From: Candidatus Nitronauta litoralis
Lineage (GTDB): Bacteria; Nitrospinota; Nitrospinia; Nitrospinales; Nitrospinaceae
NCBI GenBank assembly: GCA_015698285.1
Contig: CP048685.1
Location: 620,001 to 684,000, forward strand
Length of the DNA stretch: 64,000 nt
Direction of reading: 5' to 3'
The notes beneath the pieces are model-generated. The model was not told the DNA's origin. It worked only from the letters and a program-made list of their open reading frames with translations, and ran no database searches. Below are positions 1 to 64,000 of this stretch, one piece after another. Each line of letters begins with the position of its first letter. The first letter of the stretch is position 1. The position numbers were made by a program, and so were the translations under genes.

Positions 1-105
1 ACTTTCGACTTGAAAAGGACGACCGACAGTGATGTTCAAATCGGAAATATTTCCGTGAGCCTCCAGCATGCTTGTCAGAATGTGGTCGATCTCAGCTTTT
101 CGCAT
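1..105 (-). CDS. PilT/PilU-like type IV pilus ATPase, N-terminal fragment
   Basis: The ATG lies at 105 and the gene runs off the left edge, leaving 35 codons. The visible peptide begins MRKAEIDHILTSMLEAHGN and continues into SDLNITVGRPFQVE, the N-terminal fold of PilT-class secretion ATPases (compare SDLHLVSGSQPVLR in the neighbour). It lies 53 bp downstream of pilT on the same strand, so it is probably a second retraction-type ATPase (PilU or a PilT paralogue) in the same operon. The Walker motifs fall outside the window, so the exact subfamily cannot be decided. Confidence 0.75.
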   Translation of the reverse strand, partial: MRKAEIDHILTSMLEAHGNISDLNITVGRPFQVES

Positions 106-158
106 TCTTGTCTGGTCCTGTTATCGTGCCCATTTCTATTCCTGAAAACTGAATCAGC

Positions 159-1232
159 CTAGATGAACTCCGGCGGCGTTTTCAGATACTGAACAAACCG
201 TTCCTTGACGATAGACTTGTCATAAGCATCTTCCGGACTGATCTTCTTGGCCTGCAAGGCCTCAAGAATGGCATCATCCAGAGATTGCATCCCGTATTTT
301 TTCCCCGTCTGGATCACCGACGGAATCTGGAAAGTTTTTCCCTCGCGAATGAGATTCGATGTCGCCGGGGTCACGACCAGAACCTCGAGAACAGCCATTC
401 GGCCCTTTTTATCGATCCGCTTGAAAAGGTTCTGCGCAACAACACCTTTCAAACTTTCAGAAAGAGTTGTTCGAATCTGGGCTTGCTGGTTTGCCGGGAA
501 AACGTCGATCACGCGATCCACGGTTTTGGCTGCACTCTGCGTATGCAAGGTACCAAACACCAGATGCCCCGTAGACGCTGCTTCAAGGGCGAGCTCAATG
601 GTTTCCAGGTCACGCATCTCACCCACCAGAATGATGTCAGGATCTTCACGTAACGCCCCACGCAAGGCAGCCTTAAAACTTTTAGTGTGAATTCCAACCT
701 CACGATGGTTGACGACGCAGCTTTGGCTTTTGTGAACAAATTCCACCGGATCTTCAACGGTGATGATATGACTCTTTTTATTTTTATTCACATAATCCAT
801 CATCGCAGCAAGAGTAGTGGACTTACCGGAACCTGTTGGGCCGGTCACCAATACCATTCCCTTGTGCAACATGGAAAGCTTGGTTAAGACTGGCGGCAGA
901 CCTAATTGCTCTGCTGTTAGAATTTCACTGGGAATTTCACGAAAGACTGCGCCCACTCCCCACTTCTGCATGAAATAGTTTGCGCGATAACGGGCAAGAC
1001 CGGGTATCTCATAGGCAAAATCGATGTCACCACATTCTTCAAAAACTTTGATTTTATCTTCCGGCGCAATTTCATACAACATGGCCTTCAATTCGTCATT
1101 CTCAAGAACTTTGAACTTTACGCGCTCCATATCACCGTGAACCCGGAGCACCGGCTGGGATCCCGATACAAGATGCAAGTCGGAAGCCCCCTGTTCATTC
1201 ATTAACTTAAAAAAGGCATCAATTTTGGCCAT
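159..1232 (-). CDS. pilT: Type IV pilus retraction ATPase PilT
   Basis: A 357-residue protein of typical PilT length. It is a hexameric cytoplasmic motor that powers pilus depolymerisation for twitching motility. The N-terminal PAS-like domain contains ASDLHLVSG (residues 16-24). Walker A GPTGSGKS is at 131-138, the Asp box ITVEDPVEF near 157-165, Walker B DPDIILVGEMRD near 197-208 and the His box TGHLVFGTLHT near 221-231. It starts 4 bp after the rodZ-like gene, so the two are probably cotranscribed. No pilin or pilB is in the window. PilT is far more likely than a GspE/PilB-type assembly ATPase because of the short length and the GEMRDLETI sequence. Confidence 0.95.
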   Translation of the reverse strand: MAKIDAFFKLMNEQGASDLHLVSGSQPVLRVHGDMERVKFKVLENDELKAMLYEIAPEDKIKVFEECGDIDFAYEIPGLARYRANYFMQKWGVGAVFREIPSEILTAEQLGLPPVLTKLSMLHKGMVLVTGPTGSGKSTTLAAMMDYVNKNKKSHIITVEDPVEFVHKSQSCVVNHREVGIHTKSFKAALRGALREDPDIILVGEMRDLETIELALEAASTGHLVFGTLHTQSAAKTVDRVIDVFPANQQAQIRTTLSESLKGVVAQNLFKRIDKKGRMAVLEVLVVTPATSNLIREGKTFQIPSVIQTGKKYGMQSLDDAILEALQAKKISPEDAYDKSIVKERFVQYLKTPPEFI

Positions 1233-1236
1233 GAGT

Positions 1237-2271
1237 TCACTCGATCAGTTTTAAGTTCACCTTAAAGTTCCGCACCACATTGTCTGGAGTGGTGGGTAGC
1301 GCCACTTCTTTTCCATTGAGTTTCAGTTCAGTCCCTCGACGGTTACCAATAGTTATCACCATTTCTTCATTCCCCTCAAATTCCTTTACCTCGCCAGCAG
1401 GCAAAATGAAATCGCGTTCAGCGTTTCCATCTACCGCCATGTTAAACCAGGCGTTTTCCGAAACACGGATTTTCAACCTGAGTTTGGCTTCCTTTTCCTG
1501 AGGGGCTGGCGATGAACCGCTATCCCCCTGAACTTGTTGGGCTTTTTGGTTTTCTATTATAGCACTATTTTCTTTTTCGGCTACCGGTTTTTGAGAATCG
1601 TCTTCAGTCTGTGCGGGTTTCGGTTTGTTGGAAACCGAATCTGATGTTCCTCTTTCCGGTTTTACTTCGGCAGGTTTTTCCGTTTTTTCACCTTCCCCGG
1701 CTTCCACTGGCTTCTTTGATTGAAGGGAACCCGACTCACTTGAGCCCGGTTTCGCTGATACCGTCTTTTCCGAAGACCCGGGTTCTTTCTCTTTTTTCAA
1801 AGTTCCCGCAGGTGGAGCCGCAGGCCTGTCTTTAGATTTCGAGGACCGCGTTGTCTGTTGGATACTGCTGGTTTTTTTGGGAGCTTCTTTTGGAGGATTT
1901 TTAAAAAGATACCAGACAGCAAACAGGATGAACAGAACCAGAAAACCACCGACGATTGTATTAACCAGAAATACCTGTTTGTGGTTTTCGCTATTGTTTT
2001 CTTTTTCTGCCTGCTGACGGGTTTCCAATCTCTCCTTACCAACAGTATCGTCATAGGCACTTATCAGCTCCGGGAGATTGGCGCCTATGGCACGTCCGTA
2101 CGACCTGATAAAACCTTTGATAAAGACTTCACCGGGAAGTTCGTCGAAAGAGTTGGTCTCGAGAGCCTTTAAATAACGGAGGTGTATTTTGGTGATGGAA
2201 GCGATTTCATCCAGAGAGATACCGCGCAGTTCACGCTGGTGCTTGAGGTGAGATCCAAAATCATCTGCCAT
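1237..2271 (-). CDS. rodZ: RodZ-like HTH/transmembrane/DUF4115 protein
   Basis: A 344-residue bitopic membrane protein. Residues about 5-70 form a Cro/CI-type HTH (LKHQRELRGISLDEIASITK) of the kind that binds MreB in RodZ. A single TM segment, FLVNTIVGGFLVLFILFAVWY, lies near 101-121. A long Ser/Pro/Glu/Lys-rich periplasmic linker follows, then a C-terminal DUF4115-like beta domain (LKIRVSENAWFNM onward). RodZ links MreB to the elongasome and cell shape. The start overlaps the end of the upstream TPR gene by 11 bp. The pilF-rodZ gene order is also known from gamma-proteobacteria. The linker is low-complexity, so homology there will be weak. Confidence 0.85.
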   Translation of the reverse strand: MADDFGSHLKHQRELRGISLDEIASITKIHLRYLKALETNSFDELPGEVFIKGFIRSYGRAIGANLPELISAYDDTVGKERLETRQQAEKENNSENHKQVFLVNTIVGGFLVLFILFAVWYLFKNPPKEAPKKTSSIQQTTRSSKSKDRPAAPPAGTLKKEKEPGSSEKTVSAKPGSSESGSLQSKKPVEAGEGEKTEKPAEVKPERGTSDSVSNKPKPAQTEDDSQKPVAEKENSAIIENQKAQQVQGDSGSSPAPQEKEAKLRLKIRVSENAWFNMAVDGNAERDFILPAGEVKEFEGNEEMVITIGNRRGTELKLNGKEVALPTTPDNVVRNFKVNLKLIE

Positions 2272-3064
2272 TTTTTGGTCCCGGCGGCATCAATTCCAGA
2301 TATTTACGCGAGGATTTGGACATTTCGCTTAAGGGGTCGAGACGAATCACCTTGTTAAAAGAATCTCTCGCCTTCCCAAAATCCCTTTTCTTCAGGTAAA
2401 GCTGGGCCAATTCGTAATGAGCCCGGGCCGACTTAGGCTTAACCTCAAGTGCTTTTTCCAAAGATTCCTGAGCCAGGTCAAACAGTTCATTATCTCGGTA
2501 AGCCCGCGCCAGGTTCAAACGGATCTGATGGTTTTCTTTTATCTTTAGAGCCTCCTGCCACTTTTGCTCTGCATCACTGAATTTGCCCTGGGCATAATAG
2601 GTAACTGCCAACCAGTTATAAAGTTCATGAGGTTGAGAAAGGCCAGGTCTGGAAATTGCGTCTTCAAGGTAGATCTGTGCATTTGTCCAATCTCCACGCT
2701 GCATATACAATCGCCCAAGTTGACGATAACCGTCTGTCAATTGCGGATTGATTTTTATAGACTCTTTGTAGTGTTTTTCCGCTTCATCCAGCTTTTCTTG
2801 AAAAAACAGAGCATTGGCCAGTGTCATCTGATAAAGGGTTTCCTCGGGATCCCATTTTACCGCTTCGCGCAATTTGGCCGTCATCTCGTCATACATCTTC
2901 AGAGACTGTAAACTTATAGCCTCTTCATAACTTTTTCTAGCCAGGTCCTGACTTTCCTCCCTGTCAGGCGTGGAAGAACATCCGGTTAATAAGAGAGCCA
3001 GAAACAGCACTCCTGTCAGGCCAATCCTGGAAATGTAGCCAAAAATGTTACGGTGGGGTCCCAT
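2261..3064 (-). CDS. TPR lipoprotein, PilF/PilW-like
   Basis: A 267-residue protein with an N-terminal lipoprotein signal (hydrophobic stretch ending LLTGC, Cys near residue 29). It then has about five TPR units, for example DEAEKHYKESIKINPQ and ARAHYELAQLYLKK. This is the architecture of PilF/PilW, the outer-membrane pilotin that helps PilQ secretin assembly. It is the first gene of the minus-strand run leading to rodZ and pilT, which supports a pilus role. TPR lipoproteins are common, so the PilF assignment rests largely on context. Confidence 0.7.
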   Translation of the reverse strand: MGPHRNIFGYISRIGLTGVLFLALLLTGCSSTPDREESQDLARKSYEEAISLQSLKMYDEMTAKLREAVKWDPEETLYQMTLANALFFQEKLDEAEKHYKESIKINPQLTDGYRQLGRLYMQRGDWTNAQIYLEDAISRPGLSQPHELYNWLAVTYYAQGKFSDAEQKWQEALKIKENHQIRLNLARAYRDNELFDLAQESLEKALEVKPKSARAHYELAQLYLKKRDFGKARDSFNKVIRLDPLSEMSKSSRKYLELMPPGPKNGR

Positions 3065-3395
3065 GTGACTCCTTATCGGGAGTGGCTCGAATAAAATTAG
3101 ACCAATTATATCAAAAGGTTAATTTAATACAAGCAAGACCCCGTTCAGCCCTTTTTTAATGTAAAAAAACTTCTTCAATACCCCTATTTTTTTCTAAAGA
3201 TTTCACCCCAATCATCCGATAAATCAGGTGCCCATAATTTTACTTTGACCCCCATTTGGGGTATTCGCGGCAAAATTATTGGAAAAAGTTTTTGTGCTTC
3301 TGGTTATATTTGTCACTTTTTAAACGACATCTAGCCTCGGGCCAACTACCAGAACTAGAGCTTTATGGAACGACAAGCCTTCGTAGTTCCCTTGT

Positions 3396-3424
3396 TTGAC
3401 AGGGTAAAATCGTTCCCTTAGAAT
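3396..3424 (+). promoter_or_regulatory. Near-consensus sigma-70 promoter for the twin secreted proteins
   Basis: TTGACA at 3396-3401, a 17 bp spacer and TAGAAT at 3419-3424. Transcription would begin near 3431, leaving a leader of about 120 nt before the ATG at 3553. The leader contains an extra AGGAGG-like site near 3460 with no convincing ORF behind it. The rest of 3065-3395 shows only short AT-rich sequence and a weak inverted repeat (GGAAC...GTTCC, 3367-3390). Confidence 0.7.
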
Positions 3425-3552
3425 AAATTTAACCATACAAAACAGGTTTATATTTCGAAAGGAGGTTGCCTGGCTAACTCATTGATTTACAAACTGCGAA
3501 CACTCTCCCCGGCAGGATTGGGGAAAAGGCATATATAAAGGAGAGAACAACA

Positions 3553-4197
3553 ATGAATAAACAACGGGTCTTCCGATACATTGCGGCGTTGGCCGTTCTG
3601 ACCTCCCTGGTTGTGGGAGCAGGACCCGCCTATGCCCAAAGCATCAATACCCTGTCTTCCGAGGTGGACAATGCCAGCCAGGTTGTAGTTCCCTTTTGGC
3701 AGGCGCAGCCTGGATCGGCCGGATTAACTTATACGTTTGTGGCCATCACTCACCCCTCTCTTGCAGGCATGAGCTCGCAAATCGGGGTGACGGCAACAGC
3801 TTATCTCGGAACCGGATCGACCACCAATACCTACGGTACATCGACCGATTTCACAGTCAGCGCGGGTACTACGCATCGCCTCTTTATCATCGGTACGCCA
3901 CAAACCAGTGGTGCATTTCCGGGTATCAACAGTCTTATTAATACCGACTCTACTGTATCCGGTATCATTGGGACCGATAACCCAGGTACCGGTTATTTAC
4001 GTTTTGATCCCATCGCCTCCAACCCTAAAACGAATTCGGGAAGCGGCTTTCAGGATATCACCATGCTCTCTTACTGGGGTGCAGTGGTTTTTGAAGGAAG
4101 CAATACCGGATTCGCCATGGAATTCATCGGCGATGCAACAGACTCCTCTTCTCATCCGGATATGACCTCTGGTCGTTTTCCATCCGGTGTTAATTAG
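3553..4197 (+). CDS. Secreted hypothetical protein, paralogue 1
   Basis: A 214-residue exported protein of no family I recognise. A signal peptide of about 28 residues ends at AYAQ. The mature part is rich in Ser, Thr, Gly and Asn and is predicted to be beta. The first segment contains VVPFWQAQPGSAGLTYTFVAITHPSL and the end contains SYWGAVVFEGSNTGFAMEFI. The same blocks recur in the next gene (FTHPSL, GAGETHKLFI versus SAGTTHRLFI, SMWGVIFHE, GFAMEFIGD). There is a good ribosome site (AAGGAGAG) 7 nt upstream. It shares a promoter with the paralogue and is probably abundant given promoter strength. No Cys, so no disulfides. Confidence 0.8.
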   Translation: MNKQRVFRYIAALAVLTSLVVGAGPAYAQSINTLSSEVDNASQVVVPFWQAQPGSAGLTYTFVAITHPSLAGMSSQIGVTATAYLGTGSTTNTYGTSTDFTVSAGTTHRLFIIGTPQTSGAFPGINSLINTDSTVSGIIGTDNPGTGYLRFDPIASNPKTNSGSGFQDITMLSYWGAVVFEGSNTGFAMEFIGDATDSSSHPDMTSGRFPSGVN

Positions 4198-4253
4198 CGG
4201 TGTCCAATGCAGCTGAACAATCCATGTTTAGGAAACAATAAGGAGAACAACTC

Positions 4254-4886
4254 ATGAAAAAGATTGTATTGACATGGTTGGTCGGCCTGGTGGCGTGGGC
4301 AGCGTTTGTTCCAACATCCATGGCTCAGACCATTGACCGAAGCCGTGTCGCCGTGTCGCCGTTCGCACAGATTGTGCCGCCGACCGGTGGAAATGGCTCG
4401 TTTTACACGTTTCTTGCTTTTACACATCCGTCGCTTTCTACTGCGGTTTCCCAGATTGAAATTACGGTTTCAATGGAAGGACCTACAGATGCCAATTTTG
4501 AACCTTCCGGAGACCGTTCGGAGACCTTCACTATTGGCGCGGGTGAAACCCATAAACTGTTCATCGTGGCAACCAACCATCCGGTGATCAACCCAACTTC
4601 CAACGCTGCCAGCTTTGGTTCGCGGGATCACTTCATTGCCACGTCAGCATCTTCAGCGCCTTCCGGAAATATCCGGGTGTTGACCACCAACACAACACCA
4701 ACGGTGGCCAGCTCTGGCAAATTCAACAACCTGAACCAGATCTCCATGTGGGGTGTTATTTTCCACGAGGCGAATGGAGCAGGTTTTGCCATGGAGTTTA
4801 TCGGCGACATGCACGACTCGACGGTACTCCCAGATGGCAACGGCAGTAACGCAGTGAGCCTGACCACAGGTCGGGGTATCAACTGA
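4254..4886 (+). CDS. Secreted hypothetical protein, paralogue 2
   Basis: A 210-residue exported protein, clearly a diverged tandem copy of the upstream gene. The signal peptide ends MAQ near residue 25, followed by PFAQIVPPTGGNGSFYTFLA and the shared blocks THPSLS, GETHKLFI, GFAMEFIGD and a C-terminal TTGRGIN (TSGRFPSGVN in copy 1). AAGGAGAAC lies 6 nt before the ATG. A strong terminator follows 23 bp after the stop, closing a two-gene operon. Function unknown; a surface or periplasmic structural role is only a guess. Confidence 0.8.
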   Translation: MKKIVLTWLVGLVAWAAFVPTSMAQTIDRSRVAVSPFAQIVPPTGGNGSFYTFLAFTHPSLSTAVSQIEITVSMEGPTDANFEPSGDRSETFTIGAGETHKLFIVATNHPVINPTSNAASFGSRDHFIATSASSAPSGNIRVLTTNTTPTVASSGKFNNLNQISMWGVIFHEANGAGFAMEFIGDMHDSTVLPDGNGSNAVSLTTGRGIN

Positions 4887-4909
4887 TTGCCGCTTAAAAG
4901 GTTTTCCAG

Positions 4910-4940
4910 GGCCGGTCCTTCGGGACCGGCCTTTTTTTTT
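4910..4940 (+). terminator. Rho-independent terminator of the twin-paralogue operon
   Basis: A perfect 9 bp stem GGCCGGTCC / GGACCGGCC around a TTCG tetraloop (4919-4922), followed by nine T residues. Confidence 0.95.
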
Positions 4941-5023
4941 AGCCTGAACCCCGTTACCCTGTAATCAGCATCACAATTTATTTTTGACTAAAGAGGTTTC
5001 CCCGTTTTTCCGAAAAAGAACAT

Positions 5024-5872
5024 ATGAAGCTGCGCTTTGCCATTTTCATTTTAATCTTTGCCCTGTTTCCTGCCTGTTCATCACAGGAACGGACCGTAGA
5101 TGTCAACGCGTCCAATGAGCATTTCCGCCTGGGCATTGAGTTTGCCCAGTACCGGCTATACCAGAACTCTCTTGAAGAATTTGATCTCGCCATCAAAACC
5201 AATCCCGATAACGTCGAAGCGTATAACAAAAAGGGATTGGTGCTGTTTGGCATGAAGGAATATGAAAAAGCTGCCCGTTTGTTTCAGGAAGTGATCCAGC
5301 GATCCCCAAAGCATTTACAAGCGCATATCAATCTTGGTATGACGCACTTTTCGAGCGGAGACCTCAACAAGGCAGAAAAGCTTTGGGAACAAGCGATAGC
5401 ACTCACACCTGAAGACAACGACTCCAAAGCACACAACAATCTGGCCAACCTGTACAAACATCAAAACCGTTTAGACGAAGCTGTAAAAGCATATCAAGTG
5501 GCATTAAAACTGGAACCACAAAACACACTCTACCTGAATAACCTTGCGGACACTTATCGTAAAAGCGGGGACCTCAACAAAGCTGAAAACCTGCTAAACC
5601 AAAGTCTCGGCCTGAATCCCAACGGCATGCTCACCCATTTTCATCTTGGGCTTCTCTACCGGGATCAAAATAAATGGGAAGAGGCCGTTGCGGCATTGAA
5701 AAAATCCGGACAGGTCAATCCTTTTCAGGGCGAAACGTTCTTCCAACTGGCAGAAGCTCAATTACAGATAAAAGATAGAAAATCCGCCATAGAATCTCTT
5801 CAGCAAGCAGTCAAGATCAATCCTTCCAACAAAAAATATCAGGACCGCCTCAACACCATCCGCAGTTCCTGA
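5024..5872 (+). CDS. TPR lipoprotein
   Basis: A 282-residue protein. The N-terminus MKLRFAIFILIFALFPACSS carries a lipobox (FPAC, Cys 18). The body is about seven TPR repeats (NPDNVEAYNKKGLVLFGMKE, SPKHLQAHINLGMTHFSSGD, NPNGMLTHFHLGLLYRDQNK and others), ending NPSNKKYQDRLNTI. It is presumably anchored in a membrane facing the periplasm and acts as a protein-protein scaffold. It stands alone behind a terminator and converges on the channel gene. No specific partner can be named. Confidence 0.85.
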   Translation: MKLRFAIFILIFALFPACSSQERTVDVNASNEHFRLGIEFAQYRLYQNSLEEFDLAIKTNPDNVEAYNKKGLVLFGMKEYEKAARLFQEVIQRSPKHLQAHINLGMTHFSSGDLNKAEKLWEQAIALTPEDNDSKAHNNLANLYKHQNRLDEAVKAYQVALKLEPQNTLYLNNLADTYRKSGDLNKAENLLNQSLGLNPNGMLTHFHLGLLYRDQNKWEEAVAALKKSGQVNPFQGETFFQLAEAQLQIKDRKSAIESLQQAVKINPSNKKYQDRLNTIRSS

Positions 5873-5955
5873 TTTTCTGCCTCACAAAGCAACCCTTCCG
5901 GCAATTCTAATTATAATAACGGCAGACACAAAAACAGCTGTATCAGCAACTCCGT

Positions 5956-7083
5956 TCATTTTAACGCACCACGAGACATCAGAGTTTCTGCGTAATCGAC
6001 TACATTCAATAGATCTAACAAATTATCCCTGCAAAAATTAAAATTCCAGTCCGGGTTTCGGGTGCGCCAATCCAGAAAGAATAAATTTTCATCGCCTTTC
6101 ATTTTCGAAATAGTGATTAAATGGTCGGATGTCTGCCAACATTGGAAACTCTTCCCATCTCCCACTGAACTATCAATCTGAGCCTCGATAAAGTTTTGCC
6201 CTAAAAACTTCCGGATAACCTCGACAGAGTTTTTCCATGATGCACCTTGCAACTGGACATCAAACATCCATTGCTTGATCCCGGTTTCCCTATCGACCCC
6301 AGACCGGGGACCTCCGGTTTTTGCCGCCATCTTTTTTTTGTTTCTTCGTTCTTCCAGTTCCTCCAGATACGCACCACCAATCAACCCGGCCGGCAAAGCG
6401 AACAATCCAATTCCCAGAATAGCGATCATGGCTCCAAGGATTTTCCCCATGAAAGTTATCGGGTAAACATCTCCGTAACCTACCGTAGTGAGTGTCACCA
6501 CACCCCACCACATGGTAGCGGGAATGCTGGAGAAGGCTCCCGGCTGTACTTCGTGCTCAAGAAAGTACATGGATGAAGAGGCAATCACCAACAGCAACGC
6601 CAGGAGAAAACCGACACAAATCAGTTCCTCCATTTTTCTATGGAGGACCCGCTTCAAACCTGACAAGGCAAAAGAGTAACGCGCCAGTTTTAATATCCTA
6701 AATAAACGGAACAAACGAACCGCCCGGACAAACCGGAAATCTCCGCCTATAAAAGGCAAATAAAAGGGAAGGATCGCCAGCAGGTCCACCAGGCCGTAGA
6801 ACGACGTCATGTATTTGAACCTGCTTTTAATCGAGCCTTCAGTTTCAGGGTTTTCAACCGAAACCCAGATCCTCAAAACATACTCGACGGAAAATATGAC
6901 CATCGATACCCATTCAAACGTTTTGAAAAATACCGGGCTCAACCTGTAGATCGGTTCCACTGTTTCCAGAATCAAAGCGAATATATTGAGGACGATCAAC
7001 GTAAGGATAAAGATATCGAAACCACGACTCACCCGGTCGCCCTCGGAAACCTCCAGGATCTCAAACACACGTTTTCTCAACAT
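5956..7083 (-). CDS. Voltage-gated-type potassium channel (Kv family, six TM)
   Basis: A 375-residue inner-membrane channel. Helices S1-S6 occupy roughly residues 15-235. S4 carries regularly spaced Arg (VRAVRLFRLFRILKLARYS), and the pore has selectivity filter TLTTVGYGDVYP, the K+ signature. A cytoplasmic tail of about 135 residues (containing WMFDVQLQGASWKNSVEVIR) matches no regulatory domain I recognise: it is not a clear RCK or cNMP domain. I chose the ATG at 7083 because AAGGGAAG precedes it; an in-frame TTG at 7122 would add 13 residues. It is likely to set membrane potential or conduct K+. Confidence 0.88.
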   Translation of the reverse strand: MLRKRVFEILEVSEGDRVSRGFDIFILTLIVLNIFALILETVEPIYRLSPVFFKTFEWVSMVIFSVEYVLRIWVSVENPETEGSIKSRFKYMTSFYGLVDLLAILPFYLPFIGGDFRFVRAVRLFRLFRILKLARYSFALSGLKRVLHRKMEELICVGFLLALLLVIASSSMYFLEHEVQPGAFSSIPATMWWGVVTLTTVGYGDVYPITFMGKILGAMIAILGIGLFALPAGLIGGAYLEELEERRNKKKMAAKTGGPRSGVDRETGIKQWMFDVQLQGASWKNSVEVIRKFLGQNFIEAQIDSSVGDGKSFQCWQTSDHLITISKMKGDENLFFLDWRTRNPDWNFNFCRDNLLDLLNVVDYAETLMSRGALK

Positions 7084-7245
7084 CTTTCTTCCCTTCAAAT
7101 TAGTTGACCAGACAGGCGACAACCCACTCGGATTGATTCAATCCCTTTAAAATACGCTTCGCTTTCAAATTTTGATTATTTATTTCAATTCCTATAAAAT
7201 ATCCCAGATCCAAAACAAAAACACTTAAAAAAAATAGGCCTCTTT

Positions 7246-8604
7246 ATGAGCAATGGTCTTCAAATCACTATTTTAGTTCTTATTCCATCCGTTTTTTTAG
7301 TTATTTATTTTGGAAGAAAAATAATTTCGCGCCTAAAAAATGAGGTGGAAGAAACTTCTCGTGCACTCAGAGAAAAGTCCAAGTTAGCAACCCACCTTCA
7401 AATTAAATACAAGAATATTATTAATATGGACCAAGAAGTTCTGAAAAGAAAAAAACTGGCTATCCAATACAACAAAAGAATTCTAGAACTTAAAGAGGAT
7501 TTTGAAAAAAAGAAAGACGTCTATCAAAAGCTTCAAAGAACCATTCTAGAGATTGAAGACAATATTGAAATGAATAGCTTCGGTCTATACAAACCCCATT
7601 ATGACTTTGAAACATCTGAAGAATATAAAATTGAAATGTCAAATATCAGGACAAAACAAAAGGAAATGATCAAAGACGGAGTTGCTATTTCCTGCTCAAC
7701 AGAATGGACCCTAGAAGGAAGTAAAAAAGAAGGGGCCAAAATGACTAAAAGGAATATGAAGTTGATGATTAGGGCCTTTAATAATGAATGTGACTCGGCA
7801 GTTTTAAAAGTCAAATGGAACAATGCCTCCCAACTGGAAAACAGGATTATTAAATCATACGAAATAATAAATGAACTTGGAAAACCCAACAAAATCACAA
7901 TCCAAGACAAGTACCTAAAATTAAAGCTTGCCGAGCTAAGGCTAACCCGGGAACTTCAACAAAAGATATTTGATGAGAAGGAAGAACAAAAACGGATAAA
8001 AGCCGAAATGAGAGAGGAGCAGAAAGCAATTCGGGAATTTGAAAACATGCAAAAAAAAGCAGAAAAAGAAGAAGCCCAATACCAAGATGCTTTGGATAAA
8101 GCGCGTGCCGAACTGCAGACAGCACATGGGGAGGAAGCGAAAATTTTCGAAGAAAAAATAAAACGGCTTGAGGAACAACTAAATGAAGCTCACTCTAATA
8201 AGGAACGTGCAATTTCAAGGGCTCAACAAACTAAAAGCGGCCATGTCTATGTCATCTCTAATTTAGGGTCCTTTGGAAACGAAGTCTTTAAAATAGGCAT
8301 GACACGAAGACTAGACCCACTGGACCGTGTGAAAGAGTTGGGAGACGCATCGGTACCTTTTTCTTTTGATATTCACGCTATGATATTTTCAGAAAATGCT
8401 CCAAAACTTGAAGCCGACTTACATCGCGAATTTGACGAAAAACGCGTAAATAAAGTTAACTTTAGAAAAGAATTTTTTAATATCACATTAAAGGAAATTG
8501 AGCAAAAAGTGAAAAACTTACATGGAGAAATTGAATTCACCAAACTTGCAGAAGCGAGAGAATATCGAGAAACGATAAATCTACTACAAGTTTCAAAAAA
8601 ATAG
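7246..8604 (+). CDS. DUF4041 / T5orf172 (GIY-YIG superfamily) protein with N-terminal membrane anchor
   Basis: A 452-residue protein. A TM segment (ITILVLIPSVFLVIYF) is at about 8-23, followed by coiled coil to about 110. A DUF4041-like region lies at about 120-260 (MIKDGVAISCSTEWTLEGS, MIRAFNNECDSAVLKV). A second charged coiled coil runs at 240-325. The C-terminal T5orf172/MUG113 nuclease-like domain is at about 331-430 (GHVYVISNLGSFGNEVFKIG, then ADLHREFDEKRVNKVNFRKE). This architecture is known from phages, prophages and scattered bacteria; function is unproven, with DNA cleavage or defence possible. Codon use is markedly A/T-rich compared with neighbours, which suggests acquisition. It stands alone with no phage genes beside it. 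Confidence 0.82.
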   Translation: MSNGLQITILVLIPSVFLVIYFGRKIISRLKNEVEETSRALREKSKLATHLQIKYKNIINMDQEVLKRKKLAIQYNKRILELKEDFEKKKDVYQKLQRTILEIEDNIEMNSFGLYKPHYDFETSEEYKIEMSNIRTKQKEMIKDGVAISCSTEWTLEGSKKEGAKMTKRNMKLMIRAFNNECDSAVLKVKWNNASQLENRIIKSYEIINELGKPNKITIQDKYLKLKLAELRLTRELQQKIFDEKEEQKRIKAEMREEQKAIREFENMQKKAEKEEAQYQDALDKARAELQTAHGEEAKIFEEKIKRLEEQLNEAHSNKERAISRAQQTKSGHVYVISNLGSFGNEVFKIGMTRRLDPLDRVKELGDASVPFSFDIHAMIFSENAPKLEADLHREFDEKRVNKVNFRKEFFNITLKEIEQKVKNLHGEIEFTKLAEAREYRETINLLQVSKK

Positions 8605-8699
8605 TGGAACGCACGCCCCCCATAGAGCGGGCTACACAATATGAGTTTTTATAAGTAAACGTCCCCCTAGGTTCTCGATAGTAAAACAAACTTCTTGTC

Positions 8700-8894
8700 T
8701 TGGTATGTTGGTCCAAGGGAAATTACGGCAAGGCTATTTTGTCTTTCATGAAAGCCCTCGCGATATACGAACGGGAGAATATTCCAGAAAAAAAACAAAA
8801 ACCACCAAAAGGCATATTAGTGAAATTAATTACGCCAAAAAAAGAAATCCAAAAGGATAGACCCTGCCCGGCTGCAACTTTGATTTATTTCTAA
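8700..8894 (+). pseudogene. Degraded TPR gene fragment
   Basis: A 64-codon open stretch whose beginning reads as one TPR motif (GNYGKAILSFMKALAIYERE). The rest is Lys/Pro-rich without repeats. Its only start is TTG and no ribosome site is visible. It sits in AT-rich debris after the DUF4041 gene. It is best read as the remnant of a larger TPR gene, possibly truncated when the island arrived; chance coding is possible. Confidence 0.35.
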
Positions 8895-8923
8895 ATTGTT
8901 ATCAGGAGGAAAAATGGAGGAGG

Positions 8924-8994
8924 GGGGAGGGGCTCTGCCAAACCCCTCCCCACCCTTTGGGAGGTATGAAAGGGAACTGAGGGGGTGTTCCCTT
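8924..8994. repeat. Two adjacent G/C-rich hairpins (REP-like)
   Basis: A perfect 9 bp inverted repeat GGGGAGGGG (8924-8932) / CCCCTCCCC (8943-8951) with a 10 nt loop. It is followed at once by an 8 bp inverted repeat AAGGGAAC (8970-8977) / GTTCCCTT (8987-8994). No T-run follows either stem, so they are not ordinary terminators. They are probably a dispersed palindromic element at the right edge of the AT-rich segment. Confidence 0.6.
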
Positions 8995-9042
8995 CCAGAG
9001 GTAAAACATGAACTACAGGTAAAGCGTTAAAGCTTGCTACGA

Positions 9043-9471
9043 TCAAACCGAAGCTGCCTGTTGGCTTCGAAATTCCTGCGCCTCCTGATGAGAGGCCTTA
9101 TTATTTTCCACCTGATCCATTCGGCTCAGGATCATCTCTTCGTACTCAGCTTCCACCTGCTCAAGTGCCTCATCCGTCCTGGATTTGAGTCCGTAAAGCT
9201 CCGGGTTCTGTATCCCGGCTTTTGGGGTTGCTCCTGCAATCCTGTTCGGGAAAAACTGGTTCATCATCCAGGCGGAAAATCCCCAGAGTATGAGAACCGT
9301 GAGCCCGAAAACCAGCAAGTCACCCTGCGTTGGCGTTGGAAGTAATGTGAAGGAGCTGCCATTTCCACCCGCACCGATTTCATGGATACATTGAGCTTTG
9401 GCCGTACCGGATACCATCCAGCTAAAGAGGCCGATCCAGAACATTTTTTTTATCATCGCTTGCGGTGTCAT
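9043..9471 (-). CDS. Small membrane protein, hypothetical
   Basis: A 142-residue protein. Residues 1-27 look like a signal peptide (MIKKMFWIGLFSWMVSGTAKAQ). A TM helix (LVFGLTVLILWGFSAWMM) lies near 57-74, then a cytosolic or periplasmic acidic helical tail (DEALEQVEAEYEEMILSRM). I start it at the ATG 9471 because AGGAG lies 12 nt upstream; the frame stays open to 9546. Unknown function. The lone gene is separated from the next minus-strand gene by a terminator. Confidence 0.6.
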   Translation of the reverse strand: MTPQAMIKKMFWIGLFSWMVSGTAKAQCIHEIGAGGNGSSFTLLPTPTQGDLLVFGLTVLILWGFSAWMMNQFFPNRIAGATPKAGIQNPELYGLKSRTDEALEQVEAEYEEMILSRMDQVENNKASHQEAQEFRSQQAASV

Positions 9472-9754
9472 CGGGTTTCTAGCTCCTCGGTTAAGTTCAA
9501 CCTGTTTAGAGCAATACCCGTTCCAAAAACGACGCCTCTCCCACAAAAAATCGATCTTTTATTTTTATATGAAAATTAACATACTGTTTTTAAAGGGTTT
9601 TTAGACCATACCCCCTGTCAAAAAATTTCTTAACATTTTGCTGACCAGGCCAAAAACAAGCCTTATCGGAATCCTGAATTGGTCACTTTTTTATAAACGA
9701 GATAACTTTTATATCAATCTAACCCTCACCCCAAAGATAATTAAACAAAAAATA

Positions 9755-9780
9755 CCCCCGAAGCCAGCAGGCTTCGGGGG
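9755..9780 (-). terminator. Bidirectional terminator
   Basis: A perfect 11 bp stem CCCCCGAAGCC / GGCTTCGGGGG with loop AGCA. It is flanked by CTTTTTT on the plus side and, read on the minus strand, by TATTTTTTG. It most likely ends the minus-strand outer-membrane gene that stops at 9853. Confidence 0.92.
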
Positions 9781-9852
9781 CTTTTTTCGAACTCTTTTGA
9801 GTCCAGGGGAGTCGCTATTTACATTTCCGGTCTTTGCGACTACAGACAGCCT

Positions 9853-10779
9853 CTAGTAATAGATGACAATATCTGATGTCATTCTCCATCCAAACAAGTC
9901 ATTAGTGTTTGAAGATACGGGGAACTCGTAACCAGCACCCACCATGATGTGATCCATGATGTGATAACGACCACCAACATTCATGGTGATCAGAGTGCTT
10001 GCGCCAGCTCCACTTGTTCCCGGACCTGTGGGACCACTACCAAAGTTGACAATATCAACACCTTCAAAGGTAACTGGCGTCCGCGCACCGTCGTCCACAA
10101 CTGAAAACAGGTTGACCTCCGCAAGCGGGAAGAGCCCTGGCAGGATTTCATAGTCCGCGTGGGCCGAGGCGTGAATCATAGAGGAGTTGCGGTCAGGGTC
10201 AATCGCCAGGTTAAGGCCAATGTTTCCTTCAATCCCTATCTTGCCCCAGGTGTCAGCAGCAGAAATGAACATATCAAGGAACCCATCTGCCGTTCCCTGC
10301 ATGCGAATTCCGCTGGTAATCAGGTTTCCTGAAGGCGGTTCATATTCGAGACCTATAGTCACGATCCTGTTTTCGGAAGGATTGTTGACAATAGCGTATT
10401 TCACACCCAGTGAAATATTGGCAAAACCATCGTCGTCTTGCAATACGCCGTCAAAATCCAGATCGAAATAACCATCTTTGGAAGCAATAATGCCCAACCG
10501 GTCGGTGATGGCAACACGTGCCTCTGCCGCAATTACATGGATTCGGCCACCACCGGTAAGAAAATCATCCGAAATATCATGGTAGATAAAAATCGGCCTA
10601 AACTCGGTTGTGATGTAAGGCGTCTCATTAAACAGGGGATTGGATAGTGGAGGGACATAATGGCCAAGTCCGCCCTCTTTCAATGACCCCTGCAAATTAA
10701 AATCAAAAGCACTGGCAGAACCTGCACCCGGCAACAACAAAAACAATGCGACAACCGTAGATAAAACTCTCCTCCTCAT
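9853..10779 (-). CDS. Outer-membrane beta-barrel protein, hypothetical
   Basis: A 308-residue exported protein. The signal peptide MRRRVLSTVVALFLLLPGAG ends SASA. The mature part has alternating amphipathic strands (GIIASKDGYFDLDFDG, ISLGVKYAIV, RIVTIGLEYEPPSG) and a terminal Tyr-Tyr, as in transporter-type OM barrels of the phenol-degradation (meta-pathway) type. The ATG at 10779 is preceded by GGAAGGAC, so I prefer it to the open frame up to 10818. Substrate unknown. Monocistronic, ended by the terminator at 9755-9780. Confidence 0.75.
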   Translation of the reverse strand: MRRRVLSTVVALFLLLPGAGSASAFDFNLQGSLKEGGLGHYVPPLSNPLFNETPYITTEFRPIFIYHDISDDFLTGGGRIHVIAAEARVAITDRLGIIASKDGYFDLDFDGVLQDDDGFANISLGVKYAIVNNPSENRIVTIGLEYEPPSGNLITSGIRMQGTADGFLDMFISAADTWGKIGIEGNIGLNLAIDPDRNSSMIHASAHADYEILPGLFPLAEVNLFSVVDDGARTPVTFEGVDIVNFGSGPTGPGTSGAGASTLITMNVGGRYHIMDHIMVGAGYEFPVSSNTNDLFGWRMTSDIVIYY

Positions 10780-10889
10780 AGTCCTTCCCCCTCGAAGAAA
10801 CACGTAAACTATTGGCAAACTTAAAAACTATTGGAATCTGCGAGATATTCATCCAAAATTCACAGAAATCCCTAGTAACTAAGACCTTT

Positions 10890-11645
10890 TTATGAAAAGA
10901 AAAATTCCATCAAATCGTCTGCCAATACCAGATTCCCCTTAAATTTTTCCGAAATCACCGGTTTTGGGTCGATTTTTTCCATCGGAGGGTAGAAATGAGT
11001 GAGACAAAGGGTCTTGCATCCAGCCTCGTGGGCAATCCTGGCGGCCGGGGTTGGAGACAAATGTCCCTTTACTTTGGTGTCGTCAGGGGTACTGCATTCC
11101 AGAATCAGGACATCCGCCTGCCGTCCAAGCTCTACGATTCCGTCACAATAATCAGTATCCCCGGATATAGCGACCGAATGCCCTGACTTACCTTCAAACC
11201 GGTAACCCCGGCTGAGCTCAATATGGTTTACCCGGCGTGAGGTCACTTTTAATCCATCATATAGGCAGGTTTCCTCATCCTGCTCGATAATGTTGATGTT
11301 GTAGGTATCCGGTACGAGCCAGGTTCCAAATGCCTTCATCAGGCCGTCGAAGAAGGTGCGGAAACCGGGTGCAGCAATAATTTCCAGATCCCGGGTTCTT
11401 GCCTCTGGGGGATAACGTGTACTGAACAGGAAATAAATCAGATCACACATATGATCGGGGTGGTTATGCGTGAAGAATATCCGGTCAATATCGTGGTAGG
11501 TCAGGCCCAGTCGCAGCAGCTGCCGCACATTGCCATAACCAAAATCGACCACTGAGTTTGTTCCCTCGTACTGTATGAGAACACCAGCCGAATTACGTTC
11601 AAGACTCGGGTAGGCAGTGCCTGACCCCAGAATCACCACACGCAT
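10890..11645 (-). CDS. MBL-fold hydrolase, ribonuclease Z-like
   Basis: A 251-residue metallo-beta-lactamase-fold protein. The first strand-loop is LGSGTAYPSLERNSAG. The Zn motif THNHPDHMCDL (HxHxDH class) lies near 59-69. SGDTDYCDGIVELGRQADVL contributes the bridging Asp, and CLTHFYP the late His. The length fits the RNase Z-like/lactonase group without the exosite arm of true tRNase Z, so tRNA 3' processing is possible but not assured. The ATG at 11645 is chosen over an in-frame TTG at 11660. It is divergent from the DUF1566 gene. Confidence 0.8.
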   Translation of the reverse strand: MRVVILGSGTAYPSLERNSAGVLIQYEGTNSVVDFGYGNVRQLLRLGLTYHDIDRIFFTHNHPDHMCDLIYFLFSTRYPPEARTRDLEIIAAPGFRTFFDGLMKAFGTWLVPDTYNINIIEQDEETCLYDGLKVTSRRVNHIELSRGYRFEGKSGHSVAISGDTDYCDGIVELGRQADVLILECSTPDDTKVKGHLSPTPAARIAHEAGCKTLCLTHFYPPMEKIDPKPVISEKFKGNLVLADDLMEFFFS

Positions 11646-11680
11646 TCCAATTTCCCGCAAAAAGAGTTGGTAAAAAGCGG

Positions 11681-11710
11681 TTGGCCCGCCGTTTCCGCTT
11701 TTAGTATACT
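11681..11710 (+). promoter_or_regulatory. Candidate sigma-70 promoter for the DUF1566 gene
   Basis: TTGGCC at 11681-11686, an 18 bp spacer and TATACT at 11705-11710. It lies about 50 bp upstream of the chosen start in the divergent spacer. Weak -35, good -10. Confidence 0.4.
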
Positions 11711-11762
11711 ATTCATAATGCAAAGGAAAATCCGAACCTTACCTTACTATAAGTTGAATACC

Positions 11763-12248
11763 ATGCGATCTCCGCTCACTATGTTGTTTCTGTTAATGCT
11801 CATCTCCATCCCCTGCACAGCTTTATCTGCCGATCGATTCACTGTTGATGGCGAAACCGTTACCGACCACAAATCCCAGTTAATGTGGCAAAAAGGCGAT
11901 TCCTTTCATGAACTCAAAAAAGGGATGACCTGGTACGATGCCCTGGAATACGTGGACCGAAAAAACAACGAAAAATTTGCAGGCCATTCCGACTGGCGAC
12001 TTCCAAGCATGAAAGAACTCTCCGAATTGTGGGATAAAAACCGGCCACACCTCAGCAAAGACGGCGAACCCATCGGCCTGCCAAAACCCTTTGTCTCGGG
12101 CGGGAGTTACTACCTCTGGTCCAGTGACGAACGCAACCTGGACAATGTCTGGTACTTTGGCCTGGGTCAACGCGAGGACTATTTTAATCTGAAAGAATTG
12201 GGCGATCTGGACCAGGGTGTCAAAATGGTACGGGACGTCAAAAAATAA
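11763..12248 (+). CDS. Secreted DUF1566 (Lcl C-terminal) domain protein
   Basis: A 161-residue exported protein. The signal peptide is MRSPLTMLFLLMLISIPCTA. The rest is one DUF1566 domain: TVTDHKSQLMWQKGD, then AGHSDWRLPSMKELSELWD (the family hallmark WRLPxxxEL) and SYYLWSSDE. Such domains occur in secreted proteins of unknown, possibly C-type-lectin-like binding role. In-frame ATG at 11718 is possible, but it would bury the signal peptide. The cytochrome gene begins 41 bp downstream, so cotranscription is plausible. Confidence 0.8.
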   Translation: MRSPLTMLFLLMLISIPCTALSADRFTVDGETVTDHKSQLMWQKGDSFHELKKGMTWYDALEYVDRKNNEKFAGHSDWRLPSMKELSELWDKNRPHLSKDGEPIGLPKPFVSGGSYYLWSSDERNLDNVWYFGLGQREDYFNLKELGDLDQGVKMVRDVKK

Positions 12249-12289
12249 TACCCGGGGTTTTCTTCCCCGCGCACATAGAGGAACCCGAA

Positions 12290-14149
12290 ATGATCACGCT
12301 GCCGCACGCTCCTTCATTAAAGGGACACACTTGGCTGGTTCTTCTCGCCATTCTGCTGCTTTTTCCAAACATTGCCGCCGCACACAGTGAAGATGCCGGC
12401 CAACACGACCTCAACAAACTCGAGCCCAAACCCGAAGGCATGATTGAGTTTGAAAACAAGGCCCCCGGCTCGGAGTACGCCGCCGACCAGGAAGAAGAGA
12501 GCGGCCCCGACCTGTCTCAAGGCCTGCATCTGGATGATGCCTTTTTCACACGCGGTGCACATAAGGAAGGCATGAAGATCAAACCCATGACCAAAGGACA
12601 GGCGCTGCTCGCTCGTGGTCGAAACATCTTCCTCCATATGTGCGTGTACTGCCACGGCAAAGACGGCAACGGCGGCGGCACGGCAACCGATTATCTCTAC
12701 CCCTGGCCACGCGATTTTCGAAAAGGCATTTTCAAATTCCGGTCAACACCCACGGGTACCCTGCCCCGCGATGAAGACATCTATCGCACGATAGTGAAGG
12801 GTGTCCCCGGCACTTCCATGCCTGCCTGGAAAGACGCGCTTTCGCCACAGGACACCTGGGCACTGGTCAACCTCATCAAAAGTTTTTCACCACGCTTCCG
12901 CCACGAACCCGCAGGCAAGCCGGTCGAGGTCAACCCCATTCCATCCAGCCCGAAACTGATCGAACGCGGCAAAGCCCTGTTCACCAAACATAAATGCGTC
13001 GACTGTCACGGCGAATCTCTTAAAGGAGATGGCAAACACGCCTCCTCCCTGATGGACGCCTGGAAACACGCCGTGTTCGTCCACGATCTGACCCAGCCCA
13101 ATACCATTAAATCAGGACATTCACCGGAAGAATTATTCCGTACATTGAGTACGGGTCTCGACGGCACACCGATGGAATCTTTCTCGCACCTGCCGGCTGA
13201 AGACCGCTGGGCACTGGTACATTACGTCCGTTCAAAATTCCAGAATGATTATCAGGTTGCCGGCTATGAAACCGACCTGTTCAGCCATTATATCGACCAG
13301 CAGATCCTGCCTGAACCCGGCAGCAAGGTCTGGAACAACGTCGAAGGCATCGACCTCCACCTGCGTCCTTTATCCGCACGGCGTGGCGCAGTGGAAATCA
13401 TTAACGTTGCCTCTGTCAACAACGGTGAGACCATCGCCTTCCGCCTGAAGTGGAAAGATCCTACCAAGGACGGTTTCGTCGAAAACCGGGGCGATGTTTT
13501 CCGCGATGGCGTTGCCATCCAGGTAGCGCTGGGTGCGGTGACCCTGCACACGCACGGACACAACGAACCGTTTTTCGGGATGGGCAATCGTGGGAAACCG
13601 GTTAACATCTGGCACTGGAAAGCGGGACTCGAAGAAACGCTGGAGGCCTCAGAAGAATCCGAGTACTCAACCGGCGGTGTCGATATGGACGCCCTCATCT
13701 TCGGTGGCATCATGTCAAACCCCATCTCGCGGCTCAACAATACTTCTGAAACCCAGGTGGAAGAACTCAACTCTGAAGGGTTCGGCACCATCACACCACA
13801 GCGACCCGAACTGCAAAACGTGGAAGGGTTCGGTGAATGGAAAGATGGGGAATGGACCGTCGTGTTCACCCGCCAAATGGATTCAACCAGTAAATGGGAC
13901 GCCAAGTTTATCGACCGCATCGATCCCGCCCTGATCGCTTTCGCCGTATGGGATGGTAACCAGGAAGATCGCAATGGACGCAAGGTCATCAGTGTGTGGC
14001 AACGGTTGCACGTACTGAAAGAAGGCATGACCGAAGCCCAGGCCCTTGCCAAAAAATCTTCCAGTGGTGGGCATGGAGGTCATGGCGGCCACGGGGGGCA
14101 TAGTGGCCACGGCGAACACATGGATCACGGAGCCATGGATCACCACTAG
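12290..14149 (+). CDS. Diheme cytochrome c fused to ethylbenzene-dehydrogenase-gamma-like heme domain (NxrC-like)
   Basis: A 619-residue exported electron carrier. The signal peptide ends near AAAH (residue 31). Cytochrome c domain 1 has CVYCH at 118-122 and a distal-Met candidate in GTSMPAW (M177). Domain 2 has CVDCH at 236-240 and GTPMESF (M295). Residues about 340-575 resemble the heme-b binding gamma subunit of DMSO-reductase-family enzymes (ethylbenzene, chlorate and nitrite oxidoreductases), including NRGKPVNIWHWKAG near 433-446. A His-rich tail (GGHGGHGGHGGH...MDHH) ends it. Similar fusions are candidate NxrC subunits in Nitrospira/Nitrospina. No catalytic subunit is nearby, so its partner is inferred. 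Confidence 0.8.
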   Translation: MITLPHAPSLKGHTWLVLLAILLLFPNIAAAHSEDAGQHDLNKLEPKPEGMIEFENKAPGSEYAADQEEESGPDLSQGLHLDDAFFTRGAHKEGMKIKPMTKGQALLARGRNIFLHMCVYCHGKDGNGGGTATDYLYPWPRDFRKGIFKFRSTPTGTLPRDEDIYRTIVKGVPGTSMPAWKDALSPQDTWALVNLIKSFSPRFRHEPAGKPVEVNPIPSSPKLIERGKALFTKHKCVDCHGESLKGDGKHASSLMDAWKHAVFVHDLTQPNTIKSGHSPEELFRTLSTGLDGTPMESFSHLPAEDRWALVHYVRSKFQNDYQVAGYETDLFSHYIDQQILPEPGSKVWNNVEGIDLHLRPLSARRGAVEIINVASVNNGETIAFRLKWKDPTKDGFVENRGDVFRDGVAIQVALGAVTLHTHGHNEPFFGMGNRGKPVNIWHWKAGLEETLEASEESEYSTGGVDMDALIFGGIMSNPISRLNNTSETQVEELNSEGFGTITPQRPELQNVEGFGEWKDGEWTVVFTRQMDSTSKWDAKFIDRIDPALIAFAVWDGNQEDRNGRKVISVWQRLHVLKEGMTEAQALAKKSSSGGHGGHGGHGGHSGHGEHMDHGAMDHH

Positions 14150-14367
14150 GATGTTGCAATTGGCTGGCTTGAACTGTCTTGGGTAGATTTATTTTTAAGT
14201 GCTTCGCAAAAGTTTTTGCTGTTACCCTTGCGATGAGCGCCCACTAAGACTAGTGGTCGGATTGCGAAAACTGGTTTCAAAAGATTTATCTTTAAAAACA
14301 TCATTAATTTTTTATTTGGGATCCGTTCGGCTAGTCACTAAACCCTCAGACAACTTTAAAAAACCTT

Positions 14368-14599
14368 CGAGGCGAGATTCTTCGCCTACGGCTCAGAATG
14401 ACAGGATAGTATTGTTTGTTTTTTATTTTTAGGATTTCTTAGGCTGACACCGAAACCCTGAAGGCTAAAAAGATATTGGCAATGCGTAAGGTTTTTGAAC
14501 TGGGGAAAATGCAACTCGTAAAAACATCGTAAAACTCCGAGCCACAAAATACTACCGCATGTCATTCTGATGAGCCGTCAGGCGAAGAAGAATCTCGCC
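14368..14599. repeat. MITE-like inverted-repeat unit 1 (diverged left copy)
   Basis: Left arm 14368-14403 (minus sense TGTCATTCTGAGCC...GAAGAATCTCGCC) and right arm 14560-14599 (plus sense TGTCATTCTGATGAGCCGTC...GAAGAATCTCGCC) form terminal inverted repeats. They enclose about 156 bp of non-coding spacer, which is recognisably related to the spacers of units 2-4 (shared GCGTAAGGTTTTT). Upstream, 14150-14367 holds no gene that I can support. Confidence 0.75.
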
Positions 14600-14623
14600 C
14601 TGGATTTTGAATTTCTAAACTAG

Positions 14624-14908
14624 ATGAAAGAATACTTTGTTTACATCCTCACCAATGCTTCGGGCAATTTATATACTGGCGTAACAAACAACCTCGAACG
14701 GCGAATAGCTGAACACCGGTCTGGCGACATGTCAGGGTTTGCCCGTCGCTACCAAATGGGACGCCTGGTTTATTTTGAAAAAAGCAATGAAGTAAAGTCT
14801 GCTATCGCCCGGGAAAAACAGGTCAAAGGCTGGTTGCGCAAAAAGAAGGTCGAGTTGATTGAATCAGAAAATCCCGATTGGCGAGATTTAAGTGAAGGCT
14901 GGCATTAA
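14624..14908 (+). CDS. Small GIY-YIG nuclease-family protein, copy 1
   Basis: A 94-residue single-domain protein of the UPF0213/YhbQ-like GIY-YIG group. The signature is YFVYILTNASGNLYTGVTNN (residues 4-23; the GIY is VYI, the YIG is YTG), followed by LERRIAEHRSG with the conserved Arg and a Lys-rich helical end (GWLRKKKVELIES). It probably cuts or binds nucleic acid. The gene lies between two inverted arms: 24 bp after the plus arm (14560-14599) and 12 bp before the minus arm (14921-14964). No Shine-Dalgarno is visible before the ATG. Confidence 0.88.
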   Translation: MKEYFVYILTNASGNLYTGVTNNLERRIAEHRSGDMSGFARRYQMGRLVYFEKSNEVKSAIAREKQVKGWLRKKKVELIESENPDWRDLSEGWH

Positions 14909-14920
14909 AACAAAAACCCT

Positions 14921-15161
14921 CGAGGCGAGATTCTTCGTCACCCTTCGGGTTCCTCAGAATGACAGACTGGTATTGTTTGAATTTCAAAGTAATTATTGAT
15001 TGGTTTGCAATAAACCCGGCGGGCCGAAAAAATTAAGACATTGCGTAAGGTTTTTGGATCGGAGAAAAGATACAATTCTAAAGAACACCAAAAAATTTCC
15101 AAGCCCCTGAAAACTACCATATGTCATTCTGATGAGCAGTCAGGCGAAGAAGAATCTCGCC
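14921..15161. repeat. MITE-like inverted-repeat unit 2
   Basis: Left arm 14921-14964 (minus sense, inner hairpin ACCC/GGGT) and right arm 15122-15161 (plus sense, GAGCAGTCAGGC variant) enclose a 157 bp non-coding spacer. It is identical to unit 3 and lies between GIY-YIG copies 1 and 2. The minus-strand open frame inside (14938-15120) is low quality and I do not call it a gene. Confidence 0.8.
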
Positions 15162-15185
15162 TTGGATTTTGAATTTCTAAACTAG

Positions 15186-15470
15186 ATGAAAGAATACTTT
15201 GTTTACATCCTCACCAATGCTTCGGGCAATTTATATACTGGCGTAACAAACAACCTCGAACGGCGAATAGCTGAACACCGGTCTGGCGACATGTCAGGGT
15301 TTGCCCGTCGCTACCAAATGGGACGCCTGGTTTATTTTGAAAAAAGCAATGAAGTAAAGTCTGCTATCGCCCGGGAAAAACAGGTCAAAGGCTGGTTGCG
15401 CAAAAAGAAGGTCGAGTTGATTGAATCAGAAAATCCCGATTGGCGAGATTTAAGTGAAGGCTGGCATTAA
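15186..15470 (+). CDS. Small GIY-YIG nuclease-family protein, copy 2
   Basis: A 94-residue protein identical to copy 1 in sequence and with the same surroundings. The upstream arm is 15122-15161 and the downstream arm 15483-15526. The lack of any substitution between copies means duplication is very recent or homogenised by recombination; it says nothing about selection. Confidence 0.88.
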   Translation: MKEYFVYILTNASGNLYTGVTNNLERRIAEHRSGDMSGFARRYQMGRLVYFEKSNEVKSAIAREKQVKGWLRKKKVELIESENPDWRDLSEGWH

Positions 15471-15482
15471 AACAAAAACCCT

Positions 15483-15723
15483 CGAGGCGAGATTCTTCGT
15501 CACCCTTCGGGTTCCTCAGAATGACAGACTGGTATTGTTTGAATTTCAAAGTAATTATTGATTGGTTTGCAATAAACCCGGCGGGCCGAAAAAATTAAGA
15601 CATTGCGTAAGGTTTTTGGATCGGAGAAAAGATACAATTCTAAAGAACACCAAAAAATTTCCAAGCCCCTGAAAACTACCATATGTCATTCTGATGAGCA
15701 GTCAGGCGAAGAAGAATCTCGCC
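15483..15723. repeat. MITE-like inverted-repeat unit 3
   Basis: An exact copy of unit 2 displaced by 562 bp: left arm 15483-15526, right arm 15684-15723, non-coding spacer between. Confidence 0.8.
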
Positions 15724-15747
15724 TTGGATTTTGAATTTCTAAACTAG

Positions 15748-16032
15748 ATGAAAGAATACTTTGTTTACATCCTCACCAATGCTTCGGGCAATTTATATAC
15801 TGGCGTAACAAACAACCTCGAACGGCGAATAGCTGAACACCGGTCTGGCGACATGTCAGGGTTTGCCCGTCGCTACCAAATGGGACGCCTGGTTTATTTT
15901 GAAAAAAGCAATGAAGTAAAGTCTGCTATCGCCCGGGAAAAACAGGTCAAAGGCTGGTTGCGCAAAAAGAAGGTCGAGTTGATTGAATCAGAAAATCCCG
16001 ATTGGCGAGATTTAAGTGAAGGCTGGCATTAA
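15748..16032 (+). CDS. Small GIY-YIG nuclease-family protein, copy 3
   Basis: A 94-residue protein identical to copies 1 and 2. The upstream arm is 15684-15723 and the downstream arm 16045-16088. After this copy the flanking sequence leaves the perfect tandem repeat and enters the diverged spacer of unit 4. Confidence 0.88.
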   Translation: MKEYFVYILTNASGNLYTGVTNNLERRIAEHRSGDMSGFARRYQMGRLVYFEKSNEVKSAIAREKQVKGWLRKKKVELIESENPDWRDLSEGWH

Positions 16033-16044
16033 AACAAAAACCCT

Positions 16045-16285
16045 CGAGGCGAGATTCTTCGTCACCCTTCGGGTTCCTCAGAATGACAATATAGAGTCGT
16101 TGTTTTTTCTCAGGTATTTATCTGGCAAACATTTATTCCCAATTCATTAGAAATGATAATAGCGTTGCCTAAAGTCTTTAGGTTTGGAAAATGATTAAAC
16201 CTGTAAAAACATCAATAAATATTCAAGCCTCTGAAAACCATTGCATGTCATTCTGATGAGCCGTCAGGCGAAGAAGAATCTCGCC
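16045..16285. repeat. MITE-like inverted-repeat unit 4 (diverged right copy)
   Basis: Left arm 16045-16088 and right arm 16246-16285 enclose a spacer of about 157 bp, related to but clearly different from units 2-3 (shared AAAACATC and GAAAACCA near the right end). The right arm plus 12 flanking bases matches the arm before GIY-YIG copy 1 rather than those before copies 2-3. No ORF follows. 16286-16468 is AT-rich with nothing that I can name. Confidence 0.75.
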
Positions 16286-16468
16286 CTGGATTTTGACTTG
16301 ACCTAATTTGGAAAAAAGCAGTGCCTTCTTCTTTATTTTTTTTTAAAATTATATTTTTAGCTAGAAAGTTGTAAGCGACTTCACATTATTCAGGTCATTA
16401 ATTCTTTTCCTACCACCAAGAATCTATCACACACCGGCGTATCCAATCCTTATTAACGGAATGTTTAT

Positions 16469-17443
16469 TCAGGGAGCAGTTGGAATGGTAATGATAGCAA
16501 CTTCGCCCGTGATAAGATTTGTTATGGTAACAGTGGTCACCCCGGTTCCTTGAGAAATCACAATAGTGTTACCGCCCGCTTGACTAGTTCCCGGGTGAAA
16601 TGTATCTCCTGTTTTTTTAAACCGTTCAAAAAAATTTTTTAAAACCCTTAAACTTTCCTTGGCTTTCAAAATATTTATTTGTCTTAATGCACTACCCACA
16701 ATTGTGGACCCCAAAAACAAATTATTAGCCGGGTCGTCCTCGCGGTGACGCTTCATTATAGATTTTTCTGAACCGAAATAATAACGCACTCCCATCATGG
16801 CATGCTCATAATCATTTTTCGCCCCGGCAAGATTGGCGAATACTGAGAGTCCGGGAGCGATGCCAAGATCGGGTTGCCACTCCGCCTCAATGTATCCAAG
16901 GCTGGTGTCCCAGGCATGCTGGAATCCCGCCTGCAACATAAAATATTCTGTAATGTAGGCGGAGAAGCTAACCCCGCCATAACCGGAATTGGGAACATTG
17001 TCACCACTTTGCCAACCAGCATTCGCGGCAAAGGTGAAGTCGCCCCAATAGTATTCACCCTCGGTCCCAGCCCGGTGCATAACTCCAATATCGAAATCCG
17101 TGTAATTGTAGGTGCCGCCTAGAAGTCCCTTTTCGGGATCCCGCCAGAACATATGAAGACCACCCGCCGCCGTTTCCAGAGTGTTGAACTTCCCACCCAG
17201 TGCATCAAGCTGAACACCAAATTTTTTCAGCTTCGGCAAAGGCAATGCAATACTGGCCGCACCACCACCCGAAGCGTTGTCGTTGGCCGCGCCGCCAAAA
17301 CCCTCAATTTTTCCGTTTATCGAGGACACGGCAGGGCCTTCGGCTTGGACGCTTCCCGCAAAAGTAAAGAGAACTCCTGCGATCAACAGGGTCTTAAAAA
17401 ACCGCTTGAAAGAATGGGAGCTGGAATCGGCTTCAACATGCAT
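16469..17443 (-). CDS. Outer-membrane barrel-like protein with C-terminal extension
   Basis: A 324-residue exported protein. The signal region FKTLLIAGVLFTFAGSVQAE ends near residue 35. Residues about 45-225 are alternating beta strands (GGLHMFWRDPEKGLLGGTYN, YYWGDFTFAANAGWQ, MMGVRYYFGSEKS) consistent with an OM barrel. The last 95 residues (from MKRHREDDPANN) are helical, then a Thr/Ile/Val-rich end. I know no family with certainty. The start is the ATG at 17443 with a weak upstream AAAGG. Confidence 0.65.
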   Translation of the reverse strand: MHVEADSSSHSFKRFFKTLLIAGVLFTFAGSVQAEGPAVSSINGKIEGFGGAANDNASGGGAASIALPLPKLKKFGVQLDALGGKFNTLETAAGGLHMFWRDPEKGLLGGTYNYTDFDIGVMHRAGTEGEYYWGDFTFAANAGWQSGDNVPNSGYGGVSFSAYITEYFMLQAGFQHAWDTSLGYIEAEWQPDLGIAPGLSVFANLAGAKNDYEHAMMGVRYYFGSEKSIMKRHREDDPANNLFLGSTIVGSALRQINILKAKESLRVLKNFFERFKKTGDTFHPGTSQAGGNTIVISQGTGVTTVTITNLITGEVAIITIPTAP

Positions 17444-17600
17444 GGTTTAGGGCAACCTTTTTGGATATAGAGATAAATTATCGGAAAACCATAGCACAAA
17501 TGTAAATCTAATTCAAGTCACAGAGGCGACGGGCAACCGCTAACCTGATAGCAATAGTTTTGAACCACATGTCCGAAAGGTTTCCCAGTTGGCCGGGGGC

Positions 17601-18698
17601 CTAGCACCGGCCGAGAGAAATACCGATAGATTCGGCGCAGCGCACGAGCTGGTGGTCAGCTGGTACCGTGCGGACTTTTCCGGCGATGTCTTCGAGGGGA
17701 ATGAGGTCAATGGCGAGGGAATTGAGGACGACCAGTTTACCGAAGTCCCCTTCAGCCGCAGCAACCACCGCACGTTGTCCAAGTCTCGTTCCTAATAATC
17801 TGTCGAATGAAGTCGGTGTGCCTCCGCGTTGGACGTGTCCGAGTACGGTGCAGCGGACTTCCAGGTCGATATTCTGGCCGAGGCGACTGGCGATGTAGTT
17901 TCCAACTCCCCCCAATTGGGCAACTCCTTGCAGGCGCGTAGCGGCAGCTTGCGAGATAATCTGTTCACCACCTTTTTCGCGTGCCCCCTCCCCCACCACC
18001 ACGATTGAAAAGGGACTACCGCCTTCTGCACGTAGTCGGATTTTCTTTTCAACTTCGGCGAGGTCGTAGGGAATTTCAGGAATTAAAATGATATGGGCAC
18101 CGCCCGAAATACCCGCCTCCAGTGCAATCCATCCGGCGTTACGGCCCATCACTTCCAGGATCATCACCCGATCGTGGCTTTTGCCTGTTGTCGTCAACCG
18201 GTCGAGTGCATCCACCGCAACCTGCACAGCAGTCTGGAAACCAAAGGTGTAGTCCGTGCCCTCCAGGTCGTTATCGATGGTCTTGGGGATCCCGATCACC
18301 GGGCAGCCAGCCTGATGCAGTTTGAAACCGATCTCCTGTGTTCCTTCACCGCCAACCACAAACAGGCAATCGAGTCCCAACTTGTGAAAGTTATCGACGC
18401 AGTCTTGCGAGCGGTCGACGGTTTCGATGCTGCCATCGTCCTGCACTTGCCGGTAGGCAAAAGGATCTCCCTTGTTTGTGGTGCCAAGCAGGGTACCGCC
18501 CAGAGGGAGGATGTCTCGAGTGGCCCGGATGGTGAGTGGTTGCGTCCGATTTTCGATGAGGCCTTCGAAGCCATCTTCGATGCCGATCACCTGGCAATTG
18601 TATTCAATGATTGCGGCACGTGTGACGGCCCGGATGACCGCGTTGAGCCCGGAGCAATCGCCGCCACCGGTCAGAATACCAACACGTTTAAGGGCCAT
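17601..18698 (-). CDS. pfkA: 6-phosphofructokinase (group III-like)
   Basis: A 365-residue glycolytic kinase making fructose-1,6-bisphosphate. Motifs: LTGGGDCSGLNAVIRA (nucleotide loop), VVGGEGTQEIG (Gly at the position called 104 in E. coli PfkA), PKTIDNDLEGTDYTFGFQTA (catalytic IDND), and EVMGRNAGW. Gly at 104 points to ATP, while Lys before TIDND is the PPi-type residue; this mixed pattern is seen in actinobacterial-type enzymes, so the phosphoryl donor is uncertain. The ATG at 18698 has AAGGAAGAG upstream and overlaps the end of rimO by 11 bp, so the two are translationally coupled. Confidence 0.9.
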   Translation of the reverse strand: MALKRVGILTGGGDCSGLNAVIRAVTRAAIIEYNCQVIGIEDGFEGLIENRTQPLTIRATRDILPLGGTLLGTTNKGDPFAYRQVQDDGSIETVDRSQDCVDNFHKLGLDCLFVVGGEGTQEIGFKLHQAGCPVIGIPKTIDNDLEGTDYTFGFQTAVQVAVDALDRLTTTGKSHDRVMILEVMGRNAGWIALEAGISGGAHIILIPEIPYDLAEVEKKIRLRAEGGSPFSIVVVGEGAREKGGEQIISQAAATRLQGVAQLGGVGNYIASRLGQNIDLEVRCTVLGHVQRGGTPTSFDRLLGTRLGQRAVVAAAEGDFGKLVVLNSLAIDLIPLEDIAGKVRTVPADHQLVRCAESIGISLGRC

Positions 18699-20016
18699 GC
18701 TCTTCCTTGGGGGAGGCGATAAAATCGTAATCAAGAGTTCCGGTTATTTTAAGAGGCACAATCGTTCCCGGTTCCGCATCGCAGCTTTCGACAATCACCT
18801 GCCCGTCTATATCCGGGCCCTGTGTGGAAAGCCGACCGGTGAGGAGGCTGTCGTCATCGAGCCCTTCGATCAGAACTGGCTGGACGGATCCAATCTTTTC
18901 CGCGTTTTTATCTTTGATCAGGGCCAACTGGGTTTCCATCAGAGTGTCCCGCCGCTGCTCCGCTATTTCTTTGGGGACGCGGTCAGCATAGTCGAACGCG
19001 GTTGTGCCCTCTTCGTCCGAATAAACAAAGATACCGAGATGATCGAATGCAAACTCTTTAATAAACTGGTGCATGTGTTCAAAATGCTCATCCGTCTCAC
19101 CTGGAAACCCGGTGATAAATGTGGTGCGCAGTGCTACACCCGGGATACGTTTCCGCAATTGTTCCAGCATTTTTCGAACACCCGCTTCGCGTTCCTGCCT
19201 CTTCATATGGCCCAGCATAAAATCGTGCGTGTGTTGCAGAGGGATATCCATGTAAGGAACCACTTTTTCCAGGCTGGCAACGGCATCCATCAGGCGTTCC
19301 GTTACCATTGTGGGGTAACAGTAGAACAGCCGGATCCAATCGACGCCTTCAACTCCGTTGATCTGCTCCAACAGGTCGATCAACCCCTCCTTGAGCCTTA
19401 GGTCATAACCGTACAGCGTGGTGTCCTGTGAGACCAGGTTGATTTCGCGTACCCCATTTTGTGCCAGCAGGTTGACCTCTTTCAAGATAGATTCTGGTGA
19501 GCGACTTTGTATGGGCCCTCTCAGTTTGGGGATAATGCAGAAGGCACACTGGTTGGAGCACCCTTCCGCAATTTTGACATAGGCGGTGAAATCCGGGGTG
19601 GTCTGGACGCGCTGTCCGTAGTTTTCAAAATACACAGCAGGTTCGTGCGTGAGGTTACGCTTTCCATCCCTGTTGTTCAGCAGGGTTTTTAAAAGGGGAT
19701 ATTGTTTGGTCCCGAGCAGGTGGTCGATTTCTGGAATTTCCTTGAGCAATTCTTCCGGATGACGCTCCGCCAGGCAGCCGGTGACGATGAGCTTCTGGCA
19801 AGAACCGTTTTCCTTATGGTCTGCCATTTCCAGAATGGTCTCAATAGACTCTTTCACCGAAGCCTGTAAAAACCCACAGGTATTGATAATCAGGACTTCG
19901 GCCTCCTCCTGTTCCGGGGTCATCTCGTATCCGTTGAGGGCGAGGTCCCCCAAAAGCGATTCTGTGTCCACCAGGTTTTTGGGGCAACCCAGGCTAACCA
20001 TTCCAATTTTCTTCAT
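18688..20016 (-). CDS. rimO: Ribosomal protein S12 methylthiotransferase RimO
   Basis: A 442-residue radical-SAM enzyme that methylthiolates the conserved Asp of ribosomal protein S12. The N-terminal UPF0004 domain begins MKKIGMVSLGCPKNLVDTE. The radical-SAM motif is CSNQCAFCIIPKLRG near residues 154-168, and the C-terminal TRAM domain covers about the last 65 residues. GCPKNLVDTE and the length favour RimO over MiaB. It is first of a two-gene operon with the phosphofructokinase. Confidence 0.95.
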   Translation of the reverse strand: MKKIGMVSLGCPKNLVDTESLLGDLALNGYEMTPEQEEAEVLIINTCGFLQASVKESIETILEMADHKENGSCQKLIVTGCLAERHPEELLKEIPEIDHLLGTKQYPLLKTLLNNRDGKRNLTHEPAVYFENYGQRVQTTPDFTAYVKIAEGCSNQCAFCIIPKLRGPIQSRSPESILKEVNLLAQNGVREINLVSQDTTLYGYDLRLKEGLIDLLEQINGVEGVDWIRLFYCYPTMVTERLMDAVASLEKVVPYMDIPLQHTHDFMLGHMKRQEREAGVRKMLEQLRKRIPGVALRTTFITGFPGETDEHFEHMHQFIKEFAFDHLGIFVYSDEEGTTAFDYADRVPKEIAEQRRDTLMETQLALIKDKNAEKIGSVQPVLIEGLDDDSLLTGRLSTQGPDIDGQVIVESCDAEPGTIVPLKITGTLDYDFIASPKEEHGP

Positions 20017-20240
20017 TTAATTGACATTCCGATCCAAAAAACAGGTCTTAAAAAGGGTTTTAATCATACACCAAAGGGTTCAAAAGCCGAAACTGCGAAA
20101 TCCCTTTTAAACAAAGAAGGTCCGACTCATGCTGTAGCAGGAATCACTACAAAAACGCTAGAAATACCTTGACTTAAGCATGTTTTTCTGGAAAATAGTT
20201 GCACTTTCAATATTGTGTATAAGAGGAAAATAACTCAATC

Positions 20241-21206
20241 ATGTCGAAAGAAAAAACCAACTCCGGCCGGAATTACCTGTTTGTTGTCGCGATTGCTCTG
20301 CTCCTGTTACCCACCCATGTTTTTGGGCAGGTTTCAGTCAATAAAGGAGGGAAATCCTGGAAGCTTCAATTGAAGTCCCAGTTTCTCCATGACGATAACG
20401 TCGCACAGAACCCAGACAAACCACCGGTTCTGGCAAACCCCGACTCCGACAATGGTTGGAACGGTAGTGCAGCGTTCAATTACACCCACAAGTTCAACAA
20501 CAAATTCAGCCTGGCAGGGGATATTGATATTGATGCCACAATTTATTCCGACCTTGGTCAATACGACCTGATCGCATTCATGGGCGGGATCAAACCCAAA
20601 TACAAGTTTAGCGAAAATATGTTTGTCGACATGCAGTATTTTTATATGCGCAATATTGCCGGCGGAAATGATTTCAGTGGCGTTAATTACCTCAATCCCA
20701 GCTTCAATTACCTGCACAAGAAATTCGGTCTCACCCGCGTTCATTACTTTTTCAAAAACACAGACAACTTCGTGAATCAGGCTCGTGACGGCGACCAGCA
20801 TGGGGGCGGTCTCACCCACATTTATCTGATCCCGAACAGCCGCCACTACATTGGTGCCGGATACCAGATCTCAGATGAAGACACGGTTGGACGTTTCGAC
20901 CGCACCATCCACGACTTCAAGGTTTTGGGACGCATCGTGCTCCCGATGGATATCGAGTTAAACGGAGAATATAAGTTTTCCTATCGTGAATATGACACTT
21001 TCGCCGCAACCACGGTGGGTGCTATTCGTGATGACGAACAGCACAACTTCCGATTCCGGTTTCGCAAGGTTCTGTGGGATACCCTCGGGATGCTCAACAA
21101 GGTAACTGCTCGGATTGATTACCATCACCAGAACAATGAATCAAACTTCCTGGTTCGTGACTACCACAGCAACCGCTTTATGGGCGGTCTCGAAGCCCGA
21201 TTCTAA
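20241..21206 (+). CDS. Outer-membrane beta-barrel protein upstream of the secreted trio
   Basis: A 321-residue exported protein with a signal peptide ending VFGQ (about residue 31). The body is transmembrane-beta-like from the first strand (WKLQLKSQFLHDDNVAQNPD) to the terminal Phe (RFMGGLEARF). The pattern of long strands with HDDN / YSYRE-type turns resembles DUF560/surface-lipoprotein-assembly or BBP2-type barrels. The trio of small secreted proteins starts 30 bp downstream, which suggests one operon and a possible export or anchoring role. That role is inference only. Confidence 0.7.
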   Translation: MSKEKTNSGRNYLFVVAIALLLLPTHVFGQVSVNKGGKSWKLQLKSQFLHDDNVAQNPDKPPVLANPDSDNGWNGSAAFNYTHKFNNKFSLAGDIDIDATIYSDLGQYDLIAFMGGIKPKYKFSENMFVDMQYFYMRNIAGGNDFSGVNYLNPSFNYLHKKFGLTRVHYFFKNTDNFVNQARDGDQHGGGLTHIYLIPNSRHYIGAGYQISDEDTVGRFDRTIHDFKVLGRIVLPMDIELNGEYKFSYREYDTFAATTVGAIRDDEQHNFRFRFRKVLWDTLGMLNKVTARIDYHHQNNESNFLVRDYHSNRFMGGLEARF

Positions 21207-21235
21207 TCACTCCTACTTAAAAACCGGAAAGAACG

Positions 21236-21814
21236 ATGATGAAACGCTCAAACCAGAAAACCCGTTACACCAGTCTTCTTGTTATTTTTCTTGCAGCCGT
21301 CTGGGCTGTGGTCACCATACTGCCCACTCAACTCCCTGCTCAGGACATTGACGATGTTATCCAGGGGCTTGATCAGGATTTCAGTTTTGGTGGTAAAGAG
21401 GAAGTCAAACAAAGTAACAAGGCAGTAGCAAACGAACAAAACCGGGAAGATATCCAGATTGTAGCCAAAGAAATGTTGGATGCCGCGGCTGCGCACACCA
21501 ATGTTATTATTACCTACAATGCGATCATTGACCCCAGTAATATTACGGTTAACTCTGTTGCGGATGGAATCACCACTCTTCCCGTAGGTGAAACTTTAAA
21601 CGTAGTGGGATCTGGAGTTGTCGGAGCAACTATCGTTACAGGCATCAACCCCGGGTTGGTCAATACTCCGTTATATATTAGCCTGACCTGCAACACCGCC
21701 CCAAACTGTAATGTGAGCTTCTCAGTCGGTGGAGGAATCACATGTCCTCTCGTCACTACTGGCCCCTTTGCAAATGGTTCAACCCAGACTTTTACGGCCA
21801 CCTGTTCGACCTGA
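21236..21814 (+). CDS. Secreted trio protein 1 (DIDDV-GLDQDF family)
   Basis: A 192-residue exported protein. The signal peptide ends LPAQ near residue 36. The mature N-terminus DIDDVIQGLDQDFSFGGKEE, then VKQSNKAVANEQNREDIQI, is nearly the same in the next two genes. The C-terminal ~120 residues are beta-rich, unrelated at a glance to those of the siblings, except for one Cys pair (LTCNTAPNCNVSF). I recognise no family. It lies 30 bp after the OM barrel gene. Confidence 0.75.
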   Translation: MMKRSNQKTRYTSLLVIFLAAVWAVVTILPTQLPAQDIDDVIQGLDQDFSFGGKEEVKQSNKAVANEQNREDIQIVAKEMLDAAAAHTNVIITYNAIIDPSNITVNSVADGITTLPVGETLNVVGSGVVGATIVTGINPGLVNTPLYISLTCNTAPNCNVSFSVGGGITCPLVTTGPFANGSTQTFTATCST

Positions 21815-21963
21815 GAATAGAGGGCAAACCATCCACATCACCTGAAATGTAATTTTTTATCCAGGTGGTGATAGTTTGTGAAGTTAGGGTTGGCCTGTTT
21901 CAGGAAACCAGTTGAACAAAGACACCCCTCTATACGTTTTCTTTTCGTCCAAGTAAAAACTAT

Positions 21964-22542
21964 ATGAAACTTTTAAAAAAGAAAAAATACCTTGCTGCCG
22001 CCTTGCTGTTTGGCCTTGGAGTTATGCTGACAGTTCTTCCAGTCCAGCTTCCAGCACAGGACATTGACGATGTTATTGAAGGCCTTGATCAGGATTTCAG
22101 CTTTGGCGGCAAACAGGATATTAAACAGGATAACGTTGCTACTGCCAACGAACAAAATCGAGAAGACATCAAGATTCAGGAAAACGAGGCTGCGCATGCA
22201 GATGCCCCAACGGTTACCGGAAATCTGAATATCACTTTTGCTGCAGGACCTCCTACCAACGAGTTCACACTGAACAGCTTGATCGTTGATGGAACAAACG
22301 TTCCAGTGAATATAGCGGGGATTAACATCCCAGGAGGAACTGTCGCGGTACCCATCTCAAATGTCACAGTCCCGTCGGGAGTAAACTTTACTCTGGGTTT
22401 GTCACTTACCTGTACAATGGGCCCCTGTAACGCCACCTTGACTCTGTCTGGAGTGATTAATTGCACCCTGGCAACCGGGACTATCCCGACAACAATGACA
22501 TCTACAGTCTCCACGACTTGTAGCACACTGGTAGCACCCTAA
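21964..22542 (+). CDS. Secreted trio protein 2 (DIDDV-GLDQDF family)
   Basis: A 192-residue exported protein with a signal peptide ending LPAQ (about residue 32). It has the shared block DIDDVIEGLDQDFSFGGKQD then IKQDNVATANEQNREDIKI. The C-terminal part is Thr/Val/Pro-rich beta sequence with the Cys pair LTCTMGPCNATLT. The 149 bp gap before it contains an imperfect stem (CATCACCTG 21838 / CAGGTGGTG 21863) that may attenuate or process the transcript. Function unknown. Confidence 0.75.
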   Translation: MKLLKKKKYLAAALLFGLGVMLTVLPVQLPAQDIDDVIEGLDQDFSFGGKQDIKQDNVATANEQNREDIKIQENEAAHADAPTVTGNLNITFAAGPPTNEFTLNSLIVDGTNVPVNIAGINIPGGTVAVPISNVTVPSGVNFTLGLSLTCTMGPCNATLTLSGVINCTLATGTIPTTMTSTVSTTCSTLVAP

Positions 22543-22580
22543 ATTCCAAAAGTAGATTTTTAATTAGCCGTGGACTATTA

Positions 22581-23228
22581 ATGGCATCCCGAAATACTTC
22601 TGGATTTGCAGGTTGTGCTGCCTACCCTTCCAAAAACCCACCTGAAATTTTTCAACTCGAACATCTCTTTCGCATTCTGATCACGGCACTTGTTGCTGGA
22701 TTACTTCTGTTTGCTGGCCCCATTCATGCCCAGGACATTGACGATGTCATGGAAGGACTGGATCAGGATTTCAAGTTCGGCGGGAAAGAAGACATCAAGC
22801 AAAACAATAAAACCACAACCAATGAAGCCCTGCGCGAAGACACGGCTATCTCCAATTCCCAGCCGGGGCAGGTCGATGTCTTGTTTTTTGTCCACGAATA
22901 TATTATGGGAGCCAATGAAATTTCGATAAATGTATCGGGTATCACACCTTCGTTTTCATTTGATGAAGGGAGCTATCAGTTTAATCTGGGATCATTTCCC
23001 GCTAACTCTACCCGCTCTCTGAAAATCACCTGTAATAACGGGCCATGTGAATTCTATGTATTCATATTCAAGGGAGCTCTTTTTTCACCATCCCAGTTGG
23101 AGGACACTGGACCAACTCCACTTATCCTCTCCGATGGCCAGATGACCACCCTTGACTTTAAGGTAAACAAAGACAACACCGGCGAGATCAGGCCTTTGCC
23201 CTCATTACCTCTACCGACCCCATCATAA
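22581..23228 (+). CDS. Secreted trio protein 3 (DIDDV-GLDQDF family)
   Basis: A 215-residue protein. The ATG at 22581 gives an unusually long N-region before the hydrophobic signal (ILITALVAGLLLFAGPIHAQ, cleavage near 50), so the true start may be a later non-ATG codon. The mature N-terminus is DIDDVMEGLDQDFKFGGKED, then IKQNNKTTTNEALREDTAI. The C-terminal part has the Cys pair ITCNNGPCEFYV and a Pro-rich end. It is the last of the trio. Confidence 0.72.
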   Translation: MASRNTSGFAGCAAYPSKNPPEIFQLEHLFRILITALVAGLLLFAGPIHAQDIDDVMEGLDQDFKFGGKEDIKQNNKTTTNEALREDTAISNSQPGQVDVLFFVHEYIMGANEISINVSGITPSFSFDEGSYQFNLGSFPANSTRSLKITCNNGPCEFYVFIFKGALFSPSQLEDTGPTPLILSDGQMTTLDFKVNKDNTGEIRPLPSLPLPTPS

Positions 23229-23322
23229 ATCGATTGGCCAGAAACCATAATAAAGGCCGTTGAAGCTTCCACCCCGGAGCTTTCCCAAAGCAATGTTTTT
23301 TCCATCCAACTCATTAATTCAC

Positions 23323-23358
23323 AAAAAAACCCGCCACCCCTGGTGAGGGTGACGGGTT
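23323..23358 (-). terminator. Terminator of the FecR gene
   Basis: On the minus strand: AACCCGTCACCC, a 7 nt loop, GGGTGGCGGGTT and a run of T residues. The 12 bp stem has one mismatch. It sits 30 bp after the FecR stop and also faces the end of the secreted trio. Confidence 0.85.
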
Positions 23359-23388
23359 GGAAAACTGTTGGCGATTGCAGATTTCAGT

Positions 23389-24135
23389 TTAGTGCATATC
23401 CATGTCCATTTCGTTTTCAATGGCGTTCTGGATAATGTCTTCTTTAATCGACTCCTGAATTTCTTCCTTTATATCCGTTTTAATTGACTCGAGCAGGTCA
23501 TCGAGGATATCAAACATCGCGATTTCTTCAGGTGACAAATCCTGAGGATCACCCGGCGGTTGACCACCCTGAACCGTGCTCTTTTTCAAGTCGGCGACCA
23601 ACACCTTTTGCTGAGCAGCATCGACTTCTACCTTTCCCTCTTTAACCATAAAAGTGTCCTGAGAAGCGGTCTCAGCCGACCAGACGGTACCTTTGACACC
23701 CGCCGTCGCGGTTCGTGTCTGTACCTCGTAGGTCGACCCTTCGGTGAGTTTGTTCACCACATTGAATATTTTTCCGGCAGCCAGTTTGAGTTTGGTGGTA
23801 CTCTTGTCCTCTTCCAGGCGGGTATCGCCAAGAGTAACATCCGTATTCGGCATGACACGTACCACATCACCCCTGATATAAATGATATCAGCCCGGGAAT
23901 TTGCACCGAGGGTCTTGATGGTGGAATTGACAAAAAGGGCCATTCCATCTCTGCCTTTTTTCCCGCGGTTGGAACCAGCCTCAAAAACCCGCACATTGCC
24001 CTGAACTTTGCTCAGAGTGGCCGCTTTCTGGGCTAACGCAACCCCTTCCTGAATCAGGAAAAAGCTCAGGACAAGAAACGGGAAAACAGTGAAGGACCAA
24101 AACCGGTTGCGGATTGCTTTAGAATAGGGTCTCAT
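23389..24135 (-). CDS. FecR-domain periplasmic protein
   Basis: A 248-residue exported protein. The signal segment FWSFTVFPFLVLSFFLIQEG is followed by the FecR domain: VQGNVRVFEAGSNRGKKGRD, NSTIKTLGANSRADIIYI, and TRTATAGVKGTVWSAE. The C-terminal tail is a charged helix (LLESIKTDIKEEIQESIKED) ending in a Met/Asp stretch. It lacks an adjacent sigma factor. Instead it is divergent from a CHASE2 cyclase, a pairing seen in other genomes, where it may feed a ligand or redox state to the cyclase sensor. The start is the ATG at 24135; an in-frame TTG lies at 24162. Confidence 0.85.
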   Translation of the reverse strand: MRPYSKAIRNRFWSFTVFPFLVLSFFLIQEGVALAQKAATLSKVQGNVRVFEAGSNRGKKGRDGMALFVNSTIKTLGANSRADIIYIRGDVVRVMPNTDVTLGDTRLEEDKSTTKLKLAAGKIFNVVNKLTEGSTYEVQTRTATAGVKGTVWSAETASQDTFMVKEGKVEVDAAQQKVLVADLKKSTVQGGQPPGDPQDLSPEEIAMFDILDDLLESIKTDIKEEIQESIKEDIIQNAIENEMDMDMH

Positions 24136-24309
24136 AGTTTCGACGGTTGAATGGTTAGTCAATATGAACTAAATATCTCAACTAAATTCTGTGATTTTTC
24201 GAGCCGTTCGAGCAAGCAACTTGCACACAGTTTTCTGTTCGGCAAATTCCTGTTGGCTCTTGAGTGATCGTGTCTGAACCATCTGATTTTTAACTGACAT
24301 CATTAGGTT

Positions 24310-26664
24310 ATGCAAATTAAAGAACGATTGCAAAGCTTTTTAAAACTGACACCAGCCAAAGCCGGGTTGCTGGTCACCCTGGGGATGTGCCTGCTCGTCC
24401 TTACCAAGCCATATGCACTGGAAATCCTCGAGTTACAGATGATTGACCTCCGCTTCAAAGCTCGTGGCCCCTTAAACCCCGGCCCAGAAGTCGTTATTGC
24501 CGTGGTCGACGAAAAAAGTCAGGACGCTTTGGGAAGATGGCCCTGGCCACGCTCTATCATGGCAAAGTTGATCAACAAACTGACCGAGTATAACGCTTAC
24601 ACCATTGGATTCGACATGGTGTTCTCCGAAAGTGGGGAAGATGTTTACAACCAGGCAGTCCAGCTAATTGAACAACAGGCGGAATCGGGGGAACTGACTC
24701 CGGAAGCTGCTGCCAAACTTCGTAAAAACTTTGAAAATCAAAAAACCGGCGATGAACTGTTTGCGGAATCTTTAAAAAATCACGGCAACACCATTTTGGG
24801 TATGCTCTTCCATGATCCTGAAGACATCAAACACCTGAGCGGAGAACAAATGGCCAAGGGGCTTAAAAATATTGAACGCTTCCGTTATAAGGATTTTGAA
24901 ATCACTGATCCACAAAACATGGAAATGCTTGAAAGAGAGTTTTCTCGCCCGGCAGTGGAAGATAATCTCCCCATATTCGCCAGATCGGCTTACCAGGCGG
25001 GTTATTTCAACCTGACTCCCGATGATGACGGAATCATGCGGCACTACCCGTTAATCATGAAAGCAGGAGGATATTACTACGCGCCCTTTTGGCTGCACAT
25101 GATTGCCAATTACCTCAATAAACCAAACCCCAAATTTTATTTTGATCAAAATGATAACCTGCAAATTGTGGCAGGGGACCTTGAAATCCCTGTCGACAAT
25201 CGCGGAAGGTTTCTCATCAACTATTACGGACGCGCTCAAACCTTCACACACCATCCGATATCAGACATTCTTGAAGGTAAAGTTTCCCCGGATGATATTG
25301 ACAGCAATATCGTTCTCATTGGAGCAACAGGCAAGGGTATTTTCGATCTGAGAGCTACACCCTTTGAACGTGTTTACCCCGGAGTTGAGATCAATGCCAC
25401 CATCATTGACAACATCCTTCACAGTAGATTCCTTGAACCGCCTCCCTGGGGCAAAACGTTTACTTTCGGGGTGATCCTTCTTCTAGGCCTTATCCTCACT
25501 CCGCTTCTCGATAGACTAAGTGCTGTGGGTGGGTTTTTCCTGACCGTGGGTTTTCTCGTCGGATACTATTTCATCAACCTGCAGTTTTTCATGGGATCTC
25601 CATTGATCAACCAGGCCGCAGGGATGTTTATAAAATATGATCTGATTGAAAGAGCCTACCTGCTGAATCTGGTGTACCCGTCATTCGAAATCGCAATGGT
25701 TTACCTCAGCATGACGGCAATCAATTATTTCCGCGAAAGCAAACAGAAGCAGTTTATTCGTGGAGCATTCGGCCAGTACCTTTCCCCGACTGTTGTCAAA
25801 CGTCTGGTAGACGATCCCAACCTGCTAGCCCTGGGCGGCGACCAGAAACGCATGACCGCGTTTTTCTCAGATGTTGCAGGCTTCTCGGGAATATCAGAAC
25901 ATCTCACACCGCAGCAACTGGTTGAACTGTTAAACGAATACCTGTCGGCGATGGAAGGCATTATCGAAAGACATGAAGGCATCATCGACAAGTACGAGGG
26001 CGATGCCATCATCGCCTTCTGGGGTGCCCCCATCACCCGGCCGGACCACGCCTTACTGGCCTGTCGGGCTTCTCTTGAAATGCAAGCCACCCTTAAGGTC
26101 ATGAGGGAAAAGTGGCGTGAAGAAAACCGGGATGAGCTCACCGTTCGAATCGGACTCAACACCGGCCGTATGGTTGTTGGCAACATGGGCTCGTCCAACC
26201 GAATGGATTACACCATCATGGGAGATTCGGTGAATCTGGCTTCCCGCCTGGAGGGAGTTAACAAAGTTTACGGGACCAACATCATGATCAGCCAGTTCAC
26301 TTATGAAGACATCAAGGGAGAACTGGAGTGCCGGGAACTCGACCTGATCCGGGTGGTAGGCAAAGCTGAACCGGTTGCTATCTATGAAGTCCTGGGCGAA
26401 AGGGGAACGCTTGACGAAAATTTAGTACAAGGAATTGAACTGTTTCATGAGGGACTGGCTTGCTACCGGAAAAAGGATTGGAACCGGGCTATTGAAACGT
26501 TTCATCAGGTGATCGACATCATTCCAGGAGACCAACCCTCACAAACTTTTATTGAACGCTGCAAAGAGTTCACATCAGGTCCCAAAGTTGCAAGACGCGC
26601 GGAAGACAAAGCACGGGTTTTGCCGGACGATTGGGACGGCGTTTTCCAGATGACATCAAAATAA
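24310..26664 (+). CDS. CHASE2-domain adenylate cyclase (class III)
   Basis: A 784-residue membrane receptor. The N-terminal TM is near 18-36. The periplasmic CHASE2 domain covers about 40-375 (VVIAVVDEKSQDALGRWPWP is its hallmark). Three TM helices lie at about 380-475. The cyclase domain at about 505-690 has metal aspartates in FFSDVAGFSG and YEGDAIIAFW, the base-selecting Lys in DKYEGD and Asp in RMDYTIMGD, and transition-state residues in SVNLASRLEG, which together fit ATP as substrate. The C-terminal 80 residues include a TPR-like pair (EGLACYRKKDWNRAIETFHQ). It makes cAMP in response to an unknown periplasmic signal; the cNMP-binding GGDEF-EAL protein at 58953 could be a local target. 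Confidence 0.92.
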   Translation: MQIKERLQSFLKLTPAKAGLLVTLGMCLLVLTKPYALEILELQMIDLRFKARGPLNPGPEVVIAVVDEKSQDALGRWPWPRSIMAKLINKLTEYNAYTIGFDMVFSESGEDVYNQAVQLIEQQAESGELTPEAAAKLRKNFENQKTGDELFAESLKNHGNTILGMLFHDPEDIKHLSGEQMAKGLKNIERFRYKDFEITDPQNMEMLEREFSRPAVEDNLPIFARSAYQAGYFNLTPDDDGIMRHYPLIMKAGGYYYAPFWLHMIANYLNKPNPKFYFDQNDNLQIVAGDLEIPVDNRGRFLINYYGRAQTFTHHPISDILEGKVSPDDIDSNIVLIGATGKGIFDLRATPFERVYPGVEINATIIDNILHSRFLEPPPWGKTFTFGVILLLGLILTPLLDRLSAVGGFFLTVGFLVGYYFINLQFFMGSPLINQAAGMFIKYDLIERAYLLNLVYPSFEIAMVYLSMTAINYFRESKQKQFIRGAFGQYLSPTVVKRLVDDPNLLALGGDQKRMTAFFSDVAGFSGISEHLTPQQLVELLNEYLSAMEGIIERHEGIIDKYEGDAIIAFWGAPITRPDHALLACRASLEMQATLKVMREKWREENRDELTVRIGLNTGRMVVGNMGSSNRMDYTIMGDSVNLASRLEGVNKVYGTNIMISQFTYEDIKGELECRELDLIRVVGKAEPVAIYEVLGERGTLDENLVQGIELFHEGLACYRKKDWNRAIETFHQVIDIIPGDQPSQTFIERCKEFTSGPKVARRAEDKARVLPDDWDGVFQMTSK

Positions 26665-26698
26665 CGCGCGGATTTTATTCAGGTGGGAATGTGAAAGG

Positions 26699-27310
26699 TT
26701 ACCCTTTCGCTTCTTCAAGTTTCTTCAACATGCGCCGCACCAGTTCAGGATAGTTTTTCTTCTTTAGAACTTTGTAGAATTGTGTGCGCAGATTGCTTCG
26801 CATGGAAACCCCGTCAAGGACCACGTCCACAACCCGCCAGCGCTGGCTGTTCTTTTTCAGAACAAAATCGATCTGGACCTCACCCTCTTCTTTATGAGTC
26901 ACCGTAAGCGGAACTGTCGCGATCCCTTTTTTCTCTTTGGTCTCGCCATATTCCAGTTTCAATTCGCTGAAAAACTTGGCTGAATTTGGAAAGGCCACCC
27001 ATTCAAACAACTCACCAAGGATTGTCACAAACTTCCCTTGTTCCTGTTCAGTCCTCTTGTCCCAGTATTTCCCAAGAGTTTTCTGGCTGACCAGTTCGAC
27101 ATCAAGAATGGTCACAGCTTTTTCTGAATTCTTCTTATTGGCCGTCTGCTGCTTGTCTGTCAGCTTGTCCCCATTTTCAATCTTCTGGATCGTGTTGAGG
27201 AGCGTCTTTACGGTTTCCAACGGAGAAAGGGAATCTCCCATCGACCAGGCGGGAGTGGTTAACAGGGTCAGGGCAATGAGCACAGGGAGCCAGAATCGTG
27301 TCAGTTTCAT
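26699..27310 (-). CDS. MlaC/Ttg2D-family phospholipid-binding periplasmic protein
   Basis: A 203-residue exported protein. The signal peptide is MKLTRFWLPVLIALTLLTTP with cleavage after AWS. The body fits the Ttg2/MlaC family (LETVKTLLNTIQKIENGDK, FVTILGELFEWVAF, RWRVVDVVLDGVSM near the end with the typical VxDVxxxGVS motif). MlaC shuttles phospholipids between the outer membrane and the MlaFEDB ABC complex. No mlaE/F/D is nearby, so this is an orphan copy. In-frame codons upstream (TTG 27379, ATG 27376) would bury the signal. Confidence 0.82.
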   Translation of the reverse strand: MKLTRFWLPVLIALTLLTTPAWSMGDSLSPLETVKTLLNTIQKIENGDKLTDKQQTANKKNSEKAVTILDVELVSQKTLGKYWDKRTEQEQGKFVTILGELFEWVAFPNSAKFFSELKLEYGETKEKKGIATVPLTVTHKEEGEVQIDFVLKKNSQRWRVVDVVLDGVSMRSNLRTQFYKVLKKKNYPELVRRMLKKLEEAKG

Positions 27311-27480
27311 AGAATGGGGTGTGTTAGATTGAAAGAGATTTTCCAGTTTACGAAGAGATGATATTTCAGGTAACATCAACTTAGGTTCTTATTATAACTC
27401 AGTTTACTTTTGAATAGGACCTTGGGTCAACCCAGTGTAAGCTCCTGTTAAATAAAAGTTTCCGAAGAGCAAACAATTCT

Positions 27481-28233
27481 ATGCGACCCAATTTACGAAA
27501 AATACTTCCCCTATTGGTCGTAGCGGGAGTTGCAATCCTGATAGCGTATACCCCAGCTTCAGCCATGATTTGTAATCTCTATAAGGGGAAATCCAGCCTG
27601 GACGATTTGCAATATCACAAAGTCCGGTTTCTACAGGTAATCAAAAAGGCTCCGGATGATATTCAATCATACTGCCAGCTATCCCATATTCATTACAAAA
27701 TTGCCGGTAAGGTTCGCGAACAATTTCAGGAATTGGAATACGAGAAATGCATCGAATACGCCGATGCCGCTATTGCCCGAAACCCTAAAGCGGGAACAGC
27801 CTATTTTATGAAAGCCCTTTGTCTTGGTAAACGTGGGGAATTGAATGGAGTCTGGTCGAGCCTCAAAATTCTGGACCATTTTGAATTTAACATGAAGCGG
27901 GCAGTGGAACTGAATCCCAGTCTCGACGGAGGCGGACCCTACCGCGCGTTAGGTCGTTTTTATTTTCAACTTCCGGGACTTCTGGGAGGCAGCCTTAAAA
28001 ACGCTATCCAGTACCTCGAGAAAGCCATGACTTATGATCCTGAAAACTGGGAAAACCTGCTTTTCCTGGGAGAAGCCTATATTGAGGATGACCGTCCTCA
28101 ACAGGCTCGTCCCCTTCTGGCGCGGTTCATGAAAGTAACTCTCAACAGAACCCAGGACCCAAAAGTAGAAGCCAGAAGAAAACATGTGCAGGAACTGATC
28201 CGGGAAATCCAGGAAGAAACAGGCACCCCCTGA
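27481..28233 (+). CDS. Exported TPR-like protein
   Basis: A 250-residue protein with a signal peptide (ILPLLVVAGVAILIAYTPAS, cut after ASA). Helical repeats follow: KCIEYADAAIARNPKAGTAY, FNMKRAVELNPSLDGGGPYR, and AIQYLEKAMTYDPENWENLL. The GGPYRALGRFYFQLPGLLGG segment resembles the TRAP-transporter TatT subunit family, but no TRAP genes are present. recN starts 4 bp after its stop, so the two are cotranscribed. Confidence 0.72.
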   Translation: MRPNLRKILPLLVVAGVAILIAYTPASAMICNLYKGKSSLDDLQYHKVRFLQVIKKAPDDIQSYCQLSHIHYKIAGKVREQFQELEYEKCIEYADAAIARNPKAGTAYFMKALCLGKRGELNGVWSSLKILDHFEFNMKRAVELNPSLDGGGPYRALGRFYFQLPGLLGGSLKNAIQYLEKAMTYDPENWENLLFLGEAYIEDDRPQQARPLLARFMKVTLNRTQDPKVEARRKHVQELIREIQEETGTP

Positions 28234-28237
28234 CCCG

Positions 28238-29929
28238 ATGCTCGAAGAAATCCGCATCAAACATTTTGCCATTATCGACCAGCTTGAGGTAGGTTTTCAT
28301 CCAGGTCTCAACGTGTTGACAGGTGAAACAGGAGCTGGCAAATCCATCATCATTGGAGCGCTCAATCTGGTTGTCGGGGGACGCGCCGATACGGATAGCA
28401 TTCGTACTGGTCAGGATTCTGCCACGGTGGAAGCGGTGTTCCAAATTGACGACCCGGAAACCGTGGCGTGGGCGCAGGACCTGGGCATTGAACCCGAAGA
28501 AGGCCGCCTGATTGTCCGCCGGGTGTTGTCACAAAAAGATAAGAACCGCGTATTCCTGAATGGCATCTCTGTAACGGTCTCACAACTCACCGAACTTGGG
28601 CGGCGACTCGTCGACATCCACGGCCAACACGATCACCAGTCCCTGTTTCATCCCGAAACCCACGTTGAACTTCTGGACCGGTTTGGTGGTCTCGAACAAT
28701 CGCGCAACGAATTTGATGAAGCCTTCCGTCTTCATCAGGGGCTCGCGAGTAAACTGAAACAAATCGAAAAAAACCAGAGCCACCGCCTGCAGCGGCAGGA
28801 CCTTTTAAAATTCCAGATAGGAGAAATTGATTCCGCCGGCCTGCACGTGGATGAGGAGGAGGAACTTTCTACTGAGAAAAATAAACTGCGCCACGCAGAA
28901 ACCCTTCACAGAGCAATGGATCAGGCACTGAACGCCTTGTCCGAAACTCCCGGTTCTGTCCTCGAAGTTTTAGGACAGATCCGTCGCGACCTCGAACCGT
29001 TGCCGGAAATAGACCCGCAACTGTCCAGCCTGGATGAACGCAGCAACAATGCCTTCTATGAAGCCGAAGCCCTGGCCGAAGAAGTCCGGGATTACCTGAA
29101 AAGTATCGAATTCAATCCGGAACGCCTTGAAGAAATTGAAGACCGGCTGGCTGAAATCAATGGTTTGAAACGAAAATACGGAATCGATATTCCCTCCATC
29201 CTGGAATACCGGGAAACGATCGGTGAAGAACTGGATAGCCTGTCCTTGTCGGAAGAACAAGTCGGAGATCTGAAAAAGGAATTAAAGCAGGCTGAATCTG
29301 TATTAGCCAAAATGGCCTGCAAACTTGCAGAAGATCGCGAACAGGCAGCAGCCAAACTAAAAAAAGGAGCAGAAAAAGAGCTTAAGGACCTTGAGATGAA
29401 AAATGTCGTGTTTGAAGTCCGGTTCGATTATCCGACCGACCCAAACAGCTTCGTTAAATTCAGGAAAGAGCCCGTCCGCCTCAACCCAAACGGACTCGGA
29501 ATGCTGGAGTTCATGTTTTCCCCCAACCCGGGCGAAACCCCAAAACCTCTTGCCAAAATCGCATCAGGTGGTGAGATCAGCCGGGTCATGCTCGCCTTGA
29601 AATCGATTTTGCAGAAGCAGAGCAAAGTTCCAGTGATGGTCTTCGATGAAGTCGACGCAGGAATCAGCGGCAAGGTGGCGGAAAAAGTCGGGGCCAAGCT
29701 CAAAAAAATCTCAAAGGACCGACAGGTATTTTGCATCACACACCTTCCTCAAATTGCAGGACTGGGTGGTACTCATTTCCGGGTCCACAAAACCGTTGCC
29801 GACAAAAGAACACAATCAACCATCCAGGAACTCGACTACGACCAGCGGGTGGAGGAAATTGCCCGCATGTCCGGCGGAGAAAAAATCACAAAAGCAACGT
29901 TGGAACATGCCAAAGAAATGATAAAATAG
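28238..29929 (+). CDS. recN: DNA repair protein RecN
   Basis: A 563-residue SMC-like ATPase for double-strand break repair. N-terminal IRIKHFAIIDQLEVGF precedes Walker A GETGAGKS (29-36). A central coiled coil lies at about 160-370. C-terminally there is the signature IASGGEISRVMLALKSI, Walker B VPVMVFDEVDAGISG and ITHLPQIAG. Length and motif order are standard. No LexA-type box was obvious upstream, and it follows the TPR gene by only 4 bp. A small stem (CAGGTGA 29942-29948 / TCACCTG 29954-29960) lies just after the stop and has no T-run. Confidence 0.97.
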   Translation: MLEEIRIKHFAIIDQLEVGFHPGLNVLTGETGAGKSIIIGALNLVVGGRADTDSIRTGQDSATVEAVFQIDDPETVAWAQDLGIEPEEGRLIVRRVLSQKDKNRVFLNGISVTVSQLTELGRRLVDIHGQHDHQSLFHPETHVELLDRFGGLEQSRNEFDEAFRLHQGLASKLKQIEKNQSHRLQRQDLLKFQIGEIDSAGLHVDEEEELSTEKNKLRHAETLHRAMDQALNALSETPGSVLEVLGQIRRDLEPLPEIDPQLSSLDERSNNAFYEAEALAEEVRDYLKSIEFNPERLEEIEDRLAEINGLKRKYGIDIPSILEYRETIGEELDSLSLSEEQVGDLKKELKQAESVLAKMACKLAEDREQAAAKLKKGAEKELKDLEMKNVVFEVRFDYPTDPNSFVKFRKEPVRLNPNGLGMLEFMFSPNPGETPKPLAKIASGGEISRVMLALKSILQKQSKVPVMVFDEVDAGISGKVAEKVGAKLKKISKDRQVFCITHLPQIAGLGGTHFRVHKTVADKRTQSTIQELDYDQRVEEIARMSGGEKITKATLEHAKEMIK

Positions 29930-30073
29930 GTTTGAATTTATCAGGTGATGGTTTCACCTGAATCACTGAATCAGCTTTTCGTTTTCCTCCCGCAACATCT
30001 GCTTTAATAAAAAGTCCTGCACACCCGAACCAACCAGAACATTCCATCAACCCTCCCTCGGAGAACCTTCCCC

Positions 30074-31819
30074 ATGAACGCCCGAGCTCTCTTCATCGCG
30101 TTGAGCTTTGCCTTGCTCCTGGTTTCCAGCGCATTCGCTGCCGCATCATCTGAACAAAAAGCCCGGCAATTGGTCGAAAAGGGTACAACGCTTCTCGACA
30201 AAGGTGAATACAAACGGGCACTGGACGAATTTAACCGGGCCATCAGTGCCGATCCTTACAATGTTGGTGCCCGTGTCCACATGAGCGATGCATATGTTGC
30301 GCTCAACTCCCAGAAGGATGCCATCAGTGTTTTAAAGGAAGCGCTCAGCATAGAACCGAAAAACCCGGCAGCCCACCTCAAGCTTGGCAAGTTACTCCAC
30401 CTGCTCAGCCGTTACAGTGACGCTGTCAGGGAATTCAATCAGGCATCGCAACTGCTTCCTCGTTCCTCGGAAGCCTGGTACGGGCTTGGGGAAAGCCTCG
30501 TCCAAATGGGCAATATCGAATCCGGTCTCGAAGCCCTGTTAAAAGCCGAAGCCCTCGAGCCCGGAAGGCCCGGATTGCAGGAAGCACTCGGAAAGGCCTA
30601 TGGAAAATCCGGTGAGCATGAAAAGGCAGCCAACGCACTCAAACGCGCGGTGACATCGACACCTGACTCACCTCAGGCCCACTACAACCTGAGTGTCGCC
30701 TACGTGATGCTTAAACAGTATGAAGAAGCCGTTCACCACGCGCAACAGGCAGTTTCTCTCAACCCTGAGTACGATCTCGCCTTCAACAACCTCGGCCTGG
30801 CTCATCGCCAACTGGATCATAAGGGCGCCGCTGTGGAAGCTTTTTCAAAAGCGGTACGACTCAACCCTAAAAACCTGCTGGCCCGTTATAACCTCGGCAA
30901 CCTGTTACTGGACCAGAAACAGCTGGTGAAAGCTGCACAAGAGTTTCAGGCCATCGTTGAATTGGAACCGGAGCTTCCCGAAGCGCACTACAAACTCGGC
31001 CTTACTTTTCTGAAAGGGAAAAATCCGGAACTCGCCGCGCGGTCTTTTGAAAAAGCACTGGAGCTGAATCCTTCACTTTCAGATGCCAAAAAAGGACTAC
31101 TCTCCGCTCGTGATATGTCGCGAGGGAATGCACCCGATACTCAAATAGCAAAAAATGATGGACCCGCTGCTCCAGGAAAAACCAAAGTCCCACAGGAACC
31201 TGAAAGGGCAAAAAAGATCGAGCCCGCTACCCCAGCCAAATCAGAAGGCGCTTCCAGGAAAACGGAGATTGTAAGATCCGAAACACCCCCTAGAGCAAAA
31301 CCTTTTGTCGCAAAAAGGAAGCCCGCAAAAACACAATCTGCGAAAGACCTGTTGTCAAAAGGGAAACAGCTTGAATCTGAGGGAAAGCTTGAAGAAGCGA
31401 GGAAAACCTATGCGGCAGCGGCGAAAAACGATCCCGGAAATGCGGAAGCGCATATGAACCTGGGTGTCCTGCTTGAAATGCTGGGCCGCCCCGAAAAAGC
31501 ATTGACCGCTTTTGAGATGGTTGTGAAACTGTCACCCCGTGCTGCAGGAGCCTGGTACAACCTGGGTCGAACACAGGCCTCCTTAGGTCATGCCAGCGAT
31601 GCAGTGCAAAGTTTTTCAAAAGCTGTTGAGATCAACCCGGACTACGCCGAGGCGCATCTTGGACTCGGGTTGATGTACGATCAGATTGAGGACGGGAAAA
31701 AAGCCATCTCACATACCAAAGGTGCTCACCGCCTGTTTCAGGCCACAAACCGGAAAGATCTCGCCAGGATGGCCCAAAAAAGCCTCAACGACCTGCAAAT
31801 TAAATATGAAAATGAATGA
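30074..31819 (+). CDS. Large exported TPR protein
   Basis: A 581-residue protein with a signal peptide (ALFIALSFALLLVSSAFAAA). TPR array 1 spans about residues 30-345 (around nine repeats, e.g. YKRALDEFNRAISADPYN). A Lys/Pro/Ala/Glu-rich linker of about 75 residues follows (350-425), then TPR array 2 to the end (AEAHMNLGVLLEMLGRPEKA). It resembles a periplasmic scaffold. The two-array layout with a basic linker is the notable point. No specific function is known. Confidence 0.8.
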   Translation: MNARALFIALSFALLLVSSAFAAASSEQKARQLVEKGTTLLDKGEYKRALDEFNRAISADPYNVGARVHMSDAYVALNSQKDAISVLKEALSIEPKNPAAHLKLGKLLHLLSRYSDAVREFNQASQLLPRSSEAWYGLGESLVQMGNIESGLEALLKAEALEPGRPGLQEALGKAYGKSGEHEKAANALKRAVTSTPDSPQAHYNLSVAYVMLKQYEEAVHHAQQAVSLNPEYDLAFNNLGLAHRQLDHKGAAVEAFSKAVRLNPKNLLARYNLGNLLLDQKQLVKAAQEFQAIVELEPELPEAHYKLGLTFLKGKNPELAARSFEKALELNPSLSDAKKGLLSARDMSRGNAPDTQIAKNDGPAAPGKTKVPQEPERAKKIEPATPAKSEGASRKTEIVRSETPPRAKPFVAKRKPAKTQSAKDLLSKGKQLESEGKLEEARKTYAAAAKNDPGNAEAHMNLGVLLEMLGRPEKALTAFEMVVKLSPRAAGAWYNLGRTQASLGHASDAVQSFSKAVEINPDYAEAHLGLGLMYDQIEDGKKAISHTKGAHRLFQATNRKDLARMAQKSLNDLQIKYENE

Positions 31820-31861
31820 TATCTCAATCGGCGTTTAGATCTCTTTCACACATCCGGGGAT

Positions 31862-32299
31862 ATGTTGTTAATTGAAAATAAAATAGAAATCAACGCTCCC
31901 AAAGAGCGGGTGTGGCAGGTAACCGTTGATGTCGAAGCATGGCCAAAATGGTCATCCGCTATGAAACATATCCAGCGCGAAGACGCAGGTGAATTCAAGT
32001 TGGGAAGCAGTGCCCTCATCAAACAGGAAGGAATGCCTCAAACACGATGGACGGTGACAGACTTGAGTACCGGAAACCATTTCACCTGGAAGGGCAAAGC
32101 CCTGGGAACCGACATGACCGCCACTCATATCCTCACCCCGGCAAATGACTGCACCGTCACCAGCGTTCTTAGAATTGAGCTGGAAGGTTTGCTGATCACC
32201 TTGTTGGGTCCCATCATAAATTTGCTGGTAGCAAAAAGTTTAAAAGCGGAGAATCAGGGACTAAAGCAATTTTGTGAATCCCTCAAACCCCTTTCCTGA
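31862..32299 (+). CDS. SRPBCC (START/polyketide-cyclase-like) protein
   Basis: A 145-residue single-domain helix-grip protein. NKIEINAPKERVWQVTVDVE and AWPKWSSAMKHIQ are the hallmark N-terminal strand-helix, and a long C-terminal helix (LLGPIINLLVAKSLKAENQG) closes the cavity. Such proteins bind hydrophobic ligands; the ligand cannot be read from sequence. It stands 42 bp after the TPR gene on the same strand. Confidence 0.82.
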   Translation: MLLIENKIEINAPKERVWQVTVDVEAWPKWSSAMKHIQREDAGEFKLGSSALIKQEGMPQTRWTVTDLSTGNHFTWKGKALGTDMTATHILTPANDCTVTSVLRIELEGLLITLLGPIINLLVAKSLKAENQGLKQFCESLKPLS

Positions 32300-32481
32300 A
32301 AATTTTCCGAATACTTTCTTTCATAGAAAATATTATTCCTGTTTAAATTAATCTCAAATAAATGTTAGTCTCAAAGTATCTACTTTTTTAGTCCTTGCGT
32401 AAAACTCTGGGACGCAATAGCTATCTAGTTAATTTCAAAAAATAATCAGACTCTTCCAAAAGGTCTGGGAAGGAATACATA

Positions 32482-32769
32482 ATGAGTCAGAAAGAAGCTT
32501 ATCAGGAAAAGTTAAAAGCCCAATTGGACGAGTGGTCCGCTGATTTAGATAAACTGAAAGCCAAAGCAGAAAAGGCGGAAGCCGGATTAAAAATTGAATA
32601 TCAGAATGAGATTGAACAGCTTCGAGCAAAAAAAGAAAACGTGGAACAAAAGTTGAGTGAACTCAAAAATGCCAGTGAAGATGCCTGGGAAGACATCAAG
32701 GCAGGCATTGAAACCTCCTGGGATTCTCTAGGCCAGGCCATCAAATCAGCAGTCTCCCGATTTAAATAA
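32482..32769 (+). CDS. Small cytoplasmic coiled-coil protein
   Basis: A 95-residue protein, almost all charged helix (KEAYQEKLKAQLDEWSADLD, then KLKAKAEKAEAGLKIEYQNE), ending in the amphipathic AWEDIKAGIETSWDSLGQAI. There is no signal peptide. The C-terminal pattern matches that of the exported neighbour (AWDHMKKGFSDSYSAFHKAW), so the two are probably related. Similar small proteins occur in many bacteria without assigned role. GGGAAGGA precedes the start. Confidence 0.72.
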   Translation: MSQKEAYQEKLKAQLDEWSADLDKLKAKAEKAEAGLKIEYQNEIEQLRAKKENVEQKLSELKNASEDAWEDIKAGIETSWDSLGQAIKSAVSRFK

Positions 32770-32834
32770 TCAACGGGATTCCTAATTTAAGAGGCTCTAA
32801 CACTTTTTGAGAGAACCCAATGAATATTAATCAT

Positions 32835-33275
32835 ATGAAAAAATTCGTATTCCTGATGACAGGAACTCTGGTCATTGGTATGTCATCAATCTGTCTTGCC
32901 GGTTCCTCTTTTGACGATGTTAAAAAGGAAACAAAGGAATTGATGGAAGCGATAAAAGGTTACAGTGCCGATCAACGCGATGCATTGATTGAAAAATCAA
33001 AAGTCGCCCTGGACAAAATGGATCAGCGAATTGATGCATTGGAAAAACGGATCGATAAAAACTGGGACAGCATGAAAGAAACAGCTCGTGAAAAATCCCG
33101 AGAAAACCTAAAAATTCTGCGCAAGCAGAGGGTCCTTTTGGCGGAACGTTATGGTAGTTTAAAAAACAGTGCTGGTAATGCCTGGGACCACATGAAAAAA
33201 GGTTTTTCAGATTCCTATTCCGCCTTTCACAAAGCCTGGGAAAAAGCAGAAAAAGAATTCCAGGCCGGAAAATAA
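32835..33275 (+). CDS. Exported coiled-coil protein
   Basis: A 146-residue protein. The signal peptide is MKKFVFLMTGTLVIGMSSIC with cleavage after CLA. A single long charged helix follows (ALDKMDQRIDALEKRIDKNW) and an end similar to the cytoplasmic neighbour. The ATG at 32835 fits the signal best; ATG 32820 is in frame and would add five residues. It is probably periplasmic. It is the exported partner of a cytoplasmic/exported pair. Confidence 0.72.
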   Translation: MKKFVFLMTGTLVIGMSSICLAGSSFDDVKKETKELMEAIKGYSADQRDALIEKSKVALDKMDQRIDALEKRIDKNWDSMKETAREKSRENLKILRKQRVLLAERYGSLKNSAGNAWDHMKKGFSDSYSAFHKAWEKAEKEFQAGK

Positions 33276-33314
33276 AAAAAGCAGGTAGCCGACATAGAAT
33301 GATTACTCACTTTT

Positions 33315-34067
33315 TTAACCGGTTTTCGACTGGGCCTGTTTGGCGACCGCTTCGGCGGCTTTCGCTACAGCTTCGGGGTCTCCCAGGTAATAATGTTTGA
33401 TCGGTTTTAAATTCTTATCCAGTTCATAAACCAGTGGAATACCGGTCGGGACGTTGAGTTCGGTAATGTCGGCCTCGCTGATGTTATCCAGATGCTGGAT
33501 CAACGCCCGCAGACTGTTACCGTGTGCACATATGAGGACCCGCTTGCCCGCTTTGATGTCCGGCGCAATCGTTTCCAACCAGTAAGGAACCATCCGCGCC
33601 ACGGTTTCTTTCAGTGACTCCGTGCAGGGCCGTTGCTCAGGCTTGAGTTCGGCATAACGCGGGTCGTTATTCGGATGGCGTTCGTCGTCTTCCTCCAATG
33701 GAGGTGGCGGGATGTCGTAACTGCGCCGCCAGATCTTGACCTGATCGGCTCCATGCTTTTCTGCAGTTTCTGCTTTATTGAGTCCCTGCAAAGCTCCGTA
33801 ATGGCGTTCGTTCAGTTTCCAGCACCGGATTACCGGAATCCACATCAGGTCCATTTCATCCAGGGTAATCCACAGAGTACGTATCGCACGTTTGAGGACG
33901 GAGGTATAAGCGATATCGAAACCATAACCACCCTCTTTAAGCAGTTTGGCTCCGGCCTGTGCTTCCCCGATTCCCTGTTCTGTTAAATCCACATCCTTCC
34001 AGCCGGTGAACCGGTTTTCCAGATTCCAGACACTCTGACCATGCCGCATCAACACCAGTTTGTACAT
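33315..34067 (-). CDS. gpmA: 2,3-bisphosphoglycerate-dependent phosphoglycerate mutase
   Basis: A 250-residue enzyme interconverting 3- and 2-phosphoglycerate. The phosphohistidine motif [18 protein letters not shown] has His 9. [20 protein letters not shown] carries the catalytic Glu, and [16 protein letters not shown] the second His. The length matches the dPGM family exactly. It is monocistronic on the minus strand and converges on the coiled-coil gene. Confidence 0.97.
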
Positions 34068-34205
34068 GGGACCGCCCTTTCTTAACTATAACGAAATAAA
34101 GTTTGCAGGCACTTCGACCGCTTCTGCCGCCATGTTAAAAAAAATACCGGATTTTGTCGAGAAAAGGCTGGTAAAAGTTGACGAAATTGTCAATTGAGGC
34201 AAAAT

Positions 34206-35240
34206 ATGTGGCCTGTTAATCTAAAGAAAAGTTTTTACGCCCCCCAAACAGATGGCCCGGGAGCCACTGCATTTATGTCAGATACAATTGAACATTATTT
34301 CAAGCCTATCAACCACACGTTTCTGGATAAAACATGGGTCGAGGGTTTCACTATCTATTACAAATCCTGGGAGGGGAAAAAAGTAAGTTATCTCACCTTC
34401 GCTGAATACACACCGCGGGATTACACACGCCTGCAAAAAATTATGAAGGAAGGCGACCGCCAGGAATTTTATATACATGAAAACGATCTGATCCGTTATT
34501 ACAGACAGTGCGTCATGGTCCGCCTTCGAGAAAAAATTGAAAAAGAAAATCCAAATTCACTGGAGCTGGTGCGCCGCACCTACCCGGTCATTCGCAGAAT
34601 CCTGAGTGACTATCTGGACTTTAAAATTTCTTCCAGAATGTTCCGCGCTTTGGATGAATTACCGGATATTCTGTGCCCCGTGTTTAAGAATAACTCCATC
34701 CCTTTTCCTGCGTTGGCCGGGATCACCTTTAAAGACGGCAAGATCGAAACCCATTGCACGAATATCGGGATGTACAGTCTATATTTCGGAAAGATACTCG
34801 ATTTTAATGAAAAGGAGTTGAGAGAAATTTTCCTGGGTGGATTGTTTTCCGACATCGGGAAAAAAGATTTTCCAGAGCACCTCGAATCGAAAAAAGAATT
34901 GAGCAATGAAGACTGGTCGGTGATCCGCAAACACCCGTCCAGCGGCCGCAAAACTCTGAACGATATGAAATGTTATTCGGAAAATATTTTGCGCATGGTA
35001 GCCGAACACCACGAGAACTTTGATGGCTCCGGTTATCCCTTCGGCCTGACCAATGAGAAGATCTCTCTCAACGGTCGCATTGCCAGAATTCTGGATGTGT
35101 TCAATTCAATGACCTGCGAAAGGCCTTACCGCAAACCCGCCAAGGTGGTGGAAACTCTCACCGAAATCAAAGACCATATGGAAGGACACTTCGACCCCCG
35201 CCTCCTCACCGCACTCTTCAAATCCTTCACCCACTCTTAA
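34206..35240 (+). CDS. Degenerate HD-GYP domain protein
   Basis: A 344-residue cytoplasmic protein. The first ~150 residues are a helical/beta region without a recognised family. The C-terminal half is HD-GYP: VIRKHPSSGRKTLNDM, then HHENFDGSGYPFGL and RIARILDVFNSMTCERPYRK. The HD metal motif reads FSDIGK instead of the usual HDIGK (Ser codon 34848-34850), so a core metal ligand is missing while the other motifs remain. It may be a c-di-GMP binder rather than a phosphodiesterase. ATG 34206 has GAGG upstream; a TTG at 34194 is also in frame. Confidence 0.85.
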   Translation: MWPVNLKKSFYAPQTDGPGATAFMSDTIEHYFKPINHTFLDKTWVEGFTIYYKSWEGKKVSYLTFAEYTPRDYTRLQKIMKEGDRQEFYIHENDLIRYYRQCVMVRLREKIEKENPNSLELVRRTYPVIRRILSDYLDFKISSRMFRALDELPDILCPVFKNNSIPFPALAGITFKDGKIETHCTNIGMYSLYFGKILDFNEKELREIFLGGLFSDIGKKDFPEHLESKKELSNEDWSVIRKHPSSGRKTLNDMKCYSENILRMVAEHHENFDGSGYPFGLTNEKISLNGRIARILDVFNSMTCERPYRKPAKVVETLTEIKDHMEGHFDPRLLTALFKSFTHS

Positions 35241-35381
35241 CAGAGTGGCGGCGGACCTACGCTCAAAACAATTACATGAATGAAAAAATATGGAATATTT
35301 TACAAGATGGCAAAATTGTCGGAATTGATGGGGAAATGCCCGGGAATATAATTTTGGAAAATAAATTTTAACTTTAAGGAA

Positions 35382-36146
35382 CTACTTTTTCTTTTTGCGG
35401 GAGGACTTTTTTAAAATCTCTTTGAGTGCCGCTTGAACCCCGTCAGACTGGAGAGGCAGCTCAGCCTTGATGATCTCTCTTACCTTTCGGTGTTGCCCCG
35501 CATTGGCAGTGAGGGAAAACCGCGCCGCGCTCGATACCAGATACTTTTCCATTTCTTTTTTATTCTGGCCCCAGGGCAAAGTCGAAATCACACGACGCAC
35601 CGGGTCAGGCGAACCCGTCGCCATAAACTGACCCCACAACGCATCGAGAATCCACTCACCTTTTTCAAGAGGCAATTCGATCAAAGGGCGCGGATCATTT
35701 TTGGTAAGGAAAGCAAAGTTTTTTGCCAGTTGAGGATGAGCGGAAAACAGGTTATCCACTCGTTCACGCGCATCATCCAGCCCCGAATACCACAAGCCAA
35801 AAACAACCACACCCAGATGTTGTTCTTTCACACCATCAAGGCTCCGGATTATCGCATTGACTCTACCTGGATTCTGCTGAAATACACCGGAAAGAAATCC
35901 GAAGACCGGAGATATCGCATTTTTCTTATCAAGAACACCGGATGCACTCATGTATCTTATTGCGGTTGCAACTTTTCCAGGAGACGGTTTCAGATAGTAG
36001 GTTTTCATCCAGCGTTTGACATGACCTGGCGATTTAAACCGAGGTGCCGCCTGCGCCGTATTGACCCAAATCAAAACAGCGATTAAACCGAAGATTATTT
36101 TTAAGCCAGTGAATTTCGAATGAACATTTTGACTTTTTTGACGCAT
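35382..36146 (-). CDS. Exported hypothetical protein
   Basis: A 254-residue protein with a signal peptide (LKIIFGLIAVLIWVNTAQAA). The mature part is mostly helical (SPGHVKRWMKTYYLKPSPGK, EWILDALWGQFMATGSPDPV) and ends in a strongly basic tail (KKSSRKKKK). I recognise no family. It lies 7 bp downstream of tlyA on the same strand and is probably cotranscribed. 35241-35381 upstream of its end holds nothing that I can name. Confidence 0.65.
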   Translation of the reverse strand: MRQKSQNVHSKFTGLKIIFGLIAVLIWVNTAQAAPRFKSPGHVKRWMKTYYLKPSPGKVATAIRYMSASGVLDKKNAISPVFGFLSGVFQQNPGRVNAIIRSLDGVKEQHLGVVVFGLWYSGLDDARERVDNLFSAHPQLAKNFAFLTKNDPRPLIELPLEKGEWILDALWGQFMATGSPDPVRRVISTLPWGQNKKEMEKYLVSSAARFSLTANAGQHRKVREIIKAELPLQSDGVQAALKEILKKSSRKKKK

Positions 36147-36153
36147 TTTGAAA

Positions 36154-36977
36154 TCACTCCAGGTTTTCTATTTCTTTTTCGGGGGAAACTTTTGACCACA
36201 GCGTACCTGGTTCCCAGAGTTTCCCGTGCGCTTCGGCCTGGCAGTGCAGGAAAAACTCCCGATTGCCTTTTTGCCCTTCAATAGGTGACAGGGTCACATC
36301 GCTTAAACCCCACCGCGCCTCTTCAACACAGGCCGCAATTTTCACCACTGCCGAATAGTGTTTGGCCGGATCGCGGATCACTCCTTTTTTTTCGACTTCA
36401 TTTTTCCCGACTTCGAATTGCGGCTTGACCAGGGCCACCACATGCCCGTTGTCTTTAATTAAGGGGAAAACCTGCGGCAGAATCAATTTCAGCGAAATAA
36501 ACGAAACATCGATCACTGCGATATCGAAGGTACGCCCACCCACCTCTTCCGGCTTAAGCTCACGGGCATTCTTCCGTTCCAGCACCTTAACCCGTTCATC
36601 CTGTCGCAGCCGGTAATCGAGCTGATTGTATCCCACATCGACGGCCACCATTTTTTCAGCGCCGTTTTGCAAAAGGCAATCCGTGAAGCCACCGGTGGAA
36701 GCACCAATATCGATTCCGGCAAACCCGGTTGGGTCTATTCCAAACGTTTCCAGTGCGTGCTGCAGTTTTAATCCACCACGACCGACATAGGGGTTCGGGT
36801 CTTCCAACACCAGCAACAACTCATCCGGGTCGAGCATACGTCCCGGTTTATCGACCACATCCGGCCCCGAGCGCACGAGTCCGGCGAGAATCAACGCCTG
36901 GGCACGTTGGCGGGATTCGACGAGTTTTTTTTTACCAGCAACTCATCCGCGCGGACACGTTTACTCGCCTTGCCCAT
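36154..36977 (-). CDS. tlyA: TlyA-family rRNA methyltransferase, interrupted by a one-base frameshift
   Basis: An S4 domain followed by an FtsJ-like methyltransferase that 2'-O-methylates rRNA. From ATG 36977 the S4 start reads GKASKRVRADELLVKK. It then meets an A9 run (T9 at 36925-36933 on the plus strand), after which the frame is off by one. The rest (KLVESRQRAQALILAGLV, then GRGGLKLQHALETFGID, GIDIGASTGGFTDCLL, VALVKPQFEVGK) is intact in the other frame. One added A would give 274 residues, the normal TlyA length. The cause is a sequencing error, transcriptional slippage or true inactivation. The start overlaps xseB by 17 bp. Confidence 0.85.
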
Positions 36978-37215
36978 CGGTTCCTCCGGAAGGAAACAGT
37001 TCCGCAGCAAGATCACCCTTGCCATTTTTGGTGAGCTTCTCGATTTTCTGTTCCGCCTCTTTCAGTTTTTCAGAACACACCCGCGACATCTGGATGCCTT
37101 CTTCAAAAATCTGAAGGGACTTGTCGATGTCCAGCTCGCCTTTTTCCAGCTCCTGCACGATTTTTTCGAGCCGTTCCATCGCTTTTTCAAACTTGATGTC
37201 TTTTTTTTCCGCCAT
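36961..37215 (-). CDS. xseB: Exodeoxyribonuclease VII small subunit
   Basis: An 84-residue helical protein. DIKFEKAMERLEKIVQELEK and GELDIDKSLQIFEEGIQMSR are the family hallmark. It pairs with XseA, encoded 55 bp upstream on the same strand. GGGAGAC lies before the ATG. The 3' end overlaps the tlyA start by 17 bp. Confidence 0.95.
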   Translation of the reverse strand: MAEKKDIKFEKAMERLEKIVQELEKGELDIDKSLQIFEEGIQMSRVCSEKLKEAEQKIEKLTKNGKGDLAAELFPSGGTDGQGE

Positions 37216-37270
37216 AATGTCTCCCGTTTCTTCTGGCCTTTATTTACACAAGGTCAAGGCATCCATCATT

Positions 37271-38872
37271 CTACCCATCCTCAACAGTCGCGTCCAGTTC
37301 TCCATCCGAAAGGCGAATCCGCAACCGATCCCCCGGTTTAACCTGGTCCTTTCGGAATACCACTTTGCCCGTTTCCCTCTTGCTGGTGAGGCTGTAACCC
37401 CTCCCCAGCACCTGCAAGGGACTCAGCGAATCAAGCTGCCGGGCGATCGCATCGAAACGATTACGCTCTGTTTTCAATCCACCTGTCATCAGGTGAGCCA
37501 GCAGATGGTTCTGGCTGTCAAATCGCGAGCGTGCCTGGGCCAGTTTTCTCTCCGGCGAAGCAGACAGCAACCGTTTTACCAATGACCGTAAGGTCTCCCG
37601 TTGAACCCGTGACCAGGAATCCAGACTTCTCGGCAATCGCGACAGGTCGAGTCGATTGCGTTCAAGCCGCACACGGCTCATCATCAGGTGACCAAGCAAT
37701 TGTTCCTGGTTTTCGAGACGAGCCCGCTGCTGGATCAATTTTCTTTCAGGAGAAGCAGAGAGCAGTCGCTTGACCCTGGAATTCAACCCTTCGCGTTGAA
37801 CCAGGGACCATGTTTCAAGACTGCGCGTTAATCGTGCAGACATATCGTCCAAGCGTTGCGCGGGGTTTTCCAGAATGCGCGCGGGTTCGCGGAAAAACCG
37901 CCGGTCGATGAGCGACAACAGTCGTTCGCGTCGATCCTGAAACTGCCACTCAATCTGGCCTATCATGTTTTCAGTGAGCCCGCGCAACAAATCGAGCATT
38001 TCATCGAGCACAGGCACAGCGATTTCGGCCGCCGCTGATGGTGTAGGGGCGCGCAAGTCCGCCACAAAGTCGGCAATAGTCACATCCACCTCATGACCCA
38101 CCGCCGAAATCACGGGAATCCTGGACTGAAAAATAGCCCGCGCCACCACCTCTTCATTGAAAGCCCATAGATCTTCAATCGAACCACCGCCGCGTCCGAC
38201 AATGAGTAAATCAAGATCCTGTCGCAGGTTCATCTCTTTAATCGCTTTCGCTATTTCAATGGCAGAGCCTTCGCCCTGCACCTTGACAGGATTTAGCAGA
38301 ACCGAGACCTTCGGGTTGCGTCGTTTGATAACGTTCAGGATATCGCGGATCACCGCGCCCGTGGGCGATGTGATCACCCCGACCTTCCAGGGAAACTGGG
38401 GCAGGGGTTTTTTATGCTGGGCGGCAAACAACCCTTCTTCTTCCAGTTTCTTTTTGAGCTGGTCGAACGCTTTTTGAAGAGCACCGAGGCCGCGTGGCTC
38501 CATGCTGTCGACGATGATCTGGTATTCACCGCGCGCCTGGTAAACGGCAACACGTCCGGACAAAAGAATCTGATCTCCATCTTCCGGTTCAAACTTGAGA
38601 CCCGAACGGGAACCGCGAAACATGACGCAGCGGATCTGACAGCGGTCATCCTTGAGAGTGAAATAGGCATGTTTGGACTGCGCTACTTTGTGCCCGGAAA
38701 TTTCTCCTTCCAGCCAGATGGAGTCAAAATTCATTTCGAGCACACCGCTGATAGCGGCAGTCAGTTCGGAGACAGTGTAAACGGAGGGTGTTTCTTCCAG
38801 TTCCTCTTCAATCTCATCATCCGGCTCTTCTGGATGCGAGAACAGATTTGTTCCGCCGTAGGGGTCGTTCAT
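37271..38872 (-). CDS. xseA: Exodeoxyribonuclease VII large subunit with expanded helical domain
   Basis: A 533-residue protein, about 80-100 longer than common XseA. It has the N-terminal OB fold (ISGVLEMNFDSIWLEGEISG), then GVITSPTGAVIRDILNVIKR, the catalytic region GRGGGSIEDLWAFNEE and GHEVDVTIADFVADLRAPTP, and the C-terminal LGRGYSLTS. The extra length comes from a coiled-coil block of about 65 residues present twice (nt 37628-37822 and 37436-37627; both contain VKRLLSASPERKL). The ATG at 38872 has AGGATAGGA upstream. It cleaves ssDNA to oligonucleotides with XseB. Confidence 0.94.
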   Translation of the reverse strand: MNDPYGGTNLFSHPEEPDDEIEEELEETPSVYTVSELTAAISGVLEMNFDSIWLEGEISGHKVAQSKHAYFTLKDDRCQIRCVMFRGSRSGLKFEPEDGDQILLSGRVAVYQARGEYQIIVDSMEPRGLGALQKAFDQLKKKLEEEGLFAAQHKKPLPQFPWKVGVITSPTGAVIRDILNVIKRRNPKVSVLLNPVKVQGEGSAIEIAKAIKEMNLRQDLDLLIVGRGGGSIEDLWAFNEEVVARAIFQSRIPVISAVGHEVDVTIADFVADLRAPTPSAAAEIAVPVLDEMLDLLRGLTENMIGQIEWQFQDRRERLLSLIDRRFFREPARILENPAQRLDDMSARLTRSLETWSLVQREGLNSRVKRLLSASPERKLIQQRARLENQEQLLGHLMMSRVRLERNRLDLSRLPRSLDSWSRVQRETLRSLVKRLLSASPERKLAQARSRFDSQNHLLAHLMTGGLKTERNRFDAIARQLDSLSPLQVLGRGYSLTSKRETGKVVFRKDQVKPGDRLRIRLSDGELDATVEDG

Positions 38873-38888
38873 GATTCCTATCCTGCCG

Positions 38889-39737
38889 TTATTTTTCGGA
38901 AACCATTTTGAAAGCTTCAAGTGTATTGCTCATGAGCATGGCAATGGTCATGGGGCCGACACCACCAGGCACCGGGGTGATATAGGAAGTTTTTTTCGAG
39001 ACTGCATCGAAGTCGACATCCCCTACCAGCTTGCCATCAACCCGGTTGATACCGACATCAATGACCACCGCGCCGTCTTTCACCATATCGGCAGTAACAA
39101 ATTTGGGTCTGCCAATTGCCGCAACCAGAATATCAGCGGAACGTGCCATGGCCGGAAGGTCTTTGGTCCGCGAATGGCAAATGCTGACAGTAGCGTTTCG
39201 TCCGAGTAAAAGATGCGCCATAGGTTTACCCACTATATTGCTCCGTCCAAGAACAACGGCATGCTTACCTTCAATATCGATTTTATAGTGGTCGAGCATC
39301 TCGATGATGCCTGCCGGAGTACATGGCACCAGCTTGGCCCCTCCTGTGGCGAGATAGCCAACATTTACTGGATGAAACCCATCAACGTCTTTCGCCGGAT
39401 GAAGCGCTTCTAAAACTTTTTGGGAGTCGATACCATCGGGGAGAGGCAATTGAACCAGAATGCCGTTTACTTCCGGATGAGTATTGAGATCTTTTATTTT
39501 TCCGAGCAATTCTGCCTGGCTGATGTTTTCATCAAGATGAAGCGAAAAATTATTAAAACCCATTTTCTCGCAGGTTTTGTTTTTATTACGGACATATACG
39601 GTAGAAGCAGGATCTTCTCCTACCTGGACAACAGCCAGACCAGGAACCTTGCCGGTTTCAGCTTTGAGCGCTGCCACCTCGGCCGCTACCCTGTCCTTAA
39701 CTGTTTGCGATACTACTTTTCCATCAATGAGTGTCAT
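38889..39737 (-). CDS. folD: Bifunctional methylene-THF dehydrogenase / cyclohydrolase FolD
   Basis: A 282-residue one-carbon enzyme. Motifs: [20 protein letters not shown] (catalytic Lys), [15 protein letters not shown], the dinucleotide-binding [18 protein letters not shown] and [14 protein letters not shown]. It makes 10-formyl-THF. It lies 16 bp upstream of xseA in the same run, a common neighbourhood. Confidence 0.97.
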
Positions 39738-39770
39738 TGTGCATGGTCTCTTTGTAAGAAGGAAGAACGA

Positions 39771-40616
39771 TCAGAGGAACATTCTAACAGCTTCGTCAAA
39801 CTGTTCCGACATTTGGGTTATTTTTGGAGCGAGTTTCTTAGGGTCCACCCCGATTCGGTCCCAGGTATTTTTTTGCAAGCGGGGGATACTGAATTCTTCG
39901 GTTTGGGCCAGGCTCATATCGTGGACAATGTAGTCCGCTGTATGAATAATAGCAGCTTCTTCGTTAAATTTTGGCGCGCTTTCCGGATCGTGGTGATAGG
40001 CCACAGCGTTGACCAGACGCTCGGGAATTTCCCAATGACGAAGCAAAGCACCCCCAACCGCCGCATGGTCAAAACCCATTTTCCTTTCTTCAATCTGGCT
40101 CAGGTTGCTCTGGGTCTCCTTGCTTTCCGTCAATGTCTCACGTGCCAATCCGGGTTCTTTCATATAGATTATCAATCGGCCCAAATCGTGAAGAACGCCA
40201 GCAAGATAAAGCCGTTCTACATTTCCATCATCGCGTACCATGCCAATCGTCCGCGCTGCCATGCCCGTGGCAATGCTGTGCCGCCAAAACGATTCCATAT
40301 TAAACAAGGTATTGGGAATACCACGGAACTGGTAGATCACCGCCGTTGCCATCGTCAGGTTGACCATCTGGTCCAGGCCAATGATAGTGAGAGCGTGACT
40401 GACGGTATCGACTTTTGAGGTGAGGGCGAAAAACGAACTGTTTACCACTTTCAGTAAACGTGCGGAAAGTCCCGGGTCATGACTGATGATCTCGCCGAAA
40501 TCAGAAAAGGATTTATCGGGGTCTGCCATTGCCGATTGCAACTGGTAAAAAACAGCAGGCAGGCTGAATACCTGGTCCCTGCCGGCCAGAAAATCTTCAG
40601 GCTGGCTATACTCCAA
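39771..40616 (-). CDS. HDOD-domain signalling protein
   Basis: A 281-residue protein that is one HDOD domain (DPGLSARLLKVVNSSFFAL, SHALTIIGLDQMVNLTMA, VLHDLGRLIIYM, AVAYHHDPE). HDOD proteins are non-catalytic relatives of HD phosphohydrolases used in signalling and motility regulation. The start is TTG at 40616, preceded by an excellent AAGGAGGAGG site, which decides the start. It lies 33 bp after the sigma-54 activator on the same strand. Confidence 0.9.
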   Translation of the reverse strand: MEYSQPEDFLAGRDQVFSLPAVFYQLQSAMADPDKSFSDFGEIISHDPGLSARLLKVVNSSFFALTSKVDTVSHALTIIGLDQMVNLTMATAVIYQFRGIPNTLFNMESFWRHSIATGMAARTIGMVRDDGNVERLYLAGVLHDLGRLIIYMKEPGLARETLTESKETQSNLSQIEERKMGFDHAAVGGALLRHWEIPERLVNAVAYHHDPESAPKFNEEAAIIHTADYIVHDMSLAQTEEFSIPRLQKNTWDRIGVDPKKLAPKITQMSEQFDEAVRMFL

Positions 40617-40649
40617 GTGTCCTCCTCCTTTGGGTTGAAGTAACCAAAG

Positions 40650-42137
40650 TCAATCTATCTCGAGTTCCTTGATGAGGCGGGATAAATAGGACCGCTGGAC
40701 ATCCAGGATCTTTGCGGCCTTGGTCCGGTTGCCGGCAGTGGATTTCAGCGTGTTGGTTATAAAAGATTTGCGAAACGCATCACTCGCTTCCTTAAGGGAA
40801 GCTCCAACATTGATTTCGATCTGGGAATCCGATGATTCAAATGGAAACGAATCAACCGTCAACTCCCCTGAATCCTGAAACACTATGGCGCGCTCAACTG
40901 CATTTTCAAGATGGCGGATGTTGCCGGGCCAGGAATACCCTTTCAAATGCGAAAGCAACCCCTTCGCGAGTTTGGGCTTGGGTTGACCCGGCGGATTGTG
41001 CTTCCGAATAAAATAATGCACCAGATCAGGAATATCCTCCGGGCGCTCGCGCAAAGGAGGAAGGGACAGATTGATCACGTTGATACGGTAAAAAAGGTCC
41101 TGACGGAATGTACCCTCCTGCACCATCTTGTCGAGGTCCCTGTTCGTGGCCGAAATAAGACGCACATCCACCTGAATCGGTTGTGTACCGCCGAGACGCA
41201 GAAACGATTCTTCCTGCAGAACCCGAAGCAATTTCACCTGCATGTCGAGGGGCATTTCCCCTATTTCATCCAGAAACAAAGTGCCACCATCGGCCGCCTC
41301 AAACAGGCCGATCTTCCGTGAATCGGCACCGGTGAAGGCGCCTTTCTCATGACCAAACAACTCACGTTCGAGAATTGAAGCAGGAAGTGCGCCACAGCTG
41401 ATTGAAATAAATGGTTTGGATTGTCGTGGACTGCGATCGTGGATCAAGTGCGCAAATAATTCCTTACCCGTCCCGCTCTCACCTGAAATCAGCACCGATG
41501 CCTTTGAATTGGACACCCGTTGCGCCTGGTAAATACACTGCCTGAGTACTCCGCTCTCTCCGACAATGGTATAGCGCTGCCGGTATTCCTCCTGCAATTT
41601 GTCAAAATGATTTTTGAGTTGATCCTTGCCACGAATGACACCAAACGCCATCGACAAGATATTGGCAAAATGACCAAGCGTCTCAACATCATCATCATCA
41701 AATTTAGTACCGTCCTCTTTATCCAGTAACTCAACCGCTCCAATAACCTTGTCATCCAGAAAAATGGGCTGGCAAACAATTGCCCTCACATCGGTATTGG
41801 TTTTTTCACTGGCCAGGGAAAACCAGCGTTTGTCGGTGCTCACATCGTTCGACACCACCGGCTCTCCACTTTCCACAACCGCCCCGGCAATTCCCTGACC
41901 AGGTGGAATGTCGACCTCTTTCAGTTCAATACTTTTGTCACCAGATGCCAGATAAAAACTCAATGCACCCGATTTTTCATCCACCATAAGGATAGCCGCA
42001 TTACGAGCGCCAACGGTCTGGACTGCAAGCTCAAGCAAAACCTGAAAAAACTTGTCCTTTCCACGGTGCGTGGATTTGAACATGGACGACAAGTTGCGCA
42101 GAGTTTGAATATTTGGAAAGCGTTTTAACTGTTTCAT
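40650..42137 (-). CDS. GAF-domain sigma-54-dependent transcriptional activator
   Basis: A 495-residue enhancer-binding protein. GAF domain at about 25-170, AAA+ at about 190-415 with Walker A GESGTGKE (219-226), GAFTGA (266-271, contacts sigma-54) and Walker B GGTLFLDE (284-291). The C-terminal Fis-type HTH ([20 protein letters not shown]) is near 467-486. The GAF domain implies a small-molecule or redox signal. It is followed by the HDOD gene and may belong to one regulatory unit. No -24/-12 promoter was found beside it, so its targets may lie elsewhere. Confidence 0.95.
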
Positions 42138-42296
42138 TTTCCCCGACTTAAGGTAAGACTTTATTCTTTTTCACAATTTTAAAAAATTTATTGCGCTAAA
42201 TTATACACTAAATGTCGATTTTTCAAATATTTTATCAATGGAGCTGGGCAAATCTACCCTTTAGCCAATATTATCAAACAGTTTTTCCATGGGAAT

Positions 42297-43718
42297 TCAT
42301 TTGTTTTCCGTTTTAGCGGATACAAAATAAATTGTCAGGGAAGCCAGGGCAAAAGCTGGGACCAACTCATACAGCATCTCTGAAAGCCCACTCACTTTCC
42401 AAATTATGGTAACCGCAAACCCGGTGAGCATCCCCGCTATGGCGCCCTGGCGCGTGACCCGTTTCGAATATAAGGTAAACAAAATAAGCGGGCCGAAACT
42501 GGCCCCGAGGCCAGACCAGGCAAACAATACGAACCAGAAAATCACCTGAGTCTTGGCCAGTGCGATCAACATCGCGCCAACACCCAGTACAGCTATGGTG
42601 GCACGACTGATGAAGAGCATCTTTTCATTAGACACTCCACCACCAAAAATCTTTTCAACAACGTCATGGGCGACCGAGGATGCTGCCACAATGATCTGCG
42701 CTGAGACCGTTGACATGATCGCCGCCAAAACGCCGGTTAATACGATGGCCGTCAATGCAGTGGGCAAAAGCGATTCGGCTGCCCTCGGAAACAAGTGTTC
42801 TGGATCAGTGAGTCCCGGAAAAAGCGCGTTACCGCAAAGCCCGAGCAGGATCGCTGAAGAGTAAATGAGTCCACCCCACCCCAGGGCAATCCACCAGCCA
42901 TCACGGATCACCTTTTCATTTTTCGCAGCCATGTAGCGGTTGAGCACGTGGGGCTGTCCCGGGTAACCCAGACCAATCCCCAGCAGGCCCACCACGCCTC
43001 CCAGAAACGCCGGCAGGGTTTTGCCTCCCATCAGGGCAAGCGTTCCAGGATTAGCCTCATTCACCTGGGTGATCATGCCGGAGAATCCGCCAAGCTCAAT
43101 CAACGCCACCAGAGACAAGATCACCAGACCCCCAACCATAATCAGACCCTGGACAAAATCCGTCCAGGCCACGGCGAGGAACCCGCCCATCATTGTGTAG
43201 GTCAGGATGATGATTCCGCCAATGGGAATACTCAAGGTGTGCGACACACCAAAAATGGAATCGAAGGTTTTACCGACCGCTGTGAACTGCGCTCCGACAT
43301 AAGCCATCATGCAGGAAAAAATGATGATGACCGACACCCAGCGCAAAAGATGCGAGCTGTCGCCGAAGTGGGCCTCGAGGTAATCGGGAATGGTGATGGC
43401 GCCGGTTTCGTGCGAATGCTTTCGGAGCGGTTCAGCAATGAATTTCCAGTTAATCCAGTAACCGAGTAGACAGCCCGGCAGAAACCAGATCGCAGACAGC
43501 CCTTCCTTGTAAGCCAGCCCCACCGTACCCAGCACCGCCCAGGCGCTTTCGGAAGAGGCCGTCGATGATACCGCGGTGACCCATGCCTTGAGGGACCGGT
43601 CCGCCAGAAAAAACTGGTCGGGGGATTTTGTGGAACGCGAAGTGACCCAGCCAATGGCCAGCATAGCCACAACGAACAGGGAGAAGACAACGAGTATCGA
43701 TCCGGTGAGTTCCGTCAT
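42297..43718 (-). CDS. Sodium:solute symporter (SSS family, PutP-like)
   Basis: A 473-residue inner-membrane protein with about 13 TM helices. SSS signatures: STASSESAWAVLGTVGLAYK, GYPGQPHVLNRYMAAKNE (PutP-like GxPGQPH) and ILTGVLAAIMSTVSAQIIVA with the Na+-site STxSxQ. Proline or another solute is imported with Na+. The substrate cannot be fixed from sequence, so I give no symbol. It is monocistronic and divergent from leuS. Confidence 0.9.
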   Translation of the reverse strand: MTELTGSILVVFSLFVVAMLAIGWVTSRSTKSPDQFFLADRSLKAWVTAVSSTASSESAWAVLGTVGLAYKEGLSAIWFLPGCLLGYWINWKFIAEPLRKHSHETGAITIPDYLEAHFGDSSHLLRWVSVIIIFSCMMAYVGAQFTAVGKTFDSIFGVSHTLSIPIGGIIILTYTMMGGFLAVAWTDFVQGLIMVGGLVILSLVALIELGGFSGMITQVNEANPGTLALMGGKTLPAFLGGVVGLLGIGLGYPGQPHVLNRYMAAKNEKVIRDGWWIALGWGGLIYSSAILLGLCGNALFPGLTDPEHLFPRAAESLLPTALTAIVLTGVLAAIMSTVSAQIIVAASSVAHDVVEKIFGGGVSNEKMLFISRATIAVLGVGAMLIALAKTQVIFWFVLFAWSGLGASFGPLILFTLYSKRVTRQGAIAGMLTGFAVTIIWKVSGLSEMLYELVPAFALASLTIYFVSAKTENK

Positions 43719-43751
43719 GCGGTTCAGGATAAACCAAAAACCAAAGACAAA

Positions 43752-43791
43752 GGCGAGATTCTTCTTCGCCTGAAGGCTTATCAGAATGACA
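43752..43791 (-). repeat. Single arm of the GIY-YIG-associated palindromic repeat
   Basis: On the minus strand TGTCATTCTGATAAGCC, TTCA, GGCGAAGAAGAATCTCGCC. It matches the arms at 14.4-16.3 kb in both conserved ends, with a different but self-complementary centre (GCC/GGC). It lies in the putP-like/leuS spacer; a second degenerate palindrome (TGTCACCTTGAGCC, 43806) follows. Confidence 0.75.
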
Positions 43792-43935
43792 ATCCTATAA
43801 ATTTATGTGTCACCTTGAGCCTAAAGACTGTTCTGGGAGTGTTGTAAAAAGCGTTAATCTCTGGCAACCCTTAACGGATTTCGCTAAACTAGGCGTCCAT
43901 ATCCGCCCATCGCTTTTTCCAAGGACCCCCGAAAC

Positions 43936-46431
43936 ATGCAGGAGTACGATTTTAAAGACATTGAAGCCCGCTGGCAGGCTTATTGGGATACTAATAAATC
44001 CTTCAGCGTCCGCGAAGATAAAGACCGGCCCAAATACTACCTTTTAGAGATGTTCCCCTACCCGTCCGGGCGTATTCACATGGGACACGTTCGTAATTAC
44101 ACCATCGGGGACGCCCTGGCCCGCTTCAAAAGAATGCAGGGATTCAATGTGCTGCATCCCATCGGATGGGACGCGTTTGGCATGCCCGCTGAAAACGCAG
44201 CGATCAAAAATAATTCTCACCCCTGGAAATGGACGCTGGCCAATATCGACACCATGCGCGACCAGCTCAAACGCCTCGGGTTGAGTTACGACTGGGACCG
44301 CGAAACCGCGACCTGCACACCGGAATACTACCGCTGGAACCAGTGGTGTTTCCTCAAGTTCCACGAACGCGGACTGGTCTACAGGAAAAAATCCATCGTC
44401 AACTGGTGCGAACCCTGCCAGACGGTGCTCGCCAATGAACAGGTAGTGGATGGTAAATGCTGGCGCTGCGACAATCCCGTCATCGACCGCGAACAGGACG
44501 GCTGGTTTTTCAAAATCACCGAATACGCCGACCGTCTGCTGGAAGGTTGCAAGGAGCTTTCCGGCTCCTGGCCCGAACAGGTCCTGACCATGCAGTCCAA
44601 TTGGATCGGGAAAAGTTTCGGTGCTGAGGTTGAATTCAAAGTAAAGGATCAGGATGAATCGATCCTGGTGTTCACCACTCGACCAGACACCCTCTACGGC
44701 GCAACGTTCATGGTGCTGGCTCCAGAACATCCCCTGACCACGCAACTCTCGCGCAGAACGGATCAGGAATCGGCGGTTGATGAATTTGTCGCACGCATGA
44801 AGCGGATGGAGAAAAAAGACCGCACTGCAGAAGGCGGCGAAAAAGATGGCGTCTTCACTGGAGCTTATGCCATTAACCCGCTCACCGGAGATCCAGTCCC
44901 GGTTTGGACAGCCAACTTTGTTCTCATGGACTACGGAACTGGTGCGATCATGTCGGTCCCCGCTCATGATCAACGTGATTTTGAATTTGCCAGAAAGTAC
45001 AAATTGCCCATCCGCGTGGTTATCACTCCGGCAGATGGCAACCTCAATGCTGATGAACTCGAAACAGCTTTTGTCTCAGATGGTGCCATGGTGCAATCCG
45101 GAGATTTTAACGGGCTCGCCGGACAGGAAGCGCGAAAAACCGTATGCGACCACCTCAACCAGCAGGGCATCGGCAAAGCCACGGTCAACTTTCGTCTGCG
45201 CGACTGGGGTGTTTCCCGCCAGCGTTACTGGGGGACACCGGTACCGATGGTTTTGTGCGAATCCTGTGGCACGGTACCGGTTCCAGAAGACCAACTGCCG
45301 GTAGTATTGCCAACTGATGTTGACCTCGGCGATGGTGGACAGTCGCCGCTTCACACGCTCGAATCGTTTTACAAAGTCGACTGTCCAAAATGTGGCGCAG
45401 CAGCCCGGCGCGAAACCGACACACTCGACACTTTTATCTGTTCGTCCTGGTACTTCGACCGCTACACATCCCCGCATGACGAGAAGCATGCCTTTGATCC
45501 GGAGGCGAGCCGATACTGGATGCCGGTGGATCAATACATCGGCGGCATCGAACACGCTATCCTTCACCTGCTTTACTCCAGGTTTTTTCATCACATTTTC
45601 CGCGACATGGGGTTGATGCATTCTCCCGAGCCCTTTGACCATCTGTTGACCCAGGGAATGGTTATCAAAGACGGAAGCAAGATGTCGAAGTCTAAAGGAA
45701 ACGTGGTCGACCCGGACCGCATCATTGAACAATACGGAGCCGACACAGCCCGGTTGTTCATCCTGTTCGCGGCCCCTCCTGTCAAAGACCTTGAATGGAG
45801 CGACCAGGGGGTCGAAGGATGTTATCGGTTTCTCAAACGGGTGTGGGTCATTTTCCAGGAACTGGCGGGAAGCATCAGGGAGGCGGGTGAACTTCCAGAG
45901 GCCAATGCAGACATTTCCCCACCCTTAAAAGACCTGCGGCGCATGACACACATAACCATCAAACGCGTAACAGACGATACTGCGGTTCGCATGCAGTTCA
46001 ATACGGCGATCGCTGCGATCATGGAACTGGTCAACCATCTTTACAATTTCCGCGATGGATGGGCGAAATCCGAACCCACCCCGGAGGATCGGGCTGTTGT
46101 GAAAGAGGCATTGGAAAACCTGGTTTTGCTGCTGGCCCCCTTCGCTCCGCACATTGCAGAGGACATGTGGTCCGCTTTGGGATATGCTGAGACGACAGAC
46201 CGGGCTGCCTGGCCGGTTTATAATGAAGCGTTGATGCAGGCGGATGAAATCACCATTGTGGTGCAGATCAATGGTAAAGTCCGGCAAAAACTGACTGTAC
46301 CCAAAGCCATCAGCGAGGATGATCTGAAATCCAAAGCAATGGAAGATGAGAAGATCCTCCCCTGGGTTGAAGGCAAAACCGTGCGCAAGACCATCGTGGT
46401 ACCCGGGAAACTCGTCAATATCGTCGTATGA
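43936..46431 (+). CDS. leuS: Leucyl-tRNA synthetase
   Basis: An 831-residue class I aminoacyl-tRNA synthetase. HIGH motif HMGHVRN near 47-53, the CP1 editing domain at about 220-420 ([20 protein letters not shown]), zinc-type Cys pairs (CEPCQ, CRWCD-like WRCDNP), KMSKSKGN near 582-589, and the anticodon/C-terminal domain with [12 protein letters not shown]. Its stop overlaps the next frame by ATGA, so it is coupled to lptE. Confidence 0.98.
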
Positions 46432-46442
46432 AGGAGACTCAC

Positions 46443-46991
46443 TTGGCTCACCGAAATGTGGTAATCCCTGACTGGAGTTTTCGGCTGTTGAAATGCCTTC
46501 TATTGATCAGCTTGCTTATTATCAGTGGTTGCGGTTACCGTTTGTCTGGCACCGGCTCTTCACTGCCACCGCATATCAAAACCATCGCTATCCCGGTTTT
46601 CAAAAACAAGTCGAGTGAACCCACCATTCATCCGCGCCTGACCAATACCATTCGACGTGCCTTTCTAACTGACGGGCGACTCAAGCTGGTGGACGACCCC
46701 AAAAAAGCTCACCTTGTACTGAACGGTATCCTCGAATTCTACGACCTTCGCGCTGTCACATTCGATGTCAATGACCGGGCCATTGAATACTGGGTGTATC
46801 TGGGGGTCAATGTGGATGTAAAAGACCGGGTAAAGGGAAAGACCTTCCAGAAGGAAAACCTGCGTACCCGCTGGGACTACCGTCCAACTGCCAATGTGGT
46901 CAACGCCGAAGCCAACAGACAGGAAGCGCTCGACGAGGCCTTCCGCGATGTCTCTATCCGGTTGGTCAGCCTGATCATTGACCAGTTCTGA
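46443..46991 (+). CDS. lptE: LPS-assembly lipoprotein LptE
   Basis: A 182-residue outer-membrane lipoprotein. The lipobox LLIISGCGYRLSG is followed by the LptE fold (PPHIKTIAIPVFKNKSSEPT, RLTNTIRRAFLTDGRLKLVD). LptE plugs the LptD barrel in LPS transport. Two starts are possible: ATG 46428, overlapping the leuS stop, or TTG 46443. I prefer TTG because AAGGAG sits 6 nt before it, inside the first codons of the longer form. The leuS-lptE-holA order supports the assignment. Confidence 0.9.
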   Translation: MAHRNVVIPDWSFRLLKCLLLISLLIISGCGYRLSGTGSSLPPHIKTIAIPVFKNKSSEPTIHPRLTNTIRRAFLTDGRLKLVDDPKKAHLVLNGILEFYDLRAVTFDVNDRAIEYWVYLGVNVDVKDRVKGKTFQKENLRTRWDYRPTANVVNAEANRQEALDEAFRDVSIRLVSLIIDQF

Positions 46992-47000
46992 TCTGAAACC

Positions 47001-47996
47001 GTGAACGCCTTTGAGCTAAAGGGAAAACTGACGGAAGACAACCGCCTGCCGGTTTACTTCCTGTATGGCCCCGAACGGTTCCTTGCCACCGAAATCATCG
47101 ACCTGCTCACCAAACAACTGGTCACCGAAGACAACCGCGATTTCAATTTTGAAGCATTCGATGGCGCTTCCTCCAAACCTTCCGACTGGATCAATTCTGC
47201 TAAAACCATGTCCTTCTTTGGAGGGGACAAACTGGTCGTTGTTGAGGGAATTGATGGCGCATCGTGGGATGATGCGGGTATCGCTATGATGGTGGAATAC
47301 GCCAAAAACCCGGTCCGGGAAGCCTGTCTTGTCATGACTGCGCTCAAGGCGGACCGGAAACGGAAAGTATACAAGGCCCTTTGTGCCTTGCCCGGTGCAG
47401 CCGAGTGCACGCCCCCTCATGAAGGTATGCTGTCCCCCTGGCTACGGGATCGCGCCAAGGAGAAAGGGTATACGCTGAGTGTGGCCGCCGCCGACAGGAT
47501 GGTCGCACGAATTGGCCCCCTACCGGGGCGACTGATCTCGGAACTGGATAAGGTCTTGACCTATGCAGGAAAAAATAAAAAGGTGAGCGAAGAAGATGTC
47601 ACGACCGTTGTAGGTGATATCCGTCTCGAAACCGTTTTCGCCCTGACCGACGCGCTTAAGGAAAAGAATGCAGGGCGCGCGTTGTCGCTATTACGCAACC
47701 AACTCAAACACGGTGAAGAACCTCTCAAACTACTGGGCACCATCGCCTGGCAATTCCGCATGATCTGGGAGGTGAAACATTTTCAGAAAAGAAACATGCC
47801 GAGCGCTGGCATCGCCCGTGCTATGGGACAAAAACCTTTTGTCGTAGACAAAGCGGCACGTTACACGCGCAATTTTTCGGAAGTACAGCTGAAGGAAGGC
47901 TTGCGGTCACTCGCCTGGGCGGACCGCGAACTGAAAACCAGCGGGAAAGATCCTGCTGGTATTATGGAAACACTGGTACTAAAACTGGCGAGCTGA
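47001..47996 (+). CDS. holA: DNA polymerase III delta subunit
   Basis: A 331-residue clamp-loader subunit. The N-terminal LPVYFLYGPERFLATEIIDL has the degenerate P-loop of HolA, then DFNFEAFDGASSKPSDWINS and LVVVEGIDG. The C-terminal helical part contains LKHGEEPLKLLGTIAWQFRM. GTG start, 10 bp after lptE. It opens the beta clamp within the replisome. Confidence 0.93.
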   Translation: MNAFELKGKLTEDNRLPVYFLYGPERFLATEIIDLLTKQLVTEDNRDFNFEAFDGASSKPSDWINSAKTMSFFGGDKLVVVEGIDGASWDDAGIAMMVEYAKNPVREACLVMTALKADRKRKVYKALCALPGAAECTPPHEGMLSPWLRDRAKEKGYTLSVAAADRMVARIGPLPGRLISELDKVLTYAGKNKKVSEEDVTTVVGDIRLETVFALTDALKEKNAGRALSLLRNQLKHGEEPLKLLGTIAWQFRMIWEVKHFQKRNMPSAGIARAMGQKPFVVDKAARYTRNFSEVQLKEGLRSLAWADRELKTSGKDPAGIMETLVLKLAS

Positions 47997-48098
47997 GTTT
48001 AAATAGCAGACATTCTAAACACCTACCCAAATAAAAAAGCTAACACCAAATATATATTCTGGATACTTTTTTCAGGGACTTCGCAATCTTTAAAAAAA

Positions 48099-48371
48099 TT
48101 ACGCTGATGCGCTCATCGCGTTGACCCGACGGGTAAGGCTTGAAATTTTACGGGCAGCGGCACGTTTGTGGATCACACCTTTGCTTGCAATCTTGGCGAT
48201 ACTCTTCTGTGCATCGTGCAGAGCCTTTTTTGCATCTTCCCCGTTATTTTCTTCAACGGCTGCATACACTTTTTTAGTGTGAGTTTTTAACTGTGTGCGG
48301 AAACCACGGTTGCGTGCGGAACGGGTCAAACTTTGTCGATGACGCTTGAGCGCCGATTTATGATTGGCCAA
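48099..48371 (-). CDS. rpsT: Ribosomal protein S20, UUG start
   Basis: A 90-residue basic protein beginning (M)ANHKSALKRHRQSLTRSARN, with the usual S20 length. The start codon is TTG at 48371, with GGAGG 8 nt upstream (48379-48383); there is no ATG in frame near it. E. coli rpsT also uses UUG, where the weak start supports autoregulation. It faces holA. No terminator was seen after the stop. Confidence 0.96.
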   Translation of the reverse strand: MANHKSALKRHRQSLTRSARNRGFRTQLKTHTKKVYAAVEENNGEDAKKALHDAQKSIAKIASKGVIHKRAAARKISSLTRRVNAMSASA

Positions 48372-48493
48372 CGAACAAACCTCCAAATAGGATAAACACC
48401 CGTCTTAGCGGGCAGGACAAATAGCGAAACAGGGATTTTATACCAAAACCGGGGCAAAAACAAAGAAGAAATTGGCCCAAATGATGCTAAGGG

Positions 48494-48997
48494 CTAAATA
48501 TTGCGCAAGTTGCCGATGAGGCTATCGACCTGGTTGGTGAGGCCGCCGATGAGGCTTTGGAGTCGATCTGAAGCGCCATCCTTATTCAATAGGGGCAGCA
48601 GAAGATCGCTGTTCTGAACTTTCGGGAATACCAGTTTGAAGCTTTCCAGCTCCTTTTCGATATTAACGATCAAATCTTCCGGCACATCGTCAACCGAACC
48701 CAGGATGGATTCCAGAGGATTTTGCAGCCGAAACAGGAGTGAATTGAGTGGTTCCTGCTGAACTGCGGCATCAGCTTGAGGAGCGATCAAGGCCTGTTGC
48801 ACAAGACCGGGTAAATCGTTGGCAAGCCCCGAAGTCTCAGACCGGATGGCTTCCAGGAGGGAATCGGAGTTCAATGACACCTCATCCCCTTTCAGTGATT
48901 CTGTTAAATCTGCAACACTAAACGTCGATGGCTTGGAATCCCCGCTGACGGGAGGTTTGGGTGAAATCTTTAATATTTCTCCGATGGGATCTACCAT
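48494..48997 (-). CDS. Hypothetical cytoplasmic protein
   Basis: A 167-residue acidic helical protein with no signal peptide or TM (DPIGEILKISPKPPVSGDSK, SLNSDSLLEAIRSETSGLAN, ending DSLIGNLRNI). The ATG at 48997 has AGGA upstream; the frame is open to a TTG at 49042. I recognise no family. It sits between rpsT and the phosphorelay genes on the same strand. Confidence 0.6.
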   Translation of the reverse strand: MVDPIGEILKISPKPPVSGDSKPSTFSVADLTESLKGDEVSLNSDSLLEAIRSETSGLANDLPGLVQQALIAPQADAAVQQEPLNSLLFRLQNPLESILGSVDDVPEDLIVNIEKELESFKLVFPKVQNSDLLLPLLNKDGASDRLQSLIGGLTNQVDSLIGNLRNI

Positions 48998-49138
48998 GAT
49001 GTCCTGCCTTGATAAATGGTCTCTACTTATATTATCGGACAAAAGTGCCGAAAGATAATACCTTTCAACTCAGAATCTGAATAAATTTCTTGCCCATTCC
49101 GGCTGAAATTTTACAAGACGAATATAAACATTAAAAGT

Positions 49139-49819
49139 TTACGTGTCTGCCAATACGGTTTTTTTTAGATGGCGTTTGAGACGAATAAACTGGTATTCCA
49201 CCTGGGCAAAACAGGCTCTGGAGATGGCACTTTCCCGATCATGACTGGCCCGTTCCAGTTGCTGGGCTGCTTCATATAAACATTCTGCAGCCAGGTTACC
49301 CGAAGCACCTTTTAATGAATGCGCTGCACTACTGACCTGCCCTAGATTGTCTTGCCGAAACCCATCGCGAATTTTCTCCAATTGATTGGGAGCATCTCCC
49401 AGAAAAACCTCTGAGATATCATGCAACAATTCTTCGTCATCATCACACTGCAACATTGCTGCAGTGCTGTTGAGCGCAACCGGTTCCAACTGTGGAGCCA
49501 GTTTCACCACGAACTCGAACAGATCGTCTTCCTTCGGGGGTCGTTTCAGGCTGTGTAACTCCTTTCCTGTAGAATACCCAACCGTCGCCAAAGGCAGGAG
49601 GTTCCCTGACTCACCCAACTCAGTCATCATTTCTGCAAGGTGTTCGGGCTTTTCCCGATAAATATCCTCATCGACCACCACCAACTCCAAAGGAGTCTCG
49701 GCAATTTTTTTCTTTGCCCCAGACAACGATTCACAAACCCAGACTTCGTGCCCCCACGACACCAAGGGCTTGAAGGCAGCAACGACCTCCAGGTCCTTTG
49801 CAATCAGTAACAGTCTCAT
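49139..49819 (-). CDS. Receiver-like / Hpt phosphotransfer protein
   Basis: A 226-residue protein. Residues 1-110 resemble a receiver fold (LLLIAKDLEVVAAFKPLVSW, LELVVVDEDIY with Asp 50) but lack the full acidic and Lys set, so it is likely a degenerate receiver. Residues about 130-220 form an Hpt domain with the phosphorylatable His in AAHSLKGASGNL (H167). It lies 19 bp downstream of a receiver-only gene, forming a two-gene phosphorelay module without a local kinase. Confidence 0.85.
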   Translation of the reverse strand: MRLLLIAKDLEVVAAFKPLVSWGHEVWVCESLSGAKKKIAETPLELVVVDEDIYREKPEHLAEMMTELGESGNLLPLATVGYSTGKELHSLKRPPKEDDLFEFVVKLAPQLEPVALNSTAAMLQCDDDEELLHDISEVFLGDAPNQLEKIRDGFRQDNLGQVSSAAHSLKGASGNLAAECLYEAAQQLERASHDRESAISRACFAQVEYQFIRLKRHLKKTVLADT

Positions 49820-49837
49820 TTCAAAACACCTCGAAAA

Positions 49838-50215
49838 TTATCTGGCAGGTTGCCTGTTAAGCAACGCTTCAATTTTACTCATTAATCGTTTGATATCTAC
49901 AGGTTTCGTATCGTAATCGTCGCAACCGGCGGCCAGCGCTTTTTCTGCGTCGCCAGACATCGCGTGGGCCGACAAACCCAAAACCGGAATTCTCCCAAGC
50001 TTGGAATCTGCCTTGATCAGACTGGTGGCAGTCCAGCCATCCATGACCGGCAGGCTCATATCCATCAGGATCAGGTCAGGATGTTCGGACCCTGCCTTTT
50101 CAACTCCCTCCCTGCCATCAACCGCCATCACGACTTCAAATCCGCGCCTTATCAAACGACGCGACAACATATCGCGATTCATTTCATTATCTTCAACCAG
50201 CAACAGTTTGGGCAT
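49838..50215 (-). CDS. Single-domain response regulator
   Basis: A 125-residue CheY-like receiver. Phosphoacceptor Asp 52 in LILMDMSLPVMDGW, acidic pocket VEDNEMNRDML, Ser 82 in GLSAHAM and Lys 104 in DTKPVD. There is no output domain. It probably exchanges phosphate with the Hpt protein encoded next, in a relay to an unseen hybrid kinase. Confidence 0.93.
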   Translation of the reverse strand: MPKLLLVEDNEMNRDMLSRRLIRRGFEVVMAVDGREGVEKAGSEHPDLILMDMSLPVMDGWTATSLIKADSKLGRIPVLGLSAHAMSGDAEKALAAGCDDYDTKPVDIKRLMSKIEALLNRQPAR

Positions 50216-50422
50216 TTGAAATCAAAAGGTAGACACAAATCCTGATGGTTAATGTATGGCCTGTGGAATTAATCTTAACCGCAGGTCCCGGCGTTTTCAA
50301 CTCCTCAACAATCTTCTGACAACGAGAAAAAAGAAACTTTTGCGGGGCCTATCGCTCATCGTCTGCATAAAACCACTCTTTCTGTTGCTCCTCTGGTCCA
50401 GAGTGCCCTAAAATTTACCTCT

Positions 50423-51106
50423 ATGGCTATGCAACTCAAAGAAGTCGTGCCTTTTGGTCGATCATTGGAAGAGTACCGATTGATGTTCAATTTAACCGAA
50501 GCCGACATTGAGAAATCAATCCTGAGCGTGGCGGACGGACCCGCCAGCTTCAATGCAGAAATGGCGAAAATTAATAAATCGGTTATTTCTCTGGATCCGC
50601 TCTACCGCTTCGATGCTCTCGAAATCAGGAACCGGTTTTTTGAGGTTGTGGACGATATCATTGATCAGGTGAAACAGTCACCGGGCGACTGGGTGTGGAA
50701 CTATCACGGTTCACCGGAAAACCTGAAAAAAACCCGGACAAAGGTTTTGAACCTCTTTCAGGAAGACTATCAATCGGTTCGAAGGGACCTGGCCTACAAG
50801 GAGGGAGCCTTACCGGAATTAAACTTTCCTGGTAAAACTTTTGAATTGGTACTTTGCTCGCATTTCCTGTTTCTTTATTCAAAACAACTGGACCATGAGT
50901 TCCATCTAAAATCGATCAAGGAAATGATACGGGTCGGGAATGAAGTGAGAATTTTCCCCTTGCTCAGCTTGATGCTGGAAAAATATCCGCACCTGGACAA
51001 ATTGATCCATCACCTGAAGCAAAAAAATCTGCACGTCGAAATAGTTAAAGTACCCTACGAACTTCAACGCGGCGGGGACGAGATGTTGATCGTCAAAAGA
51101 AGATGA
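50423..51106 (+). CDS. Methyltransferase-like protein, hypothetical
   Basis: A 227-residue cytoplasmic protein. N-terminal VVPFGRSLEEYRLMFNLTEA, middle GPASFNAEMAKINKSVISLD, DPLYRF, then FELVLCSHFLFLYSKQLD and EVRIFPLLSLML. This matches a small family annotated as SAM-dependent methyltransferase-like. The clear GxGxG motif is replaced by VADGPASFNAE, so catalytic activity is uncertain. It stands alone and divergent from the response regulator. Confidence 0.7.
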   Translation: MAMQLKEVVPFGRSLEEYRLMFNLTEADIEKSILSVADGPASFNAEMAKINKSVISLDPLYRFDALEIRNRFFEVVDDIIDQVKQSPGDWVWNYHGSPENLKKTRTKVLNLFQEDYQSVRRDLAYKEGALPELNFPGKTFELVLCSHFLFLYSKQLDHEFHLKSIKEMIRVGNEVRIFPLLSLMLEKYPHLDKLIHHLKQKNLHVEIVKVPYELQRGGDEMLIVKRR

Positions 51107-51280
51107 CAAACTTTGCCGATTTGTAATGGGCACACTCCTTTAGAAAAAGGTCCTGGCCCCTACGGGAGGAGAAGAATACCCACAATCTGACTCAGATATT
51201 CCTACAATATTGAATTTATGACCTGAAAATGTCCCAGCGCTCAATTGACTCTATAAAAAGAGTCTGTTATTTTGCCCGGC

Positions 51281-51688
51281 ATGACCAAAGCCACTACCAT
51301 ATTTCTATTTCTTGTTGTCTGGTTCCTAGCCACAGTCAGTTTTGGAATGGCGAGCCCTCATGCCCACAAGGGAGAAAACCCCTTCCAAAATACAGGCTCT
51401 TCCAATATGGCTCATTGCCCCCACCATGAAAACCCCCTGCAGGGACTTTGCCCTCATCTCATTCTCGGGCATAGGGGAATACCAGCCAAGTGCATCATTA
51501 GTCAAGGCTGTAAACCCTTGCCAAATGGAATGCCGCATTCACTTTCTTTGAACTTTCCCACAGCCTGGGATGTATCCTATTTCGAAATGGGATTTCCAGC
51601 GCATGAAAAATATTTTCATCCAGACACGCCCCTCTTTCCTGAAATTATGATTCAGGACGCAACAGACCCTCCTCCCAAAGCTCTCTAA
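51281..51688 (+). CDS. Small secreted Cys/His-rich protein
   Basis: A 135-residue protein. The signal segment is TIFLFLVVWFLATVSFGMAS. The mature part has HAHKGENPF, then CPHHENPLQGLCPHLILGHR, CIISQGC and further His residues, which suggests metal binding. The ATG at 51281 lacks a good Shine-Dalgarno, and a possible promoter (TTGACT 51245, TATTTT 51268) would put the transcript start at about the ATG. It precedes the TonB receptor by 160 bp. No family is assigned. Confidence 0.65.
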   Translation: MTKATTIFLFLVVWFLATVSFGMASPHAHKGENPFQNTGSSNMAHCPHHENPLQGLCPHLILGHRGIPAKCIISQGCKPLPNGMPHSLSLNFPTAWDVSYFEMGFPAHEKYFHPDTPLFPEIMIQDATDPPPKAL

Positions 51689-51849
51689 TTCCTCCTCAAT
51701 TTTAGATTAACTTTTTCAAATCAGCCTGCCTGTTGGCATTGGCAGGCTCAATGTGAAGGACCGTAATGCTTTGCGGCCAGCTTACACCCTGAGCGTATTC
51801 AGGTCCTGATTTTGTCATGTTGGTGAACTTGCCTCTAAGGGAGATTAGA

Positions 51850-53937
51850 ATGAACAACCTATCAAGATTACCGGTTCTTGCAGTTTTCACAGTTGCATTA
51901 TTGGGAGCCTCTACCGACTTAATTTTAGCGGCAGAAAACAATACGACTATCCAATTAAAAGAAGTCCAGGTTATTGCAGATAAAGAAAAAATCAAAAGCA
52001 CATTAACTGTCCCCAGCAATCAGGATGCTTTAAAAGAAATCCAAAGCACCCCCGGGGGTGCCAACATAGTTGCTGAGGAGAAGTTTGAGAAAAAATACAC
52101 ACAGAGCTTTGCCGATACTCTCGCTCTCACTCCAGGAGTTTACGCCCAAAAACGATTCGGTGAAGAGGTGAGGTTTTCCATGCGGGGTTCCGGGTTATCC
52201 CGTGGATTCCATATGCTGGGGATCAAATTATTGCAGGATGGCATCCCTTTCAATCTAGCGGATGGAAGCGGTGACTTCCAGGAATCTGATTTTCTGGCAC
52301 AACAGCGAATCGAGGTTTACAAAGGAGGCAATTCGCTTCAGTACGGAGGGACCGCCCTGGGGGGAACAGTCAATATGATTACCAAAAATGGCATCAGCCA
52401 CCCAGGCCAGCAAGTCCGACTTGAAACCGGATCGGATGATACGTTCCGCTTCCACTTGCAAACCGGCCATGAGTTTGAGAGTTCGGATTTATTTCTCAGC
52501 CTGTCCGGCACAACAAGTGATGATTTTCGAGATCATTCCGAACAAGAAAATATCAAATTTAATGGAAACTTTGGTCTACGTCTTTCAGACCAGGTCGAAA
52601 GCCGGTTTTACTTCACGACCAACATTATTTCTCAAGAACTTCCTGGAGAAATTCCGATCAATACAGTCCTGACTCTTCCCGAAACAGCAAACCCCGATGC
52701 TATCCTCTCTGACTGGCAACGCGACATCAACTCGGTCAGACTTGCGAACAAAACCACCTTTGACCTGGGTAACGGACGCTTTGTGGATGTGGGGGCCTTC
52801 ATAAATCACAAAAACCTATTCCACCCGATCACCCGGTTTGTTGGAGTGATTGACCAGGAAAGTGTAGATTTCGGTTTCTTTGCTCAAGGGTATGGCTCTT
52901 ATAACATTGGACAATTCGAAAACAATTTCCGAGCAGGATTCACAACCCAGTTTGGACACACAAATGCTCTTTTGTTCTCAAATATTGGAGGACAACGGGG
53001 AGCCTTGAGATCCGATCAGGATCAATACGCCCAAACGGCTGTTATATATGGAGAGAATCATTTCTTTGTCATCCCCGAGCTGGCTTTAATCACCGGGGGT
53101 CAAATCGTTGTTGCCGGTCGAGAGGCAGATAACAATTTGATGCCTGCGAGGAGCGACTCGGAAACCTACGCGACATTCAATCCCCGTGTGGGCTTGCTGT
53201 ATCAACACTCTGACTCAATTCAATTTTTTGCAAATATCACCCGAAGCTACGAGCCACCTGATTTCATCAACCTGACCCAGGCCGGGACTATGGGCTTCAT
53301 TCCACTGGATGCACAGCGTGCATGGACCGGTGAAATAGGAACACGCGGGCAATACGGCCCCGTGTCCTGGGATCTCGTTTTCTACAGGGCCTGGCTCGAC
53401 GATGAACTATTGCAATTCGCAACCGGTCCCGGAATACCAGCTTCAACCTTTAACGCAGACGATACCATTCATCAGGGTATCGAGGTCGGTCTGAATTTTA
53501 TGTTAGGACAAAATCTCCTGATGGGCGGTGATAGCCTGCGTTGGAGTAACGCCTACACTTTCAGCGATTTCTACTTTGATGGCGATGTCCAATACGGGAA
53601 TAACACCATTGCAGGGCAACCCCCTCACTTTTTTCAAACTGAATTACGTTACGAGCATAAAAATGGCTGGTACATTGCGCCAAATGCAGAAGTGGCGAGT
53701 TCAGCCTTTGTGGACTTCAGCAACACCCTCAAAGCTCCTGATTACGCCATAATGGGTTTCACGGCAGGGTATCGCGTCAATGAAAATATCGACCTGTTTG
53801 TCAGTGGTCGCAATCTGCTGGATGAAGAATATGCTGCCACCTTTTCGACCATTGCCAGCCCAAATCCCTTCAACACTTCAACATTTTTTCCAGGGGATGA
53901 CCGAAGGCTGTTTGGCGGAGTAACGGTTAACTTTTAA
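51850..53937 (+). CDS. TonB-dependent outer-membrane receptor
   Basis: A 695-residue OM importer. The signal peptide ends near ILAAE. The plug domain has QSFADTLALTPGVYAQKRFG, FSMRGSGLSRGFHMLGIKLL and YGGTALGGTVNMITKNG. The C-terminal barrel ends in DRRLFGGVTVNF with a terminal Phe. The ATG at 51850 has GGGAGATTAGA upstream; an ATG at 51817 is in frame but lacks a signal-like start. Substrate unknown; the neighbours hint at a metal complex. A weak stem (GCCTGCC/GGCAGGC, 51724-51747) precedes it. Confidence 0.93.
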   Translation: MNNLSRLPVLAVFTVALLGASTDLILAAENNTTIQLKEVQVIADKEKIKSTLTVPSNQDALKEIQSTPGGANIVAEEKFEKKYTQSFADTLALTPGVYAQKRFGEEVRFSMRGSGLSRGFHMLGIKLLQDGIPFNLADGSGDFQESDFLAQQRIEVYKGGNSLQYGGTALGGTVNMITKNGISHPGQQVRLETGSDDTFRFHLQTGHEFESSDLFLSLSGTTSDDFRDHSEQENIKFNGNFGLRLSDQVESRFYFTTNIISQELPGEIPINTVLTLPETANPDAILSDWQRDINSVRLANKTTFDLGNGRFVDVGAFINHKNLFHPITRFVGVIDQESVDFGFFAQGYGSYNIGQFENNFRAGFTTQFGHTNALLFSNIGGQRGALRSDQDQYAQTAVIYGENHFFVIPELALITGGQIVVAGREADNNLMPARSDSETYATFNPRVGLLYQHSDSIQFFANITRSYEPPDFINLTQAGTMGFIPLDAQRAWTGEIGTRGQYGPVSWDLVFYRAWLDDELLQFATGPGIPASTFNADDTIHQGIEVGLNFMLGQNLLMGGDSLRWSNAYTFSDFYFDGDVQYGNNTIAGQPPHFFQTELRYEHKNGWYIAPNAEVASSAFVDFSNTLKAPDYAIMGFTAGYRVNENIDLFVSGRNLLDEEYAATFSTIASPNPFNTSTFFPGDDRRLFGGVTVNF

Positions 53938-53961
53938 ATTCCGTCAGACCTATATTAAGGC

Positions 53962-54004
53962 TCAACCCTTGTAGTTCAGAAGATCACAGAGCTGCAAGGG
54001 TTGA
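53962..54004 (+). promoter_or_regulatory. Strong intercistronic hairpin
   Basis: TCAACCCTTGTAG (53962-53974) pairs with CTGCAAGGGTTGA (53992-54004), 13 pairs with one G-U, loop 17 nt. No T-run follows. It lies between the TonB receptor and the amidohydrolase, where it could stabilise or cleave the transcript or lower downstream expression. Confidence 0.65.
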
Positions 54005-54049
54005 TTTGAATTGCACAAAAACAGCTGTTTTAAAAAGAGGTTTCAAAAA

Positions 54050-55417
54050 ATGACAGGAAGATTCTCCATGTCCACCCTTCTCCAATTATTTTTCCTTGGA
54101 ATCACATTATTGGCTTCGACTGTTGCGACTGTGTGGGCTGGCAACACAACTCCCGATCCTGTTCTTTTAAAAGCGGCACGCATTTTCGACGGACAAGATT
54201 TCCTATCTGATAATTCCGTACTAATAGAAAACGGGAAAATTTCAAAAACAGGGATCAATGTAGCGGCACCTTCCTCCAACACAAAAATCCTTGATTTAGG
54301 TGATGCCACCATTTTGCCAGGCTTTATTGAACTCCATGCCCATCTCCTTTACCGCAAAGTTCAAGCGGATAAAGTATTAAAACACGGGATTACAACGGTC
54401 CGGGACCTGGGAGGTCCCCTGCATCAGCCCTACGGTGGAAAAGGAAGCTTACGAGTTCTAACTGCCGGACCAATCATTACAGCGCCACACGGTTATCCTA
54501 TCCCATTGATGGGCGCAAAAAATATCGCGGTCGCCGTTTCCAATGAAGAAGAGGCTCGGAAAACTGTTCGAGATCTAGTCGCAGGAGGAGCGGTGATCAT
54601 CAAAATCGCGTTGGAACCCGGTGGTGAAACCGGCGCACCCTGGTCAACTCACCACCACCACGGGCACCATGGCCATTCGACTGGCAAACATTCCAGACAA
54701 CATACTCTTGATCAGGGACATTCGACTGGCAAACATGCCAGACAACATACTCTTGATCAGGGCCATTCGACTGACAAACATGCCAGACAACATACTCTTG
54801 ATCATGGCCATGCATCGCATTCCACTGGAAACCATTCGCAAGGATGGCCGTTACTATCCGAGAGTATTGTCAAAACAATCGTTGATGAAGCCCACAAAAA
54901 TGGACGCAGGGTTACCGCGCACCTGGCCGAAGAACGGGGTGCACAAATCGCTATCAATTCCGGAGTCGATGAATGGGCTCACATGCCCTGCAATACAATA
55001 CCTGAAACATTGTTAAAACTGGCCGCATCACAGAGAGTGAAAATTGTTTCTACTCTCGACACCTTGTCCAAATGTTCCGGCATCGTTTCCAATACGAAGA
55101 AATGGAAAGAACTGGGAGGCGAGATTTTATACGGAGCGGAAATCGCTCATCCGGATATTCCGTGGGGGATTGATGCGCAGGAACTACTCTATTTACAGCA
55201 GTTGGCTAAAATGAATTCTCTGGATATATTTCGAATGGTGACTTCAAAAGCCGGTAAGCACCTCGAAATCCCAATGCTCGGAACCCTGCAAACAGGGGCA
55301 ATGGCAGATATAATTGCGGTAAAGGGAAACCCCATCCACAACTTGAAAATATTAGAATACCCTGATCTGGTTATCTCAGGTGGTGAAATTGTGATCAATC
55401 AATTTTCAGACCACTAA
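54050..55417 (+). CDS. Exported amidohydrolase with His-rich repeat insertion
   Basis: A 455-residue imidazolonepropionase/prolidase-like amidohydrolase. The signal segment STLLQLFFLGITLLASTVAT is followed by the barrel with metal motif ELHAHLLY (HxH), the carboxylysine candidate VIIKIALEPGG, the His in VTAHLAEE, the His in EWAHMP and the acidic ALEIAHPD-like segment. Between Lys and the next helix is an insert of about 75 residues, packed with His and made of three perfect-length 15-residue repeats (GHSTGKHARQHTLDQ). The ATG at 54050 has AGAGG upstream. It probably hydrolyses a cyclic amide or dipeptide; the insert may store or bind Zn, Ni or Cu. Confidence 0.88.
   Translation: MTGRFSMSTLLQLFFLGITLLASTVATVWAGNTTPDPVLLKAARIFDGQDFLSDNSVLIENGKISKTGINVAAPSSNTKILDLGDATILPGFIELHAHLLYRKVQADKVLKHGITTVRDLGGPLHQPYGGKGSLRVLTAGPIITAPHGYPIPLMGAKNIAVAVSNEEEARKTVRDLVAGGAVIIKIALEPGGETGAPWSTHHHHGHHGHSTGKHSRQHTLDQGHSTGKHARQHTLDQGHSTDKHARQHTLDHGHASHSTGNHSQGWPLLSESIVKTIVDEAHKNGRRVTAHLAEERGAQIAINSGVDEWAHMPCNTIPETLLKLAASQRVKIVSTLDTLSKCSGIVSNTKKWKELGGEILYGAEIAHPDIPWGIDAQELLYLQQLAKMNSLDIFRMVTSKAGKHLEIPMLGTLQTGAMADIIAVKGNPIHNLKILEYPDLVISGGEIVINQFSDH
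54671..54805 (+). repeat. 45 bp minisatellite within the amidohydrolase gene
   Basis: Three in-frame 45 bp units (54671-54715, 54716-54760, 54761-54805) differing by a few bases, encoding residues 208-252. A shorter His-rich end follows. The near identity at DNA level means recent expansion and a likely variable copy number between strains. Confidence 0.93.
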
Positions 55418-55482
55418 TATTTACCCCCCGGGCCGGATCTACAAAAATCAGAACTGAGAGTGAACCCTCCAGATAAAAAAGT

Positions 55483-55998
55483 TCACTTGCCACAACATTT
55501 TTTAAATTTTTTGCCACTTCCACAATGGCAGGGGTCATTGCGCCCCACTTTTGGTTGCTCCCGCACAAAAGTTTTTACCGGCTCAAACCCTTCCTGATTT
55601 TCAGGAGGTTTAATATCTGATTTTTCCCCTGTATAAACCCAGCGCCCATTCTCCTTGAAAAACTGGGCGGTCTCGTGGTGAACTTGCTCCCGGTCATCCC
55701 CCTGATGGAAGTGGGCCGTGAACACGACCTCTCCCTGGCTGTCCTCGATTTCTCCTTTTGAAGTCGAGTTAATTTCAAGACGGGTCCAGGTCGCCCCGGA
55801 GTCCATGTCCTTCACCGATTCCTGTTTTCTCTCTTCGGCACAAAGAGTTTTTAAAAGATATCCCCAGTTTTTTTTAACATGGGCCGAAAACCGCGAGCGC
55901 ATCAACTCCTCCGCAGTATCCGGATAGGAGATGCCGCGCAGAAAGGGGCCGCAACAATCAGTGTATGGAGAAAACTGTCCGCAGGGGCAATCGTTCAT
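55483..55998 (-). CDS. YchJ-family (UPF0225) SEC-C metal-binding protein
   Basis: A 171-residue cytoplasmic protein. N-terminal zinc motif [17 protein letters not shown], central NTF2-like domain ([20 protein letters not shown]), C-terminal SEC-C motif [21 protein letters not shown] is also found at the SecA C-terminus. The molecular role of YchJ is unknown. It is the last gene of a pair with the ankyrin protein, 15 bp apart. Confidence 0.92.
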
Positions 55999-56013
55999 AG
56001 TGTCCTTTTTGAA

Positions 56014-57849
56014 TTAGTTATTTTGGGATTGTAAAGGGTTGAGCAGTTCGCTCCAGACAGGATGATCCTGGCTGTCGACACTCAGCATAGCAAGATCCCA
56101 TGCTTTCAACCCCCGTGGATTTTTTGCTTCGATATCCGCTCCGTGATCGATTAACACCCGTGCCACATCCAATGCACCACTTGCAGCTGCGTTATGAAGC
56201 GGAGTTTCCATCTGGCCGGGAAAGTTTGCCGAAGCCCCACGGTTAAGCAGAAGCAAAACAGACTCCAATCCTCCAGGGCGGGAACCTACACTTAATGGAG
56301 ATTGATGGTTTCCTGTCAAAGCGTTTGGATCGGCTCCGGCCTGCAAAATTTCAAGCACAATTTTATCCTGTCCATTATAAGCAGCAAGATGCAGAGGGGT
56401 CCAGTCTCGGGGCTTATTTTTGCGCGTCTGATACCAGGTCGACCTCTCTGTTTCTCCCGGCAAGGGAGGCGCGCTCCCTCTGGCGTGTACATTGGCGCGG
56501 TAGCGAATCAGCAGATTTGTCAATTCCGTTCCGGACTGCGGTGTTCCGGCATTCCAGTGTAATGCGCTCCATCCGCCGTTGTCATAAAGATTTACATCGG
56601 CACCACGGGAAAGCAGCAACTCAGCAACGCCAGAATGACCCTTGGCTGCGGCATGCATTAAAGCAGTCACACCGTTTTTATCGGGTTTATCGATTTGTGC
56701 GCCATTCTTCAACAATATTTCCGCAATTTCCCGATGTCCCGCTTCTGCTGCCATATGGAGCGCGTTTTTATCATAATCCAATGAGACAAGATGTATATCC
56801 GCACCCAGCTTTACCAGTTTTTCAACAGCAGAAATCAGGCCACGATTGACCACCATCATCAAGGCCGTTTTTCGTTCGCTGTTCCGCTGGTCAATATGGG
56901 CTCCCCGTTTTATCAACTCTTCAGCAACATCCCAGTGGTGTTCCAATATTGCGGCCATTAACGGGCTGGTTCCAGTCTGGTCACTTTGATTTACCTGGTT
57001 ACCCATGGCAATTAATTCTTTGACCACTTGCAAATCACCAAGTGCAGAAGCATACCAGAGCAGAGACCTGCCACCATGGTCCATCACATCAACCCTTCCA
57101 CCATTTCTGACAAACAACTGAAACATGGCGAGGTCATCTACCACCTCAAACATTGGGGATAACCCTCCAACCTTGCCCTGATTCACATTTGCTCCCTGGT
57201 CAATCAGAAGGAATACCATGGGAAGATTTTCCGTAGCTAATGCGTTTGCAAGAGGGGGTATTCCATCAAGAGGAAATGTGTAACCGGTTTTACCGCCTGC
57301 TATGATCGCCATTCGAGCCAGGTTTTGACACAGGTCATTATAAGAACTCGGAGGGGTCTCCTGTCCTGAACAACCGGCAGCCACTGAAAGAGCCCAATGC
57401 TTGTTGGGCCCCCAAATCAGGAAAACCGGGAGAGTCAAAAGGGCTCCCAGGAAAATTGCGGCCAGCGCTTGTGGCAATTGGGAAAAAGCACTTGAAAAAT
57501 TGATTCTGGAATCATCCGGGGTAACATACTGTCCTTTGCTGTTTTCAAAGAACAAAAGAAATAAAGTCCCACCTGCAAAAAACATGACCCCGGAAAACAA
57601 AAAGAAAAGGGGAATCATTGAAGTCGACTCCCCATCGATCACTGACTGTGAAAATAAAAAGACCAGTCCCTCAAACACCATTAATCCTGCCGTAGTCAGG
57701 AAAAATACCGCTAGACATATCCAGACCGCCCGTTGCCGTGCAGGCATGTAAAACCTCAATGCTTGTTTACAATTAGGGCAATCAAGACGACGGGGTTTAG
57801 GACGCGTTGCGGAAAGGCTCAGGTCCTCTTCACAGGAGGGACAATGCAT
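56014..57849 (-). CDS. Membrane ankyrin-repeat protein with zinc-ribbon N-terminus
   Basis: A 611-residue protein. The CxxC-type ribbon is MHCPSCEEDLSLSATRPKPR then CPNC. Three TM segments follow (ICLAVFFLTTAGLMVFEGLV, MIPLFFLFSGVMFFAGGTLF, ALAAIFLGALLTLPVFLIWG) to about residue 165. Residues about 200-600 are roughly eleven ankyrin repeats (e.g. HMAAEAGHREIAEILLKNGA). The repeats probably face the periplasm or cytosol as a binding surface. ATG 57849 is chosen (GGGA upstream); TTG 57864 also in frame. The long array may recombine. Confidence 0.9.
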   Translation of the reverse strand: MHCPSCEEDLSLSATRPKPRRLDCPNCKQALRFYMPARQRAVWICLAVFFLTTAGLMVFEGLVFLFSQSVIDGESTSMIPLFFLFSGVMFFAGGTLFLLFFENSKGQYVTPDDSRINFSSAFSQLPQALAAIFLGALLTLPVFLIWGPNKHWALSVAAGCSGQETPPSSYNDLCQNLARMAIIAGGKTGYTFPLDGIPPLANALATENLPMVFLLIDQGANVNQGKVGGLSPMFEVVDDLAMFQLFVRNGGRVDVMDHGGRSLLWYASALGDLQVVKELIAMGNQVNQSDQTGTSPLMAAILEHHWDVAEELIKRGAHIDQRNSERKTALMMVVNRGLISAVEKLVKLGADIHLVSLDYDKNALHMAAEAGHREIAEILLKNGAQIDKPDKNGVTALMHAAAKGHSGVAELLLSRGADVNLYDNGGWSALHWNAGTPQSGTELTNLLIRYRANVHARGSAPPLPGETERSTWYQTRKNKPRDWTPLHLAAYNGQDKIVLEILQAGADPNALTGNHQSPLSVGSRPGGLESVLLLLNRGASANFPGQMETPLHNAAASGALDVARVLIDHGADIEAKNPRGLKAWDLAMLSVDSQDHPVWSELLNPLQSQNN

Positions 57850-58108
57850 GGAAATCCCTTTCAATTTTTATTGCAGGGGGTTGCCTGGATTTGGCCAGAG
57901 CCCCGGATCCATCCAAAAATTTTTGAAGTTCTATTTTGGGATATGCTACCAAAAAAGTCAAAGATGCCGGTGAGGGGGGACCTGACTCGTAGAAAAAAAA
58001 TGGGTAGTACTTTAAAAGAGAGCTTTGCATAAGCGCCTTTTTAAAGAGACCTTTACATAACCCCGACATCAAAGCAGTGCCTGACCTATATCAATTATGA
58101 AAAAAATC

Positions 58109-58260
58109 CGTCATCGCGAGTGTCTAGAGGAAGCGCCGCCAAGGTATTTTTCCTAAGCATTCGTACCCAAAAGGGGCAGACCCAGATAGGGTTTCTAATT
58201 CCTTCCGGGCGTTGCCCGGCTGGATTGTTTCGTCGCAAAAGCTCCTCGCATTGACGCACA
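58109..58260. repeat. Inverted-repeat (degenerate dispersed palindrome) element
   Basis: CGTCATCGCGAGTG (58109, plus) and the reverse complement of 58220-58260 (GTGCGTCAATGCGAGGAGC, then GACGAAACAATCCAG) look like the two ends of a dispersed CGTCATTGCGAG...GAAACAATCC-type repeat. A perfect stem CCGGGC-GTT-GCCCGG (58205-58219) lies inside. The whole gap 57850-58952 contains this, the terminator below and no gene that I would support. Confidence 0.5.
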
Positions 58261-58640
58261 TTTTGTTCTAAATATTCTTTTTTTGAAAAGCTCTACTTCG
58301 GAGAAGGAAAAGCAAGGAGATTCCTTTCCCTTCGGCGGGTTCGGGGCAAACTCCGTGAAGAACCTGACCTTTGCCTTTGATCTTCATGTTATGCAAAGGT
58401 TTCATCTTAATAGACCTGGGGAGTTGACATCCGTCAAGGAAAAATCAGATTTCTCTCAACTGAATTTCATTCTTGTTCCCATAAGAATACGACTCCCACT
58501 CCTACAAACTTTCGGACGCATCTTAATCAGAAAAAATGTTGCCACCTCCATTCAAAAATTTCTGAATCCCACCAGCATAAGTTCCATCTTAATTAGAGGA
58601 CAAGCAAGCAGTCCTGGTTCATTGTATCCTCTCTATTTTG

Positions 58641-58672
58641 CCGGGTAAGGTCGCGCTTACCCGGTTTTTTTT
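58641..58672 (+). terminator. Strong orphan terminator
   Basis: Perfect 9 bp stem CCGGGTAAG (58641-58649) / CTTACCCGG (58656-58664), loop GTCGCG, then eight T residues. No gene on the plus strand ends just before it; the only open frame (58283-58648, 121 codons) stops inside the stem and has no domain. It therefore suggests an unannotated transcript, perhaps an RNA gene, in about 58265-58640. Confidence 0.85.
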
Positions 58673-58952
58673 GCCTGACCTTCTTGCTTTGCTCAAAAGC
58701 TTCAGATCGTTTTTTTTTAAATCCTCCCCAAAAACCTCTTTTGCTATAACGAAACAAGAAGATCTATTAGTTTAACTTCCCGCAAGAAGCCCCCGAAAAC
58801 CCTGTTTCTATTTAAATATCAGCTTGTTTTTAATGACTAAACTTAGCCATTAATATCGGGTAAATCTGATATAATCTGCTACGTTTGGTTGTTTTATGTC
58901 CCGTTTCCTGGCAAATTTTATTACAGGAAAACCGATATAGATCGGATTCCCG

Positions 58953-61058
58953 ATGGAAGTCTCCAGAAAAATTCAAATATTGAAATCGATCGATATTCTC
59001 AGCTTTCTCCACGAGGCTACTTTGGAACGTTTGGCTGAAGAAAGTCTCGAGATGTTCCTCCATCCCAAAGAAAAACTTTTCATTGAGGGTGAAGAGGGCA
59101 AAACGATGTACATCATCCTCGAAGGAGAAATCCGTATTTTTAAAAAGGAACTGGACATCACTGTGATGGGACCGGGATCCATTTTTGGAGAGATGGCCCT
59201 GATCGAGAATCAACCGAGATCAGCCAGTGCAGAAGCGCTTGGGCAGGTCGAACTTCTGGAAATCGACGAAGAGCAGTTCCAGCGTTATTTTGCCGGGCAA
59301 CCTCAAGTCCTCATGGCCCTTATGAAAACTATGTCCGCCCGCTTCAGGAGATCCCTTGGTAATCCAGTAGCCCCTATTATGATTGAAGATCAAATCGATC
59401 CTCTGGAAAGGCTGGACCACATGGAGGACCCGGTTCTTCTGGTAAATGCAAATACTTTCAAAATTATCAAAGGAAGCCCGCCTGCAATAGATCAGTTTGG
59501 ATACAGCCAGGAGGAAATCAGCAACCTGAGCCTCCTTGACTGTTTAGTGAAATTCGATGAATCGTCTCTTAAAACAATCATCGCCCCTATACTCAATCAG
59601 ACCCGATCACAGTCTTCCATAGAAGCCGAAATCAAGAAAAAAAACGGCGAAACCATGCCGGTAGAAATCAAGATACGGCCAACAAATTCCAACAACGCAG
59701 TGCCCATGATCATGACCTGGGTATCCGACATTTCCGGGAAAAAACATATCGAAGACACCATCCGTCAAATGGCCTATTACGATCCATTGACCGGGCTCCC
59801 CAACCGGAACCTGCTCAACGACAGGCTAGCCGTCTCCCTCGCGCGGGCGCGTCGCAATGGCGAAAAAGTCGCCATCATGTTTCTCGACCTGGATAATTTC
59901 AAAACGATCAATGACACCCTGGGTCACGACATGGGGGATTTATTGCTAAAAGATGTCGCGAAAAAACTGCAGCACACTTTACGACAGGAAGATACGGTTG
60001 CTCGCATGGGTGGAGACGAATTCATCGTCGTGGCTCCGGAAATAAAATCGACTGAAGATGCAGGCATCCTTGCCCAGAAAATCCTGCACCAGTTTTTGGA
60101 TGCCATTGTCATTGAAAACCAGGAATTATTTGTGGGGTGCAGTATCGGTATTTCAACATTCCCTGAGGATGGGACTGACAGCAAGACCCTGCTGAAAAAT
60201 GCCGATATGGCCTTGTACCGTGCGAAGGATCGTGGAAAAAACAATTTCCAACTCTACACCCCAGCGCTCAATTTCAAGGCCATGGAACGGATGGCCATCG
60301 AAAAAAATCTTCGCAAGGCGGTGGAACGTGAAGAGTTTGACCTCGTATTTCAGCCAAAGGTTGAACTTGCTACAGGTAAAATAGTTGGCTTGGAAGGACT
60401 TCTGCGTTGGGACAGCCCGGAGCTTGGTCGGGTGATGCCGGTGGCTTTCATTCCTGTAGCAGAAGATACCCGGATTATTATACAGATAGGCTCATGGACT
60501 ATAAGAAGAGCCTGCCAGCAAATAAGGGAATGGATCGACGCTGGATTGCCCCCGGTCAGTATTGCCATCAACCTCTCAGGTGTTCAGTTCGCGCATCCGC
60601 AGTTATTGAAAGAAATCCGGAAATCACTACATGAATTTGACGTCAGCCCGGACTATTTGCAGCTTGAAATAACAGAAACTATTTTGATGAAAGACACGGA
60701 TCTGGCCGCAGACATACTTCGTCAACTGGAAGAGCTCGGGATCAAGGCGGCTATTGACGATTTCGGAACAGGATACTCCTCTTTAAATTACTTGAAGAAC
60801 CTTCCTATTCACTACCTCAAAATCGACCGGACCTTTGTGCGGGATTATTCCCAGGGCACTAACTCCGCCATCACCAAAACTATTGTCGGATTGGGTCAAA
60901 GCCTGGGGTTGAAAACTATCGCAGAAGGTATCGAGTCTGAAGAACAAAAACAGTTCTTACTTGAAATAGGTTGCGAAGAAGGCCAGGGATATCTGTTCAG
61001 CCCGCCAGTGAGCAGCAAAGAAGTCACCGGGCTTCTGATAGAGAAGAAAACTTATTAG
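58953..61058 (+). CDS. cNMP-binding / PAS / GGDEF / EAL signalling protein
   Basis: A 701-residue cytoplasmic protein. The cyclic-nucleotide-binding domain covers about 8-130 (GEEGKTMYIILEGEIRIF, GSIFGEMALIENQPRSASAE, a cAMP-type phosphate cassette). PAS at about 150-265, GGDEF at about 270-435 with MGGDEFIVV (active-site type) and EAL at about 440-695. The EAL motif reads EGL (GLEGLLRW), but the Glu is kept; DDFGTGYSSL and KIDRTF are intact. It could couple cAMP to c-di-GMP turnover; the CHASE2 cyclase at 24310 is a possible source. Start ATG 58953; it stands alone. Confidence 0.93.
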   Translation: MEVSRKIQILKSIDILSFLHEATLERLAEESLEMFLHPKEKLFIEGEEGKTMYIILEGEIRIFKKELDITVMGPGSIFGEMALIENQPRSASAEALGQVELLEIDEEQFQRYFAGQPQVLMALMKTMSARFRRSLGNPVAPIMIEDQIDPLERLDHMEDPVLLVNANTFKIIKGSPPAIDQFGYSQEEISNLSLLDCLVKFDESSLKTIIAPILNQTRSQSSIEAEIKKKNGETMPVEIKIRPTNSNNAVPMIMTWVSDISGKKHIEDTIRQMAYYDPLTGLPNRNLLNDRLAVSLARARRNGEKVAIMFLDLDNFKTINDTLGHDMGDLLLKDVAKKLQHTLRQEDTVARMGGDEFIVVAPEIKSTEDAGILAQKILHQFLDAIVIENQELFVGCSIGISTFPEDGTDSKTLLKNADMALYRAKDRGKNNFQLYTPALNFKAMERMAIEKNLRKAVEREEFDLVFQPKVELATGKIVGLEGLLRWDSPELGRVMPVAFIPVAEDTRIIIQIGSWTIRRACQQIREWIDAGLPPVSIAINLSGVQFAHPQLLKEIRKSLHEFDVSPDYLQLEITETILMKDTDLAADILRQLEELGIKAAIDDFGTGYSSLNYLKNLPIHYLKIDRTFVRDYSQGTNSAITKTIVGLGQSLGLKTIAEGIESEEQKQFLLEIGCEEGQGYLFSPPVSSKEVTGLLIEKKTY

Positions 61059-61166
61059 GAGTTTTAAACAAATTTGAGGGTTATATAAGACGAGAAGTAG
61101 AAAGTAGTATTAGTGAATGCTTTAAAGTAGAACTTCCAAAAAATATAAGACTGGCAACCTATCCTG

Positions 61167-61823
61167 TCAGGTACTCAACTTCCGAATCAGAGCATCCCAG
61201 TCTGTTTCCCCCAGCTCTTCTTCAGTAATCGACCCCATATTCTGAAACTTGAAAGCCTCTTCCTGAGTCAGGTCCATCTCTTCCGCCGAGTTCACAGACT
61301 CCAAATAGCAATCAATTTCTGACTGGCTTTCAACTTGTTCAGGAATCTCGAGAGCATCTGAGTCAGGTGAGATTTCTAATGCCGGTGGCGTATTTTGCAG
61401 ACTCTGCCGAAAACGGTTTGCCATGGTATTGCCCAGGCTCCCCATCCCTTCTGTAACCGAGTTGAGATACTCACGGTAAAGACCATAATGGGTGAAGCGG
61501 AACGGGCTGATCTTGTTTGCTTTCAGAAAGTCTTCAGATGCCAGCCGGTATTGTAGTTCGCGCAGGTAAATTCGCCCCCGGTATACCCGGGCCAGAAAGT
61601 GGTTCGGGCGCAGGCTTAACACCATATTCAGGTTGAGCAACGCCACTGCAATATTGTCTTTTTCCAGGCTGCGAATAGCCTGGTCAAAGTGGCGCCGGAC
61701 TTCCGGCTTCCAGTTCTCCAGAAACACATTCACCGGCTCCAATGCAGGGAAACACAACCGGCCCATGCGAAACGAAAGACGACGAAAAAGATCTCTGGTC
61801 CTGATACTTCCAGATGAGAGCAT
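61167..61823 (-). CDS. Hypothetical TPR-like protein
   Basis: A 218-residue cytoplasmic protein. One convincing TPR-like helix pair (RSLEKDNIAVALLNLNMVLS, HFLARVYRGRIYLRELQYRL) lies near residues 60-115. A Glu/Ser-rich C-terminal half ends TDWDALIRKLST. The start is ATG 61823; an ATG at 61850 is in frame and would add nine residues. Unknown function. It converges on the GGDEF-EAL gene. Confidence 0.6.
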   Translation of the reverse strand: MLSSGSIRTRDLFRRLSFRMGRLCFPALEPVNVFLENWKPEVRRHFDQAIRSLEKDNIAVALLNLNMVLSLRPNHFLARVYRGRIYLRELQYRLASEDFLKANKISPFRFTHYGLYREYLNSVTEGMGSLGNTMANRFRQSLQNTPPALEISPDSDALEIPEQVESQSEIDCYLESVNSAEEMDLTQEEAFKFQNMGSITEEELGETDWDALIRKLST

Positions 61824-62162
61824 AATACCCCAATGGCAAGGCCGCGACACGGACCAGCCAAGCGGATTTAATTTTCCATTTGTCGGATGGAAAAGATTCT
61901 AGCCAAATATAGGAGTCTCGTCAATTATTATCGGCTTTTCACCCGAAATACTTTGCTCTGTATTTCCAAAAAAAATTCAACCAACTTATTTTCGGAGCCC
62001 GAAACTTTTCAAATTCAAGCTGTTTTCCGCTCCGTTTTTTTCAACCTCAGGTAAATGGCCAATCCCATCTTTTTTCTCAACAGGCTCTGGTCAGCCCAGG
62101 ACTCTATCCTCTAATTGATTCTTTTCCTTGACCTTACAGCGCTAACTCTCTATACTATTCGC

Positions 62163-62909
62163 ATGAAGTGCCCAAGTTGCAATTTCATTTTCTTCCGGCC
62201 TGCGAAAAAGTGCCCCAGTTGTAATGGGGGGCTAAGCCGGGCTTCCTTTGCGGAACAACCAGACGAAGAGTTCACTATCTATGCTGCGGCTGCAGGTGGC
62301 GGGCTTGGACTGGATGATGGCGATTCCTTTGGAGGCGATGCGGGACTGGGTGAATCCCTCTATTCAGAAGCTGATTCCTTCGACCAACAGGAAAGTTCCG
62401 ACGATTTCGATCTTGATCTTTCTGATGCCAAAACGGACACCAACGCGATGGGTGAAACTGCAGCAGATCCCGAGCCTGAAGTTGCCGTCGAGGACACGCT
62501 TGATTTTGATCTGGGAACCGGGGAATTCAATGATGTCGATGTAGATGGAATGGGTATTGATCTCGAAATTCCCGAAGAATCCCCTGGGCTGGATCTGGAT
62601 TTAGGTCAGGAAGACACCGAACCGACTGTAGATCTGGACCTGGGTGGCGACGATGATGGTGAGCTGACCCCGGAAATTAGTCTGGATGATGAGCCCGAAA
62701 TTGATCTTGATCTGGGAGACGATACTGTTTCTGAAGATTCAGGGCCAGAACTTGATCTGGACCTGGACCTTGACCTGGATCTCGGCGGTGATGATTCCCC
62801 TGTGGATAAGCCCCAAACTGATGAACCTGCCCTATCTGATGATAGTCTTGACCTGGATATTGAGGGTCTGGAACTCGATCTGGACCTTGGCACAGACGAC
62901 GACAAGTAA
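62163..62909 (+). CDS. Zinc-ribbon protein with acidic LDLDLG repeats
   Basis: A 248-residue protein. The N-terminus has two CPSC pairs (Cys 3, 6, 17, 20), a zinc ribbon. A short Gly-rich link follows, then a very acidic, low-complexity region with about a dozen LDLDLG/IDLDLG units that alternate Leu and Asp. There is no signal peptide or TM. The pattern could form a calcium-binding or beta-stacking surface, but nothing proves this. ATG 62163 is the first ATG near the ribbon. A RDD membrane protein follows. The gap 61824-62162 holds no feature. Confidence 0.75.
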   Translation: MKCPSCNFIFFRPAKKCPSCNGGLSRASFAEQPDEEFTIYAAAAGGGLGLDDGDSFGGDAGLGESLYSEADSFDQQESSDDFDLDLSDAKTDTNAMGETAADPEPEVAVEDTLDFDLGTGEFNDVDVDGMGIDLEIPEESPGLDLDLGQEDTEPTVDLDLGGDDDGELTPEISLDDEPEIDLDLGDDTVSEDSGPELDLDLDLDLDLGGDDSPVDKPQTDEPALSDDSLDLDIEGLELDLDLGTDDDK

Positions 62910-63060
62910 TTTCATCCTCCCCTTCAAAATTTCCGAAACGCCTGTACGTTTTTTGCTTCCTAACTATTAATTCAATAGATTTTTGGCCTGTTTTTTTATA
63001 TAACAGGACGATCACCAAACCGGATTTCAACCCTCCCATTGGGGCAGTGGTTATTGTTTA

Positions 63061-63086
63061 GCCCTTTGTGGCTGCTGGTAAAGGGC
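63061..63086. other. Hairpin in the spacer before the RDD gene
   Basis: GCCCTTT (63061-63067) pairs with AAAGGGC (63080-63086), 7 bp stem, no T-run. Its role is unclear. Confidence 0.35.
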
Positions 63087-63183
63087 GCCTCCATAAATAA
63101 GGTCTGGTTACGGCAAGCTTTTATTTTCCAAGACCTTGAATATGCCAGGACGGAAAATATCGAGCTGTTAGAGGCCCTTTAAA

Positions 63184-63678
63184 ATGACTGCCCCCGGCTC
63201 CAATCAAATTTTCTCTATGGAACTGGCTGGTTTTGGGCGCCGATATTTAGCTTTTGCCGTCGATGCCCTGTTTCTGGAAATTTTGGGGGTTCTGGTCAGT
63301 TCTCCCTTTGTCGGGATTTTTAGGGGAGGCCGGGTTTTAGTTCCCGCAGATACTGTCACGGGTTCAGCATCCGATATTTATCCTGTTCTGATCCTGAGTT
63401 ACCTGGGAATCGGGGCTGTACTCTGGTCTCTTTATTTTACCTGCTTCAACGGGTACGCGGACCGAACCCCAGGCAAAGCACTGTTCGGGCTTAGAGTTTG
63501 TCACTTAAACGGGGTTTCTATAAAGCCCGCTACAGCGTTGGCAAGATTTTGGGCCAGCCTGCTTTTCGGTACCTTCACCCTTGGGTTATCTTATTCCTGG
63601 GCGGCGTGGGACCGTTGGCGACAAGCCTGGCATGACAAGTTTTTTAATACAGTGGTGATTCGTAAAGCCACTTCATAA
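63184..63678 (+). CDS. RDD-family membrane protein
   Basis: A 164-residue inner-membrane protein with about four TM helices. The first carries the family residues in GFGRRYLAFAVDALFLEI (Arg-Asp). The second motif DRTPGKALFGLRVCHLNG is typical of RDD. RDD proteins are of uncertain, perhaps transport, role. ATG 63184; the next gene starts 85 bp downstream. Confidence 0.87.
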   Translation: MTAPGSNQIFSMELAGFGRRYLAFAVDALFLEILGVLVSSPFVGIFRGGRVLVPADTVTGSASDIYPVLILSYLGIGAVLWSLYFTCFNGYADRTPGKALFGLRVCHLNGVSIKPATALARFWASLLFGTFTLGLSYSWAAWDRWRQAWHDKFFNTVVIRKATS

Positions 63679-63763
63679 ATAGATTAGACCACTCATCAAC
63701 AAAGCTTAAACAACAAAAACAAATTTTATTTAAATTAAACACAAAAAACAGGAACCTGCACTC

Positions 63764-64000
63764 ATGAAAAAGACGTATCTGCTGGCACCAGGGCCAACCC
63801 CCGTTCCCGAAAAAGTTAACCTCGAAATGGCAGCACCGATGATCCATCATCGTACCCCACAATTCAGCAAGGTGTTCGCTGAGGCGGCAGAGGATGCTAA
63901 ATACCTGTTCCAGACAAAACAGGATGTAATGATCCTCGCTTCAACCGGAACAGGTGGCATGGAAGGCTGCATCACCAACCTGTTCTCTCCTGGGGACAAA
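63764..64000 (+). CDS. Class V aminotransferase (alanine-glyoxylate / serine-pyruvate type), 5' end
   Basis: 79 codons are present before the window ends. MKKTYLLAPGPTPVPEKVNL and MIHHRTPQFSKVF are the N-terminal hallmark of the AGXT/serine-glyoxylate family, and ASTGTGGMEGCITNLFSPGDK is the phosphate-binding start of the PLP domain. The PLP Lys falls outside. A photorespiration-like or one-carbon role is possible. The start is clear (ATG 63764, AGGAAC upstream). Confidence 0.88.
   Translation, partial: MKKTYLLAPGPTPVPEKVNLEMAAPMIHHRTPQFSKVFAEAAEDAKYLFQTKQDVMILASTGTGGMEGCITNLFSPGDK

Follow-up and report, generated by a model that had tools for sequence, protein, structure and literature searches.

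The 45-bp tandem repeat in an exported amidohydrolase gene of Candidatus Nitronauta litoralis is, as far as comparison with its homologs indicates, a recent and lineage-specific expansion of a histidine-rich loop that is shared by the whole protein family. The repeat had originally been described as inserted in the enzyme, but it is no new insertion in this protein, as a His-containing loop is present at the same site in all 76 aligned homologs. The family itself hardly occurs outside ammonia-, methane-, and nitrite-oxidizing bacteria. In the window (the whole stretch of 64,000 nucleotides analyzed, contig CP048685.1, positions 620,001 to 684,000), the gene order is leader ORF, TonB-dependent receptor, amidohydrolase, an arrangement that we tentatively read as a metal-acquisition operon.

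Sequence comparison and modeling

Homologs were collected in a search of 61 related genomes, which returned seven orthologs, and in a scan of 84,980 species, which returned 117 relatives; the best 80 of these were kept and 76 were aligned. Amidohydrolase residues were counted from the ATG at 54050, and the loop was delimited in the alignment as the segment between W198 and W266 (numbering of the window protein). An AlphaFold2 model built from the 76 sequences (mean pLDDT 86.3) superseded a poor one built from eight (pLDDT 60). Tandem repeats were described with TRF and solved structures were compared with Foldseek. AmoA/PmoA were searched in 49 host genomes, in 250 evenly drawn Burkholderiales genomes (center genome included), and in 369 genomes from the class of Methylomonas. 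The features of the window are collected in Table 1.

Table 1. Features of the leader, receptor, and amidohydrolase region (positions within the window)
Feature	Position	Strand	Remarks
Leader ORF, 138 aa	51272..51688	+	TTG start; in-frame ATG 51281; hydrophobic N-terminus
Intergenic region, 161 nt	51689..51849	+	Length if the receptor starts at ATG 51850
Hairpin AGCCTGCC...GGCAGGCT	51723-51748	+	In the leader-receptor intergenic region
Terminator-like stem	51788-51803	+	In the leader-receptor intergenic region
TonB-dependent outer-membrane receptor	51817..53937	+	Probable start ATG 51850; siderophore-receptor-like
Exported amidohydrolase, 455 aa, repeat-bearing gene	54050..55417	+	ATG 54050 likelier start; alternative TTG start 54011 (468 aa)
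H96-x-H98, first metal ligands	54335..54343	+	76/76 conserved
Lys185, position of the metal-bridging (carbamylated) lysine	54602..54604	+	76/76; aligned with Cc2672
His-rich loop, residues 199-265, 67 aa, 19 His	54644..54844	+	Model and 76-sequence alignment
45-bp tandem repeat	54671..54811	+	TRF; in frame in the amidohydrolase gene; unit GHSTGKHARQHTLDQ
His291, metal ligand	54920..54922	+	76/76 conserved
H311-x-P-C314, metal ligand His311 and family-specific Cys314	54980..54991	+	76/76
Invariant Cys342	55073..55075	+	76/76
E364-x-x-H367, Glu for the usual strand-8 Asp, plus invariant His	55139..55150	+	76/76

The repeat array and the family-wide loop

The array was described as 3.1 copies of a 45-bp period (94% match, score 254), positions 54671-54805 comprising exactly three units, which are translated as GHSTGKHSRQHTLDQ, GHSTGKHARQHTLDQ, and GHSTDKHARQHTLDH; any two units differ at 2–3 of 45 bases. 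The original prediction of three near-identical 15-residue repeats with poly-His on both sides (STHHHHGHHGH before and GHASHSTGNH after the array) was borne out, as was their location inside an exported amidohydrolase: the array is in frame, the ORF matches PF01979 (Amidohydro_1, E = 6.8e−11) and, as read from the sequence, its hydrophobic N-terminus resembles an export signal. Because the units differ by so few bases, the expansion appears to be recent; among the homologs compared, the array is present only in the window genome, and the loop of the nearest genus-mate (L007) has 30 residues and no 45-bp repeat. Chance or an assembly artifact as the origin of the repeat was excluded, since the frame is intact and homologs share the loop, and a single mobile-element insertion was excluded by the family-wide presence of the loop.

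Across the 76 homologs, the loop is 10–67 residues long (median 31) and holds 1–19 histidines (median 7), the window protein having both the longest loop and the most histidines. Histidine makes up 25% of the residues inside the loop versus 3.6% outside, and mean pairwise identity is 32% inside versus 62% outside. The first loop histidine (H202) is invariant and H204 is found in 69 of 76 sequences (91%); the loop thus has a fixed HxH start, beyond which its His-rich sequence evolves freely. The length variation that had been expected from the near-identity of the repeats is seen across the family, and since the loop regions of several Nitrosospira and Nitrosovibrio members hold small in-frame repeats of their own (12, 15, or 18 bp, TRF), repeat-driven length change recurs. 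A tree of the loop-free core separates, with high support, a short-loop group (8 members, 1–4 His) from the long-loop rest (68). The G017 homolog (L008:832-2133), the locus of which is near a Fur-type regulator, combines a short loop in the standard position with another His-rich insert (GHGGHHHG) that follows PLSVF. ZnuA, ZIP transporters, UreE, and HypB have comparable flexible His-rich segments, which vary in length and adjoin a metal site; the loop described here differs in being located within an enzyme of the amidohydrolase fold.

Fold and active site of the amidohydrolase

The only run of the model with pLDDT below 50 is residues 205–262, i.e., the His-rich insert, which is modeled as disordered and predicted to leave the barrel between strand 4 (183–188, including Lys185) and helix 4 (271–283), a loop that lies on the active-site face of the amidohydrolase fold. 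The repeat had been placed just after the metal-bridging lysine, in agreement with its first residue (208) being 23 residues past Lys185, and the modeling proposed as a check likewise puts the insert at the active-site face. Homologs with an insert outside this loop would have spoken against the claim, and all 76 have it there.

Foldseek recovered the barrel with a small beta-sandwich (E about 1e−25 against 3mtw and relatives), with Cc2672, Xaa-Pro dipeptidase, Zn arginine carboxypeptidase, and ochratoxinases among the closest solved folds. At about 20% identity, the ligands H96, H98, K185, H291, and H311, invariant in 76/76 sequences, match in place the HxH, Lys, His, and His ligands of Cc2672 (Xaa-Lys/Arg carboxypeptidase, 3mtw) and of the ochratoxinase/ADH3-type enzymes. 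Unlike these, the family has the His-rich loop behind strand 4, the additional residues Cys314, Cys342, and His367, and Glu364 in 76/76 members where Cc2672 has an Asp (YGTD). The strand-8 Asp is the usual catalytic base of the amidohydrolase barrel, and catalysis is uncertain because it is replaced by Glu in all members: either Glu364 would act as the base or the active site would have been rebuilt. The invariance of the other metal ligands, Lys included, suggests that the binuclear site is kept. The best-scoring named model was NF051886 (Xaa-Pro dipeptidase, Caulobacter type), yet its 95.6 bits are far under the curated cut-off of 500 bits. No publication on this amidohydrolase in nitrifiers or methanotrophs was found in a literature search with many subscription journals outside its coverage.

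Hosts and distribution

The named hosts among the best 80 of the 117 relatives are ammonia, methane, or nitrite oxidizers (Nitrosospira, Nitrosomonas, Nitrosovibrio, Nitrotoga, Nitrospina/Nitrospinaceae, Methylobacter, Methylomonas, and Methylosinus), with MAGs besides. AmoA/PmoA were detected in 21 of the 49 host genomes tested, many of which are incomplete MAGs; among these 49, none were found in five Nitrospinota or in Nitrotoga, and AmoA was not seen in many gene-bearing MAGs. Among the 250 Burkholderiales, 5 had the gene, 8 had AmoA/PmoA, and 4 had both, i.e., AmoA/PmoA in 4/5 carriers versus 4/245 non-carriers (Fisher p = 2e−6, or 5e−5 once the center genome was left out). In the 369 genomes from the class of Methylomonas, only the center genome had the gene while AmoA/PmoA were present in 11, so that most AmoA/PmoA gammaproteobacteria of this sample are without it. 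Strict co-occurrence with AmoA/PmoA was rejected in favor of an association: the gene is enriched in copper-monooxygenase bacteria without being universal there, and nitrite oxidizers carry it too. The Nitrospinota amidohydrolases fall among the betaproteobacterial nitrifier sequences and not apart from them, at a point of the tree with low support; this placement suggests a possible transfer between guilds.

Gene neighborhood

In 34 of the 80 loci, the gene is immediately preceded on its own strand by that of a TonB-dependent receptor (36 have one within 3 kb), and 23 of the 80 have an AraC-type regulator. The nearest solved structures of the window receptor are YncD/PqqU. None of the receptors scanned matched an OprC/copper model, the receptors being siderophore-receptor- and PqqU-like instead, and an OprC-type copper receptor was rejected on this account. 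An exported BNR-repeat protein with a weak Pfam match recurs next to these TonB receptors in Nitrospinota and ammonia oxidizers (L121:2899-4191, L124:2539-3813, L139:2537-4039, and L025:413-1690), the Nitrospinota copies carrying a CPCC motif.

Another cluster, with no receptor, accompanies the amidohydrolase in 20 ammonia-oxidizer-type loci (Nitrosomonas/Nitrosospira), where it follows CoA-transferase, AMP-ligase (CoA-ligase), acyl-CoA dehydrogenase, MFS, and porin-like genes; the amidohydrolase is the last gene of such a cluster in L021, L022, L028, L029, L033, L057, and others. This cluster could serve the making or breakdown of a small molecule. At several loci of Nitrosomonas-type genomes (L039, L059, L065, L070, L072, and L075), the amidohydrolase gene is duplicated, in tandem or nearly so.

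A leader peptide family in Nitrospinota

By analogy with known leaders, the 138-aa ORF is proposed to be a metal-sensing, arrest-type leader peptide heading the operon. It contains the motif AHC..H...LCPH...GC and a C-terminal DPPPKAL, its homologs precede receptors at four other Nitrospinota loci, and a profile made from five members matched 43 of 61 Nitrospinota genomes (members at 51272-51688 of the window, at L046:7339-7761, and in L121, L124-L126, L128, L129, L133, L136-L141, L143-L146, and L149-L154). The 28 members read are 132–173 aa long and share HC..H...CPH...CGG followed by a Pro-Pro pair, at 51–54 residues from the CGG cysteine in 28/28 (sd 0.7) and exactly 3 residues before the stop in 22/28, compared with a background of 1.5% of 878 ORFs having PP within the last 8 residues. 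Since spacer identity is just 16% (17 aligned members) and length is variable, it is the distance and not the sequence that is conserved, as expected of a nascent-chain sensor.

Seventeen members had no match to DUF2946 (PF11162) at E up to 1 and, unlike CutF/CopL-type leaders, only one member hit the CopL model, below cut-off (E = 9e−4). Membership of either family was rejected, and no above-cut-off match to any Pfam or NCBIfam family was obtained. In architecture, the leader nevertheless resembles CruR and CutF. The copper-repressed cruR-crtA(bfrG)-bp2921 operon of B. pertussis begins with a leader that has a CXXC motif, a spacing of 45 residues, and RAPP 3 residues before its end, followed by a gap of 162 nt to the copper receptor gene (PMC9426467, PMC12914433). 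The exported leader with a Cys motif, the prolines 3 residues from the C-terminus, the fixed Cys-to-Pro distance, and the gap of about 160 nt before a TonB receptor are alike in CruR/DUF2946-CrtA (BfrG), and at L046 the order leader, receptor, PepSY_TM repeats that of cruR-crtA(bfrG)-bp2921 (PMC9426467, PMC12914433). Points of difference from CruR are the motif (HC...CPH...CGG versus CXXC, which the family lacks), the spacing (52 versus 45), the PPP/RPP/HPP ending in place of RAPP, the lack of a DUF2946 match, and the amidohydrolase that the window has where Bordetella has PepSY_TM. With CutF/CopL-type leaders it shares export, a metal-type motif, a proline-rich C-terminus, and a location upstream of periplasmic or outer-membrane proteins (PMC9973294). 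The gap between leader and receptor may be an attenuation region; strong folded structure was not found in it (folding z-score −1.55).

Other members of the leader family head operons with TonB/ExbBD and the BNR-repeat protein, with cytochrome P460, or with TlpA and an outer-membrane protein. The cytochrome P460 operons (L138:4738-6497 and L141:101-3002) combine the same leader family with a short exported ORF, and such a leader-headed operon is also present in the window's own genome.

Proposed function and alternative explanations

A metal role of the loop, as put forward in the original prediction, is plausible, and the parts concerned (His-rich metal loop, amidohydrolase, metal-uptake operon) are of known kinds. 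Because the family occurs almost only in these guilds and is often found beside a metal-import gene, it probably helps its hosts to obtain metal. We consider it possible, at somewhat below an even chance, that leader, receptor, and amidohydrolase form a metal-acquisition operon: a chelate is imported, the hydrolase attacks it, and the ion set free is held by the loop. When the metal, probably copper, is scarce, the leader peptide would allow expression of the operon, and the TonB receptor would bring in a metal chelate. The periplasmic amidohydrolase (Cc2672/ochratoxinase fold) would then hydrolyze the chelator, or a related ligand, at an amide or peptide bond. The flexible His-rich loop, lying at the active-site mouth with H202-x-H204 as its anchor, would catch the freed ion and retain it, either to pass it on or to supply the enzyme's own site. 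This loop would turn over by in-frame duplication, because what matters in this proposal is His density and not a set sequence. We infer co-transcription and metal regulation of the operon; the catalysis of the amidohydrolase, its substrate, metal binding by the loop, and copper as the metal are presumed in the same sense. The metal would most likely be copper, favored because of the leader architecture and the host guilds. Against this reading stand the strand-8 Glu, the 20 receptor-free Nitrosomonas/Nitrosospira loci with their CoA-ligase, acyl-CoA dehydrogenase, and porin-type neighbors, the absence of a copper monooxygenase from Nitrospina and Nitrotoga, the AmoA/PmoA gammaproteobacteria that mostly lack the gene and the many MAGs that carry it but show no AmoA, the missing DUF2946 match of the leader, as well as receptors that are siderophore-receptor/PqqU-like and match no copper model. 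The fullest version, in which ammonia, methane, and nitrite oxidizers share a periplasmic amidohydrolase dedicated to copper acquisition that has a rewired site (Glu364/His367/Cys314/Cys342), degrades an imported copper chelate, hands the ion to an evolving His-rich loop, and is controlled in Nitrospinota by metal-sensing arrest-type leaders of a hitherto unnamed family, is doubtful.

The loop could instead, as the original prediction had it, store metal for the enzyme or load it into the binuclear site, and have no wider role in uptake. Its predicted position at the active-site face after Lys185, the nearly invariant H202-x-H204, and the metal-holding accessory segments of UreE, HypB, and the ZnuA loop would all fit, but the TonB receptor linkage, the leader ORF, and the restriction to nitrifiers and methanotrophs would be left unexplained, and other solved amidohydrolases of this fold are, as far as known, active without such a loop. 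We regard this explanation as unlikely, and prefer metal acquisition because of the TonB receptor, the copper-type leader, and the host guilds.

Slightly less probable still is the same architecture serving zinc, nickel, or iron in place of copper. Zn and Ni are bound by His-rich loops just as Cu is, the receptors are of a siderophore-receptor-like type, and the L008 locus has its Fur-type neighbor. CutF-like leaders are not all copper-specific, those with other motifs being tied to nickel/cobalt (PMC9973294). The occurrence of the gene, however, partly tracks the copper-monooxygenase guilds, and the leader architecture and PepSY_TM order match a copper-repressed operon (PMC9426467).

That the loop is a disordered solubility or gating linker, its His bias and repeats products of slippage with no metal function, is improbable: variable length and sequence, low model confidence, and independent in-frame repeats are what such a linker would show, but histidine is held at about 25% over 76 sequences despite sequence turnover, the first His is invariant in a family spanning two phyla, and this family of exported metalloenzymes stands beside metal-type receptors. 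A catalytically dead amidohydrolase fold that now serves in the periplasm to escort or sense metal, with Glu364, His367, Cys314, and Cys342 as a new metal site, would account for the strand-8 Asp-to-Glu change and the invariant His367 and two Cys, but is very improbable with every other metal ligand invariant, Lys included.

Implications

The wider context makes the loop more interesting than a local minisatellite would be. Ammonia and methane oxidation are limited by copper supply, and copper acquisition by nitrifiers and by methanotrophs without methanobactin is poorly known. A hydrolase family that is linked to TonB receptors and rarely seen outside these guilds offers a defined target for gene deletion in culturable strains. 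With the Nitrospinota leader family, the control of metal genes by arrest peptides would reach a phylum that is important for marine nitrite oxidation.
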